Assembly (NCBI GenBank): GCA_025057275.1
Contig: JANWXQ010000035.1
Location: forward strand, 1 to 40,132
Direction of reading: 5' to 3'
From: Chitinophagales bacterium
Lineage (GTDB): Bacteria; Bacteroidota; Bacteroidia; Chitinophagales; UBA10324
Length of the DNA stretch: 40,132 bases
Program-made: the position numbers and the translations under genes
Notes under the pieces: generated by a model
What the model saw: only the letters and a program-made list of their open reading frames with translations
What the model was told of the DNA's origin: nothing
Databases searched by the model: none
In this document: positions 1 to 40,132 of the stretch, in pieces
Position numbering within the stretch: the first letter of the stretch is position 1
Layout of the letters: each line of letters opens with the position of its first letter

Positions 1-69
1 ACGTTGTGGAGCCTTTGGAAACTGGGGTTGCCTGTAAATTGTTTTAGTCGCTTGGGATCGACACCCGCT

Positions 70-96
70 GGGGGGGGCGCCGATGGCGCCGCCCCC
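70..96. terminator. GC-rich hairpin downstream of the fasciclin gene
   Basis: A run of eight G (70-77) leads into a perfect 6-bp stem, GGCGCC (76-81), GAT loop, GGCGCC (85-90). After one bulged G (91), C92-C96 can pair with G71-G75. It lies about 50 nt past the stop of the minus-strand fasciclin gene, so it could end that transcript. There is no T-tract on either side, so calling it an intrinsic terminator is inference. The rest of 1-143 shows no gene. Confidence 0.35.
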
Positions 97-143
97 TTAC
101 GTTCCCCACCCCATCAGCACATGGGACTACGCTTAAGCGCGGG

Positions 144-704
144 CTACATTTTGGGCAACAACACCGCATCGATCACGTGAATGACGCCGTTTTTCTGATA
201 GACGTCGTACACGCTGATGTTGGCTTTGGAACCGTTTTCATCCCATACCATGATGTTGTGCTTGCCGTTCATGGTGAAGCGCAACATGCCGCCCTGAGCG
301 GTTTTCAGTGTTGCCGTGCCTTTACCTTTTTTAATTTCTGCAGTCAGAGCATCAAAGTCGTAGCGGCCGGGCACCACGTGATAGGTAAGCACGGCTGTCA
401 GTTGCGCCTTCTTGTCGGGTTTCATCAGGCTTTCTACTGTGCCGGCAGGAAGATTTTCAAAAGCATCGTTTACGGGGGCAAAAACCGTGAAAGGCCCGGG
501 ACCGGAAAGGGTTTCCACCAATCCTGCTGCCTTAACGGCTGTCACCAGAGTGGTGTGCTGGGCTGAGTTAACCGCATTTTCAATGATGTTCTTTTGCGGA
601 AACATGGCCTCACCGCCAACCATCACGGTGTTATCGGTCATCTGTGCCGTTGCGGCAGCTGTATACAAGCTCAGGAATAAAGTGAAGAATTGATTTTTTC
701 TCAT
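144..704 (-). CDS. Secreted fasciclin (FAS1) domain protein
   Basis: A single FAS1 domain protein of 186 residues. It begins with a short cleavable signal peptide (MRKNQFFTLFLSLYTAAATA). The domain shows the usual landmarks: the first conserved block around FTVFAPVNDAF, the central LTYHVV, and the closing block GVIHVIDAVLLP at the C-terminus. FAS1 domains mediate adhesion or matrix interactions outside the cytoplasm. Small one-domain forms are common in bacteria and their exact role is usually unknown. The open frame extends 22 codons further upstream, but the signal peptide starts at the ATG at 704 with an A-rich leader, so I chose that start. The gene is alone and divergent from the porG-uppS-bamA run. 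Confidence 0.88.
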   Translation of the reverse strand: MRKNQFFTLFLSLYTAAATAQMTDNTVMVGGEAMFPQKNIIENAVNSAQHTTLVTAVKAAGLVETLSGPGPFTVFAPVNDAFENLPAGTVESLMKPDKKAQLTAVLTYHVVPGRYDFDALTAEIKKGKGTATLKTAQGGMLRFTMNGKHNIMVWDENGSKANISVYDVYQKNGVIHVIDAVLLPKM

Positions 705-819
705 AATTTTTGTTTTTAGGTTTTGATGATAGCCTACATACGACGGCGTGTAGCTGTCGGTTTGGTTCATGACGCATTATTTTCATTGGTCTGAATTCAG
801 CCCGTGGCATCACGTAGCG

Positions 820-827
820 TATTTTTG
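820..827 (+). promoter_or_regulatory. -7 promoter element TATTTTTG before the porG-like gene
   Basis: TATTTTTG is an exact match to the Bacteroidota -7 consensus TAnnTTTG. It predicts a transcript start near 834 and a leader of about 33 nt to the GTG at 867. It lies inside the longer open frame that begins at 804, which argues for the downstream start. No good -33 TTG is visible at the right distance. Confidence 0.45.
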
Positions 828-866
828 GAAAAAATATTGGCATTGCCCCGGCGTTGGTTCGTTTCG

Positions 867-1712
867 GTGAATCCGTTCTGGCGCTCAACGGTTTTTGGAC
901 TCCTGCTTGCTTCAGCCTCTGTGGCATACGGCCAGCGATGGGATTACGGCCCCTATGCCGGTGGCACCGGCTATTTCGGAGATTTAAACCTGCACACCAG
1001 CCTTCGTTTCTTCGGACCTGCAGCCGGAGCCTATGTGCGCTACAATTTGGATGAGCGCGTCTCATTCCGGGTCAGCGGAGGCCAAGGACGCATCTGGGGC
1101 GACGATGCCTTTTCACCGGATTACGTGCACCGTGTACGTAATCTCCGTTTCTTTTCACCCATCACCGAAGGCACCCTGCAAACCGAATTCAATTTCCTGC
1201 CGTACTACAATACGAGCAACAGTTCGCACACAGATCCTCATTTGTTCACTCCCTATCTGTTTGCCGGATTTTCGGTGTTTCACTTCAATCCCATGACTCA
1301 TTACGCGGATGAAAAGGTGCTGCTGCAACCTTTGGGTACGGAGGGGCAAGGGTATTCGCAATATCCGGAGCTGAAAAGATACCGCAGAACGAGTACGGCC
1401 TTTGTCATTGGCGGCGGATTCAAATGGCGTGTGGCCCGCCGGATAGGAATGTTTGCTGAAGCCGGAATCCGCAAAACCGCTACCGACTATCTGGATGACG
1501 TCAGCGGCGTATATGCCGATCCGGTGGTCTTGTTCTATGAAGGCAGCCCTATGGTTGCTTACCTGGCCGATCCGTCGGGCGATGTGGCAGGGGAACCTGT
1601 GGGCAAGCCGGGTAAGATGCGCGGTGATGCATCCAAAAACGACGACTACCTGCTGGCCGCGGTTGGTATTTCGTTTACGATTCGGCCCTACCGGTGTCCT
1701 TACAAGGAATAA
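867..1712 (+). CDS. porG: PorG-like outer-membrane protein (DUF6089 family)
   Basis: Outer-membrane beta-barrel protein of the DUF6089 family, which contains Porphyromonas gingivalis PorG, a component of the type IX secretion machinery associated with the PorK/PorN ring. After a signal peptide ending near AYGQ come alternating aromatic/polar strands typical of a small barrel. The start of the mature part (WDYGPYAGGTGYFGDLN) is characteristic of the family. In many Bacteroidota this gene lies directly upstream of uppS-bamA-ompH, as it does here. The frame opens at a GTG at 804, but that form has an atypical N-terminus (MASRSVFLEKILALPRRW). The GTG at 867 gives a normal signal peptide and lies downstream of an exact -7 box. 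Family assignment is confident; the T9SS role is inferred from homology and from a T9SS cargo elsewhere in the window. Confidence 0.78.
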   Translation: MNPFWRSTVFGLLLASASVAYGQRWDYGPYAGGTGYFGDLNLHTSLRFFGPAAGAYVRYNLDERVSFRVSGGQGRIWGDDAFSPDYVHRVRNLRFFSPITEGTLQTEFNFLPYYNTSNSSHTDPHLFTPYLFAGFSVFHFNPMTHYADEKVLLQPLGTEGQGYSQYPELKRYRRTSTAFVIGGGFKWRVARRIGMFAEAGIRKTATDYLDDVSGVYADPVVLFYEGSPMVAYLADPSGDVAGEPVGKPGKMRGDASKNDDYLLAAVGISFTIRPYRCPYKE

Positions 1713-1757
1713 GTCAGAAAGAGCAGAAGCCAATTGGCTAATTTCGTCGGCCGATTT

Positions 1758-2504
1758 ATGCCGCTCATAGATCTGATTGACCGGTCGCGCCTGCCGCAGC
1801 ACATAGCCGTCATCATGGATGGCAACGGCCGGTGGGCCCGGCGACAGGGAGAGGAGCGGATCTTCGGCCATCGCAATGCCATCAGCGCCGTTCGTGCCGC
1901 CACCGAAGGCTGTGCCGAACTGGATATTCCTTACCTGACCCTTTATGCCTTTTCCACTGAAAACTGGTCGCGACCCAAGTATGAAGTAGATGCCTTGATG
2001 GAGCTCATGGTGGAAACCATTCATCGCGAGATGAAGACGCTGATGGAAAACAACATCAGGTTGCAGACTCTGGGCGATCTGAAAGGCCTGCCTGCTAAGT
2101 GCGCGCGTGAACTGGAAGAAGCCATGATGTACAGCCGGCACAATACCGGCCTGACGCTCATTCTGGCTGTCAACTACAGCAGCCAGTGGGAACTGACGCA
2201 GGCCATGCGGCGCATTGCCCAACGGTTGAGCAGCGGCGAAATCAGGCCGGAGGACATCACCGCCCAGACCATTAGCAATTCGCTGCAGACCGCCGGCATT
2301 CCAAATCCTGAACTGATGATACGCACCAGCGGGGAAATGCGACTCAGTAACTTTTTGCTTTGGCAGCTTGCCTATGCCGAACTGTATTTTACCCCTGTGC
2401 TCTGGCCGGATTTCTCTAAAGAAGATCTGTTTGAAGCCATATTGGAATTTCAGAAAAGGGAGCGCCGTTTTGGCATGACCAGCGAACAGATAAGGGCTTT
2501 ATGA
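1758..2504 (+). CDS. uppS: Isoprenyl transferase (undecaprenyl diphosphate synthase)
   Basis: cis-Prenyltransferase that condenses isopentenyl diphosphate onto farnesyl diphosphate to make the undecaprenyl carrier for peptidoglycan and other envelope glycans. The signature IAVIMDGNGRWA has the catalytic Asp at residue 21. The C-terminal RTSGEMRLSNFLLWQ and YAELYFTPVLWPDF blocks bind the homoallylic diphosphate. The 248-residue length is normal. A TTG at 1734 would add eight residues (MANFVGRF), but the ATG at 1758 gives the usual N-terminus just ahead of RLPQHIAVIMDG. The stop overlaps the bamA start by four bases (ATGA), so translation is probably coupled. The gene is co-directional with porG upstream and bamA/ompH downstream. 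Confidence 0.95.
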   Translation: MPLIDLIDRSRLPQHIAVIMDGNGRWARRQGEERIFGHRNAISAVRAATEGCAELDIPYLTLYAFSTENWSRPKYEVDALMELMVETIHREMKTLMENNIRLQTLGDLKGLPAKCARELEEAMMYSRHNTGLTLILAVNYSSQWELTQAMRRIAQRLSSGEIRPEDITAQTISNSLQTAGIPNPELMIRTSGEMRLSNFLLWQLAYAELYFTPVLWPDFSKEDLFEAILEFQKRERRFGMTSEQIRAL

Positions 2505-5005
2505 ACCGAACTGCCCTCCTCGCAGCAGTATGGTTAAGTGGCTTTTCGCTTCAGGCGCAACCTTCAGCCGACTCCCTGATCATGGATTTTGCACAGCCCA
2601 AAGAATATGTGGTGGCCGGCATATCCATTTCCGGTGCCGATTACGCTGACCACAACATCCTCATTGCCATTGGCGGCATTCGACCCGGCGACCGGATTGA
2701 ACTGCCCGGAGAAGCGGTGGCTCAGGCCATACGAAACATCTGGCGCCAGGCCTTGTTTGCGCATGTTGCCGTTTATGTTGATAGCATCAGCGGCCAGGAT
2801 GTGTGGCTACGCTATGCCTTGCAGGAGCGCCCTCGCCTCAGTGGCTTCAGCTTCAGGGGTACACGAAAAAGTGAGGAAAACGAACTGCGCGAAAAAATCA
2901 ATCTGCAGCGCGGCAAAGTAGTGACGGACAATGTGGCCCTCAACACGACCCACCAGATTGCTGTCTATTACCGCAACAAGGGATTTTTTGATGTGGACGT
3001 TCGGGTCAGCCAGCTGCCGGATACCCAGCAGGCCAACAGTGTTCGTTTTCTTATTGAAGTAAACCGGGGCCGCCGGGTAAAAATTGATCAGATCAATTTC
3101 ATCGGCAACGAAGCCTTTTCCGACAGCAGGCTGAAAAAGCTCATGAAAAAAACCAAGGAGAACACCTGGTATCCCTGGTCGGTGTTTACGGTTTCCAAAT
3201 TCGACTCCAAGGAATACGAAAAAGACAAGCAGAAAATTCTGGAGCATTATGCAAGCAAGGGCTATCGTGATATGGCCATCTTGTCGGATACGTTGGAGCG
3301 GAACGCCAAAGGCAATCTGCATCTTTCCCTGACGCTTCGGGAAGGGAGCAAATACTACTTCCGCACGATCACCTGGTCGGGCAACACCAAGTATGCCTCA
3401 ACGTTTCTGGATTCGGTCCTGCGCATCAAACCGGGTGATGTGTACAACGAAACCTACCTGCAACAGCGACTCAACGGCGATCCGCGCGGCGACGACATCA
3501 GCGCCTTGTATATGGATGACGGCTATTTGTTTTTCCGCGTCTATCCGGTGGAAGTGGCTGTGGCCAATGATTCGGTGGATGTGGAAATTCGGATTTTTGA
3601 AGGGTCGCAGGCTTCCATCAACCGGGTAAACATTCAGGGAAATACCAAGACCCACGATCAGGTCATTCGTCGTTCCATCCGCACCCTGCCGGGAAGCAAA
3701 TTCAGCCGTGCCGATGTGATTCGCTCCAACCGCGAAATCGCTTCGCTGGGCTTTTTTGATCCGGAAAAACTGGACATCCGCACCGATCCGCACCCGGATG
3801 AAGGAACGGTGGACCTCACCTACGTGGTGGAAGAAAAGCCTTCGGATCAGGTGGAACTATCGGCCGGGTGGGGTGGGGCCGGCGCCGGCGTGATCGGTTC
3901 GTTGGGATTAAGGTTCAATAACTTTTCTGCCTCTGGCATTTTTGACCCCCGAAGCTGGACCCCGCTGCCCTCCGGTGACGGACAAACTTTTTCCATCCGT
4001 TTTCAAAGCACCGGGCGTCGCTATCAATCGTTTAACATCAGTTTTGTGGAGCCGTGGCTGGGCGGGCGCAAGCCCAATTCACTCAGCCTGGGTACCTATT
4101 TTTCCCGCTTCACCAATAACCTTCCGGCCAGCGATCCCAATTTCGGCAGTCTGGCCACTCTGGGAGGCAGCGTGGGCTACGGCAAACAGCTCAAATGGCC
4201 TGATGACTTTTTTACGCTGGTCTCTTCACTGAACATCGCCAATTATCATTTGAAGAATTATCAGGCCAACTTCTTCATTACCGATGGAAATGCCCTCAGC
4301 ATCAGTGTAAAAGAAACCTTTGGCCGATACTCTTCCGGCCCCGATAACATCTTTCCCCGTTACGGTTCAAACATTTACCTCAGCCTGGCCGTAACGCCGC
4401 CGTATTCGTTTTTCAGTAATAAAGATTACGCCAACCTGCCGCCAGAAGAAAAATACCGGCTCATAGAATTTCATAAGTGGCGCTTCGGTGCACAGTGGTT
4501 TGCCAACCTCACCGGAAAATTGGTTCTGCATGTGAATGCCAAGGGAGGTTATCTGGGCTACTACAACCCGGCCATCGGCACGCCGCCTTTTGAGCGGTTT
4601 CAGGTGGGTGGCGACGGGCTTTCACAAACCTATTCGTTGTACGGTATTGACTTTATCGCCCACCGCGGCTACGATGTGTACACTACCAGCGAGTATGCAT
4701 CCATTTTTAACAAATACACGGCTGAGCTGAGGTATCCGTTTTCTACCAATCCGAGTGCGTATGTTTACGGCATGATCTGGGGCGAAGCAGCCAACGCATG
4801 GTATTCGTTCAGCGAATACGACCCGTTCCAGCTGAAACGCTCGGCCGGGCTGGGATTGCGCGTTTATCTGCCCATATTTGGTATTGTCGGTTTCGATTAT
4901 GGCATCGGATTTGACCGGACAGTCAGTGGCCCCATCAACAACATAGGCGACTTCCTGAACAACTATGGAAAATTCAGCATCGTTCTTGGTTTTGAACCTG
5001 AATAA
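2501..5005 (+). CDS. bamA: Outer-membrane protein assembly factor BamA
   Basis: Omp85-family insertase that folds beta-barrel proteins into the outer membrane. A signal peptide ending near LQAQ is followed by a periplasmic part with successive POTRA repeats (about residues 35-430), visible as recurring pieces such as INFIGNEAFSDSRLKKLMK and VNIQGNTKTHDQVIRRSI. The C-terminal 16-strand barrel covers roughly 450-834. The conserved loop-6 RGY/F motif appears as HRGYD (residues 721-725). The C-terminus is KFSIVLGFEPE rather than ending strictly in an aromatic residue. The start overlaps the uppS stop, and the OmpH/Skp chaperone gene follows after 10 nt, placing the insertase next to its periplasmic client chaperones. 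The 834-residue length is typical for the phylum. Confidence 0.95.
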   Translation: MNRTALLAAVWLSGFSLQAQPSADSLIMDFAQPKEYVVAGISISGADYADHNILIAIGGIRPGDRIELPGEAVAQAIRNIWRQALFAHVAVYVDSISGQDVWLRYALQERPRLSGFSFRGTRKSEENELREKINLQRGKVVTDNVALNTTHQIAVYYRNKGFFDVDVRVSQLPDTQQANSVRFLIEVNRGRRVKIDQINFIGNEAFSDSRLKKLMKKTKENTWYPWSVFTVSKFDSKEYEKDKQKILEHYASKGYRDMAILSDTLERNAKGNLHLSLTLREGSKYYFRTITWSGNTKYASTFLDSVLRIKPGDVYNETYLQQRLNGDPRGDDISALYMDDGYLFFRVYPVEVAVANDSVDVEIRIFEGSQASINRVNIQGNTKTHDQVIRRSIRTLPGSKFSRADVIRSNREIASLGFFDPEKLDIRTDPHPDEGTVDLTYVVEEKPSDQVELSAGWGGAGAGVIGSLGLRFNNFSASGIFDPRSWTPLPSGDGQTFSIRFQSTGRRYQSFNISFVEPWLGGRKPNSLSLGTYFSRFTNNLPASDPNFGSLATLGGSVGYGKQLKWPDDFFTLVSSLNIANYHLKNYQANFFITDGNALSISVKETFGRYSSGPDNIFPRYGSNIYLSLAVTPPYSFFSNKDYANLPPEEKYRLIEFHKWRFGAQWFANLTGKLVLHVNAKGGYLGYYNPAIGTPPFERFQVGGDGLSQTYSLYGIDFIAHRGYDVYTTSEYASIFNKYTAELRYPFSTNPSAYVYGMIWGEAANAWYSFSEYDPFQLKRSAGLGLRVYLPIFGIVGFDYGIGFDRTVSGPINNIGDFLNNYGKFSIVLGFEPE

Positions 5006-5015
5006 AACCCATCGC

Positions 5016-5576
5016 ATGAAAAGAGGCATTTTGATTTGGCTCTGCTTCCTTTGGCCGGCCATCGGATTTTCCCAAAAGGTAGCTTACGTGGATTTGGAAT
5101 ACATCCTGAAAAACATTCCGGAATACCAGGATGCCCAGAAACGTATTGATGACCTTACCGCACAATGGCAAAAGGAAATTGATCAGAAATACGCTGAAAT
5201 AGACCGGTTGTACAAACAGTTTCAGGCCGAACAGGTGCTGCTGACCGAAGACATTAAGGCAAAGCGCCGGCAGGAAATTGAAGAAAAAGAAAAAGCAGCA
5301 CGCGAACTGCAGAAAAAGCGGTTTGGTTATCAGGGGGACCTGTTTCAGAAGCGCCAGGAACTGGTGCAACCCATTCAGGATCGTGTGTACGATGCCATTC
5401 AAAAAACAGCCACTGCACGACAGTACGATTTTGTTATGGATAAATCGGCAGGAACCATGCTGTTGTATGCCAACAGCAAACTGAACATCAGCGACCAGGT
5501 GCTGCAGACCCTGGGCATTACCCCTAAAGCACCCAAGCAGGAAAGCGGCACGCAACAAAAACAAGTGCCCAAGTAA
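5016..5576 (+). CDS. OmpH/Skp-family periplasmic chaperone (first copy)
   Basis: Periplasmic holdase for unfolded outer-membrane proteins. A signal peptide (MKRGILIWLCFLWPAIGFSQ) is followed by the typical KVAYVDLEYILKNIPEY strand. Next is a long, highly charged coiled-coil region (about residues 45-125, rich in K/E/Q), which forms the tentacles of the trimer. The family's closing YDFVMDKSAGTMLLYA segment (about 145-160) precedes a polar tail. The open frame extends upstream into bamA, but the signal peptide fixes the ATG at 5016, 10 nt after the bamA stop. The gene is expected to be co-transcribed with bamA, whose substrates it escorts. It is one of two tandem copies, an arrangement common in Bacteroidota. 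Confidence 0.92.
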   Translation: MKRGILIWLCFLWPAIGFSQKVAYVDLEYILKNIPEYQDAQKRIDDLTAQWQKEIDQKYAEIDRLYKQFQAEQVLLTEDIKAKRRQEIEEKEKAARELQKKRFGYQGDLFQKRQELVQPIQDRVYDAIQKTATARQYDFVMDKSAGTMLLYANSKLNISDQVLQTLGITPKAPKQESGTQQKQVPK

Positions 5577-5614
5577 TCCGAAACCTTACGTTTCTTCAAG
5601 TAGATTTTGTTGAT

Positions 5615-5622
5615 TAGGTTTG
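5615..5622 (+). promoter_or_regulatory. -7 promoter element TAGGTTTG before the second ompH
   Basis: An exact TAnnTTTG match in the 68-nt gap between the two ompH genes. It predicts a start near 5629 and a short leader to the ATG at 5645. It could let the second ompH and murI be expressed separately from bamA. The -33 region holds TTC rather than TTG. Confidence 0.45.
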
Positions 5623-5644
5623 TCGCTTCCAAAAACTGTCCAGA

Positions 5645-6151
5645 ATGAAAAGAATCTATTTACTGCTTGCCGTAATATGTTATTCCTGTGCCACTGCCGT
5701 TTCCCAGCCCCTGAAGGTGGGTCACGTCAATTCGGTTGAACTGCTGCAACTGATGCCGGAAATTAAAAAGGCTGACAGCAGCCTGCTGGCTTATCAAAAG
5801 CAACTGGAAGAAGCCAACCAAACCATGCTCAGCGAGTATCAGGCCAAGCTGACGGAATATCAAAAGGGCGAGGCCACCATGGCTGATGCTATCCGTGAAG
5901 TGAAGCAGCAGGAAATTGCCGATCTGCAACGGCGCATCACCGATTTCCAGCAAACGGCTCAGGATCGCTTTCAGGCAAAAAAAGAGGAACTCTACACACC
6001 CATTTTGAAAAAAGCGGAAGATGCCATTAAAGCCGTTGCCAAGGAAAGCGGCTATTCCTATGTTTTTGACACCAGTGCAGGTGCCGTAATCTATGCGCAA
6101 CCCAGCGACGATATCATGCACCTGGTCAAAAAGAAGCTGGGCCTGAAATAA
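5645..6151 (+). CDS. OmpH/Skp-family periplasmic chaperone (second copy)
   Basis: Second Skp-like chaperone, 168 residues, with a signal peptide ending near CATAVSQ. The N-terminal strand is LKVGHVNSVELLQLMPE, the central part is a charged coiled coil (about 40-120), and the C-terminal YSYVFDTSAGAVIYAQPSDD segment matches the family. It has diverged clearly from the upstream copy, so this is an old duplication, possibly with different clients or partners. It lies 68 nt after the first copy, with its own promoter-like element. The murI gene starts 3 nt after its stop, so those two are surely co-transcribed. Confidence 0.92.
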   Translation: MKRIYLLLAVICYSCATAVSQPLKVGHVNSVELLQLMPEIKKADSSLLAYQKQLEEANQTMLSEYQAKLTEYQKGEATMADAIREVKQQEIADLQRRITDFQQTAQDRFQAKKEELYTPILKKAEDAIKAVAKESGYSYVFDTSAGAVIYAQPSDDIMHLVKKKLGLK

Positions 6152-6154
6152 ATC

Positions 6155-6961
6155 TTGAACGCAGAGCGGCCTATCGGCATTTTCGATTCCGGCATTGGTG
6201 GCCTTACGGTAGCCCGTGCCGTGACGGAATTGCTTCCGCAAGAAACCCTTCTGTATGTGGGCGACACTGCCCATTTGCCTTACGGCGACAAGTCAGCGGA
6301 AGCGGTCCAGCATTATGCCCTGCGAATCGCCAATTTTCTGCTGAACCGCCAATGCAAAGCGCTGGTCATTGCCTGCAACACGGCTTCGGCCGTTGCTTTT
6401 GAAGCGGTAGCCAGCCTGGCCGCCGGTCGTCTGCCGGTTATTAACGTCATCGATCCGGTTGTACAGGCCGTAGCCGCCGACTCCTCGTTGCATAAGGTGG
6501 GCATCATCGGCACGCGGGCCACCATACGCTCTCAGGTGTATGAGCGTAAGCTTCGCCAGTTGCGACCCGATCTGGAAGTAGTGTCGCAGGCAACCGCCCT
6601 GCTGGCCGGCATGATTGAGGCCGGCTTTTATAACAATCAAGTTTCGCATGCCATTATTAAAAATTATTTGCGTTATCCGGATTTTGCCGACATCCAGGCG
6701 ATGATTCTGGCCTGTACGCACTATCCGCTGATCCGGACAGAGATACAGGCTTTTTTCCCTCCGGAAGTACGCATTTTTGATTCAACAGCGCCCGTGGCCC
6801 TGCAACTGGCACATGAACTGGATACCTGGAGCTTGCGGGCTACCGCACGCACCGGTGCGCATCAGTTTTTCGTCACCGATTTCACGGATTCGTTTGAGCA
6901 GACTACGCGTCTGTTTTTTGGGGAAGCGGTTCATCTGGAACCATTGGCCCTTTGGGAATAG
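6155..6961 (+). CDS. murI: Glutamate racemase
   Basis: Interconverts L- and D-glutamate, supplying D-Glu for peptidoglycan stem peptides in the cytoplasm. The N-terminal IGIFDSGIGGLTVA block carries Asp11. The two catalytic cysteines are Cys74 (ACNTAS) and Cys187 (LACTHYPL), with His189 adjacent. The 268-residue length is normal. The start is a TTG at 6155, 3 nt after the ompH stop; no closer ATG keeps the N-terminal motif. The last 59 nt overlap the 3' end of the glycosyltransferase gene on the other strand. Confidence 0.95.
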   Translation: MNAERPIGIFDSGIGGLTVARAVTELLPQETLLYVGDTAHLPYGDKSAEAVQHYALRIANFLLNRQCKALVIACNTASAVAFEAVASLAAGRLPVINVIDPVVQAVAADSSLHKVGIIGTRATIRSQVYERKLRQLRPDLEVVSQATALLAGMIEAGFYNNQVSHAIIKNYLRYPDFADIQAMILACTHYPLIRTEIQAFFPPEVRIFDSTAPVALQLAHELDTWSLRATARTGAHQFFVTDFTDSFEQTTRLFFGEAVHLEPLALWE

Positions 6962-8033
6962 GCACGTTCAGCATTCGGGAAAGAAGATTCATCCAGTCGT
7001 TTTCTGCCGGTAACGACTTCCAGCCGGCATAGTGCTCCGCTTCGGTAAGCGCTTTTTTCAGATTCAGGCGCTTTTGGGGAACAGCATGGCATATACCCAT
7101 CTGCCGCAGCCGGCGGGCCAGATACACTTGTTCCGGCTGGCCGGGAGTGGCGATCAGTACGGCCGGAATGTTGCACCGCTGCAGGTCCATCAATGTGCTG
7201 TAACCCGACCGGCATACGACCATTCGGGATGCGCAAAGCTCCTCTTGCAGTTTCCGGGTGGAAAGAAAATCGGCAACATAGAGGTTTTCGCTTTCTTTTC
7301 TGATTTCATCCGCTGTTCCTCGGGTACCGCGCACGAGCAGCAAGCGGCCCGCTACCTGACGGCTTTGCTTCACCAACTGTTGTTCAAATAGGGTTCGCAT
7401 GGGCTCGGGTCCGGAAAGCAGTAACAGCGCATGCCATTTTTTATTGGTATCCATGCATAGCTGCAGACGCGAAAGGGGGCCAGCATAGTGCAGCGGAATG
7501 CGCAGCCGCACCTGATGGGACAAGCGCCCCGACAGGCCACCGCTTGCACTGCTGTCCGGCACCCAGCATTCACTGAACCGGTTGATCATTCGCTGATTGA
7601 TCCATACCACCAGCGGGCGAAACGGCATCAGATACCAGGGCAACAATATCCGTAGCTGGTGGGTAACGATTATGGATGGACACTTTGTGGTGTGGCAACC
7701 AAAATGATTGTCGGAGATCACCAGGTCAAAAGATTCCTTTTCGAGCAGTTGCAAAAAGTACCGGCGATCCCGATGTAAGGCACGAAACCAACCCATCAGT
7801 TGCCCGAGCACCGACACCACTGCCGGAAGTCCCCGGTAATACTTCATTTCAAAGTCGCTGAACGACACATAACGCAGCCGGGGCAGTTCCTTCTCCATAA
7901 CCCGCCGGGCCGAACCCGATGCAGCTACGGTTACTGATGCGCCGAGCTCTTCCAGCATGCGCGCCACGGCTGTCATGCGCGTGGCATGACCCAGGCCCCA
8001 GTTCAGTGGAACAATCAGCACTTTTTTACCCAT
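6903..8033 (-). CDS. MurG-like glycosyltransferase
   Basis: A 376-residue GT-B fold glycosyltransferase related to MurG and the UDP-sugar transferases. The N-terminal domain starts with KVLIVPLNWGLGHATRM, where GLGHATR takes the place of the MurG glycine loop. The C-terminal domain carries the nucleotide-sugar site, seen in MVVCRSGYSTLMDLQRCNIPAVLIATPGQPEQ. It has no signal peptide, so it should act at the cytoplasmic face of the membrane. Acceptor and sugar cannot be told from sequence; it is probably an envelope glycolipid enzyme. The gene is convergent with murI and overlaps it by 59 nt, so antisense interaction between the two transcripts is possible. Confidence 0.82.
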   Translation of the reverse strand: MGKKVLIVPLNWGLGHATRMTAVARMLEELGASVTVAASGSARRVMEKELPRLRYVSFSDFEMKYYRGLPAVVSVLGQLMGWFRALHRDRRYFLQLLEKESFDLVISDNHFGCHTTKCPSIIVTHQLRILLPWYLMPFRPLVVWINQRMINRFSECWVPDSSASGGLSGRLSHQVRLRIPLHYAGPLSRLQLCMDTNKKWHALLLLSGPEPMRTLFEQQLVKQSRQVAGRLLLVRGTRGTADEIRKESENLYVADFLSTRKLQEELCASRMVVCRSGYSTLMDLQRCNIPAVLIATPGQPEQVYLARRLRQMGICHAVPQKRLNLKKALTEAEHYAGWKSLPAENDWMNLLSRMLNVPIPKGPMVPDEPLPQKTDA

Positions 8034-8077
8034 TCGCCAGCGATTGCAGAAATTTGTTCACCAGAAGCCACCTCGAA

Positions 8078-8227
8078 ATGATCCGTTCAGCAGGCTCCGG
8101 CGCCAAAGTGCTAAAGCTACTTATGTTCCTGTTGCTTGTCCTAACGGTTTCCTGCGCCGCTTCCAAAAAGAAGTGTAAACCCTGTCCGTCGTTTGGATGG
8201 CATTCCAGTCATTTGACTCTGGCCTGA
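8078..8227 (+). CDS. Tiny Cys-rich lipoprotein upstream of feoAB
   Basis: A 49-residue protein with a hydrophobic signal segment and a lipobox (LTVSC, lipidated Cys26). The mature part is only 24 residues and contains CAASKKKCKPCPSFG followed by WHSSH. Two further cysteines (33, 36) form a CxxC motif, and two histidines (42, 45) follow. After processing it would be an envelope-anchored peptide with a possible metal or redox site. It lies 69 nt before feoA on the same strand and is divergent from the glycosyltransferase gene. A weak -7-like GAAATTTG is at 8049-8056. I do not recognise a named family. A role near iron uptake is inference from position and the Cys/His content. Confidence 0.55.
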   Translation: MIRSAGSGAKVLKLLMFLLLVLTVSCAASKKKCKPCPSFGWHSSHLTLA

Positions 8228-8296
8228 ATCCTGACGGCATGTAAAAAGCTATCTTCAGGTCTCCAAGTTTTAAGCGAAGTAATATTGCTGGACTTC

Positions 8297-8536
8297 ATGA
8301 TGCATTCCAAAAAGTGGGTGTCCTTGGCCCGGTTGCGAAAAGGAGAGGGGGGCATAATTCGCCAACTGCCTGAGGGAGATTTGTCAGTCAAGCTCATGGA
8401 AATGGGCTTTTTGCCCGGAGAAACCGTACTGGTGGAACAGGTGGCGCTTCTGGGCGATCCGATATCGGTGAAAGTAGGCAACAGCCTGTTGACCCTGCGA
8501 AAAGAGGAAGCCCGCAACGTGATGGTAGAGTCCTGA
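8297..8536 (+). CDS. feoA: Ferrous iron transport protein FeoA
   Basis: Small cytoplasmic SH3-like protein that supports the FeoB ferrous-iron channel. It has the family pattern LARLRKGEGGIIRQL, then LMEMGFLPGETVLVE, then GDPISVKVGNSLLTLRKEEA. About 79 residues from the ATG at 8297. The frame opens earlier at a TTG at 8285, and an ATG at 8300 is also possible, so the start is uncertain by a few codons. feoB follows after 15 nt, the usual operon order. Confidence 0.92.
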   Translation: MMHSKKWVSLARLRKGEGGIIRQLPEGDLSVKLMEMGFLPGETVLVEQVALLGDPISVKVGNSLLTLRKEEARNVMVES

Positions 8537-8551
8537 ACAAGAGCATTCCCC

Positions 8552-10666
8552 TTGAACCGGTTCAAACGTATTGCGCTGGTCGGCAGCCCCAACAGCGGGA
8601 AGTCGTCGCTGTTTAATCAGCTCACCGGCCTACGGCAAAAGGTGGGCAATTTTCCCGGAGTAACCGTTGATAAGCGCAGCGGCTGGCTGCAACTGGCCCA
8701 GCAGCAGATGGCAGAAGTCATTGACCTGCCCGGTATCTACAGCCTGCATCCGCGACGGCTGGATGAGTACATCACCTTTGATGTGTTGCTCAACTCCGAA
8801 AACGAAGCCCATCCCGACCTGGTCGTTTTGGTCGCTGATGCCACCAACCTGAAGCGCAGCCTTTTGTTGTGCTCGCAGGTGTTGGACCTGCGCATTCCTG
8901 CGGTTGTGGCGCTGAACATGGTGGACCTGGCGCGTTCCGGCGGCCTGGCTATTGATACCAAGCAATTAGCAAGGCAACTCGGTGTGAAGGTGGTGCCCAT
9001 CAATGCCCGCGATGGCAAGGGCATTACCGAACTGAAACGTGCCCTTCAAACCAGAATACAAACGCCGGCTCACGATTTTATTGACAGCAAACAGTTGGCC
9101 GATGGCCTGCTGGAACCCCTGCAACAGCTGACCGGTGCCGCTGCTCCCTATGCTGCCCTGCAGATTGCCTGCCACTACATCAATTTCTACTGCTTCAATG
9201 CCGAACAAAAAGCACGCCTGCGCAGCTTGCTGGAGCAGCATCGGTTTTCGGCAGCCAGGATGCAGGCAGAAGAAACCCTGAAGCGCTATGAGCGCATCGG
9301 CCGCATGTTGGATCAGGTGGCTCATCAGATCACCAATCCCGAGCACATGCTGGACGCAACCCGCCGTATGGATCGTGTGTTGTTGCATCCGATAGGTGGT
9401 TATGTCATTCTCCTGTTGATTTTCCTGATGGTGTTTCAGGCCGTTTTTTCCTGGGCGCAGTATCCTATGGATGCCATTGACGGCGGCATCGGCTGGCTGA
9501 AGCAAAAGCTGGCAGCAGCTCTACCTGCCGGTGTACTCAATGACCTGCTGGTGGAAGGCATGCTGTCCGGTATCGGAGGCGTTGTGGTGTTTCTTCCCCA
9601 GATCATGATCCTGTTCGGATTTATTACCGTCCTGGAAGACAGCGGATACATGATGCGGGTCAGCTTCCTGATGGATCGGCTGATGCGTCGCATGGGCATG
9701 AGCGGCAAAAGCACCATGCCCTTGGTCAGTGGCATGGCCTGCGCTGTTCCGGCCATTATGGGCACACGCAACATTGAAAGCCAGCGCGACCGGCTGATCA
9801 CCATTCTGGTAACCCCGCTGATGAGCTGCTCGGCCCGTCTGCCGGTGTACACCCTGCTGATCAGCTTTGCCGTTCCCGACACCCGGCTGTGGGGCCTCAT
9901 TCACCTGCAGGGGCTGGTGCTGCTGGGTATGTATTTGTTGGGCTGGGTTATGGCTTTTGCAGCGGGCTTTGTATTACAGTTTTTTATAAAATTCAGGGAA
10001 CTAAGCTACTACGTGTCCGAATTGCCCATTTACCGGTGGCCGCGTTGGAAGAACGTGCTGGTTACCATGGTGGAAAAAGGGAAGGTGTTTGTTATTGATG
10101 CCGGTAAGGTGATTGTGGCCATCAGTGTGGTGTTGTGGTTTTTGGCCTCCTATGGTCCGCGGCCGGCCATGCAGCAGGTGGATGAACGTTTTCAGCAGAT
10201 CAGTCAGTCAGGTCTTACTGAACAGGAACAGCAAGAATGGCTGCGCAGCCACAAGCTGGAGGCCAGCTATGCCGGCCACATTGGCAAGCTCATGGAACCG
10301 CTCATTACGCCCCTGGGCTTTGACTGGAAGATCGGTATTGCCCTGCTCACCTCATTTGCCGCACGGGAAGTGTTCGTGGGCACGATGGCCACCATCTACA
10401 GTACAGGTGCCGGCGACGATGGCGGCCTGGATGCCCTGCGCGAGCGCATGCGTAACGAACGCCATCCCGAAACAGGAGAACCCGTCTATTCGGTGGCCAC
10501 CGCATTTTCCCTGATGATCTTTTTTGCCCTGGCCATGCAATGCATGAGTACGTTGGCAGTTGTGCGCCGCGAAACCCATTCGTGGAAATGGCCTTTGGTG
10601 CAGTTAGGCTATCTCACCGGCCTGGCCTATCTGTTTAGCCTGGTTACGTTCCAGCTGCTGTCCTGA
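8552..10666 (+). CDS. feoB: Ferrous iron transporter FeoB
   Basis: GTP-dependent ferrous-iron transporter of the inner membrane. The N-terminal G domain shows G1 GSPNSGKSS (residues 11-19), the switch region NFPGVTVDKRSG, G3 DLPG (58-61) and G4 NMVD (122-125). A helical spacer follows, then a membrane domain from about residue 285 with two Gate-type repeats, including SGMACAVPAIMGTR and TSFAAREVFVGTMATIY. The 704-residue length is normal and there is no extra C-terminal Cys-rich FeoC-like tail. The start is a TTG at 8552. It is downstream of feoA in a two-gene operon, probably with the tiny lipoprotein gene ahead. Confidence 0.95.
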   Translation: MNRFKRIALVGSPNSGKSSLFNQLTGLRQKVGNFPGVTVDKRSGWLQLAQQQMAEVIDLPGIYSLHPRRLDEYITFDVLLNSENEAHPDLVVLVADATNLKRSLLLCSQVLDLRIPAVVALNMVDLARSGGLAIDTKQLARQLGVKVVPINARDGKGITELKRALQTRIQTPAHDFIDSKQLADGLLEPLQQLTGAAAPYAALQIACHYINFYCFNAEQKARLRSLLEQHRFSAARMQAEETLKRYERIGRMLDQVAHQITNPEHMLDATRRMDRVLLHPIGGYVILLLIFLMVFQAVFSWAQYPMDAIDGGIGWLKQKLAAALPAGVLNDLLVEGMLSGIGGVVVFLPQIMILFGFITVLEDSGYMMRVSFLMDRLMRRMGMSGKSTMPLVSGMACAVPAIMGTRNIESQRDRLITILVTPLMSCSARLPVYTLLISFAVPDTRLWGLIHLQGLVLLGMYLLGWVMAFAAGFVLQFFIKFRELSYYVSELPIYRWPRWKNVLVTMVEKGKVFVIDAGKVIVAISVVLWFLASYGPRPAMQQVDERFQQISQSGLTEQEQQEWLRSHKLEASYAGHIGKLMEPLITPLGFDWKIGIALLTSFAAREVFVGTMATIYSTGAGDDGGLDALRERMRNERHPETGEPVYSVATAFSLMIFFALAMQCMSTLAVVRRETHSWKWPLVQLGYLTGLAYLFSLVTFQLLS

Positions 10667-10672
10667 AAGCCA

Positions 10673-11125
10673 TCAGCCCCGTTGTTTGCTATCCAGCAAA
10701 ATGGTGACAGGACCATCGTTGATGAGTTCCACCTGCATATTGGCGCCAAACACGCCTCGGGCCACTGGTCTTGCGGCATGGGCCTCCAGCCGGGACAGAA
10801 AAAGTTCGTAACGGGGAATGGCTGCTGCAGCAGGGGCGGCCAGTGAATAAGAGGGTCTGTGTCCCTTGCGCAAGGTAGCGTGCAGGGTAAACTGACTGAC
10901 CACCAGCAACTGTCCGTTTACCTGCTGCACCGAAAGATTCATCAGGCCTTGTTCATCAGAAAAAATGCGCAGATGGGCAATGCGGTATGCCAGCCAGTCG
11001 GCATCCGCTTCGTCATCGTCATGCGTAATGCCCACCAGCACCAACAACCCCGGCCCAATGGCGGCATGCACCTGCTGATCAACAGACACCGAAGCGCGCA
11101 ACACCCGCTGAATAACGGCCCGCAT
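10673..11125 (-). CDS. dtd: D-aminoacyl-tRNA deacylase
   Basis: Removes D-amino acids (and misattached glycine) from tRNAs in the cytoplasm. The 150-residue length fits. Both signatures are present: SQFT at residues 77-80 and NDGPVT at 136-141, which carries the Gly-Pro pair used for chiral proofreading. The frame runs ten codons further upstream, but MRAVIQRVLRASVSV is the standard N-terminus, so the ATG at 11125 was chosen. It lies 54 nt downstream of rsgA and converges on feoB with only 6 nt between stops. Confidence 0.95.
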   Translation of the reverse strand: MRAVIQRVLRASVSVDQQVHAAIGPGLLVLVGITHDDDEADADWLAYRIAHLRIFSDEQGLMNLSVQQVNGQLLVVSQFTLHATLRKGHRPSYSLAAPAAAAIPRYELFLSRLEAHAARPVARGVFGANMQVELINDGPVTILLDSKQRG

Positions 11126-11179
11126 AATCAGCAATAAGACATGCAACAGCAACAAGCAGCTACGGCCGATACCGAACCG

Positions 11180-12136
11180 TTATTCTCTTCCGTAAACCGG
11201 TTCATCTGTTTGCAATTCATGAATAATGGAACAATAGCTTTCGTAGCGGCTGACACCTATGCGGCCTTCGCTTACCGCCTGGCGCACGGCACAGCCGGGT
11301 TCCTGCAAATGCAGGCAGGTATTAAACCGGCACTGGCTGAGAAAAGTTTTCATTTCAGGAAAGTAATGACTGACCTCATGCGGCTTCAGGCTGAAAATGC
11401 CCAGTTCTTTGATGCCGGGGGTGTCCACAATAAATCCGGAAAACGGTAATTCAAACATTTCTGCATACGATGTGGTATGGCGTCCTTTGTTGTGGAAACC
11501 GCTGAGGGGTGCCGTTTTCAGATTGAGGTCAGGGATGAGTGCATTGATCAGGGTGGACTTACCCACGCCGCTGTGTCCGGCCAGCATGGTGGTTTTTTGC
11601 TTGAGCTTTTCGCGCAGGACGTCCAGATGAGCTCCCGTCCGGGCACTGATGAACAGCGTTGAATAGCCGGCTGCCTCATACAATTGTTTCCATTGTTGGG
11701 CCAGGTGCATGAGGTTTTCGTTATACAAATCCGTTTTGTTAAATGCCAGTAAAGCAGGCACGTGATAGGCTGTGGCCACTGCAAGAAAGCGGTCAATAAA
11801 ACCCAGTGATGTTCGCGGATGGGCAGTCGTAACGAGCAAGACAGCCTGATCCAGATTGGCAGCCAGCAGTTGAATGGTAGCCTGGTCGCGGGCCGCTTGC
11901 CGCACAATGCAATTGGTTCGTTCGTGCACATCGGCAATCAGGTAATCGCTGTTTTGGCAGATAAGGCTTACGCGGTCCCCCACACATACCGGATTGGTGG
12001 CGTGGTGATTGCTCAGGCGCATTTTCCCTTTTAAGGTAGCCTGCACGATGCGGCCATCAGGCAGCCGCACATTGTACCACCGGCCGGTAGATCGCATGAT
12101 GATGCCAAAAAGCGGTGTGCTCGCTTCCACAGCCAT
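11180..12136 (-). CDS. rsgA: Ribosome small-subunit biogenesis GTPase RsgA
   Basis: Circularly permuted GTPase that checks late 30S maturation. An N-terminal OB fold (STGRWYNVRLPDG) is followed by the permuted G motifs: G4 NKTD (about 133-136), then G1 GHSGVGKST (187-195), then G3 DTPG (238-241). The C-terminal zinc knuckle has Cys269, Cys274, His276 and Cys282. The ATG at 12136 is 2 nt past the stop of the GGGP synthase. An ATG at 12151 would overlap that gene, and a third ATG at 12097 is the closest to the OB fold, so the start is not certain. Confidence 0.93.
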   Translation of the reverse strand: MAVEASTPLFGIIMRSTGRWYNVRLPDGRIVQATLKGKMRLSNHHATNPVCVGDRVSLICQNSDYLIADVHERTNCIVRQAARDQATIQLLAANLDQAVLLVTTAHPRTSLGFIDRFLAVATAYHVPALLAFNKTDLYNENLMHLAQQWKQLYEAAGYSTLFISARTGAHLDVLREKLKQKTTMLAGHSGVGKSTLINALIPDLNLKTAPLSGFHNKGRHTTSYAEMFELPFSGFIVDTPGIKELGIFSLKPHEVSHYFPEMKTFLSQCRFNTCLHLQEPGCAVRQAVSEGRIGVSRYESYCSIIHELQTDEPVYGRE

Positions 12137-12138
12137 GG

Positions 12139-12906
12139 TCAATGCACCCATGCGGCAGCGTGAACGGCTGCTGCCAAAGTGCTAATGGTTTCAGTGCTTT
12201 CCTCTGTGGCCGTGCCGGCCACAATCACATCAGCGCCGGCGCGGCACAATTCCGTGGCCTGTTCCGCTGTGCGGATACCGCCGCCGACAAACAGAGGTAC
12301 CTGCGTATGTTCACGTACACCGCGAACCAATGCAGTGCTTACCGGCATGCGCGCTCCGCTCCCCGCCTCCAGATACAACGAGCGCAAACCCAATAGCTCA
12401 CCGGCCATAGCCGTACATACGGCCGTTTCGATACTGCCTGCTGGTATGGGCATTGATTGACTGACATAGGCCACTGTGGTGTGGGTTCCGCCATCAATAA
12501 GCAGGTAGCCGGTGGAAATAATCTCCAGCCGGCTGGCCCTCAGGGCAGGTGCGGCCGTTACATGCTGGCCTATCAGCAGCTCGGCATTCCGGCTGCTGAT
12601 CACCGACAACAACAACAGGGCATCGGCGCCATCGCAAATCTGCAACGGACTGCCCGGAAACAGAATGACCGGAATGTCGCTCAGGCTTTTGATGACGGTT
12701 ACGCATTCGGCAAGGGTTTGCGACAGCAACATACTTCCGCCGACCAGAAAATAATCGGTTTCGCTTTGCCGGCTGACCTGAATGACGCGCAGCAAATGCT
12801 CCGGATCGGTTTTATCCGGATCAATGAGTACGGCAAACTTTTTTTGCCCCTGCTTTCGGGCTTGAAGCAATCCGTTGTACAGGTTGTTTGTCGGCACAAA
12901 TAGCAA
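12139..12906 (-). CDS. Geranylgeranylglyceryl/heptaprenylglyceryl phosphate synthase family protein
   Basis: TIM-barrel prenyltransferase of the PcrB/GGGPS family, which links a polyprenyl diphosphate to glycerol-1-phosphate by an ether bond. Motifs: AVLIDPDK (residues 25-32), FLVGGS (53-58), YLEAGSGA (178-185, the glycerol phosphate region) and VGGGIRT (207-213). The length and pattern fit the group II enzymes known from Bacteroidetes and archaea; the product and role in Bacteroidota are not well understood. The frame starts at a TTG at 12906; a GTG at 12897 is a good alternative because the likely transcript start is near 12907. It lies 21 nt after the amidohydrolase gene, with its own -7 box inside a palindrome. 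Confidence 0.88.
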   Translation of the reverse strand: MLFVPTNNLYNGLLQARKQGQKKFAVLIDPDKTDPEHLLRVIQVSRQSETDYFLVGGSMLLSQTLAECVTVIKSLSDIPVILFPGSPLQICDGADALLLLSVISSRNAELLIGQHVTAAPALRASRLEIISTGYLLIDGGTHTTVAYVSQSMPIPAGSIETAVCTAMAGELLGLRSLYLEAGSGARMPVSTALVRGVREHTQVPLFVGGGIRTAEQATELCRAGADVIVAGTATEESTETISTLAAAVHAAAWVH

Positions 12907-12923
12907 TTTACGTCAAACGTAAA
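12907..12923. promoter_or_regulatory. Perfect 17-bp palindrome TTTACGT-N3-ACGTAAA (possible operator)
   Basis: The arms TTTACGT (12907-12913) and ACGTAAA (12917-12923) are exact inverted repeats around CAA. The site lies in the 21-nt gap between the amidohydrolase and GGGP synthase genes and covers the -7 box of the latter. A dimeric regulator bound here would block that promoter. As an RNA hairpin it would be small and followed by no T-run in the minus direction, so an operator is the better reading. Confidence 0.5.
12914..12921 (-). promoter_or_regulatory. -7 promoter element TACGTTTG before the GGGP synthase
   Basis: Read on the minus strand, TACGTTTG is an exact TAnnTTTG match. It predicts a transcript start near 12907, so a TTG start at 12906 would be almost leaderless and a GTG at 12897 would have a short leader. 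It suggests that the GGGP synthase-rsgA-dtd group can be transcribed independently of the long catabolic operon upstream. Confidence 0.5.
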
Positions 12924-12927
12924 AAAA

Positions 12928-14535
12928 TTACAGAGCTTCCAGCTGATGGATCAGCCATTGGTAACGCTGGTCAGAATGCAGATAGCGAACCACCCCTCCC
13001 ACCAGGGTAGCAACCACCTCGGTATCTGGGTTCAGCTTTAAGGGATTATCCGAAAGAATGACCAGGTCGGCCCACTTACCAGCTGCTATACTGCCATTGA
13101 ATCTTTCGGTCTGATTTGCCTGAGCGCTGCCCATCGTGTAGGCATACAGGGCTTCTTCCGGTGATAGCGCTTCCTTCGTTCCGATTACAAATCCTTCAGC
13201 ATCACAGCGCGTTACGGCTGCGCGCAGGTTGTCCATAGGATGAACCGACTGCACCACCGGAGCATCGGTGGATAAGGCCAGCGTGATGCCGGCATCCCAA
13301 ACGGAGCGGAGCGGATACAACCGCTGGCATCGCTCTTCATCCAGATAACTGCGGAAATTTTTTCCCAACTCATATAGAAAAATGGGTTGCATAACAGCAA
13401 AGACGCCTGCTTCATGCATGAAATGGAGGTTATCGGAAGAAGGCAGACCCACATGTTCCACACGATTGCCGGACTGCCGGTACCGATTCCAGAGCTGCTC
13501 ATAGGTATGGCAAACCAGATCCATGGCTTCGTCGCCGATGGCATGGGTAGCAATCCGGAAGCCGGCCTGTTGTGCTTCATCAGCAAGTTCAAGAAAAGAT
13601 TCCGGCTGCAGGCGCAGACTGCCCCTCTCATCGGTTCCGGGGTAAGGCCGGTAGAGCGCTGCCGTGCGTCCGCTGATGGCGCCGTCGGCAAAAAATTTTA
13701 CGCTGTTGATCTGAAGAAACGGTTCGTCCATTCGTTCAGGCAGGGGAAGCGCCTGCTGCTGGCCATCGGGCAGGCGTACCGCTATAGCCTGCAGGCGCAA
13801 CTGAAGCCGACCCTGCCGGCACAGCGACCTATAGACTTCTAAGAGGTCAGGCATGACGGCCGGATCGGTGGCCGCCGTTATGCCGTTTTGCAGCAGATGC
13901 CGTTGGGCAGCCTCTGTCATCACCTGATAATCGTGCTCAGAGTAGGGAGGCATGTGGCTGAGCACCAGATTCATAGCGGTTTCGGTCAGGCGGCCATTGG
14001 GTTGCCCGTCCTGACCGAATACGATTTGTCCTCCAAATGGTGGCCGTGTCCATGCCGTGATGCCGGCAGCCTGTAAAGCTGCCGTGTTGGCCACAAGCTG
14101 ATGGGCGCAGGTGCGCATAACGACTACCGGACGGTTGCTGATGACCCGATCCAGATCCTTACGGTCGGGCAGTCGGTTGTCCGGCCACAAGGCCTCGTTG
14201 AATCCCCTGGCCACCAGCCAGGGGCGCCCGGGATGCTGCCGGCCATATTCGGCAAGGGCCTGGAGCAGATCGTCCAGGGAACGGGTGCCGCGCACGTCCA
14301 GCTGATGGGTGAGCAGACTACCTACTTTCCAGACATGAATGTGGGCATCAATGAAACCGGGAACCACAGCAAGTCCGCGAAGGTCAATGGAAGCGGTTTC
14401 GGAAGAAGTGAAAGCAAGCACATCGGGCAGATCACCAACGGCAACAATACGGTCCTGCCGCAACAGCATTGCAGATGCATGAGGCTGGCGCTGATCCTGC
14501 GTCAGAATTTTTGCATTAAAAAAAACAATATCCAT
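12928..14535 (-). CDS. Metal-dependent amidohydrolase (YtcJ-like, Amidohydro_3)
   Basis: A 535-residue hydrolase of the amidohydrolase superfamily, YtcJ-like branch. The metal site is visible: HxH in FIDAHIHVW (His65, His67), a lysine in the VKFFADGAI region, histidines in RIATHAIGD and RVEHVGL, and the catalytic Asp424 in LSTDAPV. There is no signal peptide, so it is cytoplasmic. Family members hydrolyse N-acyl, cyclic amide or carbamate bonds, with substrates mostly unassigned. It is the last gene of the long minus-strand catabolic run, 23 nt after a GabT-like aminotransferase. In this context it may release the free omega-amino acid from an N-blocked or cyclic precursor. That role is inference. 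Confidence 0.88.
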   Translation of the reverse strand: MDIVFFNAKILTQDQRQPHASAMLLRQDRIVAVGDLPDVLAFTSSETASIDLRGLAVVPGFIDAHIHVWKVGSLLTHQLDVRGTRSLDDLLQALAEYGRQHPGRPWLVARGFNEALWPDNRLPDRKDLDRVISNRPVVVMRTCAHQLVANTAALQAAGITAWTRPPFGGQIVFGQDGQPNGRLTETAMNLVLSHMPPYSEHDYQVMTEAAQRHLLQNGITAATDPAVMPDLLEVYRSLCRQGRLQLRLQAIAVRLPDGQQQALPLPERMDEPFLQINSVKFFADGAISGRTAALYRPYPGTDERGSLRLQPESFLELADEAQQAGFRIATHAIGDEAMDLVCHTYEQLWNRYRQSGNRVEHVGLPSSDNLHFMHEAGVFAVMQPIFLYELGKNFRSYLDEERCQRLYPLRSVWDAGITLALSTDAPVVQSVHPMDNLRAAVTRCDAEGFVIGTKEALSPEEALYAYTMGSAQANQTERFNGSIAAGKWADLVILSDNPLKLNPDTEVVATLVGGVVRYLHSDQRYQWLIHQLEAL

Positions 14536-14558
14536 GTTCTGCGGCAGCGCAGTTGTCG

Positions 14559-15890
14559 TTATGCGGCCCGGCCGATGGCTGATTCCAGTACGGCAAGTCC
14601 CTCGTCCAGTTGATCATCGGTAATGACAGCCGGAGGCAACAGCCGGATGCAGTTGCTGTACAGGCCGGCCCGGATCAGCAGCAGGCCATGAGCTACCGCG
14701 TCGCGGATGATCTGCAGGGTGCGTTCCGGATCGGGTTTCAACGGATTTCCGTCGTGCACAAACTCCACCAGTTGCATGGCGCCCAGGCCGCGTACATCAC
14801 CGATAATCCGGTACCGGCTCTTCCATCGTTGAAGCGTCTGCTGCATGCGCATGCCTACCTGCTGCACCCGCTCCAGAAATACCGGCGAAGCCAGCTGCTT
14901 TACGGTTTCCAAAGCTGCCACACAGGCTAACGGGCTGCCGCCGTAGGTGCCGCCGACACCACCCGGATGCGGACTATCCATAATTTCAGCTCGGCCCGTA
15001 ACAGCGCTGATGGGCAAACCGGATCCGATGGATTTGGCCATGCAGATCAGATCGGGCACCACACCGCTGTGCTCACAGGCAAAAAATTTTCCCGTGCGAC
15101 CTGCTCCGCATTGTATTTCATCAAAGATCAGGACAATACCGTGCGCATCAGCCACCTGCCGCAACTGGTGCAGAAACGGCGCCGGCATGGGAATAAAACC
15201 GCCTTCCCCCTGAACCGGTTCAATGAGTATAGCCGCCACTGCCGAAGGATCAACCTGTGCGATGAACTGTTCTTCCAAACGGCGGCAACAGTAGGCAAGG
15301 TAATCCTCATCGCTCATGCCCGAAGGCCTTCGGTATGGATTAGGTGCTTCCAGCCGGTAGATGTCACTGCAGAACGGGCCGAACCCTTTTTTGAACAGAC
15401 TGTACTTGCTGGTCAGCGACAAGGTGAGCAACGTACGGCCATGATAACCGCCTTCAAAACACACCACGGCATTGCGCCGGGTGTAATGCCGTGCCAGGTT
15501 GACGGCATTTTCCACGGCTTCGCTACCCGAATTGGCCAGCAGCGTTTTTTTGGGAAAATCGCCCGGTGTCAGGCGGTTGAGCAGCTCGGCCAGTTCCACG
15601 TAGGATGGTATGGTGGCTACCAGCGTGCATACATGCAGGTATTGGTCTAACTGTGTTTTTAACGCCTCCACCACAGCAGCAGGGCGATGACCGGCATTCA
15701 ACATGCCGATACCACCGGCAAAATCCAGCAGGTAATTGCCGTCCACATCGCGCACACGGGCTCCTTCCGCCCATTCCACCACCACCTCTGTTGAACGCGC
15801 CAGCCCGGCAGGCAAAGCCTGACGGCGCCGTTCCAGCCACTGGCGCGAAAGCGGTCCGGGCACTTCAGTACGGAGCTGAATAGAGTTCAT
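14559..15890 (-). CDS. Class III aminotransferase, GabT-like (second in cluster)
   Basis: PLP-dependent omega-aminotransferase, 443 residues, closest in pattern to 4-aminobutyrate transaminase. Landmarks: DFAGGIGMLNAGH (56-68), SGSEAVENAVNLAR (121-134), the GGYHGRT loop, EPVQGEGGF (224-232), Asp257 (FDEIQ) and the PLP lysine Lys286 (MAKSIGSG). It would move the terminal amino group of GABA or a similar omega-amino acid to 2-oxoglutarate and yield a semialdehyde for the cluster's dehydrogenases. The frame extends 35 codons upstream, but the ATG at 15890 starts the natural N-terminus (MNSIQLRTEV). Sequence alone cannot separate GABA, 5-aminovalerate, beta-alanine or ornithine as substrate. Confidence 0.88.
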   Translation of the reverse strand: MNSIQLRTEVPGPLSRQWLERRRQALPAGLARSTEVVVEWAEGARVRDVDGNYLLDFAGGIGMLNAGHRPAAVVEALKTQLDQYLHVCTLVATIPSYVELAELLNRLTPGDFPKKTLLANSGSEAVENAVNLARHYTRRNAVVCFEGGYHGRTLLTLSLTSKYSLFKKGFGPFCSDIYRLEAPNPYRRPSGMSDEDYLAYCCRRLEEQFIAQVDPSAVAAILIEPVQGEGGFIPMPAPFLHQLRQVADAHGIVLIFDEIQCGAGRTGKFFACEHSGVVPDLICMAKSIGSGLPISAVTGRAEIMDSPHPGGVGGTYGGSPLACVAALETVKQLASPVFLERVQQVGMRMQQTLQRWKSRYRIIGDVRGLGAMQLVEFVHDGNPLKPDPERTLQIIRDAVAHGLLLIRAGLYSNCIRLLPPAVITDDQLDEGLAVLESAIGRAA

Positions 15891-15940
15891 TAGAAAAAGA
15901 TTTATCTGTTCAACGTAGGCTTTTGTGTTGGGTTGGCCAT

Positions 15941-16588
15941 TCAGGCAATATCTTTTGCAGCAGGCAAAACGAGCAGAGCTCCTGCATTGCCACACGTTTC
16001 ATCGTGCAGGTAATTGTTTATCAGCGAAACCACCTGAAATCCGATGCGCTGTTGCACGCTCACTGTGGGATCAAACAATTTGCCGCTTTTCACCTGTTCA
16101 AAATACTCCTCCACCGACAACTCCTGGCGGTAACGATGATAACCGTTCAGCATGCCGACAATGATCTGCCCCTGCAAGCCCAGCTGCCGGCACAACTCCT
16201 GACGGATGCGGTAAAAACCCCTTGCAATGCCGCGTTTGCGGTAATCGGGATGCACACTCACATCCAGCCCGTAGAGCCAGTTGCCATCCGGCTGATGCGT
16301 GCTCAGCCAGCCACCTCCCATAATGTCGTAAAACGTGTGCGCAGGCATATGGCTGCCATCAAAGCGATAGCGCATGGTGGTGGTTCCTCCTACTACTTTT
16401 TCTCCATCCAAAGCAACAAACTGGCCTTCGGGAAAAACCTTGAGGTGATGGCGATACTGATCAGCATGCAGGATTTCCTGATCGGCCAGGTGGGGAAATA
16501 CCAGCCGCTGCAACGCTTCCAACGCTTCGGCATGGTGCGCTTCGGTGTGGGAAATAACCAATCCGTTTCCTAAGGATAAGGAGGACAT
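15941..16588 (-). CDS. GNAT-family N-acetyltransferase
   Basis: A 215-residue protein with the GNAT fold. The acetyl-CoA loop is visible in LDVSVHPDYRKRGIARGFYR (Arg/Gly-rich). The distal part (GYHRYRQELSVEEYFEQV, GKLFDPTVSVQQRIGFQVV, NNYLHDE) strongly recalls the acetyltransferase half of bifunctional GNAT/carbon-nitrogen hydrolase proteins. Here it stands alone with no nitrilase half. The ATG at 16588 lies 4 nt after the transporter stop; the frame continues upstream only into that gene. Being embedded in an omega-amino acid cluster, it may acetylate an amine intermediate. The substrate is not known. Confidence 0.82.
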   Translation of the reverse strand: MSSLSLGNGLVISHTEAHHAEALEALQRLVFPHLADQEILHADQYRHHLKVFPEGQFVALDGEKVVGGTTTMRYRFDGSHMPAHTFYDIMGGGWLSTHQPDGNWLYGLDVSVHPDYRKRGIARGFYRIRQELCRQLGLQGQIIVGMLNGYHRYRQELSVEEYFEQVKSGKLFDPTVSVQQRIGFQVVSLINNYLHDETCGNAGALLVLPAAKDIA

Positions 16589-16592
16589 GGCA

Positions 16593-17948
16593 TCACAGAA
16601 CAAATCCGAAAAACAGGTAGAGCAGCAAAGAAACTGTAAAAGCACAAAGGGTGTAAGGAAGTTGCGACAAGGCATGCTCTACGTTATTGGTTTCGGTGGC
16701 CTGCGCCGTTAATATGGTGGCGTCGGAGAACAGGCAGGCATTGGCACCGAACACACCGGCACTGACCACAGCACCAAGAGTGAGCAATATATGAGCGCCG
16801 CATGACTGAGCCAATGGAATGACCAACGGAATTACCACAGCATACAACCCCCATGAGCTTCCAGTTGCCCAGGCAATCATTCCCATGGCCAGAAAGAGGA
16901 CAGCCGGAAGCATCTGTCCGCTGATCAATGGCTGCACTTTTTCAATGACGTAACTGGTTAAACCCATCTGATCGCCAACCTCCTTGAGCACGTAGCTCAT
17001 GACCAAAAGAGCCAGGGCATATACCATGGAGTTGAAACCGCTGAATACCGTTTCGGAAAGGATGCGAAAGGAAGCGATACGACGAAACAGGTAAAAAAGA
17101 AAGGTAAACAACACGGCAATCATCACACCTTTCAGTGCATCAAAGTCCAGAAAAAACGTAGCCAGCAACAATACGGCCAGCGGTATCAGAAAATACATGG
17201 GTGCAGCCGGTTGCGCACGGAACAAGTGGCTGGCAGGTGAGGCGGCAACAGCTTGCATACGTTGCGGCGCATGGAGCTCGGCTTTACGCATGCGTCCGAA
17301 GAGAGGCAGCCAGCCCATCACCACCACCGGAACCAGCAACACCGATATCCAACCATAAAGCACATAAGGGATGACTGACCAGTAAGCGATATTTCCGGTG
17401 CCGCTGGCGGCAAATCCGCATTCTTCCAGGATGCTGCCAATGAACAGCGTCCAGGTGGATAGCGGAACAATAACGCATACCGAAGCTGCTGTGGCATTGA
17501 CGATGTAGGCCAGTAGTTCACGCGAAATGCGAAAGGTATCGGTTACCCGTTTCATGGTTGACCCGGTAGTCAGGGCGCTCAAATAGTCATCCAGAAACAG
17601 CACGATGCCCAGCAGCCATGTGCTGAGCAGGGCCGTTCGCCGCGAGGGAATGTTTTTCAGCATCATTCCGGCAAACGATTGGGCGGCGCCGCTGCCCATC
17701 AGCAGGCCGATCAGCGAACCATAAAGCCCGCAAACCAGTATCACCCAGATGGTTTCTTTATCCATCATAACTTTATACAATGCCTCCACAAAGCCGCTGA
17801 AAAAATCAGGCCCGCCCTTCAGGGAGATGATGACAAAGCCGGTCAAACAGCCCAGCAACAACGGTTCAAAGGAAGTGCGCAAGCGGATGGCCAGCACGAT
17901 AACCAGCAAGGGCGGTATCAGCGACAGCGCTCCGTATTCTGAAGTCAT
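16593..17948 (-). CDS. NhaC-family Na+/H+ antiporter-like transporter
   Basis: Inner-membrane transporter of the NhaC/YqkI type, 451 residues, with about eleven hydrophobic segments. Conserved features include LLSTWLLGIVLFLDDYLSALTTGSTMKRV, with the Asp-Asp pair, and ATGSSWGLYAVVIPLVIPLA. Some members exchange organic acids or amino acids for Na+/H+ rather than simple cations. Lying between an aldehyde dehydrogenase and a GNAT/aminotransferase pair, a substrate importer is as likely as a housekeeping antiporter. The gene starts with ATG 66 nt after the dehydrogenase, and the GNAT gene follows after 4 nt. Substrate is uncertain. Confidence 0.88.
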   Translation of the reverse strand: MTSEYGALSLIPPLLVIVLAIRLRTSFEPLLLGCLTGFVIISLKGGPDFFSGFVEALYKVMMDKETIWVILVCGLYGSLIGLLMGSGAAQSFAGMMLKNIPSRRTALLSTWLLGIVLFLDDYLSALTTGSTMKRVTDTFRISRELLAYIVNATAASVCVIVPLSTWTLFIGSILEECGFAASGTGNIAYWSVIPYVLYGWISVLLVPVVVMGWLPLFGRMRKAELHAPQRMQAVAASPASHLFRAQPAAPMYFLIPLAVLLLATFFLDFDALKGVMIAVLFTFLFYLFRRIASFRILSETVFSGFNSMVYALALLVMSYVLKEVGDQMGLTSYVIEKVQPLISGQMLPAVLFLAMGMIAWATGSSWGLYAVVIPLVIPLAQSCGAHILLTLGAVVSAGVFGANACLFSDATILTAQATETNNVEHALSQLPYTLCAFTVSLLLYLFFGFVL

Positions 17949-18014
17949 GCAAACTGCAAGATCGCTACATCCGGCTGGGTTTTCAGCCTGTAAGCCAATT
18001 TTTTCTTACCGGCT

Positions 18015-19439
18015 TTACGTTGACAGGTTTATCGTAATAAGTTTTTTTTCCATGTATTCCAACATCCCTTCGCTGCCGCTTTCATGTCCCAGCCCGCTCT
18101 GCTTCCAGCCTCCGAAGGGCGCTTCCGTGCCGTGGGGTGCCCAGTCGTTAATGCCGATCATGCCAAACTGCAGACCTTCCGCAGCCGCATAAGCCATCTT
18201 CAGGTTGTTGGTCCACACGTAGGCGGCCAGGCCGTATGGGGTATCGTTTGCCTGCTGAAGCACTTCTTCCAGATCGCTGAAGGGTGTAACAGGCAATACA
18301 GGTCCGAAAATCTCCTGCTGCCGGAACACCGGCGCTGCCTGCCGGTCAGCCACGACAGCGGGCGTAACGAAAAACCCTTTGTCCAATGTTTGTCCGCCTG
18401 TAAGCACGGTGGCACCCTGTTGTTTGCTGTGTTCCAGGAGAGTGAGCACATGCTCCTGCTGTCGTTTGTTGATCAGCGGCCCCATGGCCACCCCTTCTTC
18501 CAATCCATAGCCTACGCGCAACTGCCGGGCATGCTCACTGCTCAGATGAAGAAAATCATCATAAATGCGTTGAGCCACATAAAAGCGCTGGGGCACGTTG
18601 CAAACCTGACCGGCATTACGAAAACGTCCCGTCACTGCTGTGCGGGCAATTTGCTCCAGCGGAACATCTTCAAAGATGAGCACCGGCGCATTCCCTCCGA
18701 GTTCCAGCGCCAGCCTTTTCACCGTTCGTGAGGCGCCGTCCATCAGCAATTTGCCTACTCGCGTGCTTCCGGTAAAGGAAATTTTACGGACAGCAGGATG
18801 ATTCAAAAACGACTCGCCGATGCGGGCGGCATCGCCGTTCACCAAGTTGGCCACACCGGCCGGCAGGCCGGTTTCGTGAAGCGCCTGGAACAGGTTCATA
18901 GATGATAACGGAGTATATTCCGATCCCTTGCAAACCACTGTGCAGCCGGCAGCCAGGGCAGCGGCGCAGGCACGGGCCAGGTTATAGGCAGGGAAGTTCC
19001 AGGCAGTAATGATGCCCACCACCCCCATAGGTTCCCAAACCACCTGCATGCGCTTTTCTGCCCGTTTGGACGGAATCACGCGCCCGTAGGCCCGTTTGGC
19101 TTCTTCTCCGTACCACTCAAACAAGTCAGCAGCTACCATCCACTCGCCCAAAGCTTCTTTCAGCGGTTTTCCGGCTTCCATCGTGGTTTCAGGCGCAAAG
19201 CGCTCGGCATGGGAGCGGATCAGATCGGCACACCGGCGCAGAAAGGCGCCCCGTTCCCATCCCGATAACTTTTTCCAGGATGCAAAAGCCGATTCGGCAG
19301 CGGCAATGGCCTCCAGACTGTCCCGTTCATCGCCGAAAGGCACGTCGGCAAACCATTCTTCCGTAGCAGGATTTTGTACGTGCCATAGACCTCCCCCCAG
19401 GGCATCGCACCACCTGCCGTTGATGTATTGCTTTTTCAT
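18015..19439 (-). CDS. NAD(P)-dependent aldehyde dehydrogenase, succinate-semialdehyde/lactaldehyde type (second in cluster)
   Basis: A 474-residue aldehyde dehydrogenase. Catalytic residues: Asn148 (AWNFP), Lys171 (CKGSE), Glu246 (LELGGN) and the nucleophile Cys280 (NAGQVCN). The C-terminal EAPFGGWKQSGLGHESG is typical of the succinate-semialdehyde dehydrogenase branch. The GQVCN context also recalls lactaldehyde dehydrogenase AldA. It would oxidise the semialdehyde made by the neighbouring GabT-like enzyme. It is clearly different from the other dehydrogenase in the cluster, so the pair is not a recent duplication. The 44-nt gap upstream is AT-rich and has an inverted repeat. Confidence 0.9.
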   Translation of the reverse strand: MKKQYINGRWCDALGGGLWHVQNPATEEWFADVPFGDERDSLEAIAAAESAFASWKKLSGWERGAFLRRCADLIRSHAERFAPETTMEAGKPLKEALGEWMVAADLFEWYGEEAKRAYGRVIPSKRAEKRMQVVWEPMGVVGIITAWNFPAYNLARACAAALAAGCTVVCKGSEYTPLSSMNLFQALHETGLPAGVANLVNGDAARIGESFLNHPAVRKISFTGSTRVGKLLMDGASRTVKRLALELGGNAPVLIFEDVPLEQIARTAVTGRFRNAGQVCNVPQRFYVAQRIYDDFLHLSSEHARQLRVGYGLEEGVAMGPLINKRQQEHVLTLLEHSKQQGATVLTGGQTLDKGFFVTPAVVADRQAAPVFRQQEIFGPVLPVTPFSDLEEVLQQANDTPYGLAAYVWTNNLKMAYAAAEGLQFGMIGINDWAPHGTEAPFGGWKQSGLGHESGSEGMLEYMEKKLITINLST

Positions 19440-19451
19440 GATTCGGACTGT

Positions 19452-19478
19452 GTTTACGTATTAAAATTTTTAGTAAAC
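19452..19478. promoter_or_regulatory. AT-rich inverted repeat GTTTAC-N15-GTAAAC
   Basis: GTTTAC (19452-19457) and GTAAAC (19473-19478) are exact inverted arms flanking an AT-only core. The site lies in the 44-nt gap before the second aldehyde dehydrogenase. It could be an operator for a winged-helix or Lrp-type dimer, or an A-rich translation leader, which is usual in this phylum. Weak on its own. Confidence 0.3.
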
Positions 19479-19483
19479 AAAAA

Positions 19484-20917
19484 TCACGTACCTACAAATC
19501 GCTGCAGGATGACCTGCAACTCCCAGTCGGGCACTTCACCGGTGCGCCGGTAAACAATTTTTTTCTCCGCATCCATCAGATACCATTTCGGAAAGGAACG
19601 AAGATTGTACAAGCGGTGCAGCGCCGGCTTTGCATCGGGTTCCGACAGGTAAATCCAGCTGGCCGGCAGATGGACCGAATCCACGAAGGCCCAGCATTCC
19701 GGCAACCGGGGTCCCTTAGCCATGCAGACCGTAACAATACGCAGGCCTTTTGGCAGGTAAGGGTCAGCCAGTTCGCGCAGTATAGGCAATTCCTTTCGGC
19801 AGTGATGGCATTCCGGATCCCAGAAGATGAGCAGGGTATAGCGACGGAACAAAGTGTCCAGCCGGACGGGTCGGCCATACCGGTCCTGCAGGTTGGCATC
19901 GCGGGCGCGATCGCCGGTGAGCGTGCCGGGCATCCAGGCGGCCAGGTCAGCCAGCTTCTGCCGGTTCTCTTCATCCAGCCAGTTGGCGCGTCCGGTTTTC
20001 ACATAGGTGGTGTACAAATAATAAAATACCTCATCCATGCTGAAGCGGGTCATGTGGGCAAAGGAATACATGAGGTAACTGAAATAATACTGCACTGCTT
20101 CAGGATAAGGCTGCAGGGCTTGAAGGAGGGCTTCAGCAAATTGTTGTGCATCGGCCGGATTGTTGTAGAGTTTGAAAACGGTCAGATCCAGCCAGTCCAT
20201 CCACAGCGGGCAGCTCATTTTGCGGTGCACGTCGCGGCTGCTGGCTGCAGCCAGGGCAGCCTGATGATAGGCGCTCTCACGCAACCGGCGGCGCTCCTCC
20301 AGCGGCTGATCGGAATTCAGCCAGGTGCGGCCATCGGGAAGCAGCGTCCATTGCACGACGGTGTCCAGCAACGTGCCGGCATGTGCGGCCTGAACGCTAA
20401 GCTGGTAGCGGCGAAGGCTTTGTTCCCAAACTACAAGGGAATCAAAAGACGCGGCACTTTGCGTAAGCCGCCACAGATCATTAAGCGAATCAAGCAGCCT
20501 GAGCCGGGTCTGAAAGGCATCATAATATTTTACATACGATTCATTTAAGAAGTTGCCGGATATAAGCGCCCGGGAATAAGGCTTGTCCACCAGGGTTTCC
20601 ACCGTCCATCGGCGGCTTTCTTTGTCCAGCAAGCAGGAAAAAAACGTATAGCGGGCATGGCGGCCTCGCTTGTACATCAGGGCATAAATACCGGGAGCAA
20701 GGAACGTGTCGGACTGCAGCCGGGCAAAGCCATCGGCATTTTTTACTGCATAAAACAGGGGAATGGCTTTCTTTCCCCAGGTGCGTCCAAACCAAACGGT
20801 GTCCGTAGGCAAATGCATGATCCGGATACCGATGTCCACCTGTGCCGAAACCTTTGCAGCATGAAGCACGCTTGCCAGCAGCAGGAAAACAATCAGGGCG
20901 GCAGGATGTTTGGTCAT
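19484..20917 (-). CDS. TlpA-like thioredoxin-fold protein with N-terminal DUF5106-like region
   Basis: Periplasmic protein of 477 residues. A signal peptide ending near KVSAQ is followed by a beta-rich segment (about 28-115), a long helical middle part (about 120-330), and a C-terminal thioredoxin domain. That domain has the redox motif CHHC (residues 370-373) after LLIFWDPE, and the FPKWYLMD cis-Pro segment. This layout is common among Bacteroidota TlpA/DUF5106 proteins, which act as envelope thiol-disulphide reductases. Its target is unknown. It sits inside the catabolic run between the SpmAB-like protein and aldehyde dehydrogenase 2, and may keep a cluster-encoded envelope protein reduced. 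That link is inference. Confidence 0.83.
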   Translation of the reverse strand: MTKHPAALIVFLLLASVLHAAKVSAQVDIGIRIMHLPTDTVWFGRTWGKKAIPLFYAVKNADGFARLQSDTFLAPGIYALMYKRGRHARYTFFSCLLDKESRRWTVETLVDKPYSRALISGNFLNESYVKYYDAFQTRLRLLDSLNDLWRLTQSAASFDSLVVWEQSLRRYQLSVQAAHAGTLLDTVVQWTLLPDGRTWLNSDQPLEERRRLRESAYHQAALAAASSRDVHRKMSCPLWMDWLDLTVFKLYNNPADAQQFAEALLQALQPYPEAVQYYFSYLMYSFAHMTRFSMDEVFYYLYTTYVKTGRANWLDEENRQKLADLAAWMPGTLTGDRARDANLQDRYGRPVRLDTLFRRYTLLIFWDPECHHCRKELPILRELADPYLPKGLRIVTVCMAKGPRLPECWAFVDSVHLPASWIYLSEPDAKPALHRLYNLRSFPKWYLMDAEKKIVYRRTGEVPDWELQVILQRFVGT

Positions 20918-20941
20918 AGCTCACTGCACAAACGGAAAATT

Positions 20942-20953
20942 AACAGATCTGTT
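20942..20953. promoter_or_regulatory. Perfect 12-bp palindrome AACAGATCTGTT
   Basis: A self-complementary 12-mer in the 53-nt gap between the SpmAB-like gene and the TlpA-like gene. It could be a regulator half-site pair within the operon. No promoter element is clear beside it, so the function is open. Confidence 0.3.
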
Positions 20954-20970
20954 CAGGCGGAAGCAAGCCA

Positions 20971-22401
20971 CTAATCGGCGAAATAGATACTTACCACTGC
21001 TATGGCGGTAAGCACACAGACCAAATCCACCAGCAACATGGCACCGATGGTGTAGCGGGTGTTTTTCACCTGAACGGCTCCGTAATACAGCGCTACCACG
21101 TAAAATGTGGTTTCGGCAGCGCCCTGAAAGAGCGTGGACAGAATGCCTGCAAAAGAATCGGGACCATACGTTTTCATGGCATCCAGCATAAAAGCCCTGG
21201 AACCGCCGGCGCTGAACGGGCGCATGAGCGCTACCGGAATGGCTTCGATAATACCCTCGCTGACGCCCAGGCGCTGTAATCCTGCACCAAGCCCGCCGAT
21301 TACCAGTTCCATAAGGCCGCTGTTTCTAAACAGACTGATGGCGCCCAGCAGCGCTACCATGTAGGGAAGAATCCGCAGGCCGGTCTGAAACCCTTCTTTG
21401 GCTCCGGTAACAAAAGAATCAAACAGGTTGGTGTTGTTGGCCTGGAATTCTTTTTCCTTCCACCATGCGTATGCAATAATTGCTAATATGATGAACAGCA
21501 GCAGGCCGTTGCTCAGGTTGGCGGTAAACGAGAGTCGCATACTCAGGCTCATGCGGGTAAGCAGGAACAGCAGCAGGGCAATCAGGGCAGCTATGCCGCC
21601 CACCACCATCACCACCACCGGTTGCAACAGGTTGATGCGCTGGCGCAGCCCGACAATCACCAGCGCCGCCACTGTTCCGATGAATGAGGTGATGATCAGC
21701 GGCAACATGATATCGGTGGGATTGGCGGCCTGGAGCGCGGCACGATAACTGATCAGCGAAGTGGGTATCAGGGTAAGTCCGGCAGCATGTAGGGTCAGAA
21801 ACATGATCTGACTGTTGGTTGCCACGTCTTTGTTCGGGTTGACTTCCTGCATGCTCTGCATAGCTTTCAGGCCGAACGGTGTTGCCGCATTATCCAGACC
21901 CAGCAGATTGGCGGCAAAATTCATGGTCATGAATCCATAGGCCGGATGGCCCTTGGGCAGATCCGGAAAGATGCGGGTGAAAAACGGAGCCAGCCTGCGT
22001 GATAACTGCTCGGTGGCTCGTGAATCAGTGAGCAGTTGCATGAGTCCGCAGAAAAAGGTGAGGTAACCGATCAGGGGCAACCACAGGTCAGTAACCGCAT
22101 AACGGCAGGTGGGAAACAAGCCGTCAGCCGGTTGCTTGCCGTAGCTTACCTCCACCAGTCCGGCTTCATTGAGGCGCAACAGGGTGTCGCTGCGCACGAT
22201 ACCTTCTGCTCCGGCCCGGCGGAGTTGCTCCAACAAACTGTCTGGCACCTGGTGCGGCTCCCACTGACCGATCACCACCGGCTGACCCTGCTTGCCGTTC
22301 AGCAGGGGTCCCAGCGAATACATCTGACCGGCAAGCAACTGCACGAAGGCCCATCCTATGCTGGCAAGCAGCAGAAAGGCAAAAAAGCGGGCCAATACCA
22401 T
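20971..22401 (-). CDS. Fused SpmA-SpmB-like nucleoside-recognition (Gate) membrane protein
   Basis: Integral membrane protein of 476 residues that joins two Gate-domain halves. The first half resembles SpmA (NLLGLDNAATPFGLKAMQ, then AGLTLIPTSLISYRAA). The second resembles SpmB (ILPYMVALLGAISLFRNSG, IPVALMRPFSAGGSR, GAAETTFYVVALYYG). In Bacillus these are two separate spore-maturation genes. Non-sporulating bacteria also carry them, and the Gate superfamily is transporter-like. Residues about 30-110 form a large soluble loop between the first two hydrophobic segments. Placement between GabT-like and TlpA-like genes suggests inner-membrane passage of the cluster's substrate or product, by inference. 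Confidence 0.85.
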   Translation of the reverse strand: MVLARFFAFLLLASIGWAFVQLLAGQMYSLGPLLNGKQGQPVVIGQWEPHQVPDSLLEQLRRAGAEGIVRSDTLLRLNEAGLVEVSYGKQPADGLFPTCRYAVTDLWLPLIGYLTFFCGLMQLLTDSRATEQLSRRLAPFFTRIFPDLPKGHPAYGFMTMNFAANLLGLDNAATPFGLKAMQSMQEVNPNKDVATNSQIMFLTLHAAGLTLIPTSLISYRAALQAANPTDIMLPLIITSFIGTVAALVIVGLRQRINLLQPVVVMVVGGIAALIALLLFLLTRMSLSMRLSFTANLSNGLLLFIILAIIAYAWWKEKEFQANNTNLFDSFVTGAKEGFQTGLRILPYMVALLGAISLFRNSGLMELVIGGLGAGLQRLGVSEGIIEAIPVALMRPFSAGGSRAFMLDAMKTYGPDSFAGILSTLFQGAAETTFYVVALYYGAVQVKNTRYTIGAMLLVDLVCVLTAIAVVSIYFAD

Positions 22402-22430
22402 AGTCGCCTGATTGTTCGGATGGGTTCAGC

Positions 22431-23783
22431 TCAGGCGGTGAGCTCTGCCAGACTTTCTTCCATCAGGTCCAGACCGCGTTGCAATACGTGCTCTTCAATT
22501 ACCAGCGGACTGAGAATGCGCAAAATGTTGCCGTGAGCACCGGCTGTGATCAGAATCAGGCCTTTTTCATAGCAGCGCTGCACCATGGCTTTGCCCAGTT
22601 CCCCGTTTGGTTTGCTGATGTCGCCCTGATGCGACAGCTCCATAGCCATCATGGCGCCCAGACCACGAACGTCGGATATATGGTTAGGAAATCGCTTCTT
22701 CATGGCCTCAAAGCGTTGGCGGATGATGGAGCCCACCTGCTGTGCCTTTTCGTTGAGTCCTACATCCTTCATGTACTGGATGGTTGCCAAAGAAGCAGCG
22801 CAACAAACCGGATTGCCCAGATACGTGCCACCGATGGTTCCCGGATTGATGCCATCCATAATGTGTTGCTTTCCGATGACGGCGCCCAGGGGCATGCCAC
22901 TGGCGATGGACTTGGCCCAGGTGCTGATGTCGGGCACAATGTCGAAGTGCTCGTAGGCCGCCCATTTTCCCGTACGGCAAAAACCGGTTTGCACTTCATC
23001 CACAATCAATACGATGCCGTGCTGATCGCAGACACGACGAAGGCCCTGCAGGTATTTTACCGGAATCACATTGAAGCCACCTTCCCCCTGCACGCATTCC
23101 ACGATTATGGCGGCTGCATCTTTTTCGGAAACATAATAATAGAAAAATTCTTCAAGCTTTTTCAGATGATAATCGGCAAATTCTTCTTCGCTCATGCCGC
23201 GATGGTCGTGGGCATAGTCGGGAAAGGCCAGCCGGTACACTTCGGGCGCGAAGGGACCACAGCCCAGCCGGTAGCCTACCTTGCTGGTCAGCGAGGTGGC
23301 CATCAGCGTGCGGCCGTGAAAGGAACCGGTGTAGCAGATTACCGCCGGCCGGCGGGTGTATTGCCGGGCAATCTTGATGGCGTTTTCCACGCTCTCGGCG
23401 CCGGAGTTGGTCAGCATCACCTTGGTGGCTTCCCCATGCGGAAACAGTTCCACCAGCCGTTCGGCTACATCCAGATACAGGTCGTAGGCCGCTACGCCAA
23501 AGCAGGTATGCAGAAACCTGCCGGCTTGCTCCTGAATGGCTTTTACTACCGGAGGCGGACAGTGACCGGCATTGAGCACTCCGATGCCGCCGGTAAAGTC
23601 AATGAGCTCATAGCCATCGGCGTCGGTCACCTGGGCGCCCCGGGCCTGCTGCACGGTTGCAGGTGTAAAAATGCTCAGCGCATTCGGAACCAGTCGGCGG
23701 CGGCGGGCAAAGATGCGTTCGCTTTGCAGCCGCAGCTTATGTTGACCGGCTTCTTCTTCTTTTCGGGTGATGATGATGGACAT
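22431..23783 (-). CDS. 4-aminobutyrate aminotransferase-like class III transaminase (first in cluster)
   Basis: PLP-dependent omega-aminotransferase, 450 residues, very GabT-like. Landmarks: DFTGGIGVLNAGH (62-74), NSGAESVENAIKIAR (126-140), GSFHGRT, VQGEGGF (231-237), Asp262 (VDEVQ) and the PLP lysine Lys291 (WAKSIASG). It should convert GABA or a related omega-amino acid to the semialdehyde. The ATG at 23783 has an A/T-rich leader and begins the natural N-terminus (MSIIITRKEEE). The longer frame would start inside the aldehyde dehydrogenase gene. It lies 10 nt downstream of that dehydrogenase, which would oxidise its product, so the two form a GABA-to-succinate couple. Exact substrate not provable here. 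Confidence 0.9.
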   Translation of the reverse strand: MSIIITRKEEEAGQHKLRLQSERIFARRRRLVPNALSIFTPATVQQARGAQVTDADGYELIDFTGGIGVLNAGHCPPPVVKAIQEQAGRFLHTCFGVAAYDLYLDVAERLVELFPHGEATKVMLTNSGAESVENAIKIARQYTRRPAVICYTGSFHGRTLMATSLTSKVGYRLGCGPFAPEVYRLAFPDYAHDHRGMSEEEFADYHLKKLEEFFYYYVSEKDAAAIIVECVQGEGGFNVIPVKYLQGLRRVCDQHGIVLIVDEVQTGFCRTGKWAAYEHFDIVPDISTWAKSIASGMPLGAVIGKQHIMDGINPGTIGGTYLGNPVCCAASLATIQYMKDVGLNEKAQQVGSIIRQRFEAMKKRFPNHISDVRGLGAMMAMELSHQGDISKPNGELGKAMVQRCYEKGLILITAGAHGNILRILSPLVIEEHVLQRGLDLMEESLAELTA

Positions 23784-23793
23784 AAAATTATTT

Positions 23794-25152
23794 TTAATTG
23801 ATGTAAATGGTTTTGATGTTGACAAACTCCAGCATGCCGTAGCGGCCCAGCTCACGGCCGTAGCCGGACCGTTTCATGCCGCCAAAAGGAAAGCGCACAT
23901 CGCTGCGCATCAGGGAGTTGATAAACACACCGCCACATTCCAGCCGACGGGCCAACCGTTCGCCGCGCTGGCGGTCTGCGGTCCAGATGGTTGCGCCCAG
24001 TCCATATGCGCTCTGGTTGGCCAACGCAACAGCCTGCTCTTCATCCCGCACCCGGATCAGGACCCCTACCGGACCGAATAACTCTTCGGTGAACGCCGGC
24101 TGCAGGGGCGTTACAGCGTCCAGCAGCGTAGGGGCATAGTTGCAACCCTGACGCTGCCCGCCGGCCAATACATGGGCGCCCAACGCAACCGACCGGTTTT
24201 GCTGATCTTCCAACTTGTCTGCCAGGTCCAGGCGGGCCATGGGGCCGGTGGTGATGTCGCTATCCAGCGGATTTCCCTGCCGGTACTGCTGAAGGCCGTC
24301 AAGCAAGGCTTGCACGAAATCGTCGTAGATGCGTTCGGTTATCACAAGGCGCTTTGCGGCAATGCAACTTTGACCTGCATTCTGCATACGCGATTGCAAA
24401 GCCACAGCGGCAGCTTCGGCCAGCGGGGCATCTTCCAGAACGATAAAAGGATCGCTGCCCCCCAGTTCCAGTACGGTTTTTTTAATGTGTTTGCCGGCTA
24501 ACGCCGCTACAGCCGACCCGGCCCGCTCGCTGCCGGTAAGCGTAACCCCGCGCACCACCGGATGCGCCAGCACGGTTTCGGTAAGGTCTGTGTCGATAAT
24601 GAGCGACTGAAAAACGCCCTCAGGCATACCGGCTTCACGAAAGGCATGCTCCAAAGCTTTGCTGCACTGGCAAACATTGGGAGCATGCTTGAGCAGAAAG
24701 GCATTGCCGGCCATCAACGCGGGCACAGCGGCCCGAAGCACCTGCCAGAACGGAAAGTTCCATGGCATGATGCCCAGAATCACTCCCAGCGGTTCGTAGC
24801 TGATCCATGAGCGGGTGGCTTCACTGGGCACTTCCTCATCGGCCAGAAATGATTCCGCCTGCTCGGCAAAGTAGCGGCAGGCGACAATGCATTTTTCTAT
24901 TTCTGCCCGCCCTTCGCGAAGCACCTTTCCCATTTCCCGGGCCATGAGCCGGGCATAATCTTCCTTATTTTGTTCCAACTGACGGGCAAACGCAAGCAGG
25001 TAGGGTGCCCGCCGGGCCGGGGTCAATGCCTTCCAGTGTTGCCACCCTTTTTCGGCAGCAGCCAGTGCATCACCAACGGCAGCGGCATCCATTACCGGAT
25101 GTTCTTCCAAAACCTGCTGGTCGTACGGATTTATGGAATAGAAAAACTTCAT
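23794..25152 (-). CDS. NAD(P)-dependent succinate-semialdehyde dehydrogenase, GabD1-like (first in cluster)
   Basis: A 452-residue aldehyde dehydrogenase of the short succinate-semialdehyde dehydrogenase branch. The segment YEPLGVILGIMPWNFPFWQV is typical. Catalytic residues: Asn132, Lys155 (LLKHA), Glu229 (LELGG) and Cys263 (NAGQSCIAAKR). It would oxidise succinic semialdehyde, or a homologous semialdehyde, to the acid entering central metabolism. The ATG is 1 nt after the susD stop, so outer-membrane uptake and this enzyme are translated from the same message. The GabT-like gene follows after 10 nt. Confidence 0.9.
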   Translation of the reverse strand: MKFFYSINPYDQQVLEEHPVMDAAAVGDALAAAEKGWQHWKALTPARRAPYLLAFARQLEQNKEDYARLMAREMGKVLREGRAEIEKCIVACRYFAEQAESFLADEEVPSEATRSWISYEPLGVILGIMPWNFPFWQVLRAAVPALMAGNAFLLKHAPNVCQCSKALEHAFREAGMPEGVFQSLIIDTDLTETVLAHPVVRGVTLTGSERAGSAVAALAGKHIKKTVLELGGSDPFIVLEDAPLAEAAAVALQSRMQNAGQSCIAAKRLVITERIYDDFVQALLDGLQQYRQGNPLDSDITTGPMARLDLADKLEDQQNRSVALGAHVLAGGQRQGCNYAPTLLDAVTPLQPAFTEELFGPVGVLIRVRDEEQAVALANQSAYGLGATIWTADRQRGERLARRLECGGVFINSLMRSDVRFPFGGMKRSGYGRELGRYGMLEFVNIKTIYIN

Positions 25153-25153
25153 A

Positions 25154-26545
25154 TCAGTAACCGGGATATTGCTGGATCAGCCCGCCGCTGGCCAGCAATT
25201 GATTGATCGGAATGGGAAATACGGGCAACACCTGTTGGCCAATCACCTCAGCTACCTTGCCGATGCGGGCCAGATCAAAGTAACGATGCCCTTCAAAGTT
25301 GAGTTCGGCCCGCCGTTCCTCCTGAACGATGTCCATGAAGTTATCGGCTCCGATGGGGGGAAGGGTGCTGCCGCGTACGGATGCCAGGACCTGCAGGTCA
25401 TTCTGACAGGTGGTTAAATCGCCAAGCATGGCCGAGGCCTCAGCGCGAATCAGATACAATTCAGCCAAACGAAGAATAAAAGCCGGATTGTCGCGGCTTT
25501 CTTCACCGCGGTATTTCTGTGTGCGGCCGTCGGGCTGAATGCTGCCGTCGTTGGCAGCCGGATCAAAATTGACCAGTTGGGCACGCAGATCACCGGGTCG
25601 TGCATTAAAAAAATCATTAAGCAACCGATTGGCCAGAAAGTACACATCCACACGCAGCGCATCATCGCGCACATAGGTGAGGTTGTTGTACTGACTTTGA
25701 TCCTGCGTGGTGAATTGCAATTCAAATATGCTTTCCGGCGTCAACCGTTCACGGTAAATGCGTACAGGATCTTCCAGCAATTGATAACCTCCGCTGTTGA
25801 TGACTTCAGAGGCAAATTGTTTTGCTGCTGCATAATCCTTCTGGTAAAGCGCTACGCGGGCCTGCAGGGCTGCTACGGCATGCGGTGTAAGAAAAGCTGC
25901 AGATTTCAGGCCGGTGCCGTAAACCAGATCTTCATTGGAAATAAGTTGTCGGGCCAGCTGCAGATCATCGGTGATGCGCTGGTAGCAGGCAGCAACCGTT
26001 GCACGGCCTTTAGGCACCATGGGGTCGTCGGCTTCGGTCATCAGGGGAATGCCGAACGACGAGGTCACATCCCAGTGCTCGCCGAAGGTGCGCAACAGGT
26101 CGAAGTGGGCCAATGCGCGAACCGCCAGCGCCTCCCCTTTGATGTCGGCACGCAGCTCATCGCTCAGGGCAGGATCTGCAATGCCGTCAATTTGTGCAAG
26201 GATGCGGTTGGCTGTATAAATCACCTGATAAGCGGCTACCCACAGGTTGTCAATAAAGATGTTGTCGGCGCCCAGATTTTTTTCATTGAACTGGTTCAGC
26301 TGGGGCGCATCGTAGCCGCCGGCAGCTCCGTTGTCGCTGTAGGCGTCTATCATGAGCGGAAAGAACCCTCCGTAATAGGCATCCTGCTGCAGGGCATTGT
26401 ACATGCCGATCCGGGCAGAAATCAGACCGTCGGCCGACGTAAGCACCGCATCGTCGGCCACGTCGTCGGGTGGCGTAAGGTCCAGAAACGATTCACAGGA
26501 AGAAAGCAGGGTCGGAACGATTAACCAGAAAGCAAACTTCTTCAT
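25154..26545 (-). CDS. SusD/RagB-family outer-membrane lipoprotein
   Basis: Substrate-capturing lid of a SusCD importer. A lipoprotein signal (MKKFAFWLIVPTLLSSC, lipidated Cys17) is followed by ESFLDLTPPDD, the standard N-terminus of this family. The tetratricopeptide-type helices and the C-terminal SusD region (EERRAELNFEGHRYFDLARIG near residue 410) are present. The 463-residue length is normal. It starts 12 nt after susC. Known SusD proteins bind glycans, peptides or other oligomers, and the ligand here is unknown. The downstream genes are for omega-amino acids, not sugars; no glycoside hydrolase is nearby. Confidence 0.95.
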   Translation of the reverse strand: MKKFAFWLIVPTLLSSCESFLDLTPPDDVADDAVLTSADGLISARIGMYNALQQDAYYGGFFPLMIDAYSDNGAAGGYDAPQLNQFNEKNLGADNIFIDNLWVAAYQVIYTANRILAQIDGIADPALSDELRADIKGEALAVRALAHFDLLRTFGEHWDVTSSFGIPLMTEADDPMVPKGRATVAACYQRITDDLQLARQLISNEDLVYGTGLKSAAFLTPHAVAALQARVALYQKDYAAAKQFASEVINSGGYQLLEDPVRIYRERLTPESIFELQFTTQDQSQYNNLTYVRDDALRVDVYFLANRLLNDFFNARPGDLRAQLVNFDPAANDGSIQPDGRTQKYRGEESRDNPAFILRLAELYLIRAEASAMLGDLTTCQNDLQVLASVRGSTLPPIGADNFMDIVQEERRAELNFEGHRYFDLARIGKVAEVIGQQVLPVFPIPINQLLASGGLIQQYPGY

Positions 26546-26557
26546 AACTAAAAATTT

Positions 26558-29500
26558 TTAAAACGAAACATTTACGCCGAAAAGAAACGTGCGGGCTTTG
26601 GGATAGGCGGCGTAATCCACACCTGTGGTATGGATATCGGTGCCCCCTGTGCTGCTCACCTCCGGGTCAAAGCCGCTGTAGCGGGTAAGCACCAGGGCAT
26701 TTTGTATCTGGCCATAGACCCGCAGGCGATTCAGTCGGGAAATGTTGTTAAAGACATACGAAAGGGTAATGTCGTTGATCCGCCAGAAGCTGGCATCCTC
26801 CAGATTTTGCGTGGAATTCTGGTAATTGTGCGAGTTGATGAGCGATGCGCGGGGAATATCGGTTTCGTCGCCTGGATTTTTCCAGCGGTCATTGGCTTCG
26901 GTGGAATTATTGGAATAAACCATATACAACATATTTTCCGCATCCCATCCTTCCGGGCTATAGCCCAGGCTCAGGTATTCGCCTCGGATCAGGTTATACA
27001 CCTGATTGCCGATACTGTAACTGGTGGCAATATCCAGCATCCAGTTGCGGTAGCGCAGTGAGGTATGCAACCCGCCAAAGAAGTCGGGCAGGGCTTTTCC
27101 GATGATGGTGGCGTCATTGTCATCAATGAGGCCGTCGCCGTTCAGGTCTTCATAAATCGGATCGCCGGTCAGCGGATCCACACCCAGATAACGCACGCCC
27201 CAGTATGAACCCTGAGGCTGGCCTATGGCCAGAATATGCGTAGGGGCCAGGTCGTTGTAGGCATAAAGCAGCAGGCTGTCGGTAGATAGTTCCAAAACTT
27301 CGTTTTTCAGATAAGACAGATTAAAACCGATCTGCCAGGTTATGGCCTGTTGAACCGGGGTGGCTTCTATGTTGAATTCCACACCACTGTTGCGGATGCG
27401 TCCGGCATTGCGGGTGATGGTGCTGAATCCTGATGTGCCGGGCAGCGCATCTTCACTGAGCAGATCGTATTTAGTTTCCCTGAAGTATTCCAGCGAGCCG
27501 TTGATGCGTCCGTCCAGCCACTCATAGTCCAGACCGGCATTAAACTTTTGATTGCTTTGCCAGCGCAGGCGCGGATCGGCCAGATTGCGCGGCCCCAATC
27601 CGGGCTGGCCACTGTAACTGACCGGAGTCCAGAAGCTGATGTACTGAAAGTCGCCGATTTCCTGATCGCCGGTCAGGCCATAGCTCAGGCGCAGCTTCAA
27701 ATCGGTCAGAGCAGTGCCTTGCGGAAAAAACGGCTCGTCGCTGAGGCGCCAACCTACGGAGGCAGCCGGAAAAAAGCCGTAACGGTTTTGGGGACTGAAG
27801 CGGGAAGAACCGTCTGCACGCATGCTTACGCTCAGCAAGTAGCGGCTCAGAAAATCGTAGTTGATGCGACCCAGAAACGACACCAGGCTCCAGGCTGTGG
27901 CACTGGCATCGTGATCGGTGATCAACGCCGCGCTCTGAACCGTCTGCAGGCCGCTGCCGGGCGGAAAGCCCTGTCCGGTAATGCCCAGCCGGTTTTGCTG
28001 GTTTCGCTGCAAGGTGAAGCCGCCCACGGCATTCAGGTGATGTGCTTCATTCCATTCCCGGGAAAACGTGATCGTGTTTTCGTTAAGCCAGATGAGCTGC
28101 TTGAAACTGCCGTTAAAGGCTTTACCCCCAAGCGCACTGGCATCAGCGGTCAGTGGCGACCAGTACTGATCGTCAGTCAGATAGGTAAAATCGGCAGCCA
28201 CGCTGCTGCGCAGAGCCAGCGAGGGGCTAATGGCATAGTTGGCATACAACGACCCGAGCACGCGATAGCTGTTGGAAAAGGCAATTACTTCGTTTGCGCT
28301 CAGGATGGGATTGTCGCTCAGCCAGGCTGCCTGATAGAGTGTGTAGTCGGAGTAATTGCCTTCTTCGTCGTAGGGGGGCATCAACGGCGAGCACCCCAGA
28401 GCATTGGTAACGATACCTGTATAGGTATCGTCATTGAAGCTGCGTCGGTTGCGTGAGTAGGTGAGCGAGAGGTTTTCCCCGAATGTAAGCTTGTCGGTAG
28501 CCGTCTGATCGAAATTGAGCCGGTTGGTAAAGCGGCGGTAAAACGAATTAATTACAATGCCCTGCTGATCAAAGTAGGAATTGCTGATGTAGAAACGGTT
28601 TCGCTCGTTGCCGCCCGATGCCGAAAGCTGCAGGCTGGTAATGGGGGCCGGCTGCAGCACTTCGTCCAGCCAGTTGGTATTCACGCCGGTAAACCAGGAA
28701 TCCGGCAGCGGATTGGTCAATACGGCAGGGTCAAAGTCCGGACCAAAATAATCAGGATTTTCTTCATATTTTTTCAGATCCTGGGCGCGGGCATCTTCCA
28801 CCAGTGCGACAAATTCTTCGCTGCTCAGAAACGGAATGATGCGCGCCGGGGTTTGCAGACCGCTGTAGGCATTCAAATTGAAGCGGGTTTGGCCGGCCGC
28901 ACCGCGTCGGGTAGTGATCAGCACCACGCCGTTGGCGGCTCTGGCTCCGTAAATGGAAGCCGAAGAGGCATCTTTTAGAATTTCTATGCTGGCAATATCA
29001 TCCGGATTGATGTCGGCAATGGAAGAGATGTTCTGGCCGTTGCCGGTTGTGTTGCCCTGGGTGTCGTATGAGGTGGACAGGGCCGAATTGCTTTCGCTGA
29101 GCATGGGTATGCCGTCCACCACATACAGCGGATTTTCGCTGCCGCGTACGCTAATCAGCAAGCCGGCGCCGGGCGTTCCTGAAGGCGTTTTGATGTACAG
29201 CCCTGTGGCTTTTCCGGTTATGGACGTACCCAGGTTGGCATGCGGCAGCCCTTCAATATCGCGGGCGCGCAGTGAGGAAATGGCTCCGGTAACATCGCTT
29301 TTGCGCTGCACGCCGTAGCCGACGACAATAACTTCCTCCAGCTCTTTTTCCGTTGACAGCACCACATGAATTGATGTGTTTTGCGCCGAAAATGCTGCTT
29401 GCTTTTCCTCAAAGCCTACATAGGAAAATACCAGTGTACCGCTGCTGGCCGAAACAGTCAAGGTAAACAAACCCTCTTCATCGGTCTGGGTGCCTATGGT

Positions 29501-29638
29501 CGGGTTTTCCTTCCAGCGTACCGTTGCGCCGGTCAGCGGATCGCCGTTTTGGTCTTTCACGGTGCCGGTAAGCGTGAGCTGACCAAAAGCCCCAAGCGGG
29601 ATGAGGAAAAGGATCAAGAGGCGACTTTGCGTAATCAT
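26558..29638 (-). CDS. SusC/RagA-family TonB-dependent outer-membrane transporter
   Basis: A 1026-residue TonB-dependent barrel. A signal peptide ending at AFGQ is followed by a carboxypeptidase-regulatory-like domain (21-95), the EVIVVGYG TonB-box region (102-109), and the plug (about 110-247) with LYVVDGIPM (171-179) and KDASSASIYGARAANGVVLITT (222-243). The 22-strand barrel fills the rest, and the C-terminus FLFGVNVSF ends in an aromatic residue as expected. The ATG overlaps the stop of the Lrp-type regulator by four bases, so regulator and transporter are translationally coupled. With SusD it forms an energised importer for compounds too large for porins. Confidence 0.96.
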   Translation of the reverse strand: MITQSRLLILFLIPLGAFGQLTLTGTVKDQNGDPLTGATVRWKENPTIGTQTDEEGLFTLTVSASSGTLVFSYVGFEEKQAAFSAQNTSIHVVLSTEKELEEVIVVGYGVQRKSDVTGAISSLRARDIEGLPHANLGTSITGKATGLYIKTPSGTPGAGLLISVRGSENPLYVVDGIPMLSESNSALSTSYDTQGNTTGNGQNISSIADINPDDIASIEILKDASSASIYGARAANGVVLITTRRGAAGQTRFNLNAYSGLQTPARIIPFLSSEEFVALVEDARAQDLKKYEENPDYFGPDFDPAVLTNPLPDSWFTGVNTNWLDEVLQPAPITSLQLSASGGNERNRFYISNSYFDQQGIVINSFYRRFTNRLNFDQTATDKLTFGENLSLTYSRNRRSFNDDTYTGIVTNALGCSPLMPPYDEEGNYSDYTLYQAAWLSDNPILSANEVIAFSNSYRVLGSLYANYAISPSLALRSSVAADFTYLTDDQYWSPLTADASALGGKAFNGSFKQLIWLNENTITFSREWNEAHHLNAVGGFTLQRNQQNRLGITGQGFPPGSGLQTVQSAALITDHDASATAWSLVSFLGRINYDFLSRYLLSVSMRADGSSRFSPQNRYGFFPAASVGWRLSDEPFFPQGTALTDLKLRLSYGLTGDQEIGDFQYISFWTPVSYSGQPGLGPRNLADPRLRWQSNQKFNAGLDYEWLDGRINGSLEYFRETKYDLLSEDALPGTSGFSTITRNAGRIRNSGVEFNIEATPVQQAITWQIGFNLSYLKNEVLELSTDSLLLYAYNDLAPTHILAIGQPQGSYWGVRYLGVDPLTGDPIYEDLNGDGLIDDNDATIIGKALPDFFGGLHTSLRYRNWMLDIATSYSIGNQVYNLIRGEYLSLGYSPEGWDAENMLYMVYSNNSTEANDRWKNPGDETDIPRASLINSHNYQNSTQNLEDASFWRINDITLSYVFNNISRLNRLRVYGQIQNALVLTRYSGFDPEVSSTGGTDIHTTGVDYAAYPKARTFLFGVNVSF

Positions 29639-30153
29639 GCTCGCTGATTTTTTGATGAACTTAACAATAAATTCGGACGAACCAGACTCAGATCCGGCTG
29701 GGCAATTTTCAGTACCCGCAAATACATATTTGTATTTGTTTCATGTACGCCGGAAATGCCGTGAATTTTTTCGTTCATCAGCCGGATGAGGTGATCGTTG
29801 TTGCGGCACATGACGTTGACTTCCAGATCGTATTCGCCACTGAGCATAGCCAGAAAACTGACTTCCGGCAGGCGGGCAATTTTTCTGGCCACGGTCATAA
29901 TCTGGGATGCCGGACGCACCTTAACAAAAATGTGGGCATAGGCATGAAAGCCAACTTTTTCCGGATCCACCCGACCGATGACGGTCAAGGTGCGGGATTG
30001 AATGAGTGCAGCCATACGATTGCGTACGGTTCCCACGGACACCTGCAGTTCGGCGGCAATTTCGGTGAACGACTTGCGGCCGTCATCTTGCAACTGTGCC
30101 AGAATGCGGAAGTCCAGATCATCCAGCGTTGCCGAAGGAAGGCGGTCTTCCAT
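29635..30153 (-). CDS. Lrp/AsnC-family transcriptional regulator
   Basis: A 172-residue regulator with an N-terminal winged helix-turn-helix (about 10-60; TEIAAELQVSVGTVRNRMAAL is the helix-turn-helix) and a C-terminal RAM ligand-binding domain (about 68-145). The GEYDLEVNVMCRNNDHL segment is typical of that domain. Such proteins sense amino acids and form octamers that wrap DNA. It is the first gene of the long minus-strand run, and its stop overlaps the susC start. It probably controls the operon and itself through the A-tract-rich region upstream. An amino acid effector fits the aminotransferases downstream. The C-terminal tail beyond residue 150 is polar and variable. Confidence 0.93.
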   Translation of the reverse strand: MEDRLPSATLDDLDFRILAQLQDDGRKSFTEIAAELQVSVGTVRNRMAALIQSRTLTVIGRVDPEKVGFHAYAHIFVKVRPASQIMTVARKIARLPEVSFLAMLSGEYDLEVNVMCRNNDHLIRLMNEKIHGISGVHETNTNMYLRVLKIAQPDLSLVRPNLLLSSSKNQRA

Positions 30154-30170
30154 AGCGTCAAATGTCTTGC

Positions 30171-30237
30171 AATTTTTTTATTTTTTCATGGCATTTTTCA
30201 AAAAAAATGATATTTTCTCAAAAAAAAAGAATTTTTT
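30171..30237. promoter_or_regulatory. Phased A/T-tract control region upstream of the Lrp-type regulator
   Basis: The stretch contains T-runs at 30173-30179, 30181-30186, 30194-30198, 30212-30215 and 30232-30237, and A-runs at 30200-30207 and 30220-30228. The two A-runs are each preceded by a T-run and C, and are about 20-21 bp apart, two helical turns. Intrinsically curved DNA of this kind suits an Lrp/AsnC octamer and may contain the main operon promoter. A -7-like GACATTTG lies nearby on the minus strand just before the regulator ATG, but it would leave almost no leader. Confidence 0.45.
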
Positions 30238-30304
30238 GCATTGCGGTTTGTGATATTGGAAGGGTCGATCCAACAGCGAAAAACGGTTATGCTGTGCGTT
30301 GTGG

Positions 30305-30312
30305 TAATTTTG
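30305..30312 (+). promoter_or_regulatory. -7 promoter element TAATTTTG before the tRNA gene
   Basis: An exact TAnnTTTG match 17 nt before the first base of the tRNA. It predicts a start near 30319 and a short 5' leader for processing. No TTG is seen at the ideal -33 position. Confidence 0.5.
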
Positions 30313-30329
30313 TGCCGCGCTTTGGCGCC

Positions 30330-30403
<74 letters not shown>

Positions 30404-30419
30404 CCCGTAAGGCAGGCAT

Positions 30420-30671
30420 TCAGCATTCCGAATAATCATCGGCAAATAGGCCGTTCACTGCAACCACAGCGGCCACGGGAATGCGTTTTCCGTTGTCCAA
30501 TACCAGCATGCAATCGGGTCCCGGTTCCTCGAGCGACAGGAGATAGCCCTCTGCCCGCCGGATGCCTTGCTCATCATAGAGCAGCCGGACCTGTTCCCGC
30601 GCAGCCAGGCATTCCTTGAGTAAGGTGTAAAAACCGCTGTTACGGTTTAGGGTCAGACGTCGGTCGGCCAA
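30420..30671 (-). CDS. Small Rof-like (SH3-type barrel) protein, function unknown
   Basis: An 83-residue acidic protein starting at a TTG at 30671, with no in-frame ATG upstream before a stop. The pattern (helix with LLKECLAAREQ, then strands QVRLLYDEQG, RAEGYLLSLEE, CMLVLDNGKRIPVAAVVAVNG) looks like a small beta-barrel such as the Rho-binding antiterminator Rof or an Sm-like fold. That resemblance is weak and by eye. It lies 42 nt downstream of the SDR gene on the same strand, so the two may be co-transcribed. It is convergent with the tRNA. Confidence 0.6.
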   Translation of the reverse strand: MADRRLTLNRNSGFYTLLKECLAAREQVRLLYDEQGIRRAEGYLLSLEEPGPDCMLVLDNGKRIPVAAVVAVNGLFADDYSEC

Positions 30672-30713
30672 AACAGATGCGGGTTGATTCGTGGATGGAG
30701 CGAAACAATTTGA

Positions 30714-31484
30714 TTATGCGGGAGGCCACACGCGCAACACCGGCTCCCTGAGATGGCTCGCTGCTCCACGGCAAAGCTGATGCATCAGTTCGGCCAGTTG
30801 GTGCGGCTTTACCCATTTGCGGAAATCGGCATCGGGCATGCTTCGGCGATTGTCCGGAGTGTCAATGATGTGGGGTACTAGCACGGTGGCCCCAACATCT
30901 GTTCCTTGTGCAAAGGCATTGATGTACTGGGCCAGTTGCACCAACAATCCTTTGGAAAGCGCGTAGGCTATCATTCGCCGGGCGGCATCGGGCTGAATAC
31001 CGGGCACTGAACCAATAAAAACGAAGCGCCCGTGTCCACGTTCTACCATACGCGGTAATAACAACCGGACCACGTGATAGGCGGATTCAAAATTCAGCGC
31101 GAGCATTTGGCGTATGACGCGCAGGTTACTCTGGTTCAGGTCGCCCATGGCAAAGCCGCCGGCCAGTAACAACACATGGTGCGGCGCATGGGTTCCGTAG
31201 TGTTGTTCCAAAGCCTGAGCCACTGCATACTCATCGGTGAGGTCAACCGCCAGTTTTCTCAGATGAGGAATTTCGGGCAACCGGTGAAATTGCTCCCTAT
31301 GGCGTACAACGGCCGACAACGTGTAAATGCCCTTGGAAGCAAATACCTTCAGCACCTCACGACCCAGATTACCGGCTGCACCGGTGATCAAGACTTCCTG
31401 CAGCTCATCAGAAAAATCTCCGGCTGTGGCTGCGGCCACTGGCTGCGACTGACCACATTCCCGGGAAGGGGTGTGTTCGCTCAT
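30714..31484 (-). CDS. Short-chain dehydrogenase/reductase
   Basis: SDR-family oxidoreductase of 256 residues. The nucleotide loop GAAGNLG is at 35-41, NADP/NAD contact segment LAGG at 107-110, catalytic Ser159 (IGSVPG), Tyr174 and Lys178 (YALSK). A 28-residue polar N-terminal extension precedes the Rossmann fold, longer than usual. The frame runs 23 codons further upstream, but an exact -7 box at 31493-31500 makes the ATG at 31484 the natural start with almost no leader. Substrate unknown. It is divergent from the IsdG-like gene. Confidence 0.85.
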   Translation of the reverse strand: MSEHTPSRECGQSQPVAAATAGDFSDELQEVLITGAAGNLGREVLKVFASKGIYTLSAVVRHREQFHRLPEIPHLRKLAVDLTDEYAVAQALEQHYGTHAPHHVLLLAGGFAMGDLNQSNLRVIRQMLALNFESAYHVVRLLLPRMVERGHGRFVFIGSVPGIQPDAARRMIAYALSKGLLVQLAQYINAFAQGTDVGATVLVPHIIDTPDNRRSMPDADFRKWVKPHQLAELMHQLCRGAASHLREPVLRVWPPA

Positions 31485-31492
31485 GGATACTT

Positions 31493-31500
31493 CAAAGGTA
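31493..31500 (-). promoter_or_regulatory. -7 promoter element TACCTTTG before the SDR gene
   Basis: An exact TAnnTTTG on the minus strand, identical to the box of the divergent IsdG-like gene. The expected start, near 31486, is only about two bases before the ATG, so the message would be nearly leaderless. A TTG lies 13 nt upstream, closer than the ideal spacing. Confidence 0.45.
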
Positions 31501-31634
31501 GGGCAGATGCCGGCAAGGATAGAGAAACAGCTGCACCGCCTCGGGACCATCACAGCCGTTGGTTACAAAATTTTTATCTGCACGCCTTCATGAAAAGCTC
31601 TTTATTCCGTCGGAGGCGATTTAACAGAGGTTGC

Positions 31635-31642
31635 TACCTTTG
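31635..31642 (+). promoter_or_regulatory. -7 promoter element TACCTTTG before the IsdG-like gene
   Basis: An exact TAnnTTTG with a predicted start near 31649 and a leader of about 26 nt to the ATG at 31675. The leader is A/T-rich, as usual in this phylum. It rules out the TTG start at 31645 as the main one. Confidence 0.55.
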
Positions 31643-31674
31643 CCTTGTTTAAAATCATTCTAAATAAAAATTCC

Positions 31675-32004
31675 ATGAGCAAAGGGTTTGTTGCCATCAA
31701 CTACATTACCTGTAACCCGGAATATGCTTCCCGGTTTGAGGAGCTGTTCGCTACACGGGCCCGGGCTATTGACCGGATGCCCGGTTTTCGATTCATGTCG
31801 GCGCTGAAACCCAAAAAAGAAGGAGAGCCGTATCTGGTCGTCAGCCACTGGGACAGTGAAGAAGCCTTCAAAGCCTGGACCCAGTCGCCGGAATTCATAG
31901 AAGGCCACCGGCGTGGCTTTGAGGATATCCGCAAAGCAAAAGAAAACGGGCAAGCGCCTCCCATGGTTTCTGAATTCAGGACCTACGAGATTCTGACCGA
32001 CTGA
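31675..32004 (+). CDS. IsdG-type heme-degrading monooxygenase (ABM fold)
   Basis: A 109-residue antibiotic-biosynthesis-monooxygenase fold protein. All three residues that define IsdG/IsdI heme degradation can be aligned: Asn9 (AINYIT), Trp68 (AFKAWTQS) and His78 (FIEGHRRG). IsdG-type enzymes open the heme ring and release iron in the cytoplasm without a P450 or classical heme oxygenase. Cytoplasmic, no signal peptide. It has its own promoter box and is the only gene in its unit. Alternative: a general ABM-family oxygenase; the full triad makes heme the better guess. Confidence 0.82.
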   Translation: MSKGFVAINYITCNPEYASRFEELFATRARAIDRMPGFRFMSALKPKKEGEPYLVVSHWDSEEAFKAWTQSPEFIEGHRRGFEDIRKAKENGQAPPMVSEFRTYEILTD

Positions 32005-32082
32005 TTGTCTTTGCCGCTGGGTGCAGGAAGGTGCTCTATTGTTCCTTCCTTTCCTTAACTTTTATCCGGAATTTACAGGGCG

Positions 32083-32745
32083 ATGATTCGCAACATCATC
32101 TTGGACTATGGTGGAGTGCTCATTGACCTGGACTATGACGCGCCTGTCCGAACAATGGAGCAGTTGCAGGTGCCCCGCTTTGGTGAAGTGTTCAGTCAGC
32201 AGCAGCAGCATCCGCTATTTGATGCGCTGGACCGGGGTCAGTTAACAGAAAAAGAGTTTCGCGATCAGCTTCGTCAGTTGCTGCATGTCCATTTAACCGA
32301 TGATCAGATTGACGAAGCCTGGAACAGCATGATCCTGCAGATTCGTCCGGAAAAGATTGAATTGCTGCGCCAATTGTATGCTGAGGATTACCGGCTTTAT
32401 TTGCTGAGCAATACCAATTTTATTCATCTGAAGTATCTGACCAAATATCTGTTGCGGGTTTATGGCAGAACTTCTCTGGAAGAATTTTTTGACAAAGTTT
32501 ATTATTCCTGCATGCTGGGGCTGCGCAAACCGGAGCCTGCCATCTTCCAGCGGGTGATTCAGGAAAATGCGCTGCGTCCGCAAGAAACATTATTTGTTGA
32601 CGATCATCCTGCTCACGTGCAGGCTGCTGCCGGGTTGGGACTCATTGCCGTTCACTATGACCCGACTACTGATCTGGGAGACCTTATCCGTCAGCAGATC
32701 GCAAAGCAAGCAGCCTTGCATCCGCCGGAAACGGCATCAGAATAA
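32083..32745 (+). CDS. HAD-superfamily phosphatase, YihX-like
   Basis: A 220-residue HAD hydrolase of the IA class. Motif I is NIILDYGGVLIDLD: the nucleophile Asp8 is followed by Tyr-Gly instead of x-Asp, as in YihX-like glucose-1-phosphatases. Motif II is LLSNTN, motif III Lys in GLRKPEP, motif IV FVDDHPAHV. The cap lies between residues 15 and 85. It is probably a cytoplasmic sugar-phosphate phosphatase, substrate unknown. A near-consensus -7 box (TAACTTTT, 32056-32063) precedes it. It converges on metF with a 9-nt overlap. Confidence 0.87.
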   Translation: MIRNIILDYGGVLIDLDYDAPVRTMEQLQVPRFGEVFSQQQQHPLFDALDRGQLTEKEFRDQLRQLLHVHLTDDQIDEAWNSMILQIRPEKIELLRQLYAEDYRLYLLSNTNFIHLKYLTKYLLRVYGRTSLEEFFDKVYYSCMLGLRKPEPAIFQRVIQENALRPQETLFVDDHPAHVQAAAGLGLIAVHYDPTTDLGDLIRQQIAKQAALHPPETASE

Positions 32746-33690
32746 GGCCCGCACAATATCGGCAACGGGCTGCGGATTACTCATGGTATAGAAATGAAGC
32801 ACGGGCACATCAGCCTGCAGCAGTTCGCGGCATTGGGCGATGGCCCATTCGCGACCCACCTGACGCGCTTCGGCATCGCTTTGGGTTTTCAACAACGCAT
32901 CCACCAGCTCGGCCGGTAATTCCACATGAAACTGCCGCGGCAGCGTACTTACATGACGGCGCGTAGTAATGGGTTTGATGCCGGGAATAATGGGAACGGT
33001 TATTCCCAGTTCACGGCATTGTTGAACGAAAGAAAAATAATGCCGGTTGTCAAAAAACATCTGGGTAACAATGTAGTGGGCGCCGGCATCCACTTTGGCT
33101 TTCAGATAATAAAGATCCGTTTTCATATTCGGCGCTTCGTAATGTTTTTCCGGATAGCCGGCAACGCCGATACAGAAATCGGTAGGCTGGGCATCGGTAA
33201 GATCTTCTTCCAGAAAAATGCCCCGGTTCATGTTTACGGCCTGCTGCAACAACTCCACGGCATAACGATGCCCTCCGGGCTCCGGTTCAAATACCCGTTC
33301 GCTGCGTTCCGGATCGCCGCGAACCACCAGCAGATTGTTGATGCCCAGAAACGACAGATCAATCAGTGCATCTTCCGTTTCCTCCTTGGTAAAGCCGCCG
33401 CAGACCATGTGCGGCACGGCATCCACCTGATAGCGGTTGACAATGGCTGCGCAAATGCCTACTGTACCCGGACGCTTGCGCACGAATACTTTTTCGAATA
33501 ATCCATCGGCATTTTTCCGGTAGATGTATTCGGCCCGGTGGTAGGTGACGTTGATGAAGGCAGGCCGGAATTCCATGAGCGGATCCAGCGTGTCGTAAAT
33601 CGTTTTGATGTTTCTGCCTTTGAGCGGAGGCAGAATTTCAAACGAAATCAGGGTGCGCTTGCGGCGGGCAATATGTTCGGTAACCTTCAC
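32737..33690 (-). CDS. metF: 5,10-methylenetetrahydrofolate reductase
   Basis: FAD-dependent TIM-barrel enzyme that reduces methylene-THF to methyl-THF for methionine synthesis. The N-terminal SFEILPPLKGRN holds the catalytic Glu. FINVTYHRAEY, HMVCGGFTKEE (residues about 95-105), LLVVRGDPE and GAHYIVTQMFFDN are all family blocks. The 317-residue length is normal. The start is a GTG at 33690. It lies 43 nt downstream of apaG on the same strand and overlaps the HAD gene by 9 nt at the 3' end. Confidence 0.95.
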   Translation of the reverse strand: MKVTEHIARRKRTLISFEILPPLKGRNIKTIYDTLDPLMEFRPAFINVTYHRAEYIYRKNADGLFEKVFVRKRPGTVGICAAIVNRYQVDAVPHMVCGGFTKEETEDALIDLSFLGINNLLVVRGDPERSERVFEPEPGGHRYAVELLQQAVNMNRGIFLEEDLTDAQPTDFCIGVAGYPEKHYEAPNMKTDLYYLKAKVDAGAHYIVTQMFFDNRHYFSFVQQCRELGITVPIIPGIKPITTRRHVSTLPRQFHVELPAELVDALLKTQSDAEARQVGREWAIAQCRELLQADVPVLHFYTMSNPQPVADIVRALF

Positions 33691-33733
33691 AGCAAGTACA
33701 AAGCGGTCGTAAAAATAGGCCGCCCTATGCTGC

Positions 33734-34120
33734 TTAATTCATTTTGTAGGGAGCAATGAGCTGAAAGGAAGGTATGGTCACGGAAAAGGTGCTGCCGTCG
33801 GTGAGGCGCTGCATGAGATAGGTTCCGTGCATGCGGCCCATTTCGCTGCGCAGGTGGCAGCCCGAAACGTACTGATGCGATTCGTTGGGGGCAATTACAG
33901 GCTGTTGTCCCACAACACCTTCGCCTTCCACTTCACGGTAGGTGCCACAGGAATCAAAAATGTGCCAATGACGCCGCAGTAACTTCACCGGCACATCGCT
34001 TTGATTTTCTATGCGGATCCGGTAGGCAAACAGATATTCCTGCATCAACGGATGGGAATAATCTTCCTGATAAAAAGTTTCCACCGTGATTTTTACGCCT
34101 TCGGTAATGCGGGTAACCAT
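33734..34120 (-). CDS. apaG: ApaG family protein
   Basis: A single immunoglobulin-like ApaG domain, 128 residues. Family marks include YRIRIENQSDVPVKLLRRHWHI, the VEGEGVVGQQPVIAPNESHQYVSGCHLRSEMGRMHGTY stretch, and the FSVTIPSFQLIAPY ending. ApaG has been linked to Co2+/Mg2+ homeostasis and binds divalent cations or pyrophosphate in vitro; its physiological role is unsettled. Start ATG at 34120. It is divergent from the DUF6970-like gene and upstream of metF. Confidence 0.92.
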   Translation of the reverse strand: MVTRITEGVKITVETFYQEDYSHPLMQEYLFAYRIRIENQSDVPVKLLRRHWHIFDSCGTYREVEGEGVVGQQPVIAPNESHQYVSGCHLRSEMGRMHGTYLMQRLTDGSTFSVTIPSFQLIAPYKMN

Positions 34121-34156
34121 GGGGGGTGTTTTCGCAGCTAATTTAAAGTTTTCCTA

Positions 34157-34170
34157 TCGGAATTTTCCGA
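34157..34170. promoter_or_regulatory. Inverted repeat TCGGAA-TT-TTCCGA
   Basis: A perfect 6-bp inverted repeat with a 2-nt centre, in the 134-nt gap between the divergent apaG and DUF6970-like genes. The position suits an operator shared by two promoters, but neither gene has an exact -7 box here (CAGATTTG at 34237-34244 is the nearest, for the plus-strand gene). Confidence 0.3.
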
Positions 34171-34254
34171 CAGACGCTCCTACGCCGGCAAGAAAATAAT
34201 GTTTCCCTAACATGGCTTCGGCATGGCTTTTTTGTCCAGATTTGCTCTTCTGCT

Positions 34255-34596
34255 ATGCTGCGATTCCTGGTTGTACCTGTGCTGGTGCTTATCAGTGTTC
34301 AAAACGACTGTCGCGATGAAGGCATTCCGTTGTGCATTCAACAGATGATTGAGGACTTTTCCCAACAGCCGCCGCGCCACCCGCCTTATACCATTTATTC
34401 CTATACCTACCAGGGCCGTACCGTTTATTACGTGCAGCCACCCTGCTGCGATCAGCTCAGCAAACTGTATGATGCCGATTGCAACCTGATATGTTCTCCC
34501 GACGGCGGCATAACCGGCCGCGGCGACGGCCGTTGTCCTGATTTTCAAAGCAGCCGCACCAACGAAAAGCTGATTTGGGTGCAACCCGTCCATTAA
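34255..34596 (+). CDS. Secreted Cys-rich protein, DUF6970-like
   Basis: A 113-residue protein with an N-terminal hydrophobic segment (MLRFLVVPVLVLISV) and then a compact Cys-rich domain. CIQQMIEDF, YTYQGRTVYYVQPPCCDQ and LYDADCNLICSPDGGITGRGDGRCPDF match what I recall of the DUF6970 domain, an uncharacterised Bacteroidota family. The cysteines (19, 27, the CC pair, and three later ones) suggest disulphides or metal binding outside the cytoplasm. The VQNDC sequence is a poor lipobox, so it is probably secreted rather than lipidated. It is convergent with a lipoprotein gene, with 8 nt between stops, inside a long inverted repeat. Confidence 0.75.
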   Translation: MLRFLVVPVLVLISVQNDCRDEGIPLCIQQMIEDFSQQPPRHPPYTIYSYTYQGRTVYYVQPPCCDQLSKLYDADCNLICSPDGGITGRGDGRCPDFQSSRTNEKLIWVQPVH

Positions 34597-34637
34597 CGGT
34601 CCGGTCAATCGCCCTCGGTTACCGGAACGTTAATGGA
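34589..34637. terminator. Long inverted repeat between convergent genes (likely bidirectional terminator)
   Basis: Arms 34589-34605 (TCCATTAACGGTCCGGT) and 34621-34637 (ACCGGAACGTTAATGGA) are 17 nt each with one mismatch and a 15-nt loop. The repeat covers the last codons of the plus-strand DUF6970-like gene and the 3' end of the minus-strand lipoprotein gene. It would fold into a stable hairpin in both transcripts. No T-run follows, so Rho-independent termination is not certain. It may instead protect 3' ends. Confidence 0.55.
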
Positions 34638-35021
34638 AATTTCCCCCATTTCCTGACTGATGGTCAGGGGAATGCCGCCAATCACACGGGCATTGAAGTT
34701 GGCATCAAAGCCACTCATGAACACATAATAATTGCCGCACTTCAATCCTTCCACGCGCACAAAATCATCTCCCGGCTGGCCGGCCAGCACCAAATCGTAG
34801 TCTGCGGGAAGAACGCCGGGCAATTCCGAGGCATTAAACTTGATAAATACGGAATCGGGCCATTGTTCTGTGCCGTAAATCGGTTTGTTGTGGTGTTTGG
34901 CATAGGCAATCAGGGTGACCTGTCCGCCCAGGCCGGCTTCGCATTTTTCCTTGCAGGAAGTAAACAGGCTGCTGCCCGTCAGCAGGGCCAGCAGCAGCAT
35001 GGTGTTTTGACGAATGTTCAT
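34605..35021 (-). CDS. Predicted lipoprotein, function unknown
   Basis: A 138-residue protein with a lipoprotein signal (lipobox LFTSC, Cys23) followed by KEKCEAGLGGQ and a beta-rich domain (VTLIAYAKHHNKPIYGTE, DSVFIKFNA, VRVEGLKCGNYYVFMSGFD, ISINVPV) that looks like an immunoglobulin- or transthyretin-type sandwich. The ATG at 35021 starts the signal peptide; the frame continues upstream into the neighbour. The gene lies 10 nt downstream of the outer-membrane protein gene, so they form a pair. No family name recognised. Confidence 0.72.
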   Translation of the reverse strand: MNIRQNTMLLLALLTGSSLFTSCKEKCEAGLGGQVTLIAYAKHHNKPIYGTEQWPDSVFIKFNASELPGVLPADYDLVLAGQPGDDFVRVEGLKCGNYYVFMSGFDANFNARVIGGIPLTISQEMGEISINVPVTEGD

Positions 35022-35031
35022 TTGATGAAAT

Positions 35032-36018
35032 TTAAAATTTAAACTCAATCCCTGTTTGCAACTGCCAATTCAGGGGCACCTGGTGGCCCTGATTATACTG
35101 GTAAATGGGAATCAGGACCCGTATGGGCAGCATCACATCGGGCCGGATGGCCAGGCCTGCTTCGGATAACAGCAACAGACGGAAGTATCCGCTGTTGGCA
35201 AAGCGAACCAGCGATTCATCGGGTCCCCTGCCGTGATGATAGGCCGGCATACTCATGGGTTGCTGGGCCACAGCCTGAAGTCCGCTGCCGGCAGTGACGT
35301 AAAACGCCTGTCCGCTTAGCATGACCGAAAAATGCCGCTGCGCCGATAATCCGGCAGAGGCGTTGTTGCCCATATTATGATAATCAGCTTCGGTAGCCAA
35401 ACGGGCAGCCAAACGCCCCTGAAAACGGTACGGTCCTGATGTGTACTCCGCCCAAATCTGCAGCAGGGGATCCCAGGAACCGCTGCCGGCCTGCAGATGC
35501 ACGGGCGGCAACAGCCCTGTGCTGCCAAAAGCATTGCGTTGACCGGTGGGCATCTTAAGTCCGCCAAGCAAAGTCATTTGGAATGCTGCTTCTTCTGATT
35601 GTCGATAGCGAATTCCGGCCAGTACGCTGGCATCGCCAAACCCACTTAGATTGCCGTAGTTAGATAGATGCACCTGCTGGTTGCCATGCACGAATGCTTC
35701 GCGGTTGTCGGTTGAAAACAGATATGGCATGGTGGCCAGTATCACTCCTTTGCTACCTACCAAACGTTTTACGGAAAGCTGAATGGCCTGCTGCGAGGCT
35801 ACGCTATACACCGGCTCGGCTCCGGCAAACTCCAGCATTTCCTCTTCGCTGAAAGCATTATAAAAATTTCCCTGAAAAAATATCTGAACCGAAGTGCTTT
35901 GTTCCTGATTCAGTGCCCTGTGGGGCAACAGGTCGCAGCCACAGTTGCTCAGGCACTGGGCTCCGGCCCTCAAAATACCTGTAGCAATCAGGATCAAAAT
36001 GGCCAGGGAACGTACCAT
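35032..36018 (-). CDS. Outer-membrane beta-barrel protein (transporter-like)
   Basis: A 328-residue protein with a signal peptide ending at RAGAQ and a C-terminus GIEFKF, typical of a barrel recognised by BamA. The middle (LSNYGNLSGFGDASVLAGIRY, LLGGLKMPTGQRNAFGSTG, AEYTSGPYRFQGRLAARL) resembles the 'transporter'/MetA-pathway phenol degradation barrel group. An unusual Cys cluster CLSNCGC (Cys22, 26, 28) lies at the mature N-terminus, possibly a metal site. It has a good promoter upstream (36030-36056), and the lipoprotein gene follows after 10 nt. Substrate unknown. Confidence 0.75.
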   Translation of the reverse strand: MVRSLAILILIATGILRAGAQCLSNCGCDLLPHRALNQEQSTSVQIFFQGNFYNAFSEEEMLEFAGAEPVYSVASQQAIQLSVKRLVGSKGVILATMPYLFSTDNREAFVHGNQQVHLSNYGNLSGFGDASVLAGIRYRQSEEAAFQMTLLGGLKMPTGQRNAFGSTGLLPPVHLQAGSGSWDPLLQIWAEYTSGPYRFQGRLAARLATEADYHNMGNNASAGLSAQRHFSVMLSGQAFYVTAGSGLQAVAQQPMSMPAYHHGRGPDESLVRFANSGYFRLLLLSEAGLAIRPDVMLPIRVLIPIYQYNQGHQVPLNWQLQTGIEFKF

Positions 36019-36029
36019 TGTGCAGCTGG

Positions 36030-36056
36030 CAAAATTATGGCAGCAGAGTGGGTCAA
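36030..36056 (-). promoter_or_regulatory. Promoter with -33 TTG and -7 TAATTTTG for the outer-membrane protein gene
   Basis: On the minus strand, TTG (36054-36056), 16 nt, then an exact -7 TAATTTTG (36030-36037). The predicted start is near 36023, five bases before the ATG at 36018. This is the only site in the window with both elements close to the expected spacing. It lies in the 44-nt gap after the T9SS cargo gene. Confidence 0.55.
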
Positions 36057-36062
36057 CAGGAA

Positions 36063-37631
36063 CTACTGCTTCAGCAGCAGCGAAGCGTACACATGGTTAT
36101 CCTGACGGACCACCACCTGGTAGGTGCCGGAAGCCCACGAACCGGTGGTCACCGAAAGGGTTGACCCTGCAAGGTCCGATTCAAAGACCGGCCGCCCAAA
36201 CAAATCCGTTACCGTCACCCGGGCACTTATTGACTCAGCACCCAGATAAATCACTACCGCGTCATTGGCGGGGTTGGGGGAAATGCGGATTACCGGAGTG
36301 TAGGGCAACGGCGAAAGGGTGGTCAGGCTGGAAAGTTTTAACAACCAGTAATCCTTTTTGCCATGGTTGCCGCTGACATCGTGCAAGGTGTCTGTGGAGG
36401 CACTGTAGCCCATCAAGGCCAGCCCTCCGTCGCCGGTTAGCTGCACATCGTAGCAAACATCAGCCAGCTGGCCTCCGTAATTTTTACTGAACTGAACGAT
36501 ACCGTTATCATCGGTCAGCATCAGCCAGCAGTCCCAGTCGCCATAGTTGGCAGGCAAGTGGCCCGATGCGGAACGGGAATAGCCGGCTGCAATAAGCTGA
36601 CCGGCAGATCCCTGCAGCACCTTGCTGAAGGCCTCATCGGCAGGGCCACCATAAACGCTGCTCCACAACACCTGGCCGTTTTCGGAAGTGCGAAGCAGCC
36701 AGGCATCGTCGCCTCCGTAGTTGATGTTAAGGTCGCCATCCGAAGAAGTGGTGTAGCCACCCAGCAGCAGCGAGCCGTCACTCAGTACGGCTACGCTATA
36801 CAACGATTCCAGCAAAGTGCCCCCGTAACACTTGGACCACAATAGGTTGCCGGAACCATCCAAGCGAACGACCCAGCCGTCAAAGTCGCTGCTGTGGTTG
36901 CACAACACCTGCTTGTCCTGGCTACCGGTAAATCCGCAGACGACGAAGCCGCCATCGGCAGTAAGGTCTATGCCGAACGCTTTTTCGTAACCGCTGCCAC
37001 CGAAACATCTGGCCCATTGCACGTTTCCGGAGGCATCGGCTTTAACCACCCAGAAATCGCTGCTGCCCTGGTTGCCACTTACCTGGCCTGAGTTGGATGA
37101 GGTGCCGGCACAAAAGGCAAAGCCACCATCGGGGGTCAGTACCATGGAGCCAAAATCTTCATAGCCCGGACCACCATAACATTTCTTCCAGATCACATCG
37201 CCGGTGGCGCTGAGCTTGACGATCCACACATCAAAATCGCCCTGATTGCAGTCCACATCGATATCATTTGATGCGGTGCTGCCGGCTACCAGAAACTCTC
37301 CGGAAGGCAACTGAACCACCTTGCGGGCCACATCGCTTTCGGTGCCATCCAGCAACCGCTTAAACAGGATATCCCCTTTGGAGTTGGTTCGGGCCACCCA
37401 GTAGTCGCACTTGCCGCCATGCAGCATATCGCTGGTTTTTGGTGCGATGTCGCCGTTGATGGAGCCGGCACATCCGGCAAAAACGTAACCTCCGTCGCTG
37501 GTAATACCGATGCTGTAACCAATGTCATCTTCCGTGCCCCCGTAGCAACGCTGCCATTCCATCTGGGGCGGTGTCTGCGCATGAAGCAGACCTGTCGCCA
37601 ACAGGCCTGTAAGTAACAGGAGGCGTTGCAT
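36063..37631 (-). CDS. T9SS-secreted protein with seven propeller-like repeats and C-terminal sorting domain
   Basis: A 522-residue exported protein. A signal peptide ending at LLHAQ is followed by seven repeats of about 50-60 residues, each with a W/F-x-K/R-x-(Y/F)GG core (WQRCYGG, LFKRLLDG, WKKCYGG, WARCFGG, WSKCYGG, WSSVYGG, FSKNYGG), then DGG and DxWVxK strands. Seven copies fit a seven-bladed beta-propeller. The last ~80 residues (ISPNPANDAVVIYLG, VTVTDLFGRPVFES, GTYQVVVRQDNHVYASLLLKQ) are a type A T9SS sorting domain, cleaved on export to the surface. The ATG at 37631 was preferred over 37646 because an exact -7 box lies between 37644 and 37651. Binding partner unknown. Confidence 0.88.
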   Translation of the reverse strand: MQRLLLLTGLLATGLLHAQTPPQMEWQRCYGGTEDDIGYSIGITSDGGYVFAGCAGSINGDIAPKTSDMLHGGKCDYWVARTNSKGDILFKRLLDGTESDVARKVVQLPSGEFLVAGSTASNDIDVDCNQGDFDVWIVKLSATGDVIWKKCYGGPGYEDFGSMVLTPDGGFAFCAGTSSNSGQVSGNQGSSDFWVVKADASGNVQWARCFGGSGYEKAFGIDLTADGGFVVCGFTGSQDKQVLCNHSSDFDGWVVRLDGSGNLLWSKCYGGTLLESLYSVAVLSDGSLLLGGYTTSSDGDLNINYGGDDAWLLRTSENGQVLWSSVYGGPADEAFSKVLQGSAGQLIAAGYSRSASGHLPANYGDWDCWLMLTDDNGIVQFSKNYGGQLADVCYDVQLTGDGGLALMGYSASTDTLHDVSGNHGKKDYWLLKLSSLTTLSPLPYTPVIRISPNPANDAVVIYLGAESISARVTVTDLFGRPVFESDLAGSTLSVTTGSWASGTYQVVVRQDNHVYASLLLKQ

Positions 37632-37643
37632 AATGGTCAAAGG

Positions 37644-37651
37644 CAAAGCTA
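37644..37651 (-). promoter_or_regulatory. -7 promoter element TAGCTTTG before the T9SS cargo gene
   Basis: An exact TAnnTTTG on the minus strand within the 36-nt gap after thiL. The predicted start, near 37637, lies just before the ATG at 37631 and after the alternative ATG at 37646, which is why the shorter protein was chosen. Confidence 0.5.
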
Positions 37652-37667
37652 TGGCATAATGCAGCAG

Positions 37668-38711
37668 TCAGGCTTTGGGGAAAGCATTCCAGCCCAGGGC
37701 AGTAAGCGGATGTTCCTTTCCGCTTTTGGTGATCAGCACCGAGCCGGCTGCTGCTTCCTGCATGTGACCGATAACGGAGATATCCGGGTGGTTTTGGATT
37801 TTTTCGTAATCCTGCTGCCGGATCGTGAACAAGAGCTCGTAATCCTCGCCGCCACTTAGCGCGCAGGTGATGGGATCCAGATGAAATTTCAGGGCCAGCG
37901 CATAGGCATCATCTGAAACAGGTATTTTTTCCTCATATAATTTACAGCCGGTTCCTGAGGCCTGGCATAAATGCAACACGTCGGAAGAAAGGCCATCGCT
38001 GACATCAATCATGCTGGTAGGCAAAATTCCGGCCTGCTGCAGCCACGCTATGACGTCGCGGCGGGCTTCGGGCTTAAGTTGGCGACCGACGACATAAGCC
38101 TGTCCTTCCAGATCCGGCTTCAGCTTAGGGTTCTCTAAAAACAGACGCTTTTCCCGTTCCAGCAGCTGCAATCCCAGATAGGCCGCTCCCAGATCGCCGG
38201 TAACGCAGATCAGCTCGTTGACGGATGCACCGCTGCGCCGTACCAAACGGTTAGCATCCGTCTCCCCTATGGCTGTCACTGATATGACCATGCCTTTAAC
38301 CGACGAGCTGGTGTCGCCTCCGATTAAATCCACCTGATATTTTTTGCAGGCCGCCCGAATGCCTTCGTAGAGCTCTTCCAAAGCTTCAACGGAAAAACGA
38401 TTGGAAACGCCGATGGATACGGTAATCTGCCGGGGTACAGCATTCATGGCATACACATCACTTAGGTTGACAACTACTGCTTTGTAGCCCAGGTGTTTGA
38501 GCGGCACATACATGAGGTCAAAATGAATGCCTTCCAGCAACAGATCGGTGGTGATCACGGTATGCCGGCCGGCTTCGTATTGGATTACAGCCGCATCATC
38601 GCCGACAGCCAGTACGGTGGAAGGATGCTGAACAGTAAATGGTTCTGTCAGACGGCGGATCAGGCCAAATTCGCCCAGTTCAGAAATTTCGGTACGTTGC
38701 TCGGCAGACAT
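37668..38711 (-). CDS. thiL: Thiamine-monophosphate kinase
   Basis: ATP-dependent kinase that makes thiamine diphosphate, the active cofactor. Family blocks in order: LGEFGLIRRL, VGDDAAVI (metal site), TTDLLLEGIHFDL, GGDTSSS, DVSDGLSSDV and SGGEDYELLFT. The 347-residue length is normal. The ATG at 38711 begins the standard N-terminus (MSAEQRTEISELGEFG); the 24 extra upstream codons lie in the promoter region. A near-consensus -7 box, TAGTTTCG (38730-38737, minus strand), precedes it. It is divergent from the YcxB-like gene. Confidence 0.95.
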   Translation of the reverse strand: MSAEQRTEISELGEFGLIRRLTEPFTVQHPSTVLAVGDDAAVIQYEAGRHTVITTDLLLEGIHFDLMYVPLKHLGYKAVVVNLSDVYAMNAVPRQITVSIGVSNRFSVEALEELYEGIRAACKKYQVDLIGGDTSSSVKGMVISVTAIGETDANRLVRRSGASVNELICVTGDLGAAYLGLQLLEREKRLFLENPKLKPDLEGQAYVVGRQLKPEARRDVIAWLQQAGILPTSMIDVSDGLSSDVLHLCQASGTGCKLYEEKIPVSDDAYALALKFHLDPITCALSGGEDYELLFTIRQQDYEKIQNHPDISVIGHMQEAAAGSVLITKSGKEHPLTALGWNAFPKA

Positions 38712-38788
38712 GGAAAAAGCGAACCGGCACGAAACTACTCTGCATTGGGCGAAAAGTTGGCTGCAGTGGAGTAATCTTTGCATTCGCT

Positions 38789-39319
38789 ATGAACTCATCG
38801 GAAACAAGCCAAGCTGTTCCCATCGTCATCCGCTTTCAATACACTCCTCACGTGCTTCAGGCCGCCCATCAGTTGCATTACCGAACTTTTTTTCCTCTTA
38901 AAGGGCGGGTGTTGTTGCTGGTGGGTGCGGTAGTAGTCGTATGTGGCATGGTGCTGACCGTGTTGCCCGGTGTGCAGGCCTGGCTGGGGCCGGCGCTGCT
39001 GGCTTACGGCCTGCTGCTCATCCTCTTTCATTACTATTATTTCTCTACTATTGGCCGTCGGGTGTACAAGCGCTTGCAGGAATACCGTCAGCCGATGGAG
39101 TTCCGAATTACCCCACAGCGCATTACCCTGCTGGCGCAAAATCATTCTGTGGACATTCCCTGGCATCATTTCCGCAAAGCCGCTTCCAATGCGGAATTCA
39201 CCCTGCTTTATCCAAATGACAAAACCTTTTTCATTTTTCCGCGCAGCAGCTTTCCGCCCGGTGACTACGAGCGGTTTCAGTCGTGGGTGCAGCAAAACCT
39301 GGCCGCCCGGCAGAATTAA
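38789..39319 (+). CDS. YcxB-like membrane protein
   Basis: A 176-residue protein. A short N-terminal beta segment (IVIRFQYTP) is followed by two membrane helices (about 40-60 and 65-86) and a C-terminal soluble domain of the YcxB-like type. That domain shows the typical pattern ITPQRITLLAQNHSVDIPWHHFRKA, NAEFTLLYPNDKTFFIFPRSSFP. Function of the family is unknown. A -7-like element (AATCTTTG, 38773-38780) just before the ATG suggests a nearly leaderless transcript. Its TAA stop overlaps the stop of the convergent peptide transporter within one TTAA. Confidence 0.78.
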   Translation: MNSSETSQAVPIVIRFQYTPHVLQAAHQLHYRTFFPLKGRVLLLVGAVVVVCGMVLTVLPGVQAWLGPALLAYGLLLILFHYYYFSTIGRRVYKRLQEYRQPMEFRITPQRITLLAQNHSVDIPWHHFRKAASNAEFTLLYPNDKTFFIFPRSSFPPGDYERFQSWVQQNLAARQN

Positions 39320-40132
39320 TCTGCGCCGGTCTTTTCACGCACGACCTGGCGGATCCACTTCACCAGGGTAAGCATAACAGCGGCTGAGATCAGCGCGGCA
39401 ATCAGCAAAATGAGAAAGTAGTCTTTCTTGTCGGTAAACGAATCCCAGAAGGTGGCCATCAGCCCGGAAATTTTGCCGGCAATGGAATTGACCAGAAACC
39501 AGCCGCCCATCATGAAGGCAGTGATGCGGCGCGGCGACAGTTTGGAAACCATGGACAATCCGATAGGGCTGAGCAGCAATTCCCCCAACGTAAATACGGC
39601 GTAGGTGCTGATCAACCAGATCATATGTACTTTGTTTTCATATATGTTGGTGGACATAATGGCAAAAATCATCACCAGCGACGACAAACCGCCGATGAGC
39701 ATGCCCAGCGTAACCTTCATGGGGGTGGAAGGCTCACGGCCTCGCCGCCGCAGCCAGCCAAACAACCAGACTGATACCAGCGGCGTGAAAAACACGATGA
39801 AAAACGGATTGACCGACTGAAACAGCTCCGGGTTGATGAGTTTAAGCGAATTGCCGTTCTGTGGCCATTCTTCTTTGGGCAGATTTTTGAAATACATGGA
39901 AGGACCGATTTCTTCAATCGGCTTGCCCTGCTCGTCGGTCATCACGCGCAGGTACTGATCCGTTTTGTACGTTACCTGCGAATCGGTTTTTACCACCTGA
40001 ACCATATCTACCGATGAAAACAGCTTTTCCACTGCCGGAGGAACGGTGCGTTTGGTATACTGGTCGGCCCAGATCGTGAGTGCCGTACTGTTTTGGTTGT
40101 AAATCACCCAGAAAACAATGCTGACGCCAAAA
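39316..40132 (-). CDS. POT-family peptide transporter, C-terminal part (5' end beyond the window)
   Basis: The C-terminal portion (272 codons here) of a proton-coupled oligopeptide transporter of the POT/PTR2 branch of the major facilitator superfamily. The open frame continues past 40132 (the GVSIVFWVIYNQ segment precedes the GTG at 40107), so the apparent start is not real. A long periplasmic insertion (about 100 residues, with KTDQYLRVMTDEQGK) separates two helices, as in many Bacteroidota POT proteins. The last helices include TLGELLLSPIGLSMVSKLSP, a POT signature. It would import di- and tripeptides. Confidence 0.88.
   Translation of the reverse strand, partial: FGVSIVFWVIYNQNSTALTIWADQYTKRTVPPAVEKLFSSVDMVQVVKTDSQVTYKTDQYLRVMTDEQGKPIEEIGPSMYFKNLPKEEWPQNGNSLKLINPELFQSVNPFFIVFFTPLVSVWLFGWLRRRGREPSTPMKVTLGMLIGGLSSLVMIFAIMSTNIYENKVHMIWLISTYAVFTLGELLLSPIGLSMVSKLSPRRITAFMMGGWFLVNSIAGKISGLMATFWDSFTDKKDYFLILLIAALISAAVMLTLVKWIRQVVREKTGAD

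Follow-up and report, generated by a model that had tools for sequence, protein, structure and literature searches.

A perfect palindrome on the -7 promoter box of a GGGP synthase gene in a Chitinophagales bacterium, probably symmetrical by chance

Dimeric bacterial repressors, for example those of the TetR or GntR type, have operators. For promoters of the primary sigma factor of Bacteroidota (sigma-ABfr / sigma-A), the portion of PMC9723704 available to us places the sigma-A box TAnnTTTG at -12 to -5 in Flavobacterium psychrophilum, where 5.5% of messages are leaderless and leaders have a median length of 24 bp, and the same -7 consensus is given for Bacteroides in the available text of PMC7366714. 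That text also describes a TTTG at about -33 in Bacteroides, which it reports as not identifiable in F. johnsoniae. Bacteroidota GGGP synthases make GGGP with G1P in vitro, according to the accessible part of PMC7852524, which cites Peterhoff et al. 2014.

We analyzed a stretch of 40,132 nucleotides from a Chitinophagales bacterium (hereafter the window, meaning this stretch at its full length), for which a preliminary description had proposed a repressor operator ahead of a GGGP synthase gene. The features concerned are listed here.

10673..11155, minus strand: dtd, D-aminoacyl-tRNA deacylase, present in 14/15 family loci
11180..12151, minus strand: rsgA, small-subunit-dependent GTPase, next gene in 15/15 family loci
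12142..12897, minus strand: GGGP synthase, PcrB family (PF01884), NF003198 and TIGR01769 above cut-off
12895..12897, minus strand: probable start codon (GTG) of GGGP synthase; alternative TTG at 12904-12906
12907..12923, no strand: perfect 7-3-7 inverted repeat; its left arm overlaps the -7 box and its right arm is unconserved
12907-12913: right arm of the palindrome, ACGTAAA on the minus strand, kept by neither the congener nor the other scored sites
12909..12909, minus strand: predicted transcription start (A), with the box taken as -12 to -5 and F. psychrophilum spacing (available text of PMC9723704)
12914..12921, minus strand: putative -7 promoter box TACGTTTG of the GGGP synthase gene, fitting TAnnTTTG; assigned from conservation and published consensus
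12928..14535, minus strand: amidohydrolase (PF07969), last gene of the upstream co-directional cluster

We favour, with a probability of roughly 88%, an ordinary promoter of the GGGP synthase-rsgA-dtd unit, in which the symmetry of the palindrome would be due to chance. A Bacteroidota housekeeping promoter (sigma-A type) would occupy the short gap between the amidohydrolase and GGGP synthase genes, and RNA polymerase would recognize the -7 box TACGTTTG (12921-12914, minus strand). Transcription would most likely start near 12909 and proceed through a leader of approximately 12 nt to GTG 12897, and the palindrome would result from seven bases past the box that happen to complement the seven at the start of the box. 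That the box serves as a promoter and that transcription begins near 12909 are both what we infer from sequence.

The repeat itself is exactly as had been described, in sequence and position: a 17-base perfect inverted repeat, TTTACGT-CAA-ACGTAAA, at 12907-12923, with 7-bp arms and a 3-nt loop. On the minus strand it reads TTTACGT-TTG-ACGTAAA from 12923 to 12907 (TTTACGTTTGACGTAAA) and includes TACGTTTG at 12921-12914, which fits the -7 box of the GGGP synthase gene. Across the gap the minus strand carries ...CTCTGTAATTTTTTTACGTTTGACGTAAATTGCTATTTGTGCCGACAAAC..., in which TAA is the amidohydrolase stop, abutting the T-run that precedes the -7 box, and the next open frame is that of GGGP synthase. 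The gap measures 30 bp with the GTG 12897 start and 21 bp with the TTG 12906 start. We consider GTG 12897 probably to be the start codon; it lies 16 nt past the box in the window, and GTG lies 17 nt past the box in the congener (G001). We prefer it to TTG 12906 because a GTG is present in the congener, which has no in-frame TTG at the place of the window's alternative start, and also since leaderless messages are few in F. psychrophilum (5.5%, median leader 24 bp; available text of PMC9723704). In the window, no TTG was found at the -33 spacing, taken as 17-23 nt ahead of the box. Such a TTG is uncommon in the sampled regions of this genome also (5 of the 39 regions having a box), and it was therefore not treated as defining for a sigma-A promoter.

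Comparison with relatives drew on a search of 60 genomes, the window's own included, 56 of which carry the gene; upstream loci were taken from 30 of these 56. To these were added 80 named loci out of 585 confirmed in GTDB genomes, many of them titled Chitinophagaceae or Chitinophaga and others only Bacteroidetes, together with some Saprospiraceae, two Bacteroidales and one Flavobacteriales. The resulting 110 loci, after removal of 3 duplicates, gave 107 distinct upstream regions including that of the window. Family counts use all 15 loci from the 15 of 16 family genomes that have GGGP synthase, and the genus comprises two genomes, one of them the window's own.

The boundary and the GGGP synthase-rsgA-dtd unit that had been proposed hold up in these loci. 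RsgA is the next gene in all 15 family loci and dtd is present in 14, in which the order of the three genes is kept; in L017, dtd was not found within 1.5 kb. Among the 92 non-family listed loci, an rsgA relative was seen in 11 and dtd in 2; the flanks compared were 1.5-2.5 kb long, some of them cut by contig ends. Upstream, a relative of the amidohydrolase is the direct neighbour in 3 of the 15 family loci (L005, L006 and L015), and in L007 a piece matching the amidohydrolase ends approximately 0.8 kb upstream. Since the downstream order is kept and the upstream amidohydrolase is found in only 3/15 loci, the promoter is most likely that of the GGGP synthase unit and not part of the upstream cluster. 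Within a 14-kb stretch of the congener, the gene order beginning at the end of the aldehyde dehydrogenase gene and running to a glycosyltransferase-like gene is that of the window. A search for GGGP synthase in viral contigs, reaching close relatives only, returned none.

The upstream cluster (12928-19439, minus strand) is collinear in the congener over the stretch compared. It encodes an aldehyde dehydrogenase nearest to SSADH, an NhaC-like antiporter (PF03553) and the amidohydrolase, as well as a GNAT protein with no NCBIfam match and a class III transaminase that is nearest to GABA transaminases, below cut-offs.

The overlap of the palindrome with a -7 element of the GGGP synthase gene, as first described, is corroborated by the family: in 14 of the 15 genomes having the gene, own genome included, TAnnTTTG occurs in the 75 nt that precede the anchor codon, and the exception, L017, carries TAGGTTCT. 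When all listed loci are considered, TAnnTTTG lies within 110 nt upstream in 46/107; shuffles give 7.2, and a control region lying 220-330 nt upstream gives 5. If C is also allowed at the first box position, a relaxation picked post hoc with the data already seen, the count is 88/107 versus 7.2 in shuffled 75-nt regions. In many other loci, CATTTTTG is found near the corresponding place. Outside the family, many of the loci L057-L135 show a T-run and then TGCATTTTTG, which resembles a -7 box but has C for T at the first position; TGCATTTTTG occurs in 22/107 listed loci and in none of the shuffles.

The symmetry behaves differently. The single available congener keeps TAATTTTTTTACGTTTG at 17/17 positions, and its right arm is GATCCAAA where the window has ACGTAAA; after TAATTTTTTTACGTTTG it reads GATCCAAATCGC and the window ACGTAAATTGC. 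An identical TTTACGTTTG is present in L006, L008 and L015, and in L008 and L015, which belong to two other genera, it is followed by TCACCAT and ACAAATC, respectively. When symmetric arms were scored at 47 TAnnTTTG sites, the window reached 7/7 and the next best site 4/7. The congener, L008, L015 and the 47-site scoring thus all point to a retained box whose symmetry is not shared. Conservation of the palindrome upstream of GGGP synthase orthologues, which the preliminary description had put forward as a test, was found at 1/47 sites, namely the window's own, and the palindrome was absent from the other GGGP synthase upstream regions among the 107 listed. In these sequence comparisons, conservation extends to the box and to the order of the genes downstream but does not include the symmetry.

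Other inverted repeats do occur in these regions. Those with arms of at least 6 within 75 nt were found in 37/107 listed regions, versus 19.75 in single-base shuffles, which break up A-run/T-run pairs, and many of the 37 are such pairs by eye; they were not read as operators. A different palindrome, of 12 bp (TTTGGATCCAAA), is present in the congener, where it overlaps the end of that genome's own box and is centred a few bases further on. We take it to be a chance occurrence, because dyads with arms of at least 6 turn up in approximately 18% of the shuffled regions.

Within its own genome (2.48 Mb), a pattern search showed the exact 17-mer to be single-copy, so that the genome-wide search suggested earlier yielded no second exact copy. 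Allowing up to 2 mismatches gave 11 sites, the window's own among them, versus 12 for the reversed control pattern, and hence no excess of near-matches. The 10 further near-matches all lie inside open reading frames (mechanically called, at least 80 codons; 7 + 3 sites), and there is no other intergenic copy among them. Up to 3 mismatches within the window gave 1 site versus 0.75 expected, and a search of the 16 family genomes with up to 1 mismatch gave 7 sites, including that of the window, versus 68 for the reversed control. Two copies of TTTCCGTTCCACGTAAA lie 618 bases apart on one contig of another genome (G002:C150:1588-1604 and 2206-2222), the first within L136, and are perhaps part of a repeated stretch.

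Palindromes of this form are frequent in the genome. Perfect repeats with 7-bp arms and a 3-nt loop number 4 in the window and 37 in 345,148 bases sampled from this genome, a sampled density of approximately 1 per 9-10 kb, and one such palindrome somewhere in 40 kb is therefore expected. This sample is non-random, every stretch coming from contigs that hold near-matches. With loops of 0-10 the counts are 49 in the window and 408 in the sampled bases, overlapping registers being scored separately. The half-site TTTACGT occurs on the plus strand of the window at 12907, 18014 and 19453, and its complement ACGTAAA at 12917, the palindrome's own arm, and at 21098, 35297 and 39588; of these four, the preliminary description had given just the one at 12917. 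The half-sites previously noted at 18014 and 19453 are thus present, but they lend no support to an operator: the window has five isolated 7-mers of this kind, these two among them, and approximately 5 copies of any 7-mer are expected on both strands of 40 kb (arithmetic, even base use).

The use of the box across this genome was assessed in 210 upstream regions from the 345-kb sample and the window, with genes called from ATG starts only. TAnnTTTG was found in 39 of these regions in the sense direction, in 18 antisense and in 7 reversed, an enrichment upstream of the genes of this genome. Exact TACGTTTG had 0 sense matches in these regions, ATG-only calling leaving out the box of the GGGP synthase gene. 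Over all 385 kb, exact TACGTTTG was counted 6 times versus 14 for its reverse, and TAnnTTTG 120 times versus 202 for its reverse, a scarcity that avoidance inside genes, as a candidate cause, would give. The longest dyad overlapping any of the 39 boxes has 6-bp arms (4/39), so that the 7-bp arm of the window exceeds the sample. With one side fixed and nine loop lengths, a 7-bp match has a chance of approximately 1 in 1,800 (arithmetic, even base use), and with an assumed couple of thousand promoters per genome, about one 7-bp dyad placed on a box is expected. The placement of the palindrome on a promoter is a less common aspect than its mere presence.

If the palindrome were an operator, a dimeric repressor would bind both TTTACGT half-sites, cover the -7 box and the start, and shut off GGGP synthase-rsgA-dtd in this species. 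In favour of this, the perfect 7-bp symmetry sits on the box and the predicted start site, none of the 39 sampled boxes carries a dyad with arms as long, the 17-mer has no second exact copy in the genome, and the congener has another, shifted palindrome nearby. Nevertheless, the right arm is unconserved in the congener and at the other scored sites (47 sites, next best 4/7), the 16 family genomes show no excess over the control pattern, and such palindromes are common in this genome. There is also no second intergenic site among the 10 near-matches, a point on which a single-site operator would fail likewise. We found no indication that a protein reads the symmetry, and the operator function attributed to the repeat is, in our view, highly improbable. 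From the congener's TTTGGATCCAAA, an operator that has diverged between the two species of the genus may be envisaged; a species-specific, single-site operator, mutated into place downstream of the conserved -7 box and repressing an ether-lipid gene along with rsgA and dtd, appears extremely unlikely.

Two further explanations dispense with a repressor. The inverted repeat could act as RNA, forming a hairpin that ends or processes the amidohydrolase message, which would be compatible with a promoter at the same place. The minus strand folds at -5.2 kcal/mol (z -1.77, a value equalled or bettered by 12 of 200 shuffles), but the stem is A+T-rich, its right arm is unconserved in the congener, the T-run precedes the stem with none after it, and the only hit of a terminator scan of 12600-13200, at 13072-13060, lay outside the palindrome; we regard such a hairpin as having only a very slim chance of being correct. 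An intrinsic terminator at the palindrome was rejected, there being no G+C-rich stem with a T-run after it and the T-run lying upstream of the stem. The unit could also have no promoter here and be read through from the upstream cluster, TACGTTTG itself being a chance match, as would agree with co-directional genes separated by a 30-bp gap and with the lack of TTG at -33. The presence of TAnnTTTG in 14/15 family genomes, with the amidohydrolase directly upstream in only 3/15 loci, makes read-through very unlikely. A housekeeping promoter carrying a fortuitous symmetry thus remains our preferred explanation, and the promoter itself is of a known kind; overall the locus is ordinary.

The locus serves mainly as a cautionary case. 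Half of a palindrome can come from the -7 box that this phylum uses, and a perfect repeat on a promoter is therefore weak evidence for an operator unless it is conserved. By-products of the analysis are the likely start codon, GTG 12897, and the GGGP synthase-rsgA-dtd order kept in the family.

With respect to known systems, the window resembles the operators of dimeric repressors (TetR / GntR type) in having a perfect inverted repeat on a promoter, and differs from them in that its symmetry is unconserved and no further intergenic copies were found. Compared to other Bacteroidota GGGP synthase genes, the window gene belongs to the same enzyme family and has nothing unusual; linkage to rsgA occurs in 15/15 family loci and in 11/92 of the other listed loci. 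Set against the Bacteroidota primary sigma (sigma-ABfr / sigma-A) promoter, the window has no TTG at the -33 spacing and its start site is predicted; TACGTTTG fits TAnnTTTG, lies 16 nt before the probable start codon, and has TAnnTTTG counterparts at GGGP synthase orthologues.
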